A DNA stretch of 44,863 nucleotides. It comes from Candidatus Methanomethylicota archaeon (GTDB taxonomy: Archaea; Thermoproteota; Methanomethylicia; Culexarchaeales; Culexarchaeaceae). The stretch covers positions 1 to 44,863 of the forward strand of contig JAJHRD010000009.1 of assembly GCA_020833005.1 (NCBI GenBank). Direction: 5' to 3'. Below are positions 1 through 44,863 of the stretch, piece by piece. Within the stretch, counting starts at the first letter, position 1. Every line of letters starts with the position of its first letter. Below the pieces are notes generated by a model. That model had not been told where the DNA came from. It did not search any database and saw only the letters and a list, made by a program, of their open reading frames with translations. A program made the translations under genes and the position numbers.

Positions 1-2
1 TG

Positions 3-992
3 GTTGAAGCAACATTAAATCCAGCTGGAATAGATATGGAGTTATGGGAGGAACTTGGATTTAGCAGGGAGTTTGCGGAGAAACAGATTAGGATAGTTAA
101 AGCATATGAAAAGATGGGCGTGAAAGCCACATGTACATGTACACCATACCTAGTGGGGAATAAACCGAAATTTGGGCAACATGTAGCATGGGGGGAATCA
201 TCAGCAATAATATATGCAAATTCGATTCTAGGCGCAAGAACCAACAGGGAAAGTGGAATTTCAGCATTAGCCTCAGCAATAACCGGTAGAACTGCAAAAT
301 ACGGGTTACACCTAGATGAAAATAGACTTGCAGACTACGTGATAAAAGTTAAATGCAATGTGAAGGGGATCTCAGATTTCGGAGCACTAGGATACCTAAT
401 TGGGAAAATAGTTGGAAATAAAGTTCCATACATTACTGGTATAGAAACTGCAGATTTAGATGAACTCAAATCACTTGGAGCATCAATGGCTGCAAGTGGA
501 GCTGTAGGGTTATTCCACATGGAAAACGTAACCCCAGAAGCAAAAATTAAAAGGGTTGTTAAAGATGGCGCTGAAGAAATTGAAATTGAAGATTTAAGGG
601 AGGCCTACGAGGCCTTAAACTATGATGTTAGGGAGATAGATGTGGTTAGTATTGGATGCCCACATGCCTCAATAGATGAAATAGGGAAGGTAGCAAATAT
701 GATTAAAGGTAGGAAGATTAAATCGCAATTATGGATAACAACATCAAGAAAAGTGTATGATGAAGCTAAAAGAAGAGGATTGCTGGATATAATAAATGAA
801 GCTGGAGGGAAGATTATAAGGGATACATGCATGGTTGTCGCCCCAATAGAGGAATTGGGATTCAAAACATTAGCCACAAACAGTGCAAAAATGGCCACAT
901 TAGCACCACTACACTCAAAAGTGAAAGTTAGATTTGGAAGCTTAGAAGACTGCATTAAAGCAGCAATAAGTGGTGTTTGGAATGATAATTAA
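3..992 (+). CDS. Aconitase-X large subunit, probable phosphomevalonate dehydratase large subunit (5' partial)
   Basis: The reading frame is open to the left edge of the window, so the N-terminus is missing; the first in-frame ATG at 36 is internal. The protein matches the aconitase-X catalytic family (old name DUF521): Asn-Pro-Ala-Gly near the visible start, the Cys-rich CTCTPYL stretch, the GES and NRE/SG motifs, and later cysteines in SIGCPHAS and RDTCMVV that could bind an Fe-S cluster. In archaea this two-subunit enzyme is known to dehydrate 5-phosphomevalonate in the modified mevalonate pathway to isoprenoids. Members can also act on cis-3-hydroxyproline, so the substrate is inferred. 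It overlaps the small-subunit gene by 11 nt, which supports a stoichiometric complex in the cytoplasm. Confidence 0.88.
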   Translation, partial: VEATLNPAGIDMELWEELGFSREFAEKQIRIVKAYEKMGVKATCTCTPYLVGNKPKFGQHVAWGESSAIIYANSILGARTNRESGISALASAITGRTAKYGLHLDENRLADYVIKVKCNVKGISDFGALGYLIGKIVGNKVPYITGIETADLDELKSLGASMAASGAVGLFHMENVTPEAKIKRVVKDGAEEIEIEDLREAYEALNYDVREIDVVSIGCPHASIDEIGKVANMIKGRKIKSQLWITTSRKVYDEAKRRGLLDIINEAGGKIIRDTCMVVAPIEELGFKTLATNSAKMATLAPLHSKVKVRFGSLEDCIKAAISGVWNDN

Positions 993-1368
993 GGGGAGAG
1001 TTATAAAGGAGGGGGAAGCAGAGGGGGAAGCACTAGTATCAATGGAGCCAATAGCATTTCTGGGAGGCATAGACCCAAAGACGGGGATAGTGATAGAAAG
1101 AGGACATCCACTTGAAGGGAAATCCATAAAGGGGAAGATACTAGTATTCCCACATGGAAAGGGGTCCACCGTTGGAACATACATAATTTATAGAATGAAG
1201 AAACTAAACACAGCACCAGCAGCAATAATAAATGAGTACTGTGAACCAATAGTGGCTGTAGGTGCAATAATAGCAAACATACCATGCGTAGACATGGTGG
1301 ATATAAGTAAGATAAAAAGTGGAGATTTTGTTAGAGTGAAGGGGGACACTATATACGTGAATGAATAA
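982..1368 (+). CDS. Aconitase-X small (swivel) subunit, probable phosphomevalonate dehydratase small subunit
   Basis: About 128 residues, the normal size of the separate archaeal aconitase-X swivel subunit (old name DUF126). Family marks are the GKGSTVGTY segment, the SLEGKS-like turn seen here as HPLEGKSIKG, and the C-terminal DFVRV...GD ending. It partners the large subunit just upstream to form the dehydratase of the archaeal mevalonate pathway. The ATG at 982 is preferred because it gives an 11-nt overlap with the upstream stop and a conserved-looking start (MIIKGRVI); a GTG at 970 is an alternative. Translational coupling with the large subunit is likely. Confidence 0.87.
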   Translation: MIIKGRVIKEGEAEGEALVSMEPIAFLGGIDPKTGIVIERGHPLEGKSIKGKILVFPHGKGSTVGTYIIYRMKKLNTAPAAIINEYCEPIVAVGAIIANIPCVDMVDISKIKSGDFVRVKGDTIYVNE

Positions 1369-1382
1369 AAAATGGAGGTTAT

Positions 1383-2474
1383 TTAACTCTTAGATTTAAC
1401 TACCTCTTCAAGATTCTTCAACATCTCATATATGTCTTTGAACTCTATGTATCCCATGTTACCAATTCTGAAAGTCTTACCCCTAACCTTACCATAACCA
1501 CGAGCCAACTCAAACCCCCTAGCCCTCATAGCCTCATAAACTTCATCTCCACTCATACCCTTAGGAGCATTAATGCAACTGACTGTTGGACTTTCAAACC
1601 CCCTCCTCGGGAATAACGTTAAACCAATCTTCTCAACACCCTCACGTATAATTCTATTCCTCTCCCTATAAAGCTCAAAATACTTATACTTACCACCCCA
1701 CTCATCCCTTATCATCCTAAGAATCCTCCTCAAACCAAGCATTTGAGGTATTGGTGGAGTTGTTGGTACATTGAATTCCTCATTATACTTCTTATATAAT
1801 ATGAAGTCGAAGTACCAACCCTTATTACGCATATTAGCAGACTTCTTCAAAGCCTCTGCACTAACACTGGCAACGGCTAATCCAGGGGGGATGCCGAAAC
1901 ACTTCTGTGAACTCGTAAAGCATACATCTATACCCCACTTATCAACCTTAATATCCACACCACCCATGGAGCTTACAGCATCAACAAACAACAACTTACC
2001 ATGAGACTTAACTACACTGGCAAGCTTCTCCAATGGATTAATCAACCCAACACTAGTCTCATTATGGGTTATAGCTACAGCTTCAACATCTGGATTCCTC
2101 CTCAAGTAATCATCCAATACATCGGGCATGGTTGGCTCTCCAAGCTGAGTCTCTAAAACCACAACCTCCTTACCATTGGCTCTAGCAACCTCAACATACC
2201 TCTCACCAAAACTCCCATTAACACATATGAGCATCTTCCTCTCCACACAATTCCTAACGGAAGCCTCCATAAAACCAGTTCCAGAACTTGGGAAGAAGAA
2301 GATCTCACCCTCAGTTTCGAGAAACTCTTTAAGTAGGAATGTTAAGTCTTTATGCAAGTCGATGTAATCCTTACTCCTATGACTAAACATCTGCCTACCC
2401 ATCTCCTCCAAAACCTGAGGATAACATGCCACAGGCCCAACTGTAAACAACTTCAACTGCAAATGAATCACCAT
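1383..2474 (-). CDS. Class V pyridoxal-phosphate aminotransferase (serine/alanine-glyoxylate type)
   Basis: About 363 residues when started at the ATG at 2474; the frame runs further upstream to 2633, but that part is hydrophobic, unlike the family, and crosses the promoter. The protein opens with the family pattern FTVGP, has SSGTGFMEA for phosphate binding, VDAVSSMGG, and the PLP-lysine motif SSQKCFGIPPG with the lysine near residue 191. Such enzymes move amino groups between serine or alanine and glyoxylate or pyruvate; the exact substrates are not readable here. A TATA-like box lies about 21 nt upstream of the ATG, so the mRNA is probably leaderless. Divergent from the gene at 2580. Confidence 0.85.
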   Translation of the reverse strand: MVIHLQLKLFTVGPVACYPQVLEEMGRQMFSHRSKDYIDLHKDLTFLLKEFLETEGEIFFFPSSGTGFMEASVRNCVERKMLICVNGSFGERYVEVARANGKEVVVLETQLGEPTMPDVLDDYLRRNPDVEAVAITHNETSVGLINPLEKLASVVKSHGKLLFVDAVSSMGGVDIKVDKWGIDVCFTSSQKCFGIPPGLAVASVSAEALKKSANMRNKGWYFDFILYKKYNEEFNVPTTPPIPQMLGLRRILRMIRDEWGGKYKYFELYRERNRIIREGVEKIGLTLFPRRGFESPTVSCINAPKGMSGDEVYEAMRARGFELARGYGKVRGKTFRIGNMGYIEFKDIYEMLKNLEEVVKSKS

Positions 2475-2495
2475 TAAAAGATACATTGAATAGGA

Positions 2496-2503
2496 GTATA
2501 TAA
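2496..2503 (-). promoter_or_regulatory. TATA box of the aminotransferase gene
   Basis: On the minus strand the box reads TTATATAC and ends 21 nt before the ATG at 2474. This spacing puts the transcription start at or next to the start codon, as in leaderless archaeal mRNAs, and argues against the longer reading frame that starts at 2633. Confidence 0.55.
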
Positions 2504-2579
2504 CAGTTAATGTTCCCATGTAAAGAACAATAAATGTTAAATTTACAATCAACAAAACAACTCTATAGGAGGGCTGGAT

Positions 2580-3158
2580 ATGGTGGTTGGTGTAGAGAAG
2601 AAGATAGTTTACTTCAACGAGCCTGGACCTCAAAACACCGATGAAACATTGAGATTGGCAAAGGAACGTGCAGATGAACTTGGAATAAAAACAATAGTTG
2701 TAGCCAGTAGTACTGGTGAAACTGGCGTGAAGGCTTCAGAAATATTTAAGGGGTATAATCTAATAGTGGTTAGCCACGTGGCATGGTTTAAAGGCCCAAA
2801 CGTAGAGGAATTCTCAAGCGAGAATAGAGAGAAGATATTGAGGAATGGTGGCAAAATAGTGACAGCAACACATGCATTTGGGGGTATAGGTAGAGCTATT
2901 AGGAGGAAGTTTAACACCATGCAAATCGATGAAGTAATAGCAAATGTACTCAGACTTTTCGGGCAGGGAATGAAGGTTGCATGTGAAATAGCCTGCATGG
3001 CTGTAGATTCAGGATACGTTAAACCAGGTGAAGAAATAATAAGCATTGCAGGTACAGGTAGAGGTGCAGATACAGCAATAGTCATAAAAGCTGCAAACAC
3101 ACATGACTTCTTCGAAACAAAAATATTGGAGATAATATGTAAACCATTGAAAACATAG
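2580..3158 (+). CDS. Stand-alone pyruvate kinase C-terminal-domain protein
   Basis: A 192-residue protein that resembles the isolated pyruvate-kinase alpha/beta C-terminal domain proteins of archaea (PK_C-like, COG1751 type). Visible marks are the N-terminal YFNEPGPQNTDETL, the IVVASSTGETG segment typical of the phosphate or effector pocket, and a late ISIAGTGRGADTA glycine-rich loop. It has no pyruvate kinase catalytic barrel, so it is not itself a kinase; its function is unknown. The start at 2580 has a good ribosome binding site (GGAGGG, about 8 nt upstream). Its promoter probably lies in the 105-nt divergent gap shared with the aminotransferase. Confidence 0.75.
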   Translation: MVVGVEKKIVYFNEPGPQNTDETLRLAKERADELGIKTIVVASSTGETGVKASEIFKGYNLIVVSHVAWFKGPNVEEFSSENREKILRNGGKIVTATHAFGGIGRAIRRKFNTMQIDEVIANVLRLFGQGMKVACEIACMAVDSGYVKPGEEIISIAGTGRGADTAIVIKAANTHDFFETKILEIICKPLKT

Positions 3159-3162
3159 TGAA

Positions 3163-3186
3163 GGGTTTTTATCACCCCTATATTTT
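3163..3186 (+). terminator. Possible terminator between convergent genes
   Basis: A short GGGT/ACCC stem (3163-3166 with 3174-3177) is followed by the T-run TATTTTT at about 3181. It lies just after the stop codon at 3158 and extends into the end of the convergent amidohydrolase gene. The stem is weak; archaeal termination depends mainly on the T-run. Confidence 0.3.
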
Positions 3187-3930
3187 TAATACACGCTTAA
3201 TATTTTCACCCAATATAAGTCGCTTAAATGAATCATCCAAGCCAGTAAGCTCAATAGTCCTCAATTCCAATTTCACATGTCCAAAGGGCATTTGAGAACT
3301 GAAAACAAGCCTACTTGGATCCATAGTTTCAGGTAAACGTTTAAGGAAGTAGTCAACACCCATATGTCCACCCCTCAAAGGGTAAGTTTCAAGGAAGAGG
3401 TTTTTAAGATTCTGCGCCATTGGAGACCTAGTGGATAGTATTGCAGCTAAAGATGATTGACCAGTAATGAACTTCACATTCTGATTCATGTATGATAAGA
3501 AGACTACGCCTTCCTGTGAATAAAACTGCGATTGAGAACTCTTAATGTATAGTGGGACATCAAGCTCCCCAGCCAATGATATCACAGATTTAACAATTGG
3601 AGAAGTTATCGAGAAGGATTCATTTTGAGGATCAATGTATATGGCTTTGAAACCCCACTCCACAATAGCTCTCCTAGCCTTATCAATTTCTGAAACTCCA
3701 AACCATGGGTTTAAACGGTAAACTCCAATCAACCTATCATACTTCCTAGTAGCCTCATAAACATACTTATTCCCAGAATCATAGTATGGTCCAGGTGGAG
3801 GGGCAACTACCACCGCCATATCAACACCATTCTCATCCATAACCTTCAATAAATCTTCAGCTAGGAACTCCCCCCTCCTAAAATATATGCTTTCACCAAT
3901 GAATACATGTGCATCTATAACCACCATCAT
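3178..3930 (-). CDS. Amidohydrolase-2-fold protein without metal ligands (likely pseudoenzyme)
   Basis: About 250 residues, clearly a paralogue of the next gene upstream on the same strand: both share the IDAH start, the VNP/LNP segment, a WGFKAIYI/NGFWGIKI strand and an LGxNIKR ending. The metal-binding residues of the fold are all replaced: HTHFG becomes HVFIG, LLLHTGE becomes LYIKSSQ, LGHLGKS becomes ITGQSS, and YASDFP becomes FSSQMP. The fold should be a TIM barrel, but hydrolysis by the usual mechanism looks impossible. The start ATG (3930 or 3927; a GGAGGGGG site precedes both) overlaps the stop of the active paralogue by ATGA, so the two are probably made together and may form a mixed complex. 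It is the last gene of a three-gene operon. Confidence 0.8.
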   Translation of the reverse strand: MMVVIDAHVFIGESIYFRRGEFLAEDLLKVMDENGVDMAVVVAPPPGPYYDSGNKYVYEATRKYDRLIGVYRLNPWFGVSEIDKARRAIVEWGFKAIYIDPQNESFSITSPIVKSVISLAGELDVPLYIKSSQSQFYSQEGVVFLSYMNQNVKFITGQSSLAAILSTRSPMAQNLKNLFLETYPLRGGHMGVDYFLKRLPETMDPSRLVFSSQMPFGHVKLELRTIELTGLDDSFKRLILGENIKRVLKI

Positions 3931-4691
3931 AACCCCCTCCTCTTCCTAATATCATCTAAAATTCGCTTAATATTCAATCCAAGAATGAGTTCACGATCCC
4001 TATCAGATATATCTGCAAGTTTAATCTTCAAAGTTTCAAGTTCAATACACCCTTGAGGGAAATCAGAAGCATACAAAACCTTCTCAGGGCCAGCGAGATC
4101 CACAGCCTTCTCAATAGCCTCTAAACTATGACATAAAGCTGTATCCACAAAAACATTATCAAACCATCTAGCTACAAGTATAGCATCCATATAGAAGGAT
4201 TTACCCAAATGGCCCAGGATGATTGGAACTTCTGGAAAGTGCTCAGCCAAATACCCAACACTAGTGGGATGGGAATAATCGGCTTCACCAGTATGTAGCA
4301 ATAGTAGGCCACCATACTCTCTAAGCTTCTCCATTATTGGGAATATTAATATGCGATTATCTGGGGAAACAGCCTCATTCCTCAAATGAATCTTTATACC
4401 CCAAAAACCATTCTTCAAAGCCCACTCAGCCTCTTCAACAGCCCTCCCCCTAAGATGGGGGTTAACCCTTGCAACGCAATAAAACCTATCAGGATACTTC
4501 CTCTGAACATCAAGTAGGAAGAGATTTGCCTCCCTATAACTCCTATCAGCAGATATTGAAGAGTATGGTGGTGTCGTCACCATGGCATCCATACCAATCG
4601 AATCCATAAGCTTAATTCTCTCCTCAGGAGTTACTGGAGGTAGATCTTTACCTGGAGGACCAAAATGTGTATGGGCATCAATATAAACCAC
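3927..4691 (-). CDS. Amidohydrolase-2 family metal-dependent hydrolase (COG2159-like)
   Basis: A 254-residue TIM-barrel hydrolase. It keeps the metal-site motifs: HTH at residues 7-9, a KIH on the strand near residue 100, LLLHTGE, ILGHLGKS and YASDFP. The family cleaves or decarboxylates small ring or carboxylic substrates and lactones; the substrate here is unknown. It is 2 nt from the end of the creatininase-family gene upstream and overlaps the inactive paralogue downstream by 4 nt, so the three form one operon, which points to a cyclic amide or amide-derived substrate. This last point is inference from context. Confidence 0.8.
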   Translation of the reverse strand: MVYIDAHTHFGPPGKDLPPVTPEERIKLMDSIGMDAMVTTPPYSSISADRSYREANLFLLDVQRKYPDRFYCVARVNPHLRGRAVEEAEWALKNGFWGIKIHLRNEAVSPDNRILIFPIMEKLREYGGLLLLHTGEADYSHPTSVGYLAEHFPEVPIILGHLGKSFYMDAILVARWFDNVFVDTALCHSLEAIEKAVDLAGPEKVLYASDFPQGCIELETLKIKLADISDRDRELILGLNIKRILDDIRKRRGL

Positions 4692-4693
4692 AA

Positions 4694-5563
4694 TTAAACA
4701 CCCCTCAAAGCCTTAAATGCCTTATCTTCAGAAACACTTGTCTTCTCGAGATTGAAAGTTTTAAAAGCATCAACAAATTTGCAAAGCCAATCCACAAGTA
4801 AATCCATAAGCCTCCTACCCAAATCCAAATTAACCTTAGAGAAATCCCTCACATCTGGAATTACACTTGGAAGAGCTTCAGTCATGGAACCCGTATCAGA
4901 AACATCTGAAGTGTTTAAAGCCAACCTCACCAATCCACCCATAAATCTAGCTGAACTTAAACTCTCAAGCTTAATTTCATCATGAACTTGCTTAGTTGAG
5001 GAGAGTATTGCATTCTCAAGATGAACAGATTCAGGTCTTAAGGCAAGCATTAAAGCCGTTTCAGCATATCCAGCATGGGTCTGTGCAGGCTGACCTTCAA
5101 CAGTTAAACCCATACCTGCAAGGACATCCCACCACTGGCAAACAACACAAATCATATTAAATTTAGTTCTAGCCTCCCTACAAGCTTCAAGCAAAGCATT
5201 TAAATTACCACCATGCCCATTAATGAAAAGAACTTTCGAAACACCATGCCTATGCAGAGACTCCAAAACATCCATAATAACAGACTTAAAGGTATTAAAG
5301 GATAATGTTATGGTCCCAGGGAAATCCATATGATGCACAGCAACACCATAAGGTAAAACTGGCAACACTGGTATACCCTTAATCTCACCAACACGTTTAG
5401 CAAGCTCCCACGCAATAATCCAATCAGTACCCAAACCCAAATGTAAACCATGTTGCTCGGTGGAACCCACTGGAACTATAACCATACTGGAGGAGGGTAG
5501 CTTCCTACCAGCCTCCACCCAACTCATATTCGAAAGTTCAAAAGACAACTTAGATCTCACCAT
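4694..5563 (-). CDS. Creatininase-family amidohydrolase
   Basis: About 289 residues from the ATG at 5563. The metal-site motifs of the creatininase family are intact: GSTEQHGLHLGLGTD near the N-terminus (Glu, His and Asp ligands), HHMDFPGTIT, NGHGGNLNAL and HAGYAETAL with the late Glu ligand. Family members open cyclic amides (creatinine) or cleave formamides and mycofactocin-type peptides; the substrate cannot be told here. The frame extends to 5635, but a TATA-like box 22 nt upstream of 5563 and the family's usual N-terminus favour 5563. First gene of the operon with the two amidohydrolases; divergent from the M28 peptidase. Confidence 0.85.
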   Translation of the reverse strand: MVRSKLSFELSNMSWVEAGRKLPSSSMVIVPVGSTEQHGLHLGLGTDWIIAWELAKRVGEIKGIPVLPVLPYGVAVHHMDFPGTITLSFNTFKSVIMDVLESLHRHGVSKVLFINGHGGNLNALLEACREARTKFNMICVVCQWWDVLAGMGLTVEGQPAQTHAGYAETALMLALRPESVHLENAILSSTKQVHDEIKLESLSSARFMGGLVRLALNTSDVSDTGSMTEALPSVIPDVRDFSKVNLDLGRRLMDLLVDWLCKFVDAFKTFNLEKTSVSEDKAFKALRGV

Positions 5564-5585
5564 TAAATATTGATATAGCGATGAG

Positions 5586-5592
5586 TATTTAA
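5586..5592 (-). promoter_or_regulatory. TATA box of the creatininase-amidohydrolase operon
   Basis: The minus strand reads TTAAATA, ending 22 nt before the ATG at 5563. The spacing fits leaderless transcription and sets the start of the creatininase-family gene. Confidence 0.5.
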
Positions 5593-5657
5593 CAATACCC
5601 ATACAGGAAACAGAATGACTTAAATTTAGATACAAGCAAACTAAACAATGAGCAAAT

Positions 5658-7454
5658 ATGAAGAATATAAATCAAATCCTAAAAGAAGAGTACTCAATAC
5701 AGGAATTAATGGAGTTTGTCACCAGATTAAGCCAATACCATAGGATACAAGGTAGTGATGGAATTGAAGAAGCTGGAGAATACATAAAGGAAACTTTGAT
5801 GGGGAGAAGTGGATGGAATGTGGAATTGAAGAAGTATAGTTATAGCGTTCAACATGGATCCTTCGATCCAGTGGTCGGCTGGAGCGTTAAAGGGGGAGAA
5901 CTAAGACTAGTAAAGCCAAGGGAAGAATTACTACACACATACAAGAATTCAAGAACACACATTGCAGCCCACAGTCCAGGAGGAGTTGTTGAAGGGGAAG
6001 TGGTGCATGTTGGGAATGGAACATCCATTGAAAACTATGAGAAGATGGATGTAAGTGGGAAGATTGTACTTGCATATGGTTATGGAAACATAGTTTACAA
6101 GAATGCCTTAATGAAGGGAGCTATGGGAGTTCTAATATATAGGAGGAGTGGAACAGAAGATTCAGTTCCATATATGGGATTATTCCTAACACCAGAAGAA
6201 GCGAAGGAAGCAAAAATACCTGCAGTAACAGTATCCAGAAGCACAGCTAACAAACTAATACAACTAATCGAGAGGGGGGAGAAACCCATAGTTAGAATAA
6301 GTGTTGACGCAAAATATAGAGTTGAAGCATCAATACCAGTAGTCACAATGAAAATTGGAAATTTGGAAAGCGAAATCCATTTAACAGCACACTACTGCCA
6401 CCCAGCTGGAACAGTGAACGATAATGTCAGTGGATCAGCAGCATTAATGGAGCTAGCTCTAAGCTTCACAAGACTCATAGAAAAGAAGATTTTAGAAGAG
6501 CCAGATAAACATGCAATAAGATTCATATGGATACCAGAATATGCAGGTTCACTGGCATACATGTTAAATGAAAAGCCAAAAGCAGTTTTCAACATAAACT
6601 TAGATATGATTGGAGAAAGGCAAGAATTAACAGGATCAACAATAAACTTCGTAAAATCACCACCAAAAATCTACCACCCATACGAAGCCATAACATACTA
6701 CACATTCAAAAGAAACCTATCACTAAGCGAAGAGATAGGGTCACCTAGAAGCGCACTATCATATAGATTCGACCTAACACCATACCAATCCGGAAGCGAC
6801 CACGACGTATACATCCAACTATGGATACCAGCAATAATGATACTACAATGGCCTGACAAATACTACCACAGCGACCAAGATACAATAGACAAATTCGACC
6901 CTACACTGGCGAAAATAATAGCCGTAGCAGCAGGGGAATCAGCATACAAAATATCCAGGAAGGAATTTGAAGAAGAAGTTAAAATGTATGCAAAAACATA
7001 CTTCCACGAATACATTGCAAACGAACTACAATACACAAACATGGAAAACTTGAATGAAAGATATAGATACCTAATAAACGTTATAGGTGAAAAGACACTA
7101 CAAGTAACTGAAGATGAATACATAAAGGCATTAATGGAGAAAGCTGGAAAACAAGAATACATTGAAGAGGGGGAGAAGTACATATATAGGGGACCCATAG
7201 GAAACCTATCGGAAAGAGCCATATACAGAGCTATTGGATGGAAGAAGTACATTGAAATGGAGAAGACTGCTGAGAAAACACCAATAATGTCCAGAATAAT
7301 AGGCGTAATGATACCATTATACATGAGGAAACCCATGAGCATAAATGAACTTCAAAGAACAATACTAATGGAATTTGGAGTTAAAGTTGAAAGGGAAGTA
7401 TTGGAGAAGGCCGTGGAAATATTAATTGAAGCAAAAATTCTAGAAAAAGTATAG
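5658..7454 (+). CDS. M28-type aminopeptidase with PA domain and C-terminal helical extension
   Basis: 598 residues. Residues about 95-225 look like a protease-associated (PA) domain inserted before the catalytic part (GKIVLAYG, KGAMGVLIYR, IPAVTVSRS). The M28-like metal site follows: His245 in TAHYCHP, Asp255 in NDNVSG, Glu294 in WIPEYAGS, Asp316 in NLDMIGE and His404 in YYHSDQDT. A C-terminal part of about 150 residues, mostly helical and charged, has no obvious match and may be a winged-helix or oligomerisation region. There is no signal peptide, so it should act in the cytoplasm on peptides. It is transcribed away from the creatininase operon. The AHYCHP form resembles the DUF4910/DUF2172 branch more than classical M28 enzymes (which have AHYD). 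Confidence 0.82.
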   Translation: MKNINQILKEEYSIQELMEFVTRLSQYHRIQGSDGIEEAGEYIKETLMGRSGWNVELKKYSYSVQHGSFDPVVGWSVKGGELRLVKPREELLHTYKNSRTHIAAHSPGGVVEGEVVHVGNGTSIENYEKMDVSGKIVLAYGYGNIVYKNALMKGAMGVLIYRRSGTEDSVPYMGLFLTPEEAKEAKIPAVTVSRSTANKLIQLIERGEKPIVRISVDAKYRVEASIPVVTMKIGNLESEIHLTAHYCHPAGTVNDNVSGSAALMELALSFTRLIEKKILEEPDKHAIRFIWIPEYAGSLAYMLNEKPKAVFNINLDMIGERQELTGSTINFVKSPPKIYHPYEAITYYTFKRNLSLSEEIGSPRSALSYRFDLTPYQSGSDHDVYIQLWIPAIMILQWPDKYYHSDQDTIDKFDPTLAKIIAVAAGESAYKISRKEFEEEVKMYAKTYFHEYIANELQYTNMENLNERYRYLINVIGEKTLQVTEDEYIKALMEKAGKQEYIEEGEKYIYRGPIGNLSERAIYRAIGWKKYIEMEKTAEKTPIMSRIIGVMIPLYMRKPMSINELQRTILMEFGVKVEREVLEKAVEILIEAKILEKV

Positions 7455-7480
7455 GGTTAAATTTGGAATAAATCATTAAT

Positions 7481-8017
7481 TTATTTTAAAATTTTTGAAG
7501 CAATGGATTCTTCAACATATACTCCAAGTATCCTACCGAAATACAGTGTATGATAATTCCCAGATGGATAAATGCTCTCCTCAATAGACTTCTCCAAACT
7601 GCCAGGAGTAACATCAACTTTGAATGAAACTTTACATTCATAATGAATTGGGCATTGAGCTATATATGGCACTGAAACCTTATAGCTGGGCATAGCTGTA
7701 AGGCCAAGTTCCTTAAACTTATCATGATCCCTACCAGAATAAGTTCCACAATACTCCAAAACCTTATCCATACCATCACTTGGAACATTAACTGTGAATT
7801 CCCCACGCTCTTCAAGCAATTTATGCGTATACCTAGACTTCCTAACAGCCACAATGAAGAATGGCTCCCTCCACATCCTACCAATTAAACCCCAACCAAT
7901 AGTCATAACATTTGGAACGCCACTTAAACCCATAGAAACCAATAGAAGCCCACCAGAATTAAGCTTTGCAATAGTTTCATTAATAACGGAATATGGATCC
8001 ACACTAACCCTAACCAT
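7481..8017 (-). CDS. Flavin reductase-like domain protein (FMN-binding split barrel)
   Basis: 178 residues matching the flavin reductase-like family: an early N(V)MTIGWG segment, RKSRYTHKLLEERGEFTVNVP, and GRDHDKFKELGL, which are the usual flavin-contact and lid regions. Such proteins bind FMN and either reduce free flavin with NAD(P)H or act as flavoproteins of unknown role. It stands alone, convergent with the M28 peptidase and divergent from the D-aminoacylase-like gene. The ATG at 8017 gives the expected length. Confidence 0.8.
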   Translation of the reverse strand: MVRVSVDPYSVINETIAKLNSGGLLLVSMGLSGVPNVMTIGWGLIGRMWREPFFIVAVRKSRYTHKLLEERGEFTVNVPSDGMDKVLEYCGTYSGRDHDKFKELGLTAMPSYKVSVPYIAQCPIHYECKVSFKVDVTPGSLEKSIEESIYPSGNYHTLYFGRILGVYVEESIASKILK

Positions 8018-8208
8018 ACCAATTCAAAGACTATGTGTATAGAAAGAATAAAAAAAGGTTTTGATTAAATGTTTCCTATACTTAAGTGCAACATGAGCTA
8101 TGAACAACGCTCCAACTATTAAGAGGTCTTTTGTGACTATTCTGATTAGATAAAACGAAACCTCAAAAGTTTTAAGCATAATGGACAAACTAGTTTTAGT
8201 GTTCAATT

Positions 8209-9888
8209 ATGGTTGGAAATTATGATTTGGTAATAGTTAATGGGAGGATTATTGATGGTAGTGGCAATCCATGGTATAAGGCGAACATAGGCATCCAAGA
8301 TGGGAAAATTAGCGTTATAACCAAATCAAAGATTAATGGTGAAATAGAAATAGATGCAAGTGGACTTGTAATAACCCCTGGATTCATAGATATACATTCA
8401 CATTCAGATATGGGACTTAGAAACCTAATATACAATAAAGCCACCAATAGGGTTATGCAAGGGATAACCACAGAAGCTGTGGGCAACTGCGGTTCATCAG
8501 CTTATGGATGGACTAAGAAGTATGCTGAAAAGTATGAAGAGAGATTGAAGAAGTTTGGATTAGAATATAAGATAGATTGGACTAGGCTGAGTGAATGGAA
8601 GAGGAAGGTTGAGGAAAGAGGGTATGCAATAAACATAGCACCCTTCGTTGGATTTGGAACTATAAGGACGAGCGTATTAGGCGAAGAGGGGGAGGGTGGA
8701 GAGAGATCAGATATAGGTGAGAGTGAGTTGAATGAAATGAAGAAGCTCTTAAGAGAGGCTATGGAGGATGGAGCGTTTGGGATGACTGCAGGATTAGAAT
8801 ACGATGTCCAGAGAAATGCATATACAGAGGAGCTGATAGAAATGTGTAGAGTTGTAGCGGAATATCATGGGCTATTCATGGCGCACATAAGATCTGAAGA
8901 TGAAATGCTTATAGAAGCTGTAAAGGAGTTCATAAGGATATGTAGGGAAGCAGGAGTTTCAGGATGCATATCACATCACAAAGCATGCCACCCAAACAGT
9001 TGGGGGAAACCATATGAAACCATAAGGCTAATAAGGGAGGCAAGAATGTCAGGGGTAGATGTAATATGCGATCAATACCCATGGCTAAAGGTGGCGGTGC
9101 TAAATGTTGGAGAATTCTTCAGAATAGAGGGGGAGGAGGAAATATCAAGTAAAGAGAGGGAGAAGATACTTGAATATATGAAGGATGATGAAAAGTGGAA
9201 GAAGATGAAGGAGGAAGCCATAAGGAGATATCAAATGGAAGAGGAATATATAGAGAGGAAGAAGAGGGAACTTGCAAAGAGGGGGACTCCATTCAGAATG
9301 CCATGGAACCCAACAACATACTTCGTCATAGCACACTCAAAAACGCACCCAGAATACGTAGACAAAAACTTCACGGAAGTAGCCAAATTAATGGGAGTTG
9401 AAGACCCATGGGAAGCCATGAGGAAACTATACATAATGGATGATGGAGAAACCACAGTTGCAGAAGGATACATGAGGGAAGAAGACGTGATAGAAATAAT
9501 GAAGGCACCATTCACAGCAATATCCACAGATGGTGGAACAGAAGATGAGCCAAAAGCACTACACCCAAGAAACTACGGAACATACCCACAATTCCTAGGA
9601 TACTACGTTAGGGAGAGAAAAGTCGTGGAGTTAGAGGAAGCCATAAGGAAGATAACATCACTACCAGCAAGATTCCTAAACCTAAAGGATAGAGGACTAC
9701 TAAGAGAGGGATACTGGGCAGACATAGTAATATTCGATGAAAGGGAGATAGCAAACCTAGCAACCTATGAAAAGCCATGCACATACCCAAAAGGGATAAA
9801 ATACGTCATAGTAAACGGCGAAATAGTGGTGGAGAATGGGAAGCATACTGGAAAACTACCTGGAAAAGTACTAACATACTCTAGATAG
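8209..9888 (+). CDS. D-aminoacylase-like amidohydrolase (N-acyl-D-amino-acid deacylase family)
   Basis: 559 residues. It starts with the small beta-sandwich of amidohydrolases (VNGRIIDGSGNPWYKANIGI), then the barrel with HSHSD at residues 63-66 and the GNCGSS cysteine near residue 94, which in D-aminoacylases bridges the metals. Later come MAHIRSED, ISHHKACH, and a C-terminal ISTDGGTEDEP aspartate. The C-terminal end rebuilds the sandwich (ADIVIFDE, VIVNGEIVVENGKHTGKLPGK). Known members remove the acyl group from N-acyl-D-amino acids; dihydroorotase-like or dipeptidase activity is possible. A charged insertion at about residues 310-350, rich in Lys and Glu, is long for the family. A TATA-like GTTTTAAGC lies about 33 nt before the ATG. 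Confidence 0.85.
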   Translation: MVGNYDLVIVNGRIIDGSGNPWYKANIGIQDGKISVITKSKINGEIEIDASGLVITPGFIDIHSHSDMGLRNLIYNKATNRVMQGITTEAVGNCGSSAYGWTKKYAEKYEERLKKFGLEYKIDWTRLSEWKRKVEERGYAINIAPFVGFGTIRTSVLGEEGEGGERSDIGESELNEMKKLLREAMEDGAFGMTAGLEYDVQRNAYTEELIEMCRVVAEYHGLFMAHIRSEDEMLIEAVKEFIRICREAGVSGCISHHKACHPNSWGKPYETIRLIREARMSGVDVICDQYPWLKVAVLNVGEFFRIEGEEEISSKEREKILEYMKDDEKWKKMKEEAIRRYQMEEEYIERKKRELAKRGTPFRMPWNPTTYFVIAHSKTHPEYVDKNFTEVAKLMGVEDPWEAMRKLYIMDDGETTVAEGYMREEDVIEIMKAPFTAISTDGGTEDEPKALHPRNYGTYPQFLGYYVRERKVVELEEAIRKITSLPARFLNLKDRGLLREGYWADIVIFDEREIANLATYEKPCTYPKGIKYVIVNGEIVVENGKHTGKLPGKVLTYSR

Positions 9889-10124
9889 ACATCAACAAAA
9901 CATAAATCAACTCTTTCTTTCTCATAATATATTAAAAGTGGAGACGTCCACAGATAAACCTTAATGGTTTCGAGGAGTACTATGAAGTTGCACGAAGTAA
10001 GCATAATTGAGTTCTTAAAACCACATGCATAACGAAAACTCCTTGTGGGTAAACTAAAAACTTTCCTCCGACCACTTGACTTTAAAGTGTAATTGATACG
10101 CAAAACTTTCCTTAATTAGGTCCA
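9889..10124. other. Convergent intergenic stretch with small hairpins, no gene called
   Basis: The 236 nt between two convergent genes contain a pyrimidine-rich tract (about 9909-9921) that could end the upstream transcript. Two small hairpins follow: GTGGA/TCCAC at 9938-9951 and AAACC/GGTTT at 9956-9970. Short reading frames here are broken by stops. It may be a decayed gene or a small RNA; nothing firm can be said. Confidence 0.3.
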
Positions 10125-10526
10125 TTAATTATTTGGTGAAATGTAAAGATTTATCTTTTCATAAACTAGCTCTGCTAACTTACTTAACAATTTCTCAGCT
10201 TTAACTCTATATTCCTCGAAGAGCTCCTCACTCATGAAGTCATGGTAATAGTTTGCATGTAAACTTTGAACAGCTGTAATCCCCTCACGTATTTCTTCAT
10301 ACTGGTTAGCCAACATCTTTAAGAACTTTATAACTTCTTCATGTCTAGTTAATTTCATGCCATAGAAAAGTCCAAGTGCATATGTCAGCATGTTTACAGC
10401 ACCCCAAATAAACTCTGATGCCTTAGAATACTCCTTCCTCAAATAGCATTGCCTGTAATTGTCATAGTAGTAGTCTGCAAGCTTCTTTCTTCTAATAGCC
10501 TCCTGAAGCTCCCTTTCAACATTCAT
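10125..10526 (-). CDS. PaREP1/HEPN-like small helical protein
   Basis: 133 residues, almost all helical. The pattern of an N-terminal tyrosine-rich helix (YYYDNYRQCYLRKEYSKA), then a SEFIWGAVNMLTYALG helix and a charged late part resembles the archaeal PaREP1 family, which belongs to the HEPN-type helical bundles. HEPN proteins are often toxins or RNases, but the R-x4-6-H catalytic motif is not clearly present, so activity is uncertain. Its ATG overlaps the stop of the preceding gene by ATGA, so the two are a coupled cassette. Some PaREP1 proteins are abundant paralogues in hot-spring archaea with no known function. Confidence 0.55.
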   Translation of the reverse strand: MNVERELQEAIRRKKLADYYYDNYRQCYLRKEYSKASEFIWGAVNMLTYALGLFYGMKLTRHEEVIKFLKMLANQYEEIREGITAVQSLHANYYHDFMSEELFEEYRVKAEKLLSKLAELVYEKINLYISPNN

Positions 10527-10933
10527 CTCACAATCACATCCCTCTTCGGGTAAATCTCCAAGACCTCACCATCCATTTTAATGCGTAATAGCTTAACTCT
10601 TAAAACATAATCTTCTGGTAAAACCCCATAATCTCTAAGTATAGGCCAAGAGCGCTCGGAGATGTATAGGAAATCATAAGTACCTATTACTGCAACTGAA
10701 AGAGAGAAATTGATCCTTACACCAATTATCTCCTTAAGTTTAAGTTCTTCCTTCTCAAGCTCACCCCAAACCTTCTTAATATCCATGATCTCCCCCTCAA
10801 CATCATAAGAACGAGGGGGAGACAAGTTATAGGGCTCTGAAAGATACTTCTTTGACAAAGAGAGATATACCCCTACATGCCGCCCTGTAACGGGTACCCC
10901 CCTCTCTAGACGTGCTTCAATTATTAATGGCAT
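10523..10933 (-). CDS. Hypothetical protein, first gene of HEPN-like cassette
   Basis: 136 residues with no family recognised. It seems to be a mixed alpha/beta protein: a beta-rich N-terminus (PLIIEARLERGVPVTGRHVGVYL), a central Glu/Lys-rich helix (WGELEKEELKLKEI) and beta strands at the end (YVLRVKLLRIKMDGEVLEIYP). No nucleotidyltransferase motif is visible, so it is not the usual MNT partner of HEPN proteins. The start ATG at 10933 has a GGGGGTG ribosome binding site 4 nt upstream. It overlaps the HEPN-like gene by 4 nt, which suggests the two proteins work together, possibly as an antitoxin-toxin pair (inference). Confidence 0.6.
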   Translation of the reverse strand: MPLIIEARLERGVPVTGRHVGVYLSLSKKYLSEPYNLSPPRSYDVEGEIMDIKKVWGELEKEELKLKEIIGVRINFSLSVAVIGTYDFLYISERSWPILRDYGVLPEDYVLRVKLLRIKMDGEVLEIYPKRDVIVR

Positions 10934-11033
10934 TTACACCCCCATTACATAATTCTTGAAATGAATCTATTAAAATCCTCATTTTAACCCCCCTCCCATT
11001 TCGCCACGCATTAGGTAAACATAAACCAAACCA

Positions 11034-11041
11034 TTTAAATA
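11034..11041 (+). promoter_or_regulatory. TATA box of the M20 amidohydrolase gene
   Basis: TTTAAATA preceded by CCA, ending 32 nt before the ATG at 11074. The transcription start is expected near 11064, giving a very short leader. Confidence 0.45.
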
Positions 11042-11073
11042 TCGACACATATCATAAAAGTAAATGATCAAAC

Positions 11074-12501
11074 ATGGAGAAAGAGAAGGAGTATGCTTTA
11101 AGCATTATTGATAGGTATGAGGGGCGTTTTGTTGAGGTTTCTGATTTGGTTTGGGAGTTTGCTGAGCTTGGTCTTGTGGAGTTTAAGTCTTCTAGTTTGT
11201 TGGCTGATGAGTTGGAGAAGCATGGTTTTAGAGTTAAACGTGGCATTGCCGGTATGCCAACAGCCTTCGTAGCAGAATGGGGGAGTGGAAAACCAGTAAT
11301 AGGGATAATGGGAGAATACGATGCCCTACCAGGACTCTCACAAAAACCAGTACCATGGAAGGAACCATTAGTTGAAGGTGCTCCTGGTCATGGTTGTGGT
11401 CATAATATTCATGGTGTTAGTGGTTTAGCTGCAGCTATTGCCGTTAGGTATGCCATGGAGAAGTTTGGTATACCCGGTACCATCAGATTCTATGGTTGCC
11501 CAGCAGAGGAAAACTTCAGTGGAAAAGTCTACATGGTTAGGGATGGATACTTCAATGATGTAGACGCCGTAATAAGCCACCACCCAAGCACAATGAATGG
11601 AGCAACATTAATGAGTAGCCTAGCAAACAACTCCGTGAAATTCCACTTTTATGGTAAAGCTTCTCATGCTGGTGGTAGTCCTGAGGCTGGTAGGAGTGCT
11701 CTTGATGCTGTTGAGCTTATGAATGTTGGTGTTAATTATATGCGTGAACATATTATTCAGGATGCTAGGATACACTATATCATTGAGAAGGGTGGAGACC
11801 AGCCAAATATAGTTCCACCATACGCCAGAAGCTGGTATCTAATAAGAGCCCCTGAGAGGGAGCAGGTTGAGGAAATCTATAATTGGATTCTGGATATAGC
11901 TAAGGGGGCAGCACTAATGACACAAACACAATACAAAGTGGAATTCATAAAGGGGGTTTACAACAAGATACCAAATAGGACTATCGCTGAAACCATAGTT
12001 AAAAACATGAGGTTAATTGGTCTACCAAAGTATAGTGATGAAGACATAAAATTTGCACAAGAAATTGCAAAGACGATACCCATGGAAACAAAGATAAATC
12101 AATTAAGAAACTCTAAGAGGCCTGGATGGGAGAAGCTTATCGATAAATTGATGGATGATGAGATACCAGACCCATGGGGTGAAGGTGAAGTTAGTCATGG
12201 ATCCACAGATGTAGCAGATGTAAGCTGGCAAGCACCAACGGTAGAGTTCAGTACTGCAACATGGGTTTTAGGCACCCCAGGCCATTCATGGCAGAATGTT
12301 GCCCAATGTAGAGTTGGTTTAGGACATAAATCATTAATATTCGCAGCAAAAACTATGGCTGCAACAGTATTAGACCTATTGATGAATAAAGAGCTTCTTG
12401 AAAGAGCAAAGGAGGAGCATAAGAATAGGCTTAGGGGTAGAGTTTATAAGTCTCCATTACCACCAGATCATAAACCACCATTAGATGCATGGAAGAAATA
12501 G
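11074..12501 (+). CDS. M20-family amidohydrolase, AbgB-like (aminobenzoyl-glutamate utilisation type)
   Basis: 475 residues. The order of motifs matches the AbgB-like branch of M20 peptidases: GIMGEYDALPG, then GHGCGHNIHG, CPAEEN, a VISHHPSTMNG strand, the KASHAGGSPEAGRSALDA dimerisation region, and a late GEVSHGSTDVADVSW and GTPGHSWQ typical of AbgB. AbgB cleaves p-aminobenzoyl-glutamate; related enzymes cleave other N-acyl amino acids or dipeptides, which fits this locus. No signal peptide, so cytoplasmic. The gene shows alternating patches of T/G-ending and A/C-ending codons (see findings). Confidence 0.85.
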   Translation: MEKEKEYALSIIDRYEGRFVEVSDLVWEFAELGLVEFKSSSLLADELEKHGFRVKRGIAGMPTAFVAEWGSGKPVIGIMGEYDALPGLSQKPVPWKEPLVEGAPGHGCGHNIHGVSGLAAAIAVRYAMEKFGIPGTIRFYGCPAEENFSGKVYMVRDGYFNDVDAVISHHPSTMNGATLMSSLANNSVKFHFYGKASHAGGSPEAGRSALDAVELMNVGVNYMREHIIQDARIHYIIEKGGDQPNIVPPYARSWYLIRAPEREQVEEIYNWILDIAKGAALMTQTQYKVEFIKGVYNKIPNRTIAETIVKNMRLIGLPKYSDEDIKFAQEIAKTIPMETKINQLRNSKRPGWEKLIDKLMDDEIPDPWGEGEVSHGSTDVADVSWQAPTVEFSTATWVLGTPGHSWQNVAQCRVGLGHKSLIFAAKTMAATVLDLLMNKELLERAKEEHKNRLRGRVYKSPLPPDHKPPLDAWKK

Positions 12502-12533
12502 AATAATGCAGGGAAGGTTCAAAGGGAAAAATA

Positions 12534-12546
12534 ATTTTTATTTTTT
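12534..12546 (+). terminator. T-rich terminator after the M20 amidohydrolase
   Basis: ATTTTTATTTTTT on the plus strand, 33 nt after the stop codon and in the gap between convergent genes. Archaeal RNA polymerase often stops at such T-runs without a strong stem. Confidence 0.45.
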
Positions 12547-13780
12547 AAGACAGTTTATTCACTTCAATTTTACCTTCCTTTAAAACCATTTTCACATTCC
12601 GCACATCTCTTAAAACCCTTATGTCTTCCAATGGATTACCATTAACCACTATTATATCTGCAAGTTTCCCAGCTTCTATGGTTCCAATCTTCTTCTCCAA
12701 CCCACATGCTTCAGCAGAGATCTTAGTTGCAGATACTATGGCATCCATGGGTTTAAATCCAACCTTATCTACAAGCAATTCAAGCTCCATGGCGTTTGTA
12801 CCAAGCTTCCACAATTCTGGACCCCCAAAATCTGTTCCCACAGCAATCTTAACTCCAGCTTCATAAGCTTTCCTAACACTCTTCAAATGACTTTCAAAAG
12901 CCTCCATAGCCTTTGCTAAACCCCACTCCACAATGCCAACCTCCCTACCACGGGTAACTATCTGATTAACTATGGATAGTGTTGGAACGAGGATTACATT
13001 CCTCTCCTTCATCATCTTTACAGCTTCATCATCCAAGTATATGCCATGATCAATGGTTTTAACTCCAGCCAATATTGCCATCTTTATCCCCTCAGTTCCC
13101 TGAGCATGGGCTGTAACGAAGGTTCCAACCTTCCTAGCCTCCTCCACTATAACCTTCATCTCTTCAAGGGAGAATTGCGTATGCTCAGGTCTATCACGCA
13201 TAGACATAACGCCACCAGTGGCACATATCTTTATGAAATCAGCCCCCTCCCTCAAAGCATATCTTGCAGCTCTACGACAATCATCCACACCATCACATAT
13301 GGTTGGAATCTTCTCTTTAGCCCAATGTATTGGTATGAAATGTATATCCCCATGACCGAAAGTTTGACTCAAAACATATCCAGCTGCAACAATCCTAGGA
13401 CCCCTAATACTTCCCTCAGCCACTGCAAACTTCAAATACAAACCATTAGTTCCACCACAATCCTTAACAGTGGTGAAGCCAGCATCTAGAAGTGCAGATG
13501 CATCACTCACACATCTTAGAAGTTTAACTTGATCTGGAACTGTAAACTCCTCCTCCAATTTATGTGTTCTAGTACCCATGAAATGCATATGGGCATCTAT
13601 AAGGCCAGGTAGAATAGTTAAACCATCAAGGTTAATAACCTTAGCTTCACTGGGAACCTTAACCTCAGAGCTTGGGCCAACAGCCTTAATCCTTGAACCA
13701 TCAATCACCACAGTAGCCCTATCAATAGGCTTACCACCACTACCATCAATTAGAAATCCATTAACCAATGCCAGAATCAT
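12545..13780 (-). CDS. Metal-dependent amidohydrolase (amidohydrolase-1; Xaa-Pro/N-acyl dipeptidase-like)
   Basis: 411 residues from the ATG at 13780 (a TTG at 13792 is a weaker option). The binuclear metal site is complete: HMH at residues 64-66, the carboxylated-lysine strand DFIKICATGG with Lys184, His225 in VTAHAQG, His245 in TIDHG, and Asp317 in VGTDFGG. The N- and C-terminal segments (LVNGFLIDGSGG and ADIIVVNGNPLEDI) build the beta sandwich. This layout matches the imidazolonepropionase/prolidase-like and carnosinase-like amidohydrolases that cleave peptide or cyclic amide bonds; the exact substrate is open. Convergent with the M20 gene. Confidence 0.85.
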   Translation of the reverse strand: MILALVNGFLIDGSGGKPIDRATVVIDGSRIKAVGPSSEVKVPSEAKVINLDGLTILPGLIDAHMHFMGTRTHKLEEEFTVPDQVKLLRCVSDASALLDAGFTTVKDCGGTNGLYLKFAVAEGSIRGPRIVAAGYVLSQTFGHGDIHFIPIHWAKEKIPTICDGVDDCRRAARYALREGADFIKICATGGVMSMRDRPEHTQFSLEEMKVIVEEARKVGTFVTAHAQGTEGIKMAILAGVKTIDHGIYLDDEAVKMMKERNVILVPTLSIVNQIVTRGREVGIVEWGLAKAMEAFESHLKSVRKAYEAGVKIAVGTDFGGPELWKLGTNAMELELLVDKVGFKPMDAIVSATKISAEACGLEKKIGTIEAGKLADIIVVNGNPLEDIRVLRDVRNVKMVLKEGKIEVNKLS

Positions 13781-13857
13781 ATGGGGCACCAAACATTAAT
13801 TAGCATTATAATCTATAAATAAAGGTAACTATCACGACACTTACTTTAAAAGTTCAG

Positions 13858-14091
13858 CTAACGATTTTGCTCCGCCCTTCTACGACGTGAAATCACTAAC
13901 CCATATATTCCATGAAATCCTATCGTTAACCCTGCGAAGGATGATGAGAGAGCCAATATTGATAGGATGATTGACTTTTCCAAAATATCGATTACCATGA
14001 AGAATGATGCAAGGAAGCCAAATATTAGTAGTATTGCTCCAATTATTATTTCATGAACTTCTCTCCCAAATTTAACCGTAAAGCCAACACC
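13858..14091 (-). CDS. Small two-helix membrane protein frame at the end of the transporter operon (start unclear)
   Basis: On the minus strand an open frame of 77 codons ends with TAG at 13858-13860. It reads like a membrane protein: one hydrophobic segment (EIIIGAILLIFGFLASFFMV), a short DILEKS turn, a second (SIILSILALSSSFAGL plus IYGLVI) and a basic tail SRRRRAEQNR. The frame opens after a TGA at 14092 and overlaps the end of the ATPase gene by 20 nt. It has no ATG, GTG or TTG before the internal ATG at 13998, which would give only 46 residues, so an unusual start codon, a sequence error or decay must be considered. It could be an accessory subunit of the peptide transporter or a separate small protein. 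Confidence 0.4.
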   Translation of the reverse strand, partial: GVGFTVKFGREVHEIIIGAILLIFGFLASFFMVIDILEKSIILSILALSSSFAGLTIGFHGIYGLVISRRRRAEQNR

Positions 14092-15058
14092 TCACATAAT
14101 GTCCTTTACCGACTTCGAATGTTGGAGGCTCCTTTAAATCACATAACCCCTTCTTAATATCTGGGCATCTGGGGTGGAAACGGCAACCTGGTGGTGGATT
14201 TATTAGGTTTGGCGGTTCACCAGCAGGTACATTTCTAATTATGAAGCGGTTTGCTGAATCAGGGTCTGGTATAACGCTTAATAAAGCTCTAGTGTAGGGA
14301 TGCAGCGGGTTACGTAAAATCTCCCTCGTATCTGCATTTTCAACAATGTGAGCAGCATACATTATATAGATCCTTTCTGAGAAGTACCTTGTCGTTGAGA
14401 GATCATGCGTAATATACATTATACTTAGATTGTAAGTTTTCTGCAATTCTTCTAGTAGCTTAAGTATCTCTATTCTGACAGATGCATCCAACATGGAAAC
14501 TGGTTCATCTGCAACTATTAGTTTTGGCTCTAAAATTATTGATCTAGCTATTACAAGCCTCTGCTGTTGCCCACCACTCAACATGTGTGGGTATTTATTG
14601 ATGAAATCTTCAATTGGAGTTAATCTAACCCGCTCTAAAACCTTATAAATCCTCTCCTCCCTCTCCTTCCTACTCTTTAAACCATGGATTATGAGCGGCT
14701 CTTCAAGTATCTTTTTAACAGTCATGAATGGTGGTAATGCTCCAAATGGGTCTTGCTGAACTAAGCCAGTCTCACGCCTATACCATTTCAGCTCCTTCCA
14801 TCCCAAGTTGGTTATATCCTTCCCATCAAATATTATCTTCCCATCAGTGGGTTCATAAAGTCTAAGGATAGTTTTACCCAAAGTGGTTTTCCCACATCCA
14901 CTTTCACCGACAATGGATACTGCTTCCCCCTTCCTAAGTGTTAAATCCACACCATCAACTGCCTTCACATATAACCTTCTCCTACCGAAAAGCCCTCTCC
15001 TAACCTCAAAATACTTCTTCAAATTTTCAACATACAATAATGTGTCGCTCATGATCAT
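14072..15058 (-). CDS. Dipeptide/oligopeptide ABC transporter ATP-binding protein (OppF/DppF-like)
   Basis: About 328 residues. Walker A GESGCGKTT, Q-loop in RETGLVQQDP, signature LSGGQQQR, Walker B LIVADEP and the switch His in THDLS are all intact. The C-terminal oligopeptide-transport domain ends with GCRFHPRCP...C...GHYVRCWLYG, whose four cysteines match the set known to hold an Fe-S cluster in some peptide transporter ATPases. It powers the transporter on the inner face of the membrane together with the upstream ATPase. The ATG at 15058 overlaps the upstream stop by ATGA; an ATG at 15052 is also possible. Confidence 0.93.
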   Translation of the reverse strand: MIMSDTLLYVENLKKYFEVRRGLFGRRRLYVKAVDGVDLTLRKGEAVSIVGESGCGKTTLGKTILRLYEPTDGKIIFDGKDITNLGWKELKWYRRETGLVQQDPFGALPPFMTVKKILEEPLIIHGLKSRKEREERIYKVLERVRLTPIEDFINKYPHMLSGGQQQRLVIARSIILEPKLIVADEPVSMLDASVRIEILKLLEELQKTYNLSIMYITHDLSTTRYFSERIYIMYAAHIVENADTREILRNPLHPYTRALLSVIPDPDSANRFIIRNVPAGEPPNLINPPPGCRFHPRCPDIKKGLCDLKEPPTFEVGKGHYVRCWLYG

Positions 15059-16017
15059 CCCTTCCAATAAATCCAACATTTAACATATGAATCTCCATTT
15101 AGAAGTATTGTTGGCGGGTCTTCAGAGCATTTCTCAAACTTAAATGGACATCTCTCAGCAAATCTACACCCCCTTGGAGGGTTTAGTAGGCTTGGTGGAG
15201 ATCCAGGTATGAAACCCAATTTCTTATCCCTCCTCAATGTTGGAACACTCTCCATTAATTTCTGGGAGTATGGATGTTTGGGGTTTTCATAGAAATTCTC
15301 TGCACCGCTAAGCTCAACTATTTGACCAGCATACATTACCGCCACCTTATCCGCCAATTCACTTGACAAAGCAACATCATGTGTTATGAATATCATGCTT
15401 AAGCTCGTCTCCTTCTTAATCTTCTTCAACAGGTTCATTATATTAGCTTGCGTTAATACATCCAGCGATGATGTGGGTTCATCTAGGATCATAAGTTCAG
15501 GGTTTGTTAAGAGGGATGTTGCTATTATAACCCTTTGCTTCATACCACCACTCAATTCAAATGGGTAATGATGTAGGAAGGCATCACTTACACCAACCAT
15601 CCTTAAAGCTTTAGCAGCCCTCTCCAAAGCCTCACTTTTATCCATTTTTTGGTGGAGGAGGAGGGGTTCAATCATCTGATCCCCAATCTTGATAACTGGG
15701 TTTAAAGAGTTTAATGCTGCTTGCGGAACATATGTTATCTTTGTCCATCTAATCTCCCTATTAAATGTATCTTCATCAAGTTCCATTAGATTTATGCCAT
15801 TGAGTAAAACTTTACCCTTATATACTGAGACATTTCTGGGGAGCAACCTTAATATCGACTTTGCAAGGGAGCTCTTCCCACATCCAGACTCCCCTATAAT
15901 GGCGAGGGTCTCCCCCCTCCGCATAGAGAATGATACATCATCTACTGCCTTAACCTCACCCCTAATCGTCCTATAATACATTATGAGATTCAATACATTT
16001 AACAACTCTCCACTCAT
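15055..16017 (-). CDS. Dipeptide/oligopeptide ABC transporter ATP-binding protein (OppD/DppD-like)
   Basis: About 320 residues, the first of two paired ATPases. It has Walker A GESGCGKSS, signature LSGGMKQR, Walker B LMILDEP and THDVALS. It also has the C-terminal domain with FIPGSPPSLLNPP and the cysteine set GCRFAERCP...C...VKCW. The ATG at 16017 has a GGAG site 8 nt upstream; a GTG at 16023 that overlaps the permease stop is the alternative. Middle of the transporter operon, with 4-nt or shorter spacing or overlaps on both sides. Confidence 0.93.
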   Translation of the reverse strand: MSGELLNVLNLIMYYRTIRGEVKAVDDVSFSMRRGETLAIIGESGCGKSSLAKSILRLLPRNVSVYKGKVLLNGINLMELDEDTFNREIRWTKITYVPQAALNSLNPVIKIGDQMIEPLLLHQKMDKSEALERAAKALRMVGVSDAFLHHYPFELSGGMKQRVIIATSLLTNPELMILDEPTSSLDVLTQANIMNLLKKIKKETSLSMIFITHDVALSSELADKVAVMYAGQIVELSGAENFYENPKHPYSQKLMESVPTLRRDKKLGFIPGSPPSLLNPPRGCRFAERCPFKFEKCSEDPPTILLNGDSYVKCWIYWKG

Positions 16018-16019
16018 CT

Positions 16020-17426
16020 TCACATCTCCTTCAACCTTGGATTAAAGATTTTATCCAATGTAAAGCCAAGCATAGCGAAACTCAATGAGGTTAATACTAA
16101 CATAATTGATGGTTCCAAAACCCAGTAATATAACCCTTTATAGAGAGCTCCATTAGTGGATGCATCATCAAGTATCTTACCCCACGTAGGTGCCAATGGA
16201 TCCCCCAAGCCAAGTATAGCTAAGGCAGCCTCTAAGAAGACGAAGTCTGGTACAGATAAAACTATTGATGGTATAATTGTTGGCAGAATTTTGGGAATTA
16301 AATAGCGAATTATGACCCTAAAGTTGCTAGCACCATAAGCCCTCGCAGCTTCCACATAGGGGAACTCCTTAACTTGTAGGAACATAGCCCTATAACTCTT
16401 AACACCACCACCAAACATTGAAAGAGCAATAACGACTACTAGGAGGACCCATATACTGAATTTATAGAATGTGGATATCATTATTAGGATTGGTAGGAAT
16501 GGGAGGATCATGAAGATCTCAGTAACCCTCTGTATTGTCGTATCAACCTTCCCCAAGAACCATGCACTCACAGCTCCAATAAACATCTGTATCAGCGCTA
16601 TTGAGAGAGAAGCTATAACGCCAAAGGATAATGCTATTGGCGTACCCCACAAGAGGGCTATCCCCAAATCCCTCCTCAAATGATCAGTTCCAGCCCAACC
16701 ATAAACTTTACCATAAACTACAAGACTAGCATCCACATCAACATTAGTTTCAAACACCATACCATCCATCCAAAGCCTATAATTCCCCTTCATAACCTTA
16801 GCCGTACCGGGATCAAGTATGCTTACATCCTCCTCTGCAAAGAGTAGTAATGTAACTGGCGCATCATACCCTATAGTTCTATTGATCTTCGCTGAAATCA
16901 ACCCCTTAAGACGTTCAGCCAATTTATCATCATTAGAGATATAGTATCTATCCTCCCTAGAAATGCTAATTGTATTTAAAATGTACTCCTTACCGTTAGG
17001 TTTAACCCAATGGATGGTCAATTGTGGTGCTGAAACATTAAATCTTGATTTAAAGAATATGTTTAACTCACTTGGAAAATCATCATACTGGTAGTCAAAT
17101 GAGAATTCAATTCTAATTTGGCTAAATTTATCAAGTACTGGAACTATTGCTTTAGATACTCCAAGCCTAGGCTTAGCAGTATCCAATACTATAGTTTCAG
17201 GCAACTTCTTAGATGAGAAAATGTTCACCCATGAGGGGAGGGCATTACGCGGATTATCTAACCACTGCTGCTCACCAGCCCTCCACAAAGTTACAGCCTT
17301 ATCGTATGGTATTGCAAAAATAGTATACACTGAGATCCCCACTAAGATGAATATAATTGTCAATCCAATTACAGCAGACTTATAGAAGTATATCTGCCCA
17401 AAAAAGCGTTTAATTCTTGATGACAC
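16020..17426 (-). CDS. Peptide ABC transporter permease (DppC-like) with a large extracytoplasmic insertion
   Basis: 468 residues, against about 300 for a typical DppC. One membrane helix (about residues 17-38) is followed by roughly 200 soluble residues with many beta strands. Then come the GTDHLRRDL motif and about five helices of the permease, including the EAARAYGASNFRVIIRYLIPKILP coupling loop that contacts the ATPase. The insertion lies between helix 1 and helix 2, so it should face outside and could help dock the binding protein. It starts with GTG at 17426, which overlaps the upstream TAG stop by one nucleotide. Confidence 0.88.
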   Translation of the reverse strand: MSSRIKRFFGQIYFYKSAVIGLTIIFILVGISVYTIFAIPYDKAVTLWRAGEQQWLDNPRNALPSWVNIFSSKKLPETIVLDTAKPRLGVSKAIVPVLDKFSQIRIEFSFDYQYDDFPSELNIFFKSRFNVSAPQLTIHWVKPNGKEYILNTISISREDRYYISNDDKLAERLKGLISAKINRTIGYDAPVTLLLFAEEDVSILDPGTAKVMKGNYRLWMDGMVFETNVDVDASLVVYGKVYGWAGTDHLRRDLGIALLWGTPIALSFGVIASLSIALIQMFIGAVSAWFLGKVDTTIQRVTEIFMILPFLPILIMISTFYKFSIWVLLVVVIALSMFGGGVKSYRAMFLQVKEFPYVEAARAYGASNFRVIIRYLIPKILPTIIPSIVLSVPDFVFLEAALAILGLGDPLAPTWGKILDDASTNGALYKGLYYWVLEPSIMLVLTSLSFAMLGFTLDKIFNPRLKEM

Positions 17427-18487
17427 TACACACCACCCATCCTAATCCTCGGATCTAAAATGGCATATACCAATTCAAGCGTGAAAATAGTTGCTGCCAA
17501 TAGATAGGCGTATATAACTATGAGGCCAACCAATACTGGCGTATCAAACATTGTTGAAGCTGAATAAAGTAGACTTCCTATACCAGGCCAATCAAACACC
17601 CTCTCAGTGATTATTGCACCCATCCATGAAGCAATTAATGTTAATGAAAAGTCCGTTACAATTGGGGGTAATGTTGGTCTAAGAATATACCTTCTCCGTA
17701 TTAGCGATTCAGGTAACCCCTTTGCCTTAGCCATCTCAACGTAGTCTTCACTTGAAAACATTAGGAAGAAGGTCCTCCTACTATATATGTTTATGAATGA
17801 ATAGGCTATAAGCCATGAGAGAACGGGTAAAATCATATGTTTTAGAACACTCAATGCATAGGATAAGCTATCCGTTGGTGGTGGAACATCAACCATGCCA
17901 CCATAAGGCAATATTCTCAAGGAAGATGCAAATATGAGTATCAGAAATATCCCATAGAACCATCCCGGTAGAGAGGAGAGCGGCGCCAACGTAACCGACA
18001 ATTTATCAGGTATACTTCCATACCTCCTAGATAAAAATAGCCCAGCAAATAAGCCTATGAAGAATAAGATAAGTTGTGTCGTTGTAAATAGGAGTACGGT
18101 GTTTGGCAACCTCTCCGAAATAATTATATAAACACTCTTAGACCCACTATTACTACTCAGCCACAATGCTCTACCAAGATTAAGTGATATGGCATCTCTC
18201 AAGTAAATGAAGCTCCTATAAATGAATGGTTTATCGAATCCTATCTTCTTCAACTCATTAGCATATAACGCATCCACCAATTCTCTAACCTGCGTATCAT
18301 TCAAATGCCTATACGCAGGATTCTGACGCACACTCTGGGATATTGAAAGATATAAATCCCCCTTAACTATTTCATCAACATATCCACCCATATTCGCAAT
18401 CCAAATAGTAATATAAATAGCAATAACCACTGTGAGGAAAAGCATAACCCCACGCTTAACCACATACCCAACAATTTTTGGAAACAT
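17426..18487 (-). CDS. Peptide ABC transporter permease (DppB-like)
   Basis: About 353 residues with six predicted membrane helices. The permease coupling segment DYVEMAKAKGLPESLIRRRYILRPTLPPI is present, and SLPGWFYGIFLILIFA and ERVFDWPGIGSLLYSA are standard DppB marks. A soluble segment of about 60 residues after helix 1 (including the RHLNDTQVRELVDALYANELKK stretch) is common in archaeal members. The ATG at 18487 is preferred over a TTG at 18499. Second gene of the operon, 45 nt after the binding protein. Confidence 0.9.
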   Translation of the reverse strand: MFPKIVGYVVKRGVMLFLTVVIAIYITIWIANMGGYVDEIVKGDLYLSISQSVRQNPAYRHLNDTQVRELVDALYANELKKIGFDKPFIYRSFIYLRDAISLNLGRALWLSSNSGSKSVYIIISERLPNTVLLFTTTQLILFFIGLFAGLFLSRRYGSIPDKLSVTLAPLSSLPGWFYGIFLILIFASSLRILPYGGMVDVPPPTDSLSYALSVLKHMILPVLSWLIAYSFINIYSRRTFFLMFSSEDYVEMAKAKGLPESLIRRRYILRPTLPPIVTDFSLTLIASWMGAIITERVFDWPGIGSLLYSASTMFDTPVLVGLIVIYAYLLAATIFTLELVYAILDPRIRMGGV

Positions 18488-18532
18488 AAATACCACCAAA
18501 ATAGGAAGAATAAAAAAATAAAAGGTTTATGT

Positions 18533-21238
18533 TTATTTCTTCTTGACAAATGGTAGAACTATTGCCACTATAGCAATGATGAGGGCCACTACAGTAACTC
18601 CCATCAGCATATTCACAGTGGCTGTTAACGAATCAATTCTTGCAGTTAAGGCATCAACAGTTTTCCCTAAACTCCCCACAGTTTTCGTTAAATCGGAGAT
18701 TTTAGCTTCATACTCAGCTCTAACCTTAGCAATCTCACTCATAAGATACTCAGTTACACTCATAACCCTCGCCGTTCCAGTGGTGGATACTGGCATACCA
18801 ACAAGCTTCGATACCACTATAACCTCAACACCCACAGTTCCAGGTGGCAACATTGAAGTCTCTTCAGACTTAAGCTTAATCCTCCACTCACCATCCTTAA
18901 CAGGCTCTGCAACTCCAACCAAAGTTGTCGTTGGACTCGTAATGATATACTTAACATACTGAACATCAGCCACTTTATAGGGTTGCCCTTCAAAGGTTAC
19001 TGAGATGGGTATTTCAACTGGTAAGCCAGGAGTTATTGTTGGCATTGCAGTAATCGTGGCTGATGGTATCATTGGCTTTGAGAACTTAAGCCATTTATCC
19101 GCAGTGTCTATGAACTCCCTATAAGCCTTTATCACAGCTATTTTGGCAGTCGTATCAACCCTATCCAAGTAGAATGGGCCATTACCCACGAGGAAGTGCC
19201 CCTTCGCCTCATACCACTTCTTCAAATTATTATACCTCTCCAGAGCCTCAGACTCCGTAACATACTTGCCCATAACATTCTTGTATGGTATGAATTTATC
19301 AGCAATAGCCTTATCCAAGTAGCCCTTTAATATTGGGAGTGAGGGGCCAGCAATATAGCTCATCCACTCAACCTTAAGAGCTTCAGCCTTATCAGCTGAG
19401 AATGCCAATTTCTTATCTGCTTCAGCTAACCACCCAATGGCAATTGTATGCCATGGTCCAGGTCCAAGACCATAAGCTGGATAGAATGCTCCCGCCGCAG
19501 ATGCAGCTATCCACTCAGCATCCAAGTATAGAGCATCGGAATAGTACTCTATTACCAATGGTTTTACGCTCACTATCTTGAAACCTTTGAAGTATTCTCT
19601 AAATGCCTCGAATGATGGGACGTAGGCTTCATCGTATATTGGGCTTTCAGGCTTCGCCCTATCAAATGTCAAAATATAGCTGAACACTATATCTGCTATT
19701 GAGAATTTACTACCATCATGATACTTCATATCAAATATGTTATCATCGTAATAGATGACCGTCTTGGTCTTAGCAGTTGTTCCCGGAGGTGCATATATTA
19801 TCTCCTGTTTTGCAGCATCCCAATCGTACCAAGCATCTGTGGGCACAGTAATGTTATCAACGAAGCTTAACTTCACCCAATCAAGTGTGACTCCTATCGG
19901 TAACCCCTTTAGGGCGTAAACCTCCGCCCTCTTAACCCTCTGCGGCCAGTATAGTCCAGTGAATGGGTCTGGCATCACCGCTGGGTCTGAGAGAGGATCA
20001 TAGTACATGTGATCATAAATCCAATTACTACCTGCAACTGGGTTGACTGGATCCACAAATATATCTGTGGATGCTATTTTAACTGTGCCGCCAACCTTAC
20101 CAGTATACCTAATGGTGTATGGCCATAATCGTGCACCTGAGAAGCCAGCCGCTAAATCATATGTCAACGAAACCTCCTTCCTAGCAGGCCATGAAGCTAT
20201 TTGGCTAACTAGCCATACCCTAACGGAATCCTCCATTGAGAGGTATAAAGCTTTCCGCATTAATTCATCTCTTTCCTCAACAGTTTTATAGTCTCTAGCC
20301 CACAGCTTACCAGCCACATAATCGAATTCGGGGCTTGGCTTATATGCACTCCACAGCGGCCCCATACCCCCTCTGGGCGTGTAGAAGAAGCCGAAGTTAT
20401 CTGATTCATCCCTTGAAACAATTGTTGTTATCCATCCTCCAGTGTAAATGTGCCATTTCCCATCAGCAGGGTTACCCCTTACCCATATGGGGGCAGCCTC
20501 CCTACTAGTCTTATACTGCCTATCAACTGTGAAGCCAAGCTTCTCAAGCTGACTAGCCACATAATCACCTATACCCCTCCTCTGATCCTCAACTCTAATC
20601 AAGAAGATTATTGTAACTGGCTCACCCTTATAATACCACTTCCCCTCCCTCAACTCAGCACCAAGCTTCAGCATCTCCCCTGTAATTATTTCTCTCGCCT
20701 TATCAAAATTGTAGCTATACTTCTTCTCAATATCCCTGAGGACATCAGCATACCTCGCATAATCTGGGAATGCTGGTGTTAAGCATGTATATCTTGGTAC
20801 AGCCATTCCCGCCATTATCTCATCACATATGTACTTCCTATCCACCAGATAGTTTATAGCTTCCCTAATTTTGGGAACTGCGAAGGGGTTAAGCTTACCA
20901 GTTGCAGGGAACTCTGGACCAACTGGGTTGAATGTTAACTCAAAGTATAATCCGTAGGATGTGGCATACCATAAGTCTGGTGAAGCTTTAATTTGCTTGA
21001 ATATTGCTGGATCCCTCACATCTCTAAAGTATACTTGCATCTCATTCTTCAATAGCATATCCAATGCCTTTGCATCCTCAGTTACAACGAAGAAGTCAAC
21101 CTCATCAACCCACGGCCCCTTAGGCGCCTGCTGAGCATAAGCCGTTGGAACCACTGCCATGAGCATTGGCAACATCATTGAAATCAGAAGGAAGATTGTA
21201 AAAATAGTTGCTTTCATTCTCAATTTGTACACCCTCAC
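18533..21238 (-). CDS. Peptide-binding protein of the ABC transporter (SBP family 5), membrane anchored
   Basis: 901 residues. A basic start and hydrophobic stretch ending at ...AVVPTAYAQQ is a signal sequence with a likely cleavage after Ala-Tyr-Ala. The body has family-5 binding protein features, with two domain segments (a first part up to about residue 360 and a second part starting near VGGTVKIAS). The C-terminus carries a heptad-like coiled coil (EIAKVRAEYEAKISDLTKTVG) and a final membrane helix (VVALIIAIVAIVLPFVKKK), so it is tethered by its C-terminus outside the cell. It captures peptides for the two permeases and two ATPases downstream. GTG at 21238 is used; an ATG 7 codons later is possible. 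Confidence 0.9.
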   Translation of the reverse strand: MRVYKLRMKATIFTIFLLISMMLPMLMAVVPTAYAQQAPKGPWVDEVDFFVVTEDAKALDMLLKNEMQVYFRDVRDPAIFKQIKASPDLWYATSYGLYFELTFNPVGPEFPATGKLNPFAVPKIREAINYLVDRKYICDEIMAGMAVPRYTCLTPAFPDYARYADVLRDIEKKYSYNFDKAREIITGEMLKLGAELREGKWYYKGEPVTIIFLIRVEDQRRGIGDYVASQLEKLGFTVDRQYKTSREAAPIWVRGNPADGKWHIYTGGWITTIVSRDESDNFGFFYTPRGGMGPLWSAYKPSPEFDYVAGKLWARDYKTVEERDELMRKALYLSMEDSVRVWLVSQIASWPARKEVSLTYDLAAGFSGARLWPYTIRYTGKVGGTVKIASTDIFVDPVNPVAGSNWIYDHMYYDPLSDPAVMPDPFTGLYWPQRVKRAEVYALKGLPIGVTLDWVKLSFVDNITVPTDAWYDWDAAKQEIIYAPPGTTAKTKTVIYYDDNIFDMKYHDGSKFSIADIVFSYILTFDRAKPESPIYDEAYVPSFEAFREYFKGFKIVSVKPLVIEYYSDALYLDAEWIAASAAGAFYPAYGLGPGPWHTIAIGWLAEADKKLAFSADKAEALKVEWMSYIAGPSLPILKGYLDKAIADKFIPYKNVMGKYVTESEALERYNNLKKWYEAKGHFLVGNGPFYLDRVDTTAKIAVIKAYREFIDTADKWLKFSKPMIPSATITAMPTITPGLPVEIPISVTFEGQPYKVADVQYVKYIITSPTTTLVGVAEPVKDGEWRIKLKSEETSMLPPGTVGVEVIVVSKLVGMPVSTTGTARVMSVTEYLMSEIAKVRAEYEAKISDLTKTVGSLGKTVDALTARIDSLTATVNMLMGVTVVALIIAIVAIVLPFVKKK

Positions 21239-21256
21239 ATTAATTCTTGGACTATG

Positions 21257-21289
21257 AGTTAATTAATTTTTCGATAAAATTAATTAACT
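21257..21289. promoter_or_regulatory. Perfect 14-bp inverted repeat upstream of the peptide-transporter operon
   Basis: AGTTAATTAATTTT at 21257-21270 and its exact complement at 21276-21289 are separated by five bases. The repeat begins 18 nt upstream of the binding-protein start codon, so it covers the likely promoter or transcription start. A dimeric regulator operator is the simplest explanation. Confidence 0.55.
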
Positions 21290-21509
21290 TATTGTAATTT
21301 TTATCATTAATTGTTAATTTTTGTTAACTTCTCTTCCCTTCATGTATTTATAAGACGCTGGAATTAGCGAATCTCAATGGAAAATAACATTAAACATTCA
21401 TTTTGCGTATATCCCATGAGAATAAGGTGATTCCCGAAATCGTAATAACTCTAATATAAAGTTGAAAATTAAGGGTTATGTTTGAAGTGAATTTTTAAAA
21501 AGTTGAAGA
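21290..21509. other. AT-rich intergenic stretch, no gene seen
   Basis: Between the transporter operon promoter and the gamma-glutamyltransferase stop there are about 220 nt of AT-rich sequence. It has several TTAAT/GTTAA repeats close to the 14-bp inverted repeat (for example a GTTAA...GTTAAC stretch near 21312-21330). No reading frame with coding character was found. Confidence 0.35.
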
Positions 21510-23051
21510 CTACTCTAAACCTATGGGTAATCCATCTCCACGGATATCAGCATATCCAACCTTCAATCTATCCCTAACTTCCACTATGGCTGCAACACCC
21601 ATTCTTGATGGATAATCAATTATTTTACACTTAAACTTTTTAAGTTCGCCCAAACTATACCCCCTTTCACATTCAACAACATCACTTCCAAGTTCCCATC
21701 TGAAACGTGGAGTTTCAATAGCCAATTGCGGATTTAAACCGTAATCCACTATGCCATTTACTATTTGAGCATGAAGGAGGGGTCTGAAATGTCCTCCTGA
21801 AAGGCCCATAGCCATCCATCTTGAACCATAATTTAAAAGTAGGGCTGATAATGTGTGTAGAGGCTTCTTCCTAGGTTCAAGTCTGTTAACGTGACCATCA
21901 AGGAATGTGAATGATGATCCACGGGAATTCAATGTAATGTTGTATGTTGGTTCAGTGATGTATGAGCCGAAATTGTGGAATACACTTTGAATACATGAAA
22001 TTAAGTATCCTTTATCATCAGCAATGGCAAAGTATGTTGTATCAGCATCCATGAAGGATGCATGGATAGAGCCACTAATGCTACCGCTCTTCATGGCTTC
22101 TATAAATTCTTCAGAGAGCAATTCATCCACATCTTTATGCATAAACCTTGGATCACCAACATACATATCCCTAACAGCATAAGCCTTAATCGCGGCATCC
22201 AAAATGTTTTGAACCCTCTCCATGGATAGTATTGGGATGTTCATGAAATTGGAGTATTCAATAAGCTTCAAGATGTGCAGTGTGGTTACCCCTTGAGAGT
22301 TTGGAGGCATCTCATATATCTGCCACCCCCTATACCCCACCTTTATTGGCTTCTGAAATTCACTATGATAATACCTTAGATCATCCAAATCCATGGTTCC
22401 CCCAAGAGATCTAATGTAATCAACGATCTTCACAGCAATATCCCCCTCATAAAAGCTCCTAGCATCTTCAGCAATCAACTTCAAAGCTTCAGCCAACCCT
22501 TTAAAGGATAATATGTCACCTTCATTTGGGAAACCTTCATCAAGCCTATACGTAACCCTAGAACCATAATCCTTAATCAATTCACCACCAAGATTACGTA
22601 ACGCCCTACAAAACCCCCTATGTGCAGGAAACCCTTCACCAGCAATCCTTATGGATGGCTCAAGAAGCTTACCCCACTCCATAGAGCCAAAAGCCCTCCA
22701 CAAACCATACAATCCATCAACCATCCCAGGAACAGTAATGGAATGCACACCATGAACAGGCATAGACTCAAAACCCAAACCACGAAGATAATCCACAGTT
22801 AAAGCCTTAGGGGAATAACCACTACCATTAATAACATGAACATTACCATTAGGATCACGTAGAATAGCAAAGAAATCCCCACCCAAACCAGAAAGATGAG
22901 GCAAAACAACACCTAAAGTGAAAGCTGTAGCCACAGCTGCATCCACAGCATTACCACCAAGCCTCAAAACATTAGCACCAACACTAGAAGCCAATGGACT
23001 TTCAGAAGAAACAACACCACGAGTGGAATAAAACGGTGCACGAAAATACAT
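21510..23051 (-). CDS. Gamma-glutamyltransferase family protein
   Basis: About 513 residues from the ATG at 23051; a longer frame to 23117 crosses the promoter. The enzyme is an autoprocessed N-terminal nucleophile hydrolase. The large-subunit part contains GGNAVDAAVATAF and SGLGGDFF, and the nucleophile pair TT at residues 338-339 sits in DADTTYFAIADDKG, where self-cleavage would occur. It transfers or hydrolyses gamma-glutamyl groups, which fits a peptide and glutathione-like substrate scavenging locus. There is no signal peptide. A TATA-like box 21 nt upstream suggests a leaderless mRNA. Confidence 0.88.
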   Translation of the reverse strand: MYFRAPFYSTRGVVSSESPLASSVGANVLRLGGNAVDAAVATAFTLGVVLPHLSGLGGDFFAILRDPNGNVHVINGSGYSPKALTVDYLRGLGFESMPVHGVHSITVPGMVDGLYGLWRAFGSMEWGKLLEPSIRIAGEGFPAHRGFCRALRNLGGELIKDYGSRVTYRLDEGFPNEGDILSFKGLAEALKLIAEDARSFYEGDIAVKIVDYIRSLGGTMDLDDLRYYHSEFQKPIKVGYRGWQIYEMPPNSQGVTTLHILKLIEYSNFMNIPILSMERVQNILDAAIKAYAVRDMYVGDPRFMHKDVDELLSEEFIEAMKSGSISGSIHASFMDADTTYFAIADDKGYLISCIQSVFHNFGSYITEPTYNITLNSRGSSFTFLDGHVNRLEPRKKPLHTLSALLLNYGSRWMAMGLSGGHFRPLLHAQIVNGIVDYGLNPQLAIETPRFRWELGSDVVECERGYSLGELKKFKCKIIDYPSRMGVAAIVEVRDRLKVGYADIRGDGLPIGLE

Positions 23052-23072
23052 GACAAAAATATATGACAAAAC

Positions 23073-23082
23073 AATATTTAAA
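23073..23082. promoter_or_regulatory. Shared symmetric TATA-like box (AATATTTAAA)
   Basis: The AATATTTAAA sequence reads as a TATA box on both strands. On the minus strand it is 21 nt from the gamma-glutamyltransferase ATG at 23051. On the plus strand it could start transcription at about 23100, just before the ribosome binding site of the 54-codon ORF. It may be a bidirectional promoter. Confidence 0.4.
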
Positions 23083-23108
23083 CGGTACGCAACCCAAAAA
23101 TGAGGTGG

Positions 23109-23252
23109 GAATATCATGATTTACAGTAATATCCAAGACATTTGGACTTGTATTAGAAAACTTAATACTATTATTAAGTCCAGTGGTATTGTTAAGCAAG
23201 CAACATATCATCAATTGAGTACTCAAAAGGATTACAGAAATCATGATATAAA
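23109..23252. repeat. Nested inverted-repeat element of about 143 bp (MITE-like or structured RNA)
   Basis: The 12-bp ATATCATGATTT at 23111-23122 is matched by its exact complement at 23238-23249. Imperfect pairing continues inwards (GTAAT...CC on both arms), giving ends of about 22 bp. Inside lies a second pair, TGGACTT at 23143-23149 with AAGTCCA at 23176-23182, and a third, GTATTA/TAATAC at 23150-23155 and 23163-23168. No target-site duplication is clear. A third TCATGAT copy is at about 23264. Confidence 0.45.
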
Positions 23253-23280
23253 ACCACTCAACATCATGATTGAATCTTAA
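23116..23280 (+). CDS. Small hypothetical protein (54 residues) with strong ribosome binding site
   Basis: An ATG at 23116 begins 54 codons ending in TAA at 23278-23280. A TGAGGTGG sequence, a very good match to the archaeal 16S 3' end, sits 7-8 nt upstream. Together with a TATA-like box 30-40 nt earlier this supports translation. The protein is polar and not membrane-like, with no family recognised. It overlaps the nested inverted repeats, so the codons may instead be a by-product of the repeat element. Confidence 0.35.
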   Translation: MIYSNIQDIWTCIRKLNTIIKSSGIVKQATYHQLSTQKDYRNHDIKPLNIMIES

Positions 23281-23402
23281 TAAAATCTCTTGGATAAATT
23301 TAGGTTATATTAGCATTTCCCTTCACATTGCTTTTAATCAAATATTCTTAGATGAATGAACAACTTAATAATAAGTGAAAACAGAATTAGGTATTGAATT
23401 GA

Positions 23403-23915
23403 ATGGTGGGTGTAGGTGAGATGAGGGTTGCAATAGTGTATTATAGTAAGACTGGGAATACGAGGAGGGTTGCTGAAAGGTTGAAGTTTGATCTTTCTAA
23501 GCTAAATGTTAATGTGGATTGTTTTGAGATTAAGGGTATGCGGGAGTATTCTGATAGAATGTTGCATTTGAATTTGAGGCTAATTCGTGATGTGATATTT
23601 GGAGAAGATGTTGAGATATGTGGGGATGAAGGATTCAACCCAAATGGATACGATCTAATATTGATAGGTTCACCGATATGGTATAATAGGGTTACACCAG
23701 CCATAAGAACGTTCATAAAAAAGTATGCTGGGAAAATTGGGGTTCCAATTGCATGCTTCACAACCTCAAAATTAAACATTAATTATTCAGATGAATTTAG
23801 GAGACAACTTGAAAGTTTGGGTTATAAGGTTATGATTAATAAAACTGTGGTCATTGGAAGTGAGGAATCTGCAGTTAAAGAGTTTATTGAGGCTTTGAAA
23901 ACGATTTTAAGGTGA
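23403..23915 (+). CDS. Flavodoxin-family protein
   Basis: 170 residues. The FMN-phosphate loop YYSKTGNTRRVAE is near the N-terminus, and the second flavin contact region is GSPIWYNRVTPAIRTF. It is a small electron carrier or an NAD(P)H-quinone reductase-like protein with FMN. The family usually begins close to the first strand, so the ATG at 23421 (MRVAIVYYSK) is also plausible; the ATG at 23403 lies at a promoter-compatible distance from a TTAATAATAA box. The creatininase gene follows 28 nt later on the same strand, so they are probably co-transcribed. Confidence 0.82.
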   Translation: MVGVGEMRVAIVYYSKTGNTRRVAERLKFDLSKLNVNVDCFEIKGMREYSDRMLHLNLRLIRDVIFGEDVEICGDEGFNPNGYDLILIGSPIWYNRVTPAIRTFIKKYAGKIGVPIACFTTSKLNINYSDEFRRQLESLGYKVMINKTVVIGSEESAVKEFIEALKTILR

Positions 23916-23943
23916 AAAAGGTATATAGTGATTTTGATGTGAA

Positions 23944-24675
23944 ATGTATTGGCTATTAGAGGAAGTTACATGGGAAGAGGCTAAGGAGATAATTGCAAAG
24001 GCTGATTACATAATACTCCCCACTGGAAGCTTTGAACAGCATGGTTTACATTTACCATTAAGTGTGGATAATATAAGGGCTGAGAATCTCGTTATGGAGG
24101 TATTGAAGAGGGCTGATAAATATAACTTGAAACTTGCCAAACTACCAACACTACCCTATGGATGCTCAGAACATCACATGCACTTCCCAGGGACAGTTAC
24201 ATTGGAGATTGATACGTACATAAAGGTTGTAACGGATATAGGTGTGAGTATGCATAGACATGGAGCTAAGAGATTTCTAATAATGAACTTCCATGGTGGA
24301 AACATACAACCATTAAATATTGCTGTGCAACTTATAAGGACAAAGACTGGGATGAAAACATACCTCATACATTGGACACAATATGCAAGGGATTTAATTG
24401 AACAGTGGGCTAAACCTGGATGGGGACATGCATGTGAACATGAAACAAGCATGATAATGTACTATAAACCAGAACTTGTTAGAAGGGAGAAGATAGTTAA
24501 ACCAAAAGTGAAGATTACAGCGCCTATAACTGAATTCAGATACTTCGATGAAATAACGGATACTGGTGGAATAGGAGACCCAACCATATCAAAACCAGAA
24601 TATGCAGAGAGGATAATTGGGGAAGCAAGCGAGAGAATACTGAAAGTGCTAAGTGAAGCATTAAAGATGGAGTGA
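23944..24675 (+). CDS. Creatininase-family amidohydrolase (second copy)
   Basis: 243 residues with all family ligand motifs: GSFEQHGLHLPLSVD (Glu, His, Asp), HHMHFPGTVT, MNFHGGNIQPL and HACEHETSMI with the late Glu. It is a distinct paralogue of the gene at 4694-5563, not a recent copy. It probably hydrolyses a cyclic or linear amide; the flavodoxin directly upstream hints at a redox step in the same pathway, but this is inference only. Convergent with the MFS transporter. Confidence 0.85.
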   Translation: MYWLLEEVTWEEAKEIIAKADYIILPTGSFEQHGLHLPLSVDNIRAENLVMEVLKRADKYNLKLAKLPTLPYGCSEHHMHFPGTVTLEIDTYIKVVTDIGVSMHRHGAKRFLIMNFHGGNIQPLNIAVQLIRTKTGMKTYLIHWTQYARDLIEQWAKPGWGHACEHETSMIMYYKPELVRREKIVKPKVKITAPITEFRYFDEITDTGGIGDPTISKPEYAERIIGEASERILKVLSEALKME

Positions 24676-24685
24676 AACAAATAAT

Positions 24686-25882
24686 TCAATTTAACCCTTT
24701 TTTGAAATGTCCACTAAGCTTCAAGAACAAAGTCAATGCAATACAGTAAAGTATGAGGGCAACTGGGAAGATTATGCTAAGACCATACGTGGATATGAAG
24801 AAGGATAGGAGTATTGGCATGAATATTCCAACTAAATTCATTGGTATAAATTCTAAGCTGTATGCAGTCCCCCTATATTCAGGCTTAACCAACCTAGCAA
24901 CTATGGAACTCGTGACTGGCATACTCATACTACTGGAAAACCCATAAATCAAGTAAAATAAGACCATTATGGAATTTATTGGGGAGAGGAAGATTCCAGC
25001 CACCGAAGATATTAAGAGTAGCAATACAAGCATATAGGAGTATCTAACACCAAGCTTATCACATACAATTCCACCAGCAAGATTACTAATTAAACCCATG
25101 AGGGGGCTAAGACCGAAAATTATGCTTGCCAATGCAGGATCAAACCCCCTCTCATAAGTGAAGTAGCTTGTTATATAAGTGGATATGGAGGATCCAGCAG
25201 CATTGGTGAAAAGCAGTATTATGAGGAAGAGTAGGAAAACTCCACCTAAAACTTCTCGTAAAGAGTTATTTGACTTTCCATGGGAATGACCATCACCCTC
25301 AAAATCCCTTTTAATGTTAATTTCGGAATGGAAACGTAAATCTACATAGATTGAGACAATCACTGATATTAGTATTGGCAATATCCATACCAAGTAGGCA
25401 TACTTCCAGCCAAAGAGATTGAGTACAATGCCCAGCGTCAATGGACCTAAAGCCACACCAAGAGTTCCACTTGCACCATGAAAACCCATCCCCCTACCAA
25501 GAAAATTTTGAGGCAAAATATTGGCTGCAACACTCAATGCTGGTGGATGATATAGTGTTGAAGCTATCGAAGCTAATGAGAATGCTAAAACAATTAGTTC
25601 TATGGAGTCAGTAAGCAATATTATGACTCCAGAAATGAAAACTAGGGTTAAGCTTATGGAGATGATTTTAGTGGCACCAAATCTATCTGCAATTAAACCA
25701 CTGGGAACTGAGAAGAGGAGGGAAGATAAACGTGGAATTGAAACTATTAAACTAACCATGAAGAAGGATAATTCATACTCATTACGCAAAATTGGGAGTA
25801 AGGCAAGTGGAAGCTCCGTGTAAACGTGGAGGAGGGTATGGGAAAAGCATAGGAAAGCCAATTTAAACTTGAAATCACTCAA
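24686..25882 (-). CDS. Major facilitator superfamily transporter
   Basis: 398 residues with about 12 predicted membrane helices. The MFS loop GLIADRFGATKII between helices 2 and 3 is present, with the repeat GGIVCDKLGVRY in the second half. A soluble loop in the middle contains FEGDGHSHGKS. The proton or solute partner cannot be told; it resembles the fosmidomycin-resistance type of exporters. The start appears to be TTG at 25882, with a GGTGGTG ribosome binding site about 5 nt upstream. Its position next to the amidase genes suggests import or export of their substrates or products. Confidence 0.83.
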   Translation of the reverse strand: MSDFKFKLAFLCFSHTLLHVYTELPLALLPILRNEYELSFFMVSLIVSIPRLSSLLFSVPSGLIADRFGATKIISISLTLVFISGVIILLTDSIELIVLAFSLASIASTLYHPPALSVAANILPQNFLGRGMGFHGASGTLGVALGPLTLGIVLNLFGWKYAYLVWILPILISVIVSIYVDLRFHSEINIKRDFEGDGHSHGKSNNSLREVLGGVFLLFLIILLFTNAAGSSISTYITSYFTYERGFDPALASIIFGLSPLMGLISNLAGGIVCDKLGVRYSYMLVLLLLISSVAGIFLSPINSIMVLFYLIYGFSSSMSMPVTSSIVARLVKPEYRGTAYSLEFIPMNLVGIFMPILLSFFISTYGLSIIFPVALILYCIALTLFLKLSGHFKKGLN

Positions 25883-25961
25883 ACCACACCACCAATCTTC
25901 AACAAAACTTTATTCAAAATGGATATGTAAGGGTTAAAAGCTTATCGAAGACGTTACAGGC

Positions 25962-26354
25962 TCATATAACCTCAAATTCCAAGGATTCACCCTTAGCATC
26001 AAAAACAGCAACATCACTAAAACTAGCATATGGATATGCAATTATAACCATAATGAAACCATACATGTGATTATAATCATCAATGGATGGTCTTAAAACT
26101 CCAGATGGATGGGAATGCACAGTACCGATAATCTTGAAATCTATGGGTATATTGTACGGGTTGAATATCGCAAACCCCTCCCCAAGAATTGTTGATTGTG
26201 GAAGGAGGAAATCCTCCACTAGAAATCCATCCCTAAACCTTCTACCCCTAATCACTAGGAATATCTCCCTTGGATGCATATCCTTAGCATAAGCTAAAAG
26301 GGAAAGCAATGTATCCCTATCAAAATACAATTTCAACAATATCACCACAATCAA
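25962..26354 (-). CDS. JAMM/MPN-domain metalloprotease-like protein
   Basis: 130 residues. The JAMM metal-site motif is complete: Glu30 in HPREI, then His80 and His82 in VHSHPSG, with Ser90 and Asp93 in RPSIDD. Archaeal JAMM proteins remove ubiquitin-like modifiers (SAMP) or act on sulfur-carrier proteins. The frame has no ATG; TTG at 26354, GTG just after it, or TTG at codon 6-7 are the options. A TATA-like box just upstream (about 26359-26368) is shared with the divergent metallophosphoesterase gene. Confidence 0.82.
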   Translation of the reverse strand: MIVVILLKLYFDRDTLLSLLAYAKDMHPREIFLVIRGRRFRDGFLVEDFLLPQSTILGEGFAIFNPYNIPIDFKIIGTVHSHPSGVLRPSIDDYNHMYGFIMVIIAYPYASFSDVAVFDAKGESLEFEVI

Positions 26355-26358
26355 TCAA

Positions 26359-26368
26359 GATTAAATAT
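26359..26368. promoter_or_regulatory. Shared TATA-like box between JAMM and metallophosphoesterase genes
   Basis: The sequence ATTAAATATT is AT-palindromic enough to serve both strands. On the plus strand it lies about 18 nt before the ATG at 26386; on the minus strand it lies near the TTG/GTG starts of the JAMM gene. It looks like a compact bidirectional promoter. Confidence 0.4.
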
Positions 26369-26385
26369 TGTGATATGAAAACATA

Positions 26386-28689
26386 ATGGAAATTGAGAGT
26401 TTAAACCTATTGTTAAGTGAAGGAAAATTTAATGTGAATTGCAAGGTAGATATTAATGTTGGTGATCTGCAATTGGGCGGTAGAAGAGCTTCAACAATAA
26501 TAATTGCCATAATGATTTTAGGGTTACTAAACACTCTAAACGTCAATGTTAGAGGGCAAACAACAACATACTACGCAGATAAAATGAAATTCCCAACGCA
26601 TGGAGTTCCAGAACCAGTTTTAGATGGTGGGATATTCAATGTAACTGTGAAAATGGATTCAAGTATAAAATGGGTTAGAGCTGAAGTATACAATGAAACT
26701 CACAGGTTAATTGCAGATATCGTGAAAGCCAACTACGATTCAAGGAGTGGAGTTTGGCAATTGAGTTTCAAACTACCAAGAGGGTTTGCTGAAGGGGCAT
26801 ACGATCTAGACGTAATTTACGAGGGAGGGAGAATATCTCAACCAAGAAGTCTATGGATAATGCCCAAATGGCCTGAGAAGCTGGATATACTGGCATGTGG
26901 AGATGTTAAACCTGAGGGGCTTCCATACCTTTGGGAAATGGTTTACGAAGCGAACATAATAAACCCAGACTTAATAATATTCTTAGGGGATCTAGTAAAC
27001 GTTCCAACAGTCTCAAGCCAATGGATCCAATTCCTAGAACCATACATGCTATTCAAAGATCCAGTATATGTTACAGCTGGAAATCATGAGTATGGAGATA
27101 TAGGTAACGCCATTGAATATGAGAGGATAGTGGGTCCATTAAACTATACAGTCACCGTGGGGAAATTCCTACTCGTAAGTTTAGATACCGATAAAGATGG
27201 ATGGATAAGGATGGAGAGATTGAGATGGCTTGAAAATGTACTTAAAGCCAACATTGATAAAACTAAGATCATATTCTTCCACTTCCCACTATTCACTGAG
27301 AAATTGAAGGAGTGGGGTGTAGGCTACATAAACATTACATCATGGACAGATATAGACAAATACATAGCTAAAGGATATCTATATGGTGACCCATCAGACT
27401 ACCTCTCATGGAAGGGGCATCCAAATGAGGCAAGAGAACTATTCAGATTAATAGTGGAGTATGATGTTAGATTAATATTATCGGAACACATACACTCAGA
27501 CTTAAACGTCATAGTCTATAATGAAGCAACTGGGAAGAAGCATTACTTCATAACTCCAGCAGCACTAGCCTACGATATACCAAACTACGATATAAGAGGA
27601 TTCAAATTGATAAGAATCTACTCCAATGGAACAGTGGATGAAAATACATTATACAATCCTGGAACTGGATTATTCAAATACCCAAATTCAATACCAATAG
27701 ATTCTGGAACCACAACATCATACAGACCAAAAACACCCTATAGACTTGGATTCCTAGAATACTATTACACACCATCAAACAATGGATCATCACATGCAGT
27801 ATCACTTGCCATAATAAATGATTTGAACATAACAATAGAGAACCCGAGAATCATATTTAGAGTTCCAGCAGACAAGCCAATATCAGATTACAATTGGCAT
27901 CCATACAAACCTCAATTCAAATATATTGAGAAGGGTGGCGTATACCATGTAATGCTAACAAACATAACAATACCAGCAAAAAGCAGAATATACTTCACAA
28001 TTGAATGCATGAAAGATGAGGATACACCACAAGTGAAGTTTGTGAATCCACCGCAAAGCATTGAGAAGAATAAGTGGGTGAAGGTTACATTGGAAGCTTA
28101 TGATGGTGGGTGGGGTGTAAAGAGGGTGGAAGTTAAATACAATGCCACCAGCGATAAATGGACATCTGCACCAATAATGGATTTAATTAAAGCTGAAGGT
28201 GGAAAGGTAGTGTACGATGTGTGGATACAGCCAATACCAGTAGATCAAATTATGACTTTAAAAGCCATGGTTGAAGACTTCTCAGGTAAAACTTATGAAA
28301 CATCCATAAACATAGTGGTTGGTCAACCAAAACCAAAATACACATTAAAGATAATTTCAACACCAATAGAGGGGGTTACAATACAGATAAATGGTACAAG
28401 TGTAACCACACCATACACAGCCACACTGGAACAAGCAAAATATATAGTGACAATACCACAAGAAGTTACAGTGGCTGGAAAGCAATATAGGTTTGATAAA
28501 TGGAGTGATGGGTCAACTCAAACCACAAGAACAATAACATTAAATCAAGACCAAACATTAACCATAAATTACGTGGCAATCGAACAACAACCATTAATGG
28601 GACAGACAACCATCATAGCAGCCTCAATAGCCATAATAGCGATAATAGCAATTGCCATTATAATCACTAAAATGAAACGTAAAACTTAA
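26386..28689 (+). CDS. Secreted, C-terminally anchored metallophosphoesterase
   Basis: 767 residues. After an N-terminal region comes a signal sequence (RRASTIIIAIMILGLLNTLNV ending before GQTTTYYAD). Residues about 80-160 look like a beta-sandwich. The calcineurin-like phosphoesterase domain has ACGDVKP (where GDxH is usual, so the first His ligand seems lacking), FLGDLVN near 200, AGNHEYGD at 231-238, FFHFPLF and SEHIHSD. Further beta-rich domains follow: one with a YKP-type repeat and one with InlB/PEGA-like features (STPIEGVTIQINGT). A C-terminal membrane helix precedes KMKRKT. It probably acts outside the cell on phosphate esters. A TTG start at 26473 with a GGTGAT site is an alternative that gives a classical signal peptide. 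Confidence 0.8.
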   Translation: MEIESLNLLLSEGKFNVNCKVDINVGDLQLGGRRASTIIIAIMILGLLNTLNVNVRGQTTTYYADKMKFPTHGVPEPVLDGGIFNVTVKMDSSIKWVRAEVYNETHRLIADIVKANYDSRSGVWQLSFKLPRGFAEGAYDLDVIYEGGRISQPRSLWIMPKWPEKLDILACGDVKPEGLPYLWEMVYEANIINPDLIIFLGDLVNVPTVSSQWIQFLEPYMLFKDPVYVTAGNHEYGDIGNAIEYERIVGPLNYTVTVGKFLLVSLDTDKDGWIRMERLRWLENVLKANIDKTKIIFFHFPLFTEKLKEWGVGYINITSWTDIDKYIAKGYLYGDPSDYLSWKGHPNEARELFRLIVEYDVRLILSEHIHSDLNVIVYNEATGKKHYFITPAALAYDIPNYDIRGFKLIRIYSNGTVDENTLYNPGTGLFKYPNSIPIDSGTTTSYRPKTPYRLGFLEYYYTPSNNGSSHAVSLAIINDLNITIENPRIIFRVPADKPISDYNWHPYKPQFKYIEKGGVYHVMLTNITIPAKSRIYFTIECMKDEDTPQVKFVNPPQSIEKNKWVKVTLEAYDGGWGVKRVEVKYNATSDKWTSAPIMDLIKAEGGKVVYDVWIQPIPVDQIMTLKAMVEDFSGKTYETSINIVVGQPKPKYTLKIISTPIEGVTIQINGTSVTTPYTATLEQAKYIVTIPQEVTVAGKQYRFDKWSDGSTQTTRTITLNQDQTLTINYVAIEQQPLMGQTTIIAASIAIIAIIAIAIIITKMKRKT

Positions 28690-28729
28690 ATTCCAAACTA
28701 CACCATTTCTTTTCTCTCCATTTAAATTT

Positions 28730-29713
28730 TCAGAGAGAACCCTTCTTAAACCCTTTAACAACATTAACTATCCGCTTCAATTTTTCAATTGAAACTCTAT
28801 AAGCATCTTCGGGATTTTTGAAGTATCCGATTAAGCCGCGGAATCCACAATCAGGCTTCACCATTATAAGCCTATCACCAAACCTTTCAATGCCAACATT
28901 GATCAGCTTGGCAATATCGTCTTCAGATTCCACGTTGGGATTCTTGGAGGATACGCAACCGAAAGATATGAACTTATCATGCTTCTCCAGTTCATCGAAT
29001 TTGTAGACTTCAATATTCCTTGGTGTATCCTTGAATTCATGATCTAAAATCTTAATATATTTAGCATTGAGTAGAATGTTTTTGAGTAGTGGGGGAATTA
29101 AGCCGCAAACGTGAACTCCAGCGAAATCCACACCACTCAAAATGGTATTGAATGAATTAATGATATCCTCAGCAGTATACCCAAACAGTATCCTATTCGA
29201 TCCAACGATAACTGAGAGTATTGGTTCATCAACTACAATGAAGTTGAATCCAAGTTCGTTATAGAGGTATTCAACGTACCGTCTAACGAAGTTCACCATG
29301 TATTGTAGGACGAAACCCCTTTTACTAAGCATGGAGGAAGATATATCCCTCCTCTCAGGGGTAAGTTGTATTTGTGATGCTAATGTGAAGGGACCTGTCA
29401 CACACCCCCTAACGCCCTCCAAAGATGGCTTCTCAACTCTAACAATCTCAGCAACCAATTCAGCTTCAGGAATTCTAATTTTCGGTAGGGGAGGAGTATA
29501 ATCATCAGAGATGGGTTTACTTAATGAAAAGATACCGTTAAATTCACTGATCAAGCCAATTTCAACCAATGGATTTAGGAATATGGATATGAAGTTGCGG
29601 AGTTGAGGGTATGGGGGGTAATCAACACCAATTGCTATGAGATCACGGAAAACCCTTGCAACATTTTCATTGCTATGAGGAAGAGGGAAGCTTCCAACAT
29701 GACTCGTATACAT
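28730..29713 (-). CDS. MetE-like methionine synthase / cobalamin-independent methyltransferase domain protein
   Basis: About 327 residues from the ATG at 29713 (M-Y-T-S-H-V-G-S-F-P). The shape matches the C-terminal catalytic half of MetE, as in short archaeal methionine synthases: VGSFPLP at the start, GCVTGPFTLA, FIVVDEPILS, GVHVCG (His and Cys metal ligands) and KPDCGFRG (second Cys). In archaea such proteins transfer methyl from a corrinoid or unknown carrier to homocysteine, so a role in methionine synthesis is likely but the methyl donor is open. It stands alone. Confidence 0.78.
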   Translation of the reverse strand: MYTSHVGSFPLPHSNENVARVFRDLIAIGVDYPPYPQLRNFISIFLNPLVEIGLISEFNGIFSLSKPISDDYTPPLPKIRIPEAELVAEIVRVEKPSLEGVRGCVTGPFTLASQIQLTPERRDISSSMLSKRGFVLQYMVNFVRRYVEYLYNELGFNFIVVDEPILSVIVGSNRILFGYTAEDIINSFNTILSGVDFAGVHVCGLIPPLLKNILLNAKYIKILDHEFKDTPRNIEVYKFDELEKHDKFISFGCVSSKNPNVESEDDIAKLINVGIERFGDRLIMVKPDCGFRGLIGYFKNPEDAYRVSIEKLKRIVNVVKGFKKGSL

Positions 29714-29821
29714 GTGAATATAGTATTGCAAGAAATCTAAATGAATTTAACTATCCAGAATACTACAGATTCTGGAGGTAAGAGTTAAAAATTATTAGAG
29801 GCTTAAGTAAACTATTCAATT

Positions 29822-30631
29822 GTGAGCAAAATTAGGATACTTATAACACACAACTTAAGGCTACCAAACATTATGATATCAAATGAAATTGTAAATTCAC
29901 AGGACTATAACACCCTCTTCCTAAACCTATACGAGGAACTTGAACCACATATAAAAGAGCTGTCCAAGGGGAGGATTGAATATGAAGATTTCACAAAGAA
30001 GATTTCAAGTAGTAGGGCAGCACTACAACCAGTGAGCAGTTGGCTATACCCATTGGAACCCATAATTAGAGCCATAAGGAAGATAGGTAGGAGGGGGGTT
30101 AACGTATACTGCTACAAAGACTACAACTATGAGAAGAGGATACATGAAATAACCACTGAAATAACCATACTAACGGCGAAGAGCAAGATATTTGGGAAGA
30201 TAAATACCGAGGAATGGAAGAGGAAGATTAGGGAGAGAGCATTACTGGTGGATGAGGCATTAAGAGTTGAAGCACGAAAAATACATGCAAAATCCATGGG
30301 TTTAAGCATATGCATATCAAACCCAACTGGATATAGGCTTGGTGAAGTCTTATCGAGAATGGGTGATGAAGTTCAGGTGGAGGAAGTTATGAAAAACTAC
30401 TATCCAACACCACTGGAGGAAATGGAAATTAAACTTAGAAGCATGGAGTTAAGCGACGATGAAATCAAGGAATATGTAAAGGAACATTTGGAATATGTGG
30501 AAAAATACGTTTTAACCAGTGAAAATATCGATCAAGCATATTATAGATGGCTGTATGATAAGCACCCTGAACTCAGAGATACTATAAGCCAATATGAAAT
30601 TGAAATGTTGGGGAAGCTGATTAAAAGATAG
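29822..30631 (+). CDS. Hypothetical helical protein
   Basis: 269 residues starting with GTG. No family recognised. The N-terminus has a strand-rich segment (KIRILITHNLRL) and the rest is mainly charged helices, with a GRRGVNVYCYKDYNYEKR section, an ARKIHAKSMGLSICISNPTGY segment in the middle, and an acidic-basic helical C-terminus. It looks soluble and intracellular. Its last 11 nt overlap the convergent radical SAM gene. Confidence 0.6.
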   Translation: MSKIRILITHNLRLPNIMISNEIVNSQDYNTLFLNLYEELEPHIKELSKGRIEYEDFTKKISSSRAALQPVSSWLYPLEPIIRAIRKIGRRGVNVYCYKDYNYEKRIHEITTEITILTAKSKIFGKINTEEWKRKIRERALLVDEALRVEARKIHAKSMGLSICISNPTGYRLGEVLSRMGDEVQVEEVMKNYYPTPLEEMEIKLRSMELSDDEIKEYVKEHLEYVEKYVLTSENIDQAYYRWLYDKHPELRDTISQYEIEMLGKLIKR

Positions 30632-31688
30632 GTGGAGATCTATAGTATCTGCCAACGATGGGTATCTTCTCCCCACATCTCGGGCATGTATTATCTGGAT
30701 TCAAATTATATTCAATTATGGAGAATATGTATCGCTTAATGAGGAGTTTTGAGCATTTTGGGCAGTATGTATTCTCCTTATCATGACCTGGAACATTCCC
30801 AATATAAACGTAATTTAACCCCTCATCATGACCAATCTTCCAAGCCTTCTCCAAAATCTCCACAGGAGTCCTCTTTGGATATAACTTATGTTCTAAAGCT
30901 TTATATGCAGGGTAGTATTGTGTGACATGCCAAGGGGTATTTTCACCCAAATCCCTCTTAATCCTACTGGCAATCCCCCTCAAACAATCCTCATCATCAT
31001 TAACTCCAGGTATCACTAAAGTTGTAATTTCAACATGAACTCCACGCTTCTTAAACTCCACACAATTCCTCCAAACCTTCTCAACATCAGCTCCACAATA
31101 CTTCCATACAGCTTCAGCATCACCCTTAATATCGACGTTGGTGGCATCTAAACCTGCATCACAAAGCATCTGGAGAGCTTCAATAGTCATATAACCATTA
31201 GTTACAAAGGTATTGTAGTATCCATGCTGCTTAGCCAACTTAAATACATCCACCGAATACTCTAAGAATAGTGTTGGCTCATTAAATGACATGCTGGTTC
31301 CAATGCAACCATACTCTCCAACCATACTCACAAACTCCTTTGGTGACATATAGTTACTCCACCTCAAATCCGGTGGATACTTACTTATCATATAGTTTTG
31401 ACACCATGGACATGTGAAATTGCAAGACCAACTACCAATGGTTAGAGCATAACTTCCAGGGTAAAAGTGGAATAATGGTTTCTTCTCAATGGGGTTAGCG
31501 CTTATTGAAGATATATTCCCATAAACCAATGTGTACAGCTTCCCATTGATATTCACTCTAGTTCTACAGAAACCAGTATCTCCAGGCTTAATTACGCATA
31601 ACCTCTCACAATTCCTACATCTAACATCCCCATCAAGCTTATCATACAATAATGCTTCCCTAACACATGGATTACCCAGTATCTTCAA
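30621..31688 (-). CDS. amrS: AmmeMemoRadiSam-type radical SAM enzyme (AmrS-like)
   Basis: 355 residues. N-terminal cysteines C24, C27, C31 and C41 form a probable zinc or Fe-S site; the radical SAM cluster motif CNFTCPWC is at 89-96, followed by MSFNEPTLF and the TNVDIKGD strand. A C-terminal zinc ribbon (CPKC...CPRC) ends the protein. This is the radical SAM member of the AmmeMemoRadiSam system, whose partners AMMECR1 and Memo are not in this window. The exact reaction is unknown. It lies 4 nt after the HerA-like gene, so it is in an operon with it. Confidence 0.85.
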   Translation of the reverse strand: MKILGNPCVREALLYDKLDGDVRCRNCERLCVIKPGDTGFCRTRVNINGKLYTLVYGNISSISANPIEKKPLFHFYPGSYALTIGSWSCNFTCPWCQNYMISKYPPDLRWSNYMSPKEFVSMVGEYGCIGTSMSFNEPTLFLEYSVDVFKLAKQHGYYNTFVTNGYMTIEALQMLCDAGLDATNVDIKGDAEAVWKYCGADVEKVWRNCVEFKKRGVHVEITTLVIPGVNDDEDCLRGIASRIKRDLGENTPWHVTQYYPAYKALEHKLYPKRTPVEILEKAWKIGHDEGLNYVYIGNVPGHDKENTYCPKCSKLLIKRYIFSIIEYNLNPDNTCPRCGEKIPIVGRYYRSPPIF

Positions 31689-31692
31689 GGGT

Positions 31693-33507
31693 TTACACCT
31701 TAAACTTTTCAGCCAACTTCAGGAGGTTATTAAGCAATATATCCTCATTATTTGGGGTTTTAACGAATAATGGTATATTCTTCCTTCTAGTGGCTTTATG
31801 TGATATGAAAAGCCATTCCCCAGTATCGAGTTGTGCAGTTTTATCAAGTATTTCAGGGCTCACCCCAGATGCATCTGCAATCACATGCCTATCATAACTT
31901 CTGGGAAGAGTCCCAGCATAATAGCTGTGTAATTGTTGTATGGCATTAACATTTAATCTAGCAACCCTCTGCGTACTTATCCACCCATGAATCCTATACT
32001 TCCTACCCTGCCTTAGAAGCCTCTCCACATCCATATTGGATTGGAATGTTAAATCCTCCTTCCTAACATCATCTGGAATGAATTCTTGAGCTTCATCCAA
32101 AACCACAAGTATCCTTGGACCACCAAACCTCCTCTTCCTCAAAGTGAATAATGCACTAATGAATTTTGATGTGAAATCCCTTGCTTGGAGTGGATCTGGG
32201 ATGTATGCAACCATAAGCTTATGATCACCACCCATAATGAGCTCAGCGATATTCCAAGGGGATAAACCACTCTCAACAGGCTCTTCATATTCAACATTGT
32301 TCAATTTATCTCTGAAAATCTCCAAAACCCCATTAAACTTTGTTCTAGACCTACCACTCTCCAATCTAGCCAAAACATCATTTATTAAGCTGACTAAAGT
32401 ATTTCTAACGTCCCTATACTCATCTTTAGTTGCAATCTCATGGATTGTAATTTCATGTGGAAGCTTACTTGCAATGGCATTCAACTTATAATATAGGTCT
32501 GATGCAAGGATCTTTGTAAGTTGATTCTGATCATCCCTCAACTCATCTATCAAGCTTATCATGTAACTCAACTTATCACTCTCACGCCCCTCCAAATCAA
32601 TTTTGCAAATCCTATTCCCACCAACCAAATTCAATAGGTGATACTCTAAAGCCTCCCTCAACCTACTATTCCCCACAAGCTTATCCTCCAAACTTTCAGG
32701 GATAACTTGAGACGCGAAGAAGGATTCCAATATATCATCACTGCCAAGTAGGTCTTCAGTGGATAATATCATCCCATGATCAATGATCTCATCCAAGAGG
32801 TTTATGCTATACTCCCCAGCAACATCAATTATGAATATGGATGTATTTGGGAGGTTATGTAAAACCTTCCTAACAATTATGGATGTTAAATTGGATTTAC
32901 CGCAACCAGTAAATCCGAAAACACCACCATGAAACTTAATTAAGTTTAGAATATCAATCTTCAATTTATGTTGAAAACCAATTATTTCTCCAATTTCAAC
33001 CCCCCTTTCAACATTGACAAGTTTATCAATAGCCCAAGAGGATAGTAGGTGAGCTTTAGCCCCAACAAGAGGCATCATATTTGGATCATAATGGAAGTCT
33101 ATTGAACCATTTGAAACATTCATAACATACCCAGTGTATACAGCTCCAATATCAACCCAAGTATCTTCAGAGTCGCCCCACATGGAATATATCTTCACCA
33201 AGAAATCATTCCTCAAAGCTTTAGGCATACTCACATCCATGGAAAGCTCTTGAATATGTAGAGGCCTAACACTGAAGGTCTCGTAGATGAGATACTTCAA
33301 TTCACCCTCAGTAGGCCTCTCCACAGCTATGAATGATGGTTTTGAAAGCCTATCAAGAACTGCGAGATTAAATGAAGCTTCAAAAACACCAATAATGCTC
33401 TTTAAAACTATCTTCCCCTCCTCATAGGAAGTCTTTATGGATGTTTCACGAAGCCTAGCATTAAATGCACCATTAATATCATCAAACCATGGAGTATCCT
33501 TATCCAT
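31693..33507 (-). CDS. HerA-like hexameric ATPase/helicase
   Basis: 604 residues. The N-terminal part is a beta-barrel (HAS-like), followed by an ATPase core with Walker A GFTGCGKSN at 198-206, the FIIDVAGEYS strand, and Walker B RILVVLDEAQEF at about 466-475. Later, STQRVARLN and the QLHSYYAGTLPRS stretch fit the arginine-finger region of HerA. HerA acts with the NurA nuclease in DNA end resection or in defence. Here the likely NurA-type partner is on the opposite strand at 33951-35765, with an acylphosphatase gene between them. First gene of an operon with AmrS. Confidence 0.82.
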   Translation of the reverse strand: MDKDTPWFDDINGAFNARLRETSIKTSYEEGKIVLKSIIGVFEASFNLAVLDRLSKPSFIAVERPTEGELKYLIYETFSVRPLHIQELSMDVSMPKALRNDFLVKIYSMWGDSEDTWVDIGAVYTGYVMNVSNGSIDFHYDPNMMPLVGAKAHLLSSWAIDKLVNVERGVEIGEIIGFQHKLKIDILNLIKFHGGVFGFTGCGKSNLTSIIVRKVLHNLPNTSIFIIDVAGEYSINLLDEIIDHGMILSTEDLLGSDDILESFFASQVIPESLEDKLVGNSRLREALEYHLLNLVGGNRICKIDLEGRESDKLSYMISLIDELRDDQNQLTKILASDLYYKLNAIASKLPHEITIHEIATKDEYRDVRNTLVSLINDVLARLESGRSRTKFNGVLEIFRDKLNNVEYEEPVESGLSPWNIAELIMGGDHKLMVAYIPDPLQARDFTSKFISALFTLRKRRFGGPRILVVLDEAQEFIPDDVRKEDLTFQSNMDVERLLRQGRKYRIHGWISTQRVARLNVNAIQQLHSYYAGTLPRSYDRHVIADASGVSPEILDKTAQLDTGEWLFISHKATRRKNIPLFVKTPNNEDILLNNLLKLAEKFKV

Positions 33508-33569
33508 GAGGTAAGCCCAAATAATAATCAGTGAACCGATGTATAATAATATTTTGCGTTAAGATATGT

Positions 33570-33842
33570 TTAGTATCGAATCCTGAAATCCTTAAACTCC
33601 CCCTTATACTCCTCCCAGAAAACTTCAACATCATCAACCCTAGCCAATGGAGGCCCTTCACGAGCCCACTCCAAAACCCTCATAACAGCATCTTCACGCC
33701 CCTCAAGAACGGCTTCAACCCTACCATCAGGGAGATTCCTAACCCAACCAGTAACACCATACCTAGAAGCCACATTACGCATATTAGATCTAAAGAAGAC
33801 CCCCTGAACCCTCCCAGAAATGAATATGTGAGCTCTAACCAT
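33570..33842 (-). CDS. Acylphosphatase
   Basis: About 90 residues from the ATG at 33842 (TTG at 33857 is the longer alternative). The acylphosphatase marks are all present: a GRVQGVFFR loop with the catalytic Arg, and a [17 protein letters not shown] segment with the catalytic Asn. It hydrolyses acyl phosphates such as carbamoyl phosphate or acetyl phosphate. It lies between HerA and the NurA-like gene; whether it belongs functionally to either is not clear. A TATA-like box about 36 nt upstream is shared with the divergent NurA-like gene. Confidence 0.92.
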
Positions 33843-33950
33843 CTTCCCAGAAGACAATTAAACCACCAAACTCAAATATAATATTGGGTAGAAATAAAGG
33901 TAACCCATATGGGATGCGGAATTACATGAATATGATGAGTGGCGATAAAG

Positions 33951-35765
33951 ATGGAGGGAAACTATGAGATTACAAGATTGAGAAACTCGTTGAACCAGAT
34001 AATAAGGATATTTGAGAATAGGGTTAGAGAGATGAGTACAATACCATACTACAAGGATTTCATAAGAGAATATAGGGATGAAAAATTGTATGATAAGTTT
34101 AAAGAATTCTTCGGGGAAGGGGATTTCAAGATAGTGGGTATAGATGGATCTTTAACTCAAGAGAGAAGGATGGAAATGCTAATATTCTACGTATGTGCAG
34201 TGGGATTCTACGGTTACATGAACATCAAAAACAATGAAATAACATTGGATGTGAGTAGAGCAAGGGAGGAGGAAGCCATAAGCATATCAACAAGCATACC
34301 ACTATGGATGGAAGACATACCAAACATAGACCCAGAATACGAGTATGCACCAGACGACTTCGAAATGATGAAAACCATAGACAGCATACCATACGCATTA
34401 ATGACCATGAGCGAATTAAAACTAGCCAACGACCAAATAAACTCAGAGGAAGTGAAAGTTGTAATACTTGATAGAATGCTATCTGGAACTTATGGTCCAG
34501 CTTCAAGAGACTTCAGGAACCTACTGAAGAGGGGGAAATCAATAATATGCAAAGTAAATACGTCAAAGGGGAATCCAAGCATGCTAGACATAAACCTAGC
34601 TGGATACATGGGTCCAGGAAACATACACATACCATTCAGAGACCCATACACAGCATACGCAGCAATAAGAAGGCTAATTGAAGAAATGAATTTAGGGGAG
34701 AATAAGTTTAAGAAGAGGGATCTACCAAAAATATTGAATGTTGGGGAGGAGACTGCAAAGGAAGCTTTAAGAGACATAATGCAATTGAACATGAAGTACA
34801 ATGGCGAATTAATGGTGGATGAAGGGGAATACATAACAATAAACCCAAACGTGAAGGGATATTGGGATAGGGTTTGGCAAGCCACAGAAACCATTCTGAA
34901 AAGGATATATGAAGAGAGGAATGAACATCCACTAATGTTCAATGAAGAAGATTGGATAACAACACTAGATCTAAACACAATAAACCTATACATAATATAC
35001 TCCATAATGGATAAAGCAGTGAAAATGAATAAGCTAATCATAGGGATAATTAAGGATACGAATGCCACAGACCTCATGAGATCAACAATACCATACATCC
35101 TAAACATGAAGAAGATCGAGCAGAAAGGTATCCCAAGATTTAGAAGCGATAAAGCATTACTATCACTAATAAGCTCAGTAAACTACTCGAAGATAAAAGT
35201 TCCATGGAGAACAATAGAATACGATTCCACAATGACAACAATAATACAAGAACAAATCAATGGGGGAATGAAGTTCAAAGCTGCAAGGGAGATTATTGGT
35301 AGGGAGCAATTCACATTGAAAGGATACTTCCAATTGAGGGCATTAACGGAAGATCCCTCAATAAGGAGCAATGTATTCTCATACGATAGACCAGTATACC
35401 CAAAATACGACTTGAAAATGAAGAGGGAGCTTAAATGCATACAATTCGACAAGGAAATAGTTTTGGAGCCAATAATGGAGTTAGGGGACCAGGAAAACGT
35501 GATTGGAGACATAATACTACACATACTATCAAGATCAGATAACCCACACCTACTTGAAGAAATGGGACACAACCACCTACTATTCCTAGCAGATAAACTT
35601 GCAAAGATAATGAGTAAAAGGGCATCGAAAGTTATTGATGGATTAACAAGCCTAGACCTAATGGCTACAACAAAGAAGTATAAAGCATACTTCATAGCAA
35701 GAAGATTCAGAGACATAAGGAGCGAAATAGAACATATAAGAGAAATAAAAGCGAAACAAATGTAG
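33951..35765 (+). CDS. NurA-like nuclease-fold protein with internal insertion (604 residues)
   Basis: Much larger than typical NurA (about 340-450). The NurA layout can be followed: IVGIDGSLTQERR (first catalytic Asp near 69 of the longer frame), an acidic helix, VVILDRMLSGTYGPASRDFRNLL (second Asp, near 178), the late LIIGIIKDTNATDL strand, and a GHNHLLFLADKLAKIM helix. Between them, at about residues 240-330, is an insertion that looks like a winged-helix (KKRDLPKILNVGEETAKEALRDI...). It should be a nuclease or nuclease-derived partner of HerA. ATG at 33951 is used; GTG at 33939 is possible. A radical SAM gene follows directly. Confidence 0.65.
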   Translation: MEGNYEITRLRNSLNQIIRIFENRVREMSTIPYYKDFIREYRDEKLYDKFKEFFGEGDFKIVGIDGSLTQERRMEMLIFYVCAVGFYGYMNIKNNEITLDVSRAREEEAISISTSIPLWMEDIPNIDPEYEYAPDDFEMMKTIDSIPYALMTMSELKLANDQINSEEVKVVILDRMLSGTYGPASRDFRNLLKRGKSIICKVNTSKGNPSMLDINLAGYMGPGNIHIPFRDPYTAYAAIRRLIEEMNLGENKFKKRDLPKILNVGEETAKEALRDIMQLNMKYNGELMVDEGEYITINPNVKGYWDRVWQATETILKRIYEERNEHPLMFNEEDWITTLDLNTINLYIIYSIMDKAVKMNKLIIGIIKDTNATDLMRSTIPYILNMKKIEQKGIPRFRSDKALLSLISSVNYSKIKVPWRTIEYDSTMTTIIQEQINGGMKFKAAREIIGREQFTLKGYFQLRALTEDPSIRSNVFSYDRPVYPKYDLKMKRELKCIQFDKEIVLEPIMELGDQENVIGDIILHILSRSDNPHLLEEMGHNHLLFLADKLAKIMSKRASKVIDGLTSLDLMATTKKYKAYFIARRFRDIRSEIEHIREIKAKQM

Positions 35766-35781
35766 ATTGGATGAACTAATT

Positions 35782-36855
35782 ATGCTATACATACTACACA
35801 CCACCGGACAATGCAACCTAAAATGCAAATACTGTGGTGGAAGCTTCCCACAAAAACTCGTACCATGGAAAATTGAATACAACATAGAAGACTTGAAAAA
35901 TTTCATGGAAGGAGACCCAGAACCAATAATAGCATTCTACGGTGGAGAACCACTACTCAACGCGAAATTCGTAAGGAAAGTTATGGATGAAATAAGAGAT
36001 GCAAAATACGTCATACAAACCAACGCCACACTAATCGAAAACCTCGAAAGAGAGTATTGGTTAAGGTTCAATGCAATCCTACTATCAATAGATGGAAGGA
36101 GGAAGGTGACAGACTACTATAGGGGGAGAGGAATATACGATAAAGTTATAGATGCAGCCAGAAAACTTAGAAGGATAGGATACAATGGGGATCTAATAGC
36201 CAGAATGACAGTATCAGAGAAATCCAAAATATACGCTGAAGTAAAACATTTAGAATCACTAAAACTATTCAACCACATACATTGGCAATTAAATGTTGTG
36301 TGGAGTGAAAGATGGAAGAACTTTGATGAATGGTGTAAGAACAGTTACATACCAGGATTCAAAAAGCTCGTGGAAGAATGGTTAAGGAATGCTGAGAAGG
36401 GGTATGTAATTGGAATAACGCCAATATTGGGAGTATTGAAAGTTGAGATCACGGGTAAGGATATGGAGAGCCCACCATGCGGTTCAGGGAAAACCTCAAT
36501 AAGCATATGTAGCAATGGAAAGGTATATGCATGCCCAATAGCGGTAGACTCAAAATGGGCTGAAATTGGAAACATATACAATAATGATTGGAGAACTGTA
36601 GGGAAGGTATCGATAGGTGATCCATGCATAAAATGCCAATACTACAGGTATTGTGGTGGAAGATGCCTATACGCATACATGGAAAGGCTATGGGGTGAAG
36701 AGGGGTTTAGAAGCATATGCAGAATAACTAAGAAAACGATAAGGGAAGTTGTGAAGATCGCGGGAAGAGTTATCGAGCTGATAGAGAAGGGAATAGTAGT
36801 GGAGGAGGAAGTAGTGTATCCGAAGTTTAATAATACAGTAGAGATAATACCATAG
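35782..36855 (+). CDS. Radical SAM/SPASM protein, probable peptide-modifying type
   Basis: About 357 residues. The radical SAM motif CNLKCKYC is close to the N-terminus, FYGGEPLL follows, and a C-terminal SPASM region holds CGSGKTSISICSNGKVYACP, then CIKCQYYRYCGGRC. From memory it is close to the archaeal AF1577-type putative peptide-modifying enzymes (TIGR04084); this is not checked. The ATG at 35782 is likely, with a GGATGA site 7 nt upstream; a TTG at 35767 would begin 1 nt after the NurA-like stop. Its substrate is unknown and no precursor peptide gene is seen nearby. Confidence 0.8.
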   Translation: MLYILHTTGQCNLKCKYCGGSFPQKLVPWKIEYNIEDLKNFMEGDPEPIIAFYGGEPLLNAKFVRKVMDEIRDAKYVIQTNATLIENLEREYWLRFNAILLSIDGRRKVTDYYRGRGIYDKVIDAARKLRRIGYNGDLIARMTVSEKSKIYAEVKHLESLKLFNHIHWQLNVVWSERWKNFDEWCKNSYIPGFKKLVEEWLRNAEKGYVIGITPILGVLKVEITGKDMESPPCGSGKTSISICSNGKVYACPIAVDSKWAEIGNIYNNDWRTVGKVSIGDPCIKCQYYRYCGGRCLYAYMERLWGEEGFRSICRITKKTIREVVKIAGRVIELIEKGIVVEEEVVYPKFNNTVEIIP

Positions 36856-37104
36856 TTATTCAAGGACTATCATGGTTAAAGTGGATTTAACGTTTGGTGT
36901 ACGCCTAATCTTCATGGAAATAATATTCTTCAACTCCTCAATACCCTCAGCCTCAATTTTAACCACAATATCGTATACACCATAAACCACATAAACCTCC
37001 TTCACACCCTCAATATTAAAGAGTGCATCACGAACTTCAAGTTCAGTGCCAGTCTCAACATTAATGAAGACAAAGGCCGTGGAGGGCAAGATAAACCCCA
37101 ACAA
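36856..37104 (-). CDS. Lrp/AsnC-type RAM domain protein without DNA-binding domain
   Basis: 82 residues that match only the C-terminal effector-binding domain of Lrp/AsnC regulators: a ferredoxin-like fold with AFVFINVETGTELEVRDALFNIEGVKEVYVVYGVYDIVVKIEAE. Such stand-alone RAM domains bind amino acids or other small ligands and may tune Lrp-family regulators. The TTG at 37104 is compatible with leaderless transcription from the TTTAAAAG box at about 37124-37131. It is downstream of the four-gene membrane operon on the same strand, but has its own promoter. Confidence 0.8.
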   Translation of the reverse strand: MLGFILPSTAFVFINVETGTELEVRDALFNIEGVKEVYVVYGVYDIVVKIEAEGIEELKNIISMKIRRTPNVKSTLTMIVLE

Positions 37105-37167
37105 AATTTATAGAACATACTTTTAAATGTTTACCCAACCAAGAAAATGGTAAAAAATGGGTTTAAT

Positions 37168-37941
37168 TTAGTTGGACGCTGGAGCTGCTGAAGCCGCCGA
37201 AGCCCTCTTCTTACGATAATCAGAATATATTATGTATAGAAGACCCAAACAACATAGAGCTGTCATTATCGGCGCATAGACGCCTGCCTCAGGAGTCCCA
37301 ATACCACTAGCTTCCCATGGGAAGTACTTACTACCAAGGAGCAATTCAAACCTCTGTATAAGCAAAGACTCTCTACCCATAACAGTATTAGCGAAGCTCG
37401 CACCCAAAGCTCCAAGGATAAACCATCTAGCAACCCTATTAGCGGATTTCAAAGGCCCACGCATCTCCACTGTGAATATGAAGAAGAATATCGATACGAA
37501 GGTACCTATGAACAGTACAAACCTATTAAAGGTTGTATATGGATCGGCTGCAAAAAGCGGATTTACAATAGCAGCATTAATTTGTGTTACGAAATCTGCT
37601 CTAACAGTACCCCTCAACATAGTGCCAGTACCATAACCTATACCTATAGCTATTGGAATCCTATAAAGCCAGAAATACTTCTTGGAGAAGAAGAAGTAGT
37701 AGCATAATCCTATTATAGCCCATGGAATCACGAAATCCCATCTACCACGGTAAACCACTGGATTGTATAAGTAGTTTTGGAAATACCATAAGTCTACTGA
37801 AACACCATAACCAACACTTAAAGCCACATATAGATGTTCAACAAATCTGAAAAGTGGGTTCTCTCTATATAGGTATGAGAGGCATCCAAAACTTACGAAT
37901 ACAGCAGTCCAAACGAATAGTATATCGAGAGCTGTAACCAT
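37168..37941 (-). CDS. Membrane protein of unknown function (operon gene 4)
   Basis: 257 residues with about seven hydrophobic helices, and a basic Ala-rich tail (KKRASAASAAPASN). Start at 37941 with a strong GGGAGGTGAG site 5-6 nt upstream. No family recognised. It is the last gene of a tight four-gene operon (6 nt or less between genes) whose proteins seem to form one membrane complex. Orientation and number of helices are estimates. Confidence 0.75.
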   Translation of the reverse strand: MVTALDILFVWTAVFVSFGCLSYLYRENPLFRFVEHLYVALSVGYGVSVDLWYFQNYLYNPVVYRGRWDFVIPWAIIGLCYYFFFSKKYFWLYRIPIAIGIGYGTGTMLRGTVRADFVTQINAAIVNPLFAADPYTTFNRFVLFIGTFVSIFFFIFTVEMRGPLKSANRVARWFILGALGASFANTVMGRESLLIQRFELLLGSKYFPWEASGIGTPEAGVYAPIMTALCCLGLLYIIYSDYRKKRASAASAAPASN

Positions 37942-37947
37942 ACCCCC

Positions 37948-38835
37948 TCACCTCCCAACACGAGCCTTCTTAGCAAAGTAGCTTAAGTTTCCAAGGATAA
38001 TACCCACCACCAATAGGTAGTGGACTGCAGATTGAGCATTCATTGCCTGTGGAGCACCACTCAATCCAAGTTCACCAAGCAATATTTCATATTCCGCTGC
38101 ACCCCTAAGGCTGTTTAAGAGGCCGATATAGCCTATATCCCCCTTCTTACCAGCATCATAGTATGGTAGATACCCTGGAACTGATACTCCAGGTAGACCT
38201 ACTGCGAAAACCAGTGCAGGTGGAGGCTTCTTTGTAGCCCAATACTGTAGATATGTTCCGGGGCCGGGGGCTCCAGCTGCAAAGGATATCACCATACTGG
38301 CATACTTTATCCCATCAAACTTCTTAACGAGTGGGAGTGTGGCTATTGGGTTTCCATAGTAGTCTTGAGTCATAGCTCCAGTAATAGTATCGAATATCCT
38401 AATGATTAGGGCGGTAGTTGCCAGATAACCTAAATTCACCACATGCTTACCATACTCCTTGGTAATCAATCTTGTTGGGTTTTCAGGATCTAATCCTGTA
38501 TGATCAATACTCCTCCAAATTTGATCAGCCATTATAGGCCCTTCACCCCACATACCAAGAATGTAAATATATACAGGCCTCTTCACAAGATGTCTGAATA
38601 CCAGTATAGCTTGTGGATGAAGCTCCGCATGCGCACCACCATAATCAAAGGATAATACAACTAGGGAGCCTGGTGGAAGCTTCTCTATATAATCAAACAT
38701 ATCCTTCGTATATTGAGTTATGCTGAGTGGTGAGGGAGCTACCACAGCCACTGGAATTGCAATGCAAAGTGCGGTTAATAGGTATAGCCATCTTGGATCT
38801 AAAGCCTCAAAAAACTCATACCAAGGCCTACCCAT
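37948..38835 (-). CDS. Membrane-anchored protein with a large domain, unknown function (operon gene 3)
   Basis: 295 residues. An N-terminal helix (LYLLTALCIAIPVAVVAP) is followed by a domain of about 200 residues that is rich in Gly, Pro and aromatic residues, including VVLSFDYGGAHAELHPQAILVFRHL and a SFAAGAPGPGTYLQYW segment; a last helix (YLLVVGIILGNLSYF) anchors the end. A strong ribosome binding site, GGAGGTGAG, precedes the ATG at 38835. No match to a known family, though the alternation of membrane and Gly-rich segments is like its neighbours. Confidence 0.75.
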   Translation of the reverse strand: MGRPWYEFFEALDPRWLYLLTALCIAIPVAVVAPSPLSITQYTKDMFDYIEKLPPGSLVVLSFDYGGAHAELHPQAILVFRHLVKRPVYIYILGMWGEGPIMADQIWRSIDHTGLDPENPTRLITKEYGKHVVNLGYLATTALIIRIFDTITGAMTQDYYGNPIATLPLVKKFDGIKYASMVISFAAGAPGPGTYLQYWATKKPPPALVFAVGLPGVSVPGYLPYYDAGKKGDIGYIGLLNSLRGAAEYEILLGELGLSGAPQAMNAQSAVHYLLVVGIILGNLSYFAKKARVGR

Positions 38836-38837
38836 CT

Positions 38838-39560
38838 CTACTCACCTCCAGCAAGGGTTGGTCTACGCTCATACGCAAATATCACCCTAACACCATAAGC
38901 CATAGCACCTATAGCTGTGCATATGGATACTGCACGCATAGCAGAGGTATTCCAGTAATCCATAATCCAAGCTCTAATTGGATCGAAGAATGGGAATATT
39001 GCTGAATTTATAGGTGCATTCCCCATTAAAACGAGGAATCCAGATATTAGGAGTAATGCTGCATCAACGTTCCTAGCCCTGAAAGCACGGTAACCAGCGG
39101 AAATAATGAAGAATCCAAGTAATGCGAACATCATGCTGCTAGCAACGCTACTCACACACCAGTAGAAGTAGTTCCAAATTGTACGTGTATTATCATAAAT
39201 CCATTTGGGTACGATAGCCCCCTTTGGATCCAATGCATATCTGCCACCAAGAACACTAATTATGGCCATAAATGGGAGCATAATCAGAATTATCATGCTA
39301 TACTGCCAATAAGGACGTTTACGCGTAACATTCCTATAGTGAATCCTGTAAACATTTATGGCGCCAATTCCAATAGCCATGGCACCCATTGCATTGAAGT
39401 AGTCTAGCATTGTGGTTTCAAGGTAGCTTGACAAGCTAAACGTTCCAACCCTAATGTCAATGTACCATTCAAATACATATAATATGCCAAAAATAAAGCA
39501 TAGTGCTAATGGTATGGACCTCTTATAGTCGAGTAATAATGAGCGGAAGCCCACGCCCAT
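38838..39560 (-). CDS. Membrane protein of unknown function (operon gene 2)
   Basis: About 240 residues with six to seven predicted helices. The N-terminal region contains FNAMGAMAIGIGAINVYRIHYRNVTRKRPYWQ, a Gly-rich turn and a basic loop. Start: the ATG at 39560 lies 4 nt after the upstream stop, but a GAGGTG site only fits the GTG two codons later (39554), so the exact start is uncertain. No family recognised. Confidence 0.72.
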   Translation of the reverse strand: MGVGFRSLLLDYKRSIPLALCFIFGILYVFEWYIDIRVGTFSLSSYLETTMLDYFNAMGAMAIGIGAINVYRIHYRNVTRKRPYWQYSMIILIMLPFMAIISVLGGRYALDPKGAIVPKWIYDNTRTIWNYFYWCVSSVASSMMFALLGFFIISAGYRAFRARNVDAALLLISGFLVLMGNAPINSAIFPFFDPIRAWIMDYWNTSAMRAVSICTAIGAMAYGVRVIFAYERRPTLAGGE

Positions 39561-39564
39561 CACC

Positions 39565-40413
39565 TCACTTAGCAAGTAAATCCAATAAGAACCTACTCCC
39601 AGCAGTTATTAGTACGATACCTACAATTAGCAGTATGAAGGATATGTATTTCCCAAGGTCATGTGCAAAGAGAACTCCAATAATCTTTGGATCCCTAGTT
39701 ATATATGCTGCTGCAGCGTAAAGTTCCTCACCAAGCAAAACATAATCGCATGCAGCTACGAAGAAGGGTAACTGAACAGTGCTAGTTGTACCGGCAACTT
39801 GTATAGCTCCAATGTTGAATCCGGCTTCAGCAAGCTCTAATGATTCAGCGTAGAAGTATCCTAGGAAGAAGTTTGCTGCAGGCCTCTCCCTCTGGAATAT
39901 GCCTAAGCATCCTTGAGCATATGCGAATTGCTCACTTGCAATGAACCTTACGAATTCAGGCTGATACATGTCAGCCTTACCCTCCATAGTATAAGCTTGC
40001 TTAACAATACCCTCAGCAGCCATGTAAACAGTATAATACCTATTTGCCACAATAAGTGGAATACCATATCTAGCAGTCTTTCTTGCAATATCACCTAAAA
40101 TTGATAGTGCAGCAAGAGTTTCAAGTGCGCCAATGCCGCTCATCCCTGGTGAGAAGAATACTGGTTTACCCATCTCAGTGGCTCTTCCAATAGCTTCATC
40201 TATAGCCTCCACAGCGGGAATCTTCCTAACTTTAACCTTCTCAGGCCTCCTCTTAGAAAGCTCTAATGCAAATATTGTTAGTATTCCGAAGATTAGTAGT
40301 AGGAATCCCTGCGCCATCCTACCAGAAATCACTCGAAACTCTATTTGAGCCAAATCCAGTAGTATCATGTATACCACATCTAAAGGATTTTTCTCAAAAA
40401 AGGAGGTAATCAA
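39565..40413 (-). CDS. DUF6754-like membrane protein of unknown function (operon gene 1)
   Basis: 282 residues: an N-terminal helix (GFLLLIFGILTIFALEL) and a C-terminal helix (FILLIVGIVLITAGSRFLL) enclose a soluble part of about 180 residues that contains EAIDEAIGRATEMGKPVFFSPGMSGIGALETL and an AGTTSTVQLPFFVAACDY segment. From memory this resembles the DUF6754 family; function unknown. The TTG at 40413 fits leaderless transcription, since a TATATAA box at 40436 is 22 nt upstream. An ATG at 40368 would drop the first helix's upstream part. Confidence 0.72.
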   Translation of the reverse strand: MITSFFEKNPLDVVYMILLDLAQIEFRVISGRMAQGFLLLIFGILTIFALELSKRRPEKVKVRKIPAVEAIDEAIGRATEMGKPVFFSPGMSGIGALETLAALSILGDIARKTARYGIPLIVANRYYTVYMAAEGIVKQAYTMEGKADMYQPEFVRFIASEQFAYAQGCLGIFQRERPAANFFLGYFYAESLELAEAGFNIGAIQVAGTTSTVQLPFFVAACDYVLLGEELYAAAAYITRDPKIIGVLFAHDLGKYISFILLIVGIVLITAGSRFLLDLLAK

Positions 40414-40435
40414 AAATATTTTTTGTTATGGAAGG

Positions 40436-40442
40436 TATATAA
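40436..40442 (-). promoter_or_regulatory. TATA box of the four-gene membrane operon
   Basis: The minus strand reads TTATATA, ending 22 nt before the TTG at 40413. This supports leaderless transcription and the unusual TTG start of the first gene. Confidence 0.5.
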
Positions 40443-40656
40443 GTTTTACGATATAAAGGGAGTAAAATTTAAATACTGAATTTAAAGTCTATTGAATTAA
40501 ATTGTCATTGAATGCTCGTATCCCAAGAGGATTATGATATTTTGGTTTAGAAGGTAAGCAGTTTACTAATTGCATAAATTCAAACTTTCCAAAGCCCCAT
40601 TTATTACGTGATGAAGGGTAAAGTTGATAAAGTAGGTTCATAGAAATATTTACGCC

Positions 40657-40941
40657 ATGGGAAACCCGACCACCACAAATGAAATACATGTGAAGGTTAA
40701 ATTCACATCATATCTTAGAGATTTGATTGGTAGGAATGATGCTGTTATAAAGATGAAAAGTGGGGTAAGTGTTGATGATTTGATGAAGATTCTTTGGGAG
40801 AAGTGGCCTATAATAGGGAAGATGGATATGCATGGTGAAGGCCCAATAGTAATACTTTTGAATGGTAAGCCTGTTGGGAGAAGTGTAAAGTTGAATGATG
40901 GTGATGAAGTAGAGTTGATACCGCCAGCAACTGGAGGATGA
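40657..40941 (+). CDS. MoaD/ThiS-family ubiquitin-like protein
   Basis: 94 residues with the beta-grasp fold pattern (HVKVKFTSYLRDLIGR...VIKMKSG..SVDDLMKIL...) and the di-glycine C-terminus PPATGG. Such proteins carry sulfur for molybdopterin or thiamine synthesis or act as ubiquitin-like modifiers (SAMP). No adenylating E1-like or MoaE gene is nearby, so the role is open. A cupin gene follows 43 nt later. The start ATG at 40657 is in a stretch without an obvious ribosome binding site. Confidence 0.85.
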   Translation: MGNPTTTNEIHVKVKFTSYLRDLIGRNDAVIKMKSGVSVDDLMKILWEKWPIIGKMDMHGEGPIVILLNGKPVGRSVKLNDGDEVELIPPATGG

Positions 40942-40984
40942 AAAGTGTTTTAAGTTGTTTGGTGAACTAATTCATGAGGATATT

Positions 40985-41338
40985 ATGGAGAAAGTTGTAC
41001 ACTACACTAAAGTTGAAAGTGAATTCGTGAAGGCTGAGGGAGCACGTGAAACATATGTTAGGTGGCTAATAACGGACAAAGATGGTGCACCAAACTTTGC
41101 CATGAGATTATTTGAAGTAAAGCCTGGCGGAAATTCACCATACCATGAACACCCATATGAACATGAAATATTCATACTAGATGGAGATGGAAAGGTAATT
41201 ATAGATGGAAGAGAATACATGGTTTCAAGGGGGTTTGCAATATACATACCTCCAAATGCAAAACACACAATAATCAACAATGGAAAGAGCGATTTGAAAT
41301 TCCTATGCATGATACCATTAACCACTAAAGGGAAATAA
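40985..41338 (+). CDS. Small cupin-domain protein
   Basis: About 117 residues from the ATG at 40985 (GAGGAT site 5 nt upstream; a TTG at 40955 is the longer option). The cupin metal motif is HEHPYEHEIFILDGDG with two His ligands and Glu, followed by the second cupin box PPNAKHTIINNG with the third His. Such small cupins bind metal ions or act as oxygenases or isomerases; substrate unknown. It is close downstream of the MoaD/ThiS-like gene. Confidence 0.85.
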   Translation: MEKVVHYTKVESEFVKAEGARETYVRWLITDKDGAPNFAMRLFEVKPGGNSPYHEHPYEHEIFILDGDGKVIIDGREYMVSRGFAIYIPPNAKHTIINNGKSDLKFLCMIPLTTKGK

Positions 41339-41406
41339 ATGTAAAATGAGAATTAAATAAAATTAATAAATTGAAATCATCATACCTATTTTTGAGTAGT
41401 GAGTTT

Positions 41407-42456
41407 ATGGGTGGAATACTATTTATTGGAACTGGAAGTGCAGGTGAAAGGATACTTTCAATAGCATATGCAACCTTCAAGAATCTGCGATCAAAAGAGA
41501 ATTACTTTGTTGCAGTAAACACTAGCAAGAAGGATCATGAGAGAGTTCAATCATACTTTGAGGAGAGGGGGATAAAGGATCACCCAAACTTCCTATTTGA
41601 AACCATTGGTGAAGAAACTTTAAGCGGTTATGGTGCTGGGAAAGACCCTAAACTTGGGCAAAGCGCATATGAAACTGATAAGGAGAAACTTCTAAAGAGG
41701 CTGAAAAGCCTACATAAGAAGGAGAACTTCAAAATAGCGATAACACTATCAAGCCTAGGTGGAGGATGTGGAACTATGGTTGCAGGGGAATTGTCAAGTG
41801 ATGTGAGGGATGAAATTGGAATAAGAGTTGTACCCATATGCACAATACCATTCAGAAGGGAGGGAGACCTACTCGTTGGAAACGCCATACTTGGCTTAAG
41901 GAATCTACTTGATAAGGGGTTAAATCCATTAATTTTCGATAATGAGTTGATGATGAGATTTAGCCAAACAGTGGGGGAGGGGGTTGATAGAGCCAACATA
42001 ATAATTACATCCCTAGTATCAAGCTTAGTGGACCTTGTGGAGTATGGTGGATTCTCAAACCCCCCAATAGACATAATAGATATAACTAGACTGATAATAC
42101 CACAATGCGGATTCTTCACAGTAGCATACCTAGATAACCTAAGAGATTTCAAGAAGAAGTGGAAGGATCTATTTGAATTCAACAAATCACTGGTTTCACA
42201 ACCAATAACACAAACAAACTGCTTCATAATGTTTAAAGCCAGAAGCTTCCCACATGAATTGGTGGAAGATGCACTCTCCTACCTTAGAACAAAGTATAGT
42301 GCAAAGGAGATAATACCAACAACCATAGAGGATAAAAGCTTCTCAGGATACACAATAGCAGCAATGGTTTGGGGGATGTCCATAGAAGGTATAAAGCCAC
42401 CACTGAAAACTAAAAGACCATTAAGTGAAGAGATTAGGAAAATGTTCAAAATATAA
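41407..42456 (+). CDS. Divergent FtsZ/tubulin-superfamily GTPase
   Basis: About 349 residues. Despite low similarity the FtsZ order of loops is clear: T1-like GTGSAGERIL at the start, NTSKKDHE (FtsZ NTDxQ), GYGAGKDPKLGQSAYE (FtsZ GLGAGxDPxxGR), the T4 signature GGGCGTMVAG at 118-127, VPICTIPFRREGD (FtsZ VxxxPFxFEG), and a T7-like loop PPIDIIDITRL with both acidic residues at 222 and 225. There is no clear FtsZ C-terminal tail peptide. It should bind GTP and could form filaments. It is not a canonical FtsZ; CetZ, FtsZ-like or a new branch are all possible. ATG 41407 is preferred over TTG 41371. Confidence 0.78.
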   Translation: MGGILFIGTGSAGERILSIAYATFKNLRSKENYFVAVNTSKKDHERVQSYFEERGIKDHPNFLFETIGEETLSGYGAGKDPKLGQSAYETDKEKLLKRLKSLHKKENFKIAITLSSLGGGCGTMVAGELSSDVRDEIGIRVVPICTIPFRREGDLLVGNAILGLRNLLDKGLNPLIFDNELMMRFSQTVGEGVDRANIIITSLVSSLVDLVEYGGFSNPPIDIIDITRLIIPQCGFFTVAYLDNLRDFKKKWKDLFEFNKSLVSQPITQTNCFIMFKARSFPHELVEDALSYLRTKYSAKEIIPTTIEDKSFSGYTIAAMVWGMSIEGIKPPLKTKRPLSEEIRKMFKI

Positions 42457-42471
42457 AATCAAACAAACCCA

Positions 42472-42477
42472 TTTTTT
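42472..42477 (+). terminator. T-run after the FtsZ-like gene
   Basis: TTTTTT about 16 nt after the stop codon at 42456, between convergent genes. A simple archaeal terminator is likely. Confidence 0.4.
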
Positions 42478-42494
42478 ACATGTACAGCCTCCAT

Positions 42495-43076
42495 TTAAAT
42501 GAATTCGGAAAGTAAACGTTTATCTGAAATTTTTGGGAGCTTACTTGAAGCATTAACAACACCTGATGGGGAATAATCAACATATCCAAGGGAGATAAGC
42601 TTCTTTAAAACAGCTTCAGGATTTGATACCCCCATTTCAGATAAGTCTCTAAGAAACCTTATAACACCAACACTATGATACTTATTCAAATACTCCACAG
42701 ACCTCTTCAAATCAGCATCCTTCATCCAATCCAAATCCATCCTCGCAGCAGGTTTCTCCACAGAAGCCTCCATGGTAGCAGGCTTCCCGGAAACCTCAAC
42801 CTTTGTAGAGCTAACGCTCATGCTTGGTTTAGATGAAATAATCCTTGGAACTTGAAAACTGCAGAGTACATCTTCAACTTCCATAAACCCCTCCGGAGCT
42901 GAAATCTCACCACTCTTCAAAAGATCATTTAAAATGGCGGTTAAAGTGGCTAAACCTATACCTTCACCCTTAGCCCAAACCCTCAAATCATCAAATGAAA
43001 TCTCACCAACACCCCTAATATAACTACGAACTTTATCCAATAGCATCTTATAATATCCGCCAATAGACAAAAACAT
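42495..43076 (-). CDS. Possible tandem winged-helix protein, unknown function
   Basis: 193 residues. The N-terminal part (VRSYIRGVGEISFDDLRVWAKGEGIGLATLTAILNDLLKSGE) and the C-terminal part (SVGVIRFLRDLSEMGVSNPEAVLKKLISLGYVDYSPSG) both look like winged-helix folds, separated by a low-complexity Ser/Lys/Glu linker (about residues 75-120). Such layouts are seen in archaeal replication or chromatin proteins, but no name can be given. The ATG at 43076 is 20 nt downstream of a CTATAAATAG box, fitting leaderless transcription. Divergent from the small gene at 43137. Confidence 0.6.
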   Translation of the reverse strand: MFLSIGGYYKMLLDKVRSYIRGVGEISFDDLRVWAKGEGIGLATLTAILNDLLKSGEISAPEGFMEVEDVLCSFQVPRIISSKPSMSVSSTKVEVSGKPATMEASVEKPAARMDLDWMKDADLKRSVEYLNKYHSVGVIRFLRDLSEMGVSNPEAVLKKLISLGYVDYSPSGVVNASSKLPKISDKRLLSEFI

Positions 43077-43099
43077 CCCCCTAAACTCAAAGTAACTAT

Positions 43100-43118
43100 T
43101 TATAGTATTCGAATATAA
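43100..43118. promoter_or_regulatory. Divergent promoter region with TTCGAA centre
   Basis: Two TATA-like boxes (about 43096-43105 for the minus gene and 43111-43119 for the plus gene) face away from a TTCGAA palindrome. The 60-nt gap thus seems to serve both divergent genes, whose products may be co-regulated. Confidence 0.4.
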
Positions 43119-43136
43119 AGTTATATCTAGAGGGAA

Positions 43137-43541
43137 ATGCCAAGAAGACTTGGTGAAAAGGAGAGGAAAACTGGATACATGTACTTCAACATAGAAAACG
43201 TGAAAACAAACATGAGTTTAGATGAAATCCTAGAAATAATTTTCAGTAGAGGTGAAGAATACAGGAAGATAGCCAAAGAAATATTGGAAGGAATTAAGGA
43301 GATAGCAATAAAGGAGGATAGAAAGACCATGACTATAAATTCAGAGGAGATGTCGAAGATTATAAATGAGAAGTTGGGGTCTAGGAGGAAGAGCATGGCA
43401 TATAGGGTATTATCAGAATTCCTAATACCCATGGGATTAATATCATATAGACGTGAAGATGGAACATACACACTATCACAAGACTTCAAAAATGCACTCA
43501 TCAGAATAGGAACAGCATATGTAAGGTGGATGAAGAGGTAA
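43137..43541 (+). CDS. Small charged, helix-rich protein, unknown function
   Basis: 134 residues, rich in Glu, Lys and Arg, mainly helical. A central helix (LDEILEIIFSRGEEYRKIAKEILEGIKEI) is followed by a SSRRKSMAYRVLSEFLIPMGLISYRREDGTYTLS-like end that has the look of a winged-helix (helix-turn-strand). The GAGGG at 43131 is a good ribosome binding site. The last bases TAATG overlap the start of the kinase gene, so the two are translationally coupled. Confidence 0.65.
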   Translation: MPRRLGEKERKTGYMYFNIENVKTNMSLDEILEIIFSRGEEYRKIAKEILEGIKEIAIKEDRKTMTINSEEMSKIINEKLGSRRKSMAYRVLSEFLIPMGLISYRREDGTYTLSQDFKNALIRIGTAYVRWMKR

Positions 43542-44587
43542 TGGAATTCGGGAAGATAATAGATAAAATAATTGATAAGAGGGATAAATTCAATGTGGTA
43601 GCATTACACGACTACTTCATAGACCACTTCATATACGTGGAAACAGACATAAACAATCTAATAGGGGAAATAGTTGAAACAGCTACACGTGGTGGAGGGA
43701 ACATATTCAAGAATGTGCAGAGCATAATGAGAGGAGGATGCGCAGCAAACTTCTCAGCAGCCATAGCTAAACTAGGGGGGAAAGTGAAACTGATAACTTG
43801 TGCAAACAACGTTGGATTGGAGATACTTAAGAGGGATGCAATGGGGGTAGATTTAAGCCACGTAAAGATAGTTGAAGATCAAGCAATAACAGCAATAATA
43901 GAGAGTAGATATGTGGGGAGGCAAGTAAACATAATGATAAGCTATCCAGGCATACTATCCAAATTCAACCCTAAAATGCTCAATGAAAAGGATTGGGAAG
44001 CAATACTCAACAGCAATTTCACATGCATGTTCACATGGAACGTTAACAAATATGGAAATGAACTCATAGAGAGCGTTGCAAGAAAAGTGAAGGAGAATGG
44101 GAGGGGAAAAGTGTACATAGACTTGGGAGACCCAAGACATAGAATTGAAGATCTAAGGGAACTAATGGGGAGAATTATAAGTGGAGATTTGATAGATGCC
44201 ATAAGCCTAAATGAAAACGAACTAAACGTCATAGGGAAGATAATTCTCAATGATGAAAAGTATCATGAAAGCCCAGAGAAATTTATATCAGAGATTTCGA
44301 GGAAAGTTAACTTCAGATTAGACGTACACACACCGGAATACTCAGCAACCTCAAAGAATGGGGAAACCATCATTGCACCATGCTTCAAAGTAAACGTGAA
44401 AAGAACCACTGGAGCTGGAGATGCATGGAATGCTGGAAACATAATGGGGTGGGGAGCTGAATTGGAAGATTATGAGAGACTAATAATAGCCAATGCAGTG
44501 GCAGCAATATACATATCAAAGGAGAGACCTGAACATCCAAACATACATGAACTCAAAGAATTCATAGAAAAAGCAAAAATCCAATGA
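43541..44587 (+). CDS. PfkB-family carbohydrate kinase
   Basis: About 348 residues. The family's second signature TTGAGDAWNAG is close to the C-terminus, with the catalytic Asp near residue 294; near the N-terminus GGNIFKNVQSIMRGGCAANFSAAIAKLGGK is the first. It phosphorylates a sugar or nucleoside; substrate not readable. The ATG at 43541 overlaps the upstream TAA, so it is co-translated with the small charged protein. A GTG at 43526 is the longer option. Confidence 0.85.
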   Translation: MEFGKIIDKIIDKRDKFNVVALHDYFIDHFIYVETDINNLIGEIVETATRGGGNIFKNVQSIMRGGCAANFSAAIAKLGGKVKLITCANNVGLEILKRDAMGVDLSHVKIVEDQAITAIIESRYVGRQVNIMISYPGILSKFNPKMLNEKDWEAILNSNFTCMFTWNVNKYGNELIESVARKVKENGRGKVYIDLGDPRHRIEDLRELMGRIISGDLIDAISLNENELNVIGKIILNDEKYHESPEKFISEISRKVNFRLDVHTPEYSATSKNGETIIAPCFKVNVKRTTGAGDAWNAGNIMGWGAELEDYERLIIANAVAAIYISKERPEHPNIHELKEFIEKAKIQ

Positions 44588-44674
44588 ACATTATTTAATA
44601 TATCATAACCATATTTTAAAAAAATATTACATTAAACATAGAAAAATTTAAATTCATCATCAACATCATAAATA
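44588..44674. other. Short intergenic stretch with AT-rich palindrome and TATA box
   Basis: It contains an ATATTTTAAAAAAATAT near-palindrome that may end the upstream transcript, and a TTTAAATTC TATA-like box about 22 nt before the zinc-ribbon ATG. Confidence 0.35.
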
Positions 44675-44848
44675 ATGATAACATCAAAAGTGAAGGTGAA
44701 ATCCATGGTTAAATGTAAGAAATGTGGAACCGAAGTTAGCACACCAATAAAGACTTGGGTACTAGCACCAAAGGGGAGAAGACCCGTAACAATGGGACTA
44801 TACAAATGCCCAGCTTGCGGAGCATACTTCAGAGCTGGAGTAAAGTAG
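44675..44848 (+). CDS. Small zinc-ribbon protein (57 residues)
   Basis: 57 codons from an ATG at 44675 to TAG at 44846-44848. Two Cys pairs (CKKCGTE near 14-17 and CPACGAYF near 45-48) form a zinc ribbon around a basic strand-rich middle ([22 protein letters not shown]). A TATA-like box 22 nt upstream fits leaderless transcription. Such small archaeal zinc ribbons often bind nucleic acids; the family is not identified. ATG at 44705 is another possible start. Confidence 0.7.
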
Positions 44849-44863
44849 AAATAAACCAATAAA

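Follow-up and report, generated by a model that had tools for sequence, protein, structure and literature searches.

How does a hot-spring archaeon divide if the only tubulin-superfamily gene found in its genus encodes an altered relative of FtsZ? Archaea are thought to divide either with FtsZ and SepF or with ESCRT-III (Cdv), and to our knowledge the Thermoproteales are among the archaea having neither system, their division mechanism being unsolved. The window analysed here, a stretch of 44,863 nt, comes from the genome of a Candidatus Culexarchaeum species and carries such a gene. That the family exists is not new, since it was described by Kohtz et al. (2022; PMC9723716), who, in the part of their report available to us, placed a single Culexarchaeia FtsZ-like protein in a deep-branching new clade lying between FtsZ2 and CetZ, left its function undetermined, and noted uncharacterised relatives in Thermoplasmata, Bathyarchaeia and other groups. 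The window protein is of the same family and from the same genus. However, the present trees lend no support to a firm placement between FtsZ2 and CetZ, and the loop chemistry, the C-terminal tail and the absence of SepF are not discussed in that part of the report. What is new here is the status of the gene as the sole one of its kind, its loop chemistry and tail, its sporadic kin, and a correction concerning CdvC.

The longest reading frame of the gene runs from the first TTG (41371-42456); its relatives begin at MGG, corresponding to the ATG at 41407 that the initial annotation had also chosen, and the protein is therefore 349 residues long and ends at 42456 (Table 1). Comparison with Candidatus Culexarchaeum nevadense, the closest named record at 97% identity, gave dN ~0.017 and dS ~0.38 (dN/dS ~0.04), showing strong purifying selection. 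The gene is real and its motifs have not arisen by chance. Among adjacent orthologues it is the most conserved at both distances compared, with 97% identity to G002 of the same genus (84-95% for the others) and 80% to G006 of the same order (36-70% for the others). The protein matches the Pfam Tubulin family PF00091 (55.8 bits, cut-off 33, E 1e-14) and no other Pfam family above cut-off, and scores 57.1 bits against the NCBIfam ftsZ equivalog model, below its cut-off of 295.2. Sigma-70 promoter and terminator scans gave matches at chance level only.

Table 1. Positions of the features discussed, in window coordinates unless another locus is named.
Feature	Position	Strand	Basis
MoaD/SAMP-like small protein, upstream, probably not part of the function	40657..40941	+	context
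Cupin protein directly upstream of the FtsZ-like gene; placement kept within the order only	40955..41338	+	context
FtsZ-like GTPase gene, 349 aa + stop, ATG start	41407..42456	+	domain match, relatives' start, dN/dS
T1 loop GTGSAGER (FtsZ GxGGAGxN; here GxGS(A/G)G)	41428..41451	+	hhalign register with FtsZ and CetZ; family alignment
T3 loop region GYGAGKDPKLG	41626..41658	+	aligns with FtsZ GLGSGGDPEIG; G-AGKD invariant in 6 relatives
T4 phosphate loop GGGCGTM (FtsZ GGGTGTG)	41758..41778	+	family alignment, hhalign
T5 loop PFRREG	41848..41865	+	family alignment, hhalign
T6 DNE with base-binding Asn179	41938..41946	+	invariant in 6 relatives; aligns with FtsZ and CetZ DN
Helix H7 Asn197, presumed guanine-contact position (Asp in FtsZ, Asn in CetZ)	41995..41997	+	hhalign register
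T7 synergy loop PPIDIIDIT	42061..42087	+	PPIDI-D invariant in 6 relatives; hhalign register
Conserved short C-terminal tail GIKPPLKTKRPLSEEIRKMFKI, weakly amphipathic	42388..42453	+	family alignment
PolB1-binding-protein-2 domain protein; same neighbour across the order	42495..43076	-	context
Vps4_C-positive AAA protein = CDC48	L085:770-2980 (G000), L086:811-3021 (G001)		

The gene was initially placed outside any standard division cluster, and inspection of its surroundings agrees: no division genes are among the neighbours, and the PolB1-binding-protein-2 (PBP2) domain gene lies on the other strand. The genus shares a gene order of DUF6754 membrane cluster, MoaD-like protein, cupin, FtsZ-like protein, PBP2-domain protein, 134-aa protein and PfkB kinase, which is largely retained in G006 but not in G260, G210 or L004. 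This conserved neighbourhood is read as shared ancestry and not as function; an operon-based function was discarded because conservation of the cupin and MoaD-like genes does not extend beyond the order and the genes flanking distant relatives differ. The DUF6754 protein (301.8 bits) leads a mostly unassigned four-gene cluster (37168-40413, minus strand) that is syntenic across the order and divergent from the MoaD-cupin-FtsZ-like genes. Elsewhere in the window, a group at 31693-36855 holds a HerA-like ATPase (31693-33507, minus strand), an adjoining 608-aa protein with a weak NurA match (33939-35765, plus strand) and, next to the latter, a TIGR04084 radical SAM/SPASM protein (35767-36855, plus strand), and a small Cren7-type chromatin protein with zinc-ribbon-like cysteines is encoded at 44675-44848 (plus strand).

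Profile alignment (hhalign) to TACK FtsZs and to CetZ was used to place the nucleotide loops. All of the loop motifs claimed in the initial annotation were recovered in order, namely GTGSAGER (residues 8-15), GYGAGKDPKLG (74-84), GGGCGTM (118-124), PFRREG (148-153) and PPIDIIDIT (219-227), with FDNE (177-180) lying between the last two. Across six relatives, the most distant at 36% identity, G-AGKD, GGG-G, DNE and PPIDI-D-T do not vary. The GTPase fold, loops T1-T6 and the T7 aspartates of NxDxxD (Asp222 and Asp225, in register with FtsZ) are shared with canonical archaeal FtsZ1 and FtsZ2. Unlike those proteins, the family has lost the last Gly of T4, which is Met or Leu throughout the alignment, and the window protein has Pro220 in place of the T7 Asn and Asn197 in place of the H7 Asp, at a position that we take from general knowledge of the fold to contact guanine. 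In FtsZ and tubulin, hydrolysis of the nucleotide in one subunit is triggered by the T7 aspartates of its neighbour, which makes it dependent on head-to-tail polymerisation; retention of these aspartates here argues for stacking and polymer-coupled hydrolysis.

An AlphaFold2 model built from four sequences contains the Rossmann GTPase domain, so that a protein lacking this domain, the outcome that would have told against the initial annotation, is excluded. The N-domain is well modelled (block pLDDT mostly 70-95) and is followed by a long H7 helix, whereas the C-domain, because only four sequences went into the prediction, is of low confidence (pLDDT <50), with a helix and strand order that fits FtsZ. 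Foldseek against the PDB matched FtsZ structures and CetZ 3zid (E ~1e-12, query TM mostly 0.55-0.64, ~330-370 columns). By profile comparison, neither FtsZ nor CetZ shows significant similarity to the C-terminal half taken alone, and profile evidence by itself failed to establish homology of this domain. The protein differs from FtsZ1 and FtsZ2 in having no FtsZ_C match, no linker or terminal peptide and no SepF in the genus. It resembles CetZ in its similar length, its H7 Asn and its lack of an FtsZ terminal peptide, and is unlike CetZ in its C-domain, which has no significant match to the CetZ C-terminal domain. No C-terminal tail was seen initially, which holds for a long linker and terminal peptide of the FtsZ kind, but beyond the last predicted strand there is a short tail that is conserved in the family. 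The protein ends ~20 residues past that strand, with no SepF- or FtsA-binding peptide; the pattern IKPxLxxKxxLxEx..F of the tail recurs in G006, G260 and G210, with a looser version in the Thermoplasmata record, and the amphipathicity of the tail is weak (shuffle p ~0.03 after picking the best window).

The sampled relatives of the host genome comprise three in the genus, one more in the family and two more in the order. In all four genomes of the order that carry the FtsZ-like gene (G000, G001, G002 and G006) it is the sole PF00091 gene; G006 also has an actin match. The three Culexarchaeum genomes (G000, 95% complete; G001, 99%; G002, 91%) gave no match for FtsZ_C (PF12327), SepF, Snf7 (ESCRT-III), actin or MIT, these absences resting on MAGs, in which an absence is never complete. 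The searches for Snf7 and MIT score in Methanomethylicia, where an MIT-AAA CdvC adjoins a Snf7 gene (L087), and all of the searches for absent genes score in other TACK genomes. The Culexarchaeum match to Vps4_C is a 737-748 aa protein, which in G000 and G001 is CDC48 (TIGR01243, 1146 bits, cut-off 803), and none of the three genomes showed an MIT domain. Kohtz et al. (2022; PMC9723716), in the part of their report available to us, state that Culexarchaeia encode CdvC only; the reported 'CdvC' is probably this CDC48 protein, which would correct the published inference.

As the sole, altered FtsZ relative in genomes with none of the other division and filament genes that were looked for, the protein is the best candidate for cell division in Culexarchaeum, and we lean, if only slightly beyond even balance, toward its being a GTP-dependent tubulin-fold filament for division or for division and shape. 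In this reading, GTP-bound subunits would assemble head to tail and hydrolyse the nucleotide at the contact between neighbours, giving a filament associated with the membrane where the cell divides. With no SepF found and no C-terminal peptide of the FtsZ type, such a filament must reach the membrane another way, and either the short basic tail of the protein or an anchor yet to be recognised may serve. A precedent for anchoring free of SepF is OdinFtsZ1 (PMC12583498), an archaeal FtsZ whose amphipathic helix at the N-terminus binds membrane directly; as the Culexarchaeum protein is not extended at that end, the part of the helix could fall only to its C-terminal tail. The division role is favoured by the intact nucleotide loops and both T7 aspartates kept over a wide range of identity, by the status of the gene as the only tubulin-superfamily gene in a genus where no SepF, ESCRT-III, MIT-type CdvC or actin was found, by the match of the model (good in its N-domain only) to FtsZ structures over 335-346 aligned columns, and by the strong conservation of the gene within its immediate neighbourhood. 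Against it stand the T1 and T4 deviations from FtsZ, the weak amphipathicity of the tail, and adjoining genes, none of them a division gene, whose conservation stops at the order. A bolder proposal, that Culexarchaeum divides by a one-component system in which a tubulin-fold filament of its own kind, anchored by its C-terminal tail and with a re-made C-terminal domain, has displaced both FtsZ-SepF and ESCRT-III as a third archaeal cytokinesis route besides FtsZ-SepF and Cdv, we put forward as conjecture that is unlikely to hold.

In a 43-row tree the family is a single clade (100/100) on a long stem outside canonical FtsZ, within which the window protein, C. nevadense and a second Culexarchaeales family (80% identity) group together at 99/100. 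AU tests on this tree rejected a position within the main group of TACK FtsZs (p 0.007) and did not reject joining all FtsZ (p 0.066) or CetZ (p 0.079); in a reduced 34-row tree, from which most other long branches had been removed, a clade with CetZ had p 0.54 and nesting among FtsZ was not rejected. The phylogeny gives the family its own clade, outside FtsZ in the full tree, so that a position plainly inside known FtsZ, the other outcome that would have told against the initial annotation, is disfavoured; together with the Pfam domain and the predicted fold it supports identification of a divergent FtsZ/tubulin-superfamily GTPase. Deeper in the tree, the family may belong on the FtsZ side or on the CetZ side. 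Eukaryote-type tubulin membership was rejected, tubulins (sampled as fragments only, and with no artubulins by name) splitting off at 100/100, as was a viral or plasmid (PhuZ/TubZ) origin, there being no PHROG match, no kin on viral contigs, and only distant FtsZ/CetZ on plasmids.

Clear members of the family occur, among 398 genomes of the phylum, only in G000, G001, G002, G006, G260 and G210, and relatives outside the order are sporadic (36-59% identity). A Thermoplasmata MAG has a member at 57% identity, with no clear member in 292 other genomes of its phylum, and may therefore owe it to transfer or misbinning. G260 encodes a member together with two canonical FtsZs and SepF, which makes the family a separate paralogue and not a drifted orthologue. 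G210 has a 36%-identical member, SepF, and no FtsZ_C match; it was dropped as proof of a SepF partnership because a second tubulin-like gene, of 455 aa and beside an apparent scpB, is present there. An FtsZ-like protein of 444 aa in G210 (L066:1489-2820) has an apparent C-terminal winged-helix extension and is encoded directly downstream of an scpB-like gene. Also in G210, a weak ribbon-helix-helix match, below cut-off, lies upstream of the FtsZ-like gene (L060:9007-9672, minus strand); haloarchaeal ftsZ2 also adjoins a ribbon-helix-helix gene, cdrS. Another divergent FtsZ-like protein family was seen in a different taxonomic family of the same class, in G007 (L061:3146-4276) and G024 (L062:64-1197), with proteins of ~377 aa and 63% mutual identity that end in a strongly basic amphipathic tail (WSKLLAKKLRELFK). 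Their genes adjoin what resembles a membrane hydrogenase cluster, and the grouping of these proteins with the Culexarchaeum family (88/92) may reflect long-branch attraction.

The main rival to a division role is that of a CetZ-like cytoskeletal protein serving cell shape or the positioning of surface machinery, Culexarchaeum dividing by something unrecognised, and this we consider rather unlikely, though a serious contender. The top PDB sequence match is CetZ of Methanosaeta thermophila (3zid, E 1e-12; profile E 2e-17), the H7 base-contact residue is that of CetZ, and a clade with CetZ survives the AU tests on both trees. The combination in G260 also fits a second role there, as for CetZ in haloarchaea, and G005, from one family of the same order (95% complete, 9% contaminated), has actin and no tubulin-superfamily, SepF, Snf7 or MIT matches, so that the order can apparently divide without the FtsZ-like protein; the gene set of G005 resembles the situation in the Thermoproteales. 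However, the family profile matches TACK FtsZs more strongly (99.0% probability, E 3e-18) than CetZ (98.0% probability, E 3e-13), PFRREG is closer to the FtsZ T5 loop than the PGSDEG of haloarchaeal CetZ, and the strong conservation of a gene that is the sole filament gene detected in the genus suggests that its role is essential. Distinctly improbable is a tubulin-fold GTPase that forms no long filaments and acts as a regulator or membrane-remodelling factor; a C-terminal domain modelled at low confidence and without sequence kinship to FtsZ or CetZ, the missing T4 glycine and the metabolic genes nearby would suit it, but the T7 aspartates, relevant only upon stacking, are invariant even in the most distant relative. 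A fast-evolving canonical FtsZ1 or FtsZ2 of this lineage is very improbable, since, although the closest profile match is FtsZ and the reduced tree tolerates nesting, the full tree rejects it, FtsZ_C is unmatched, the NCBIfam ftsZ score is far below cut-off, the member in G260 is a separate paralogue, and the gene is now slow-evolving.

With division by a tubulin-fold filament as the preferred reading, the FtsZ-like protein would have no rival as a recognised filament candidate in its genus, provided that the genes missed in Culexarchaeum are truly absent. A lone candidate makes the division question testable with one gene: does the protein polymerise, and what anchors it?
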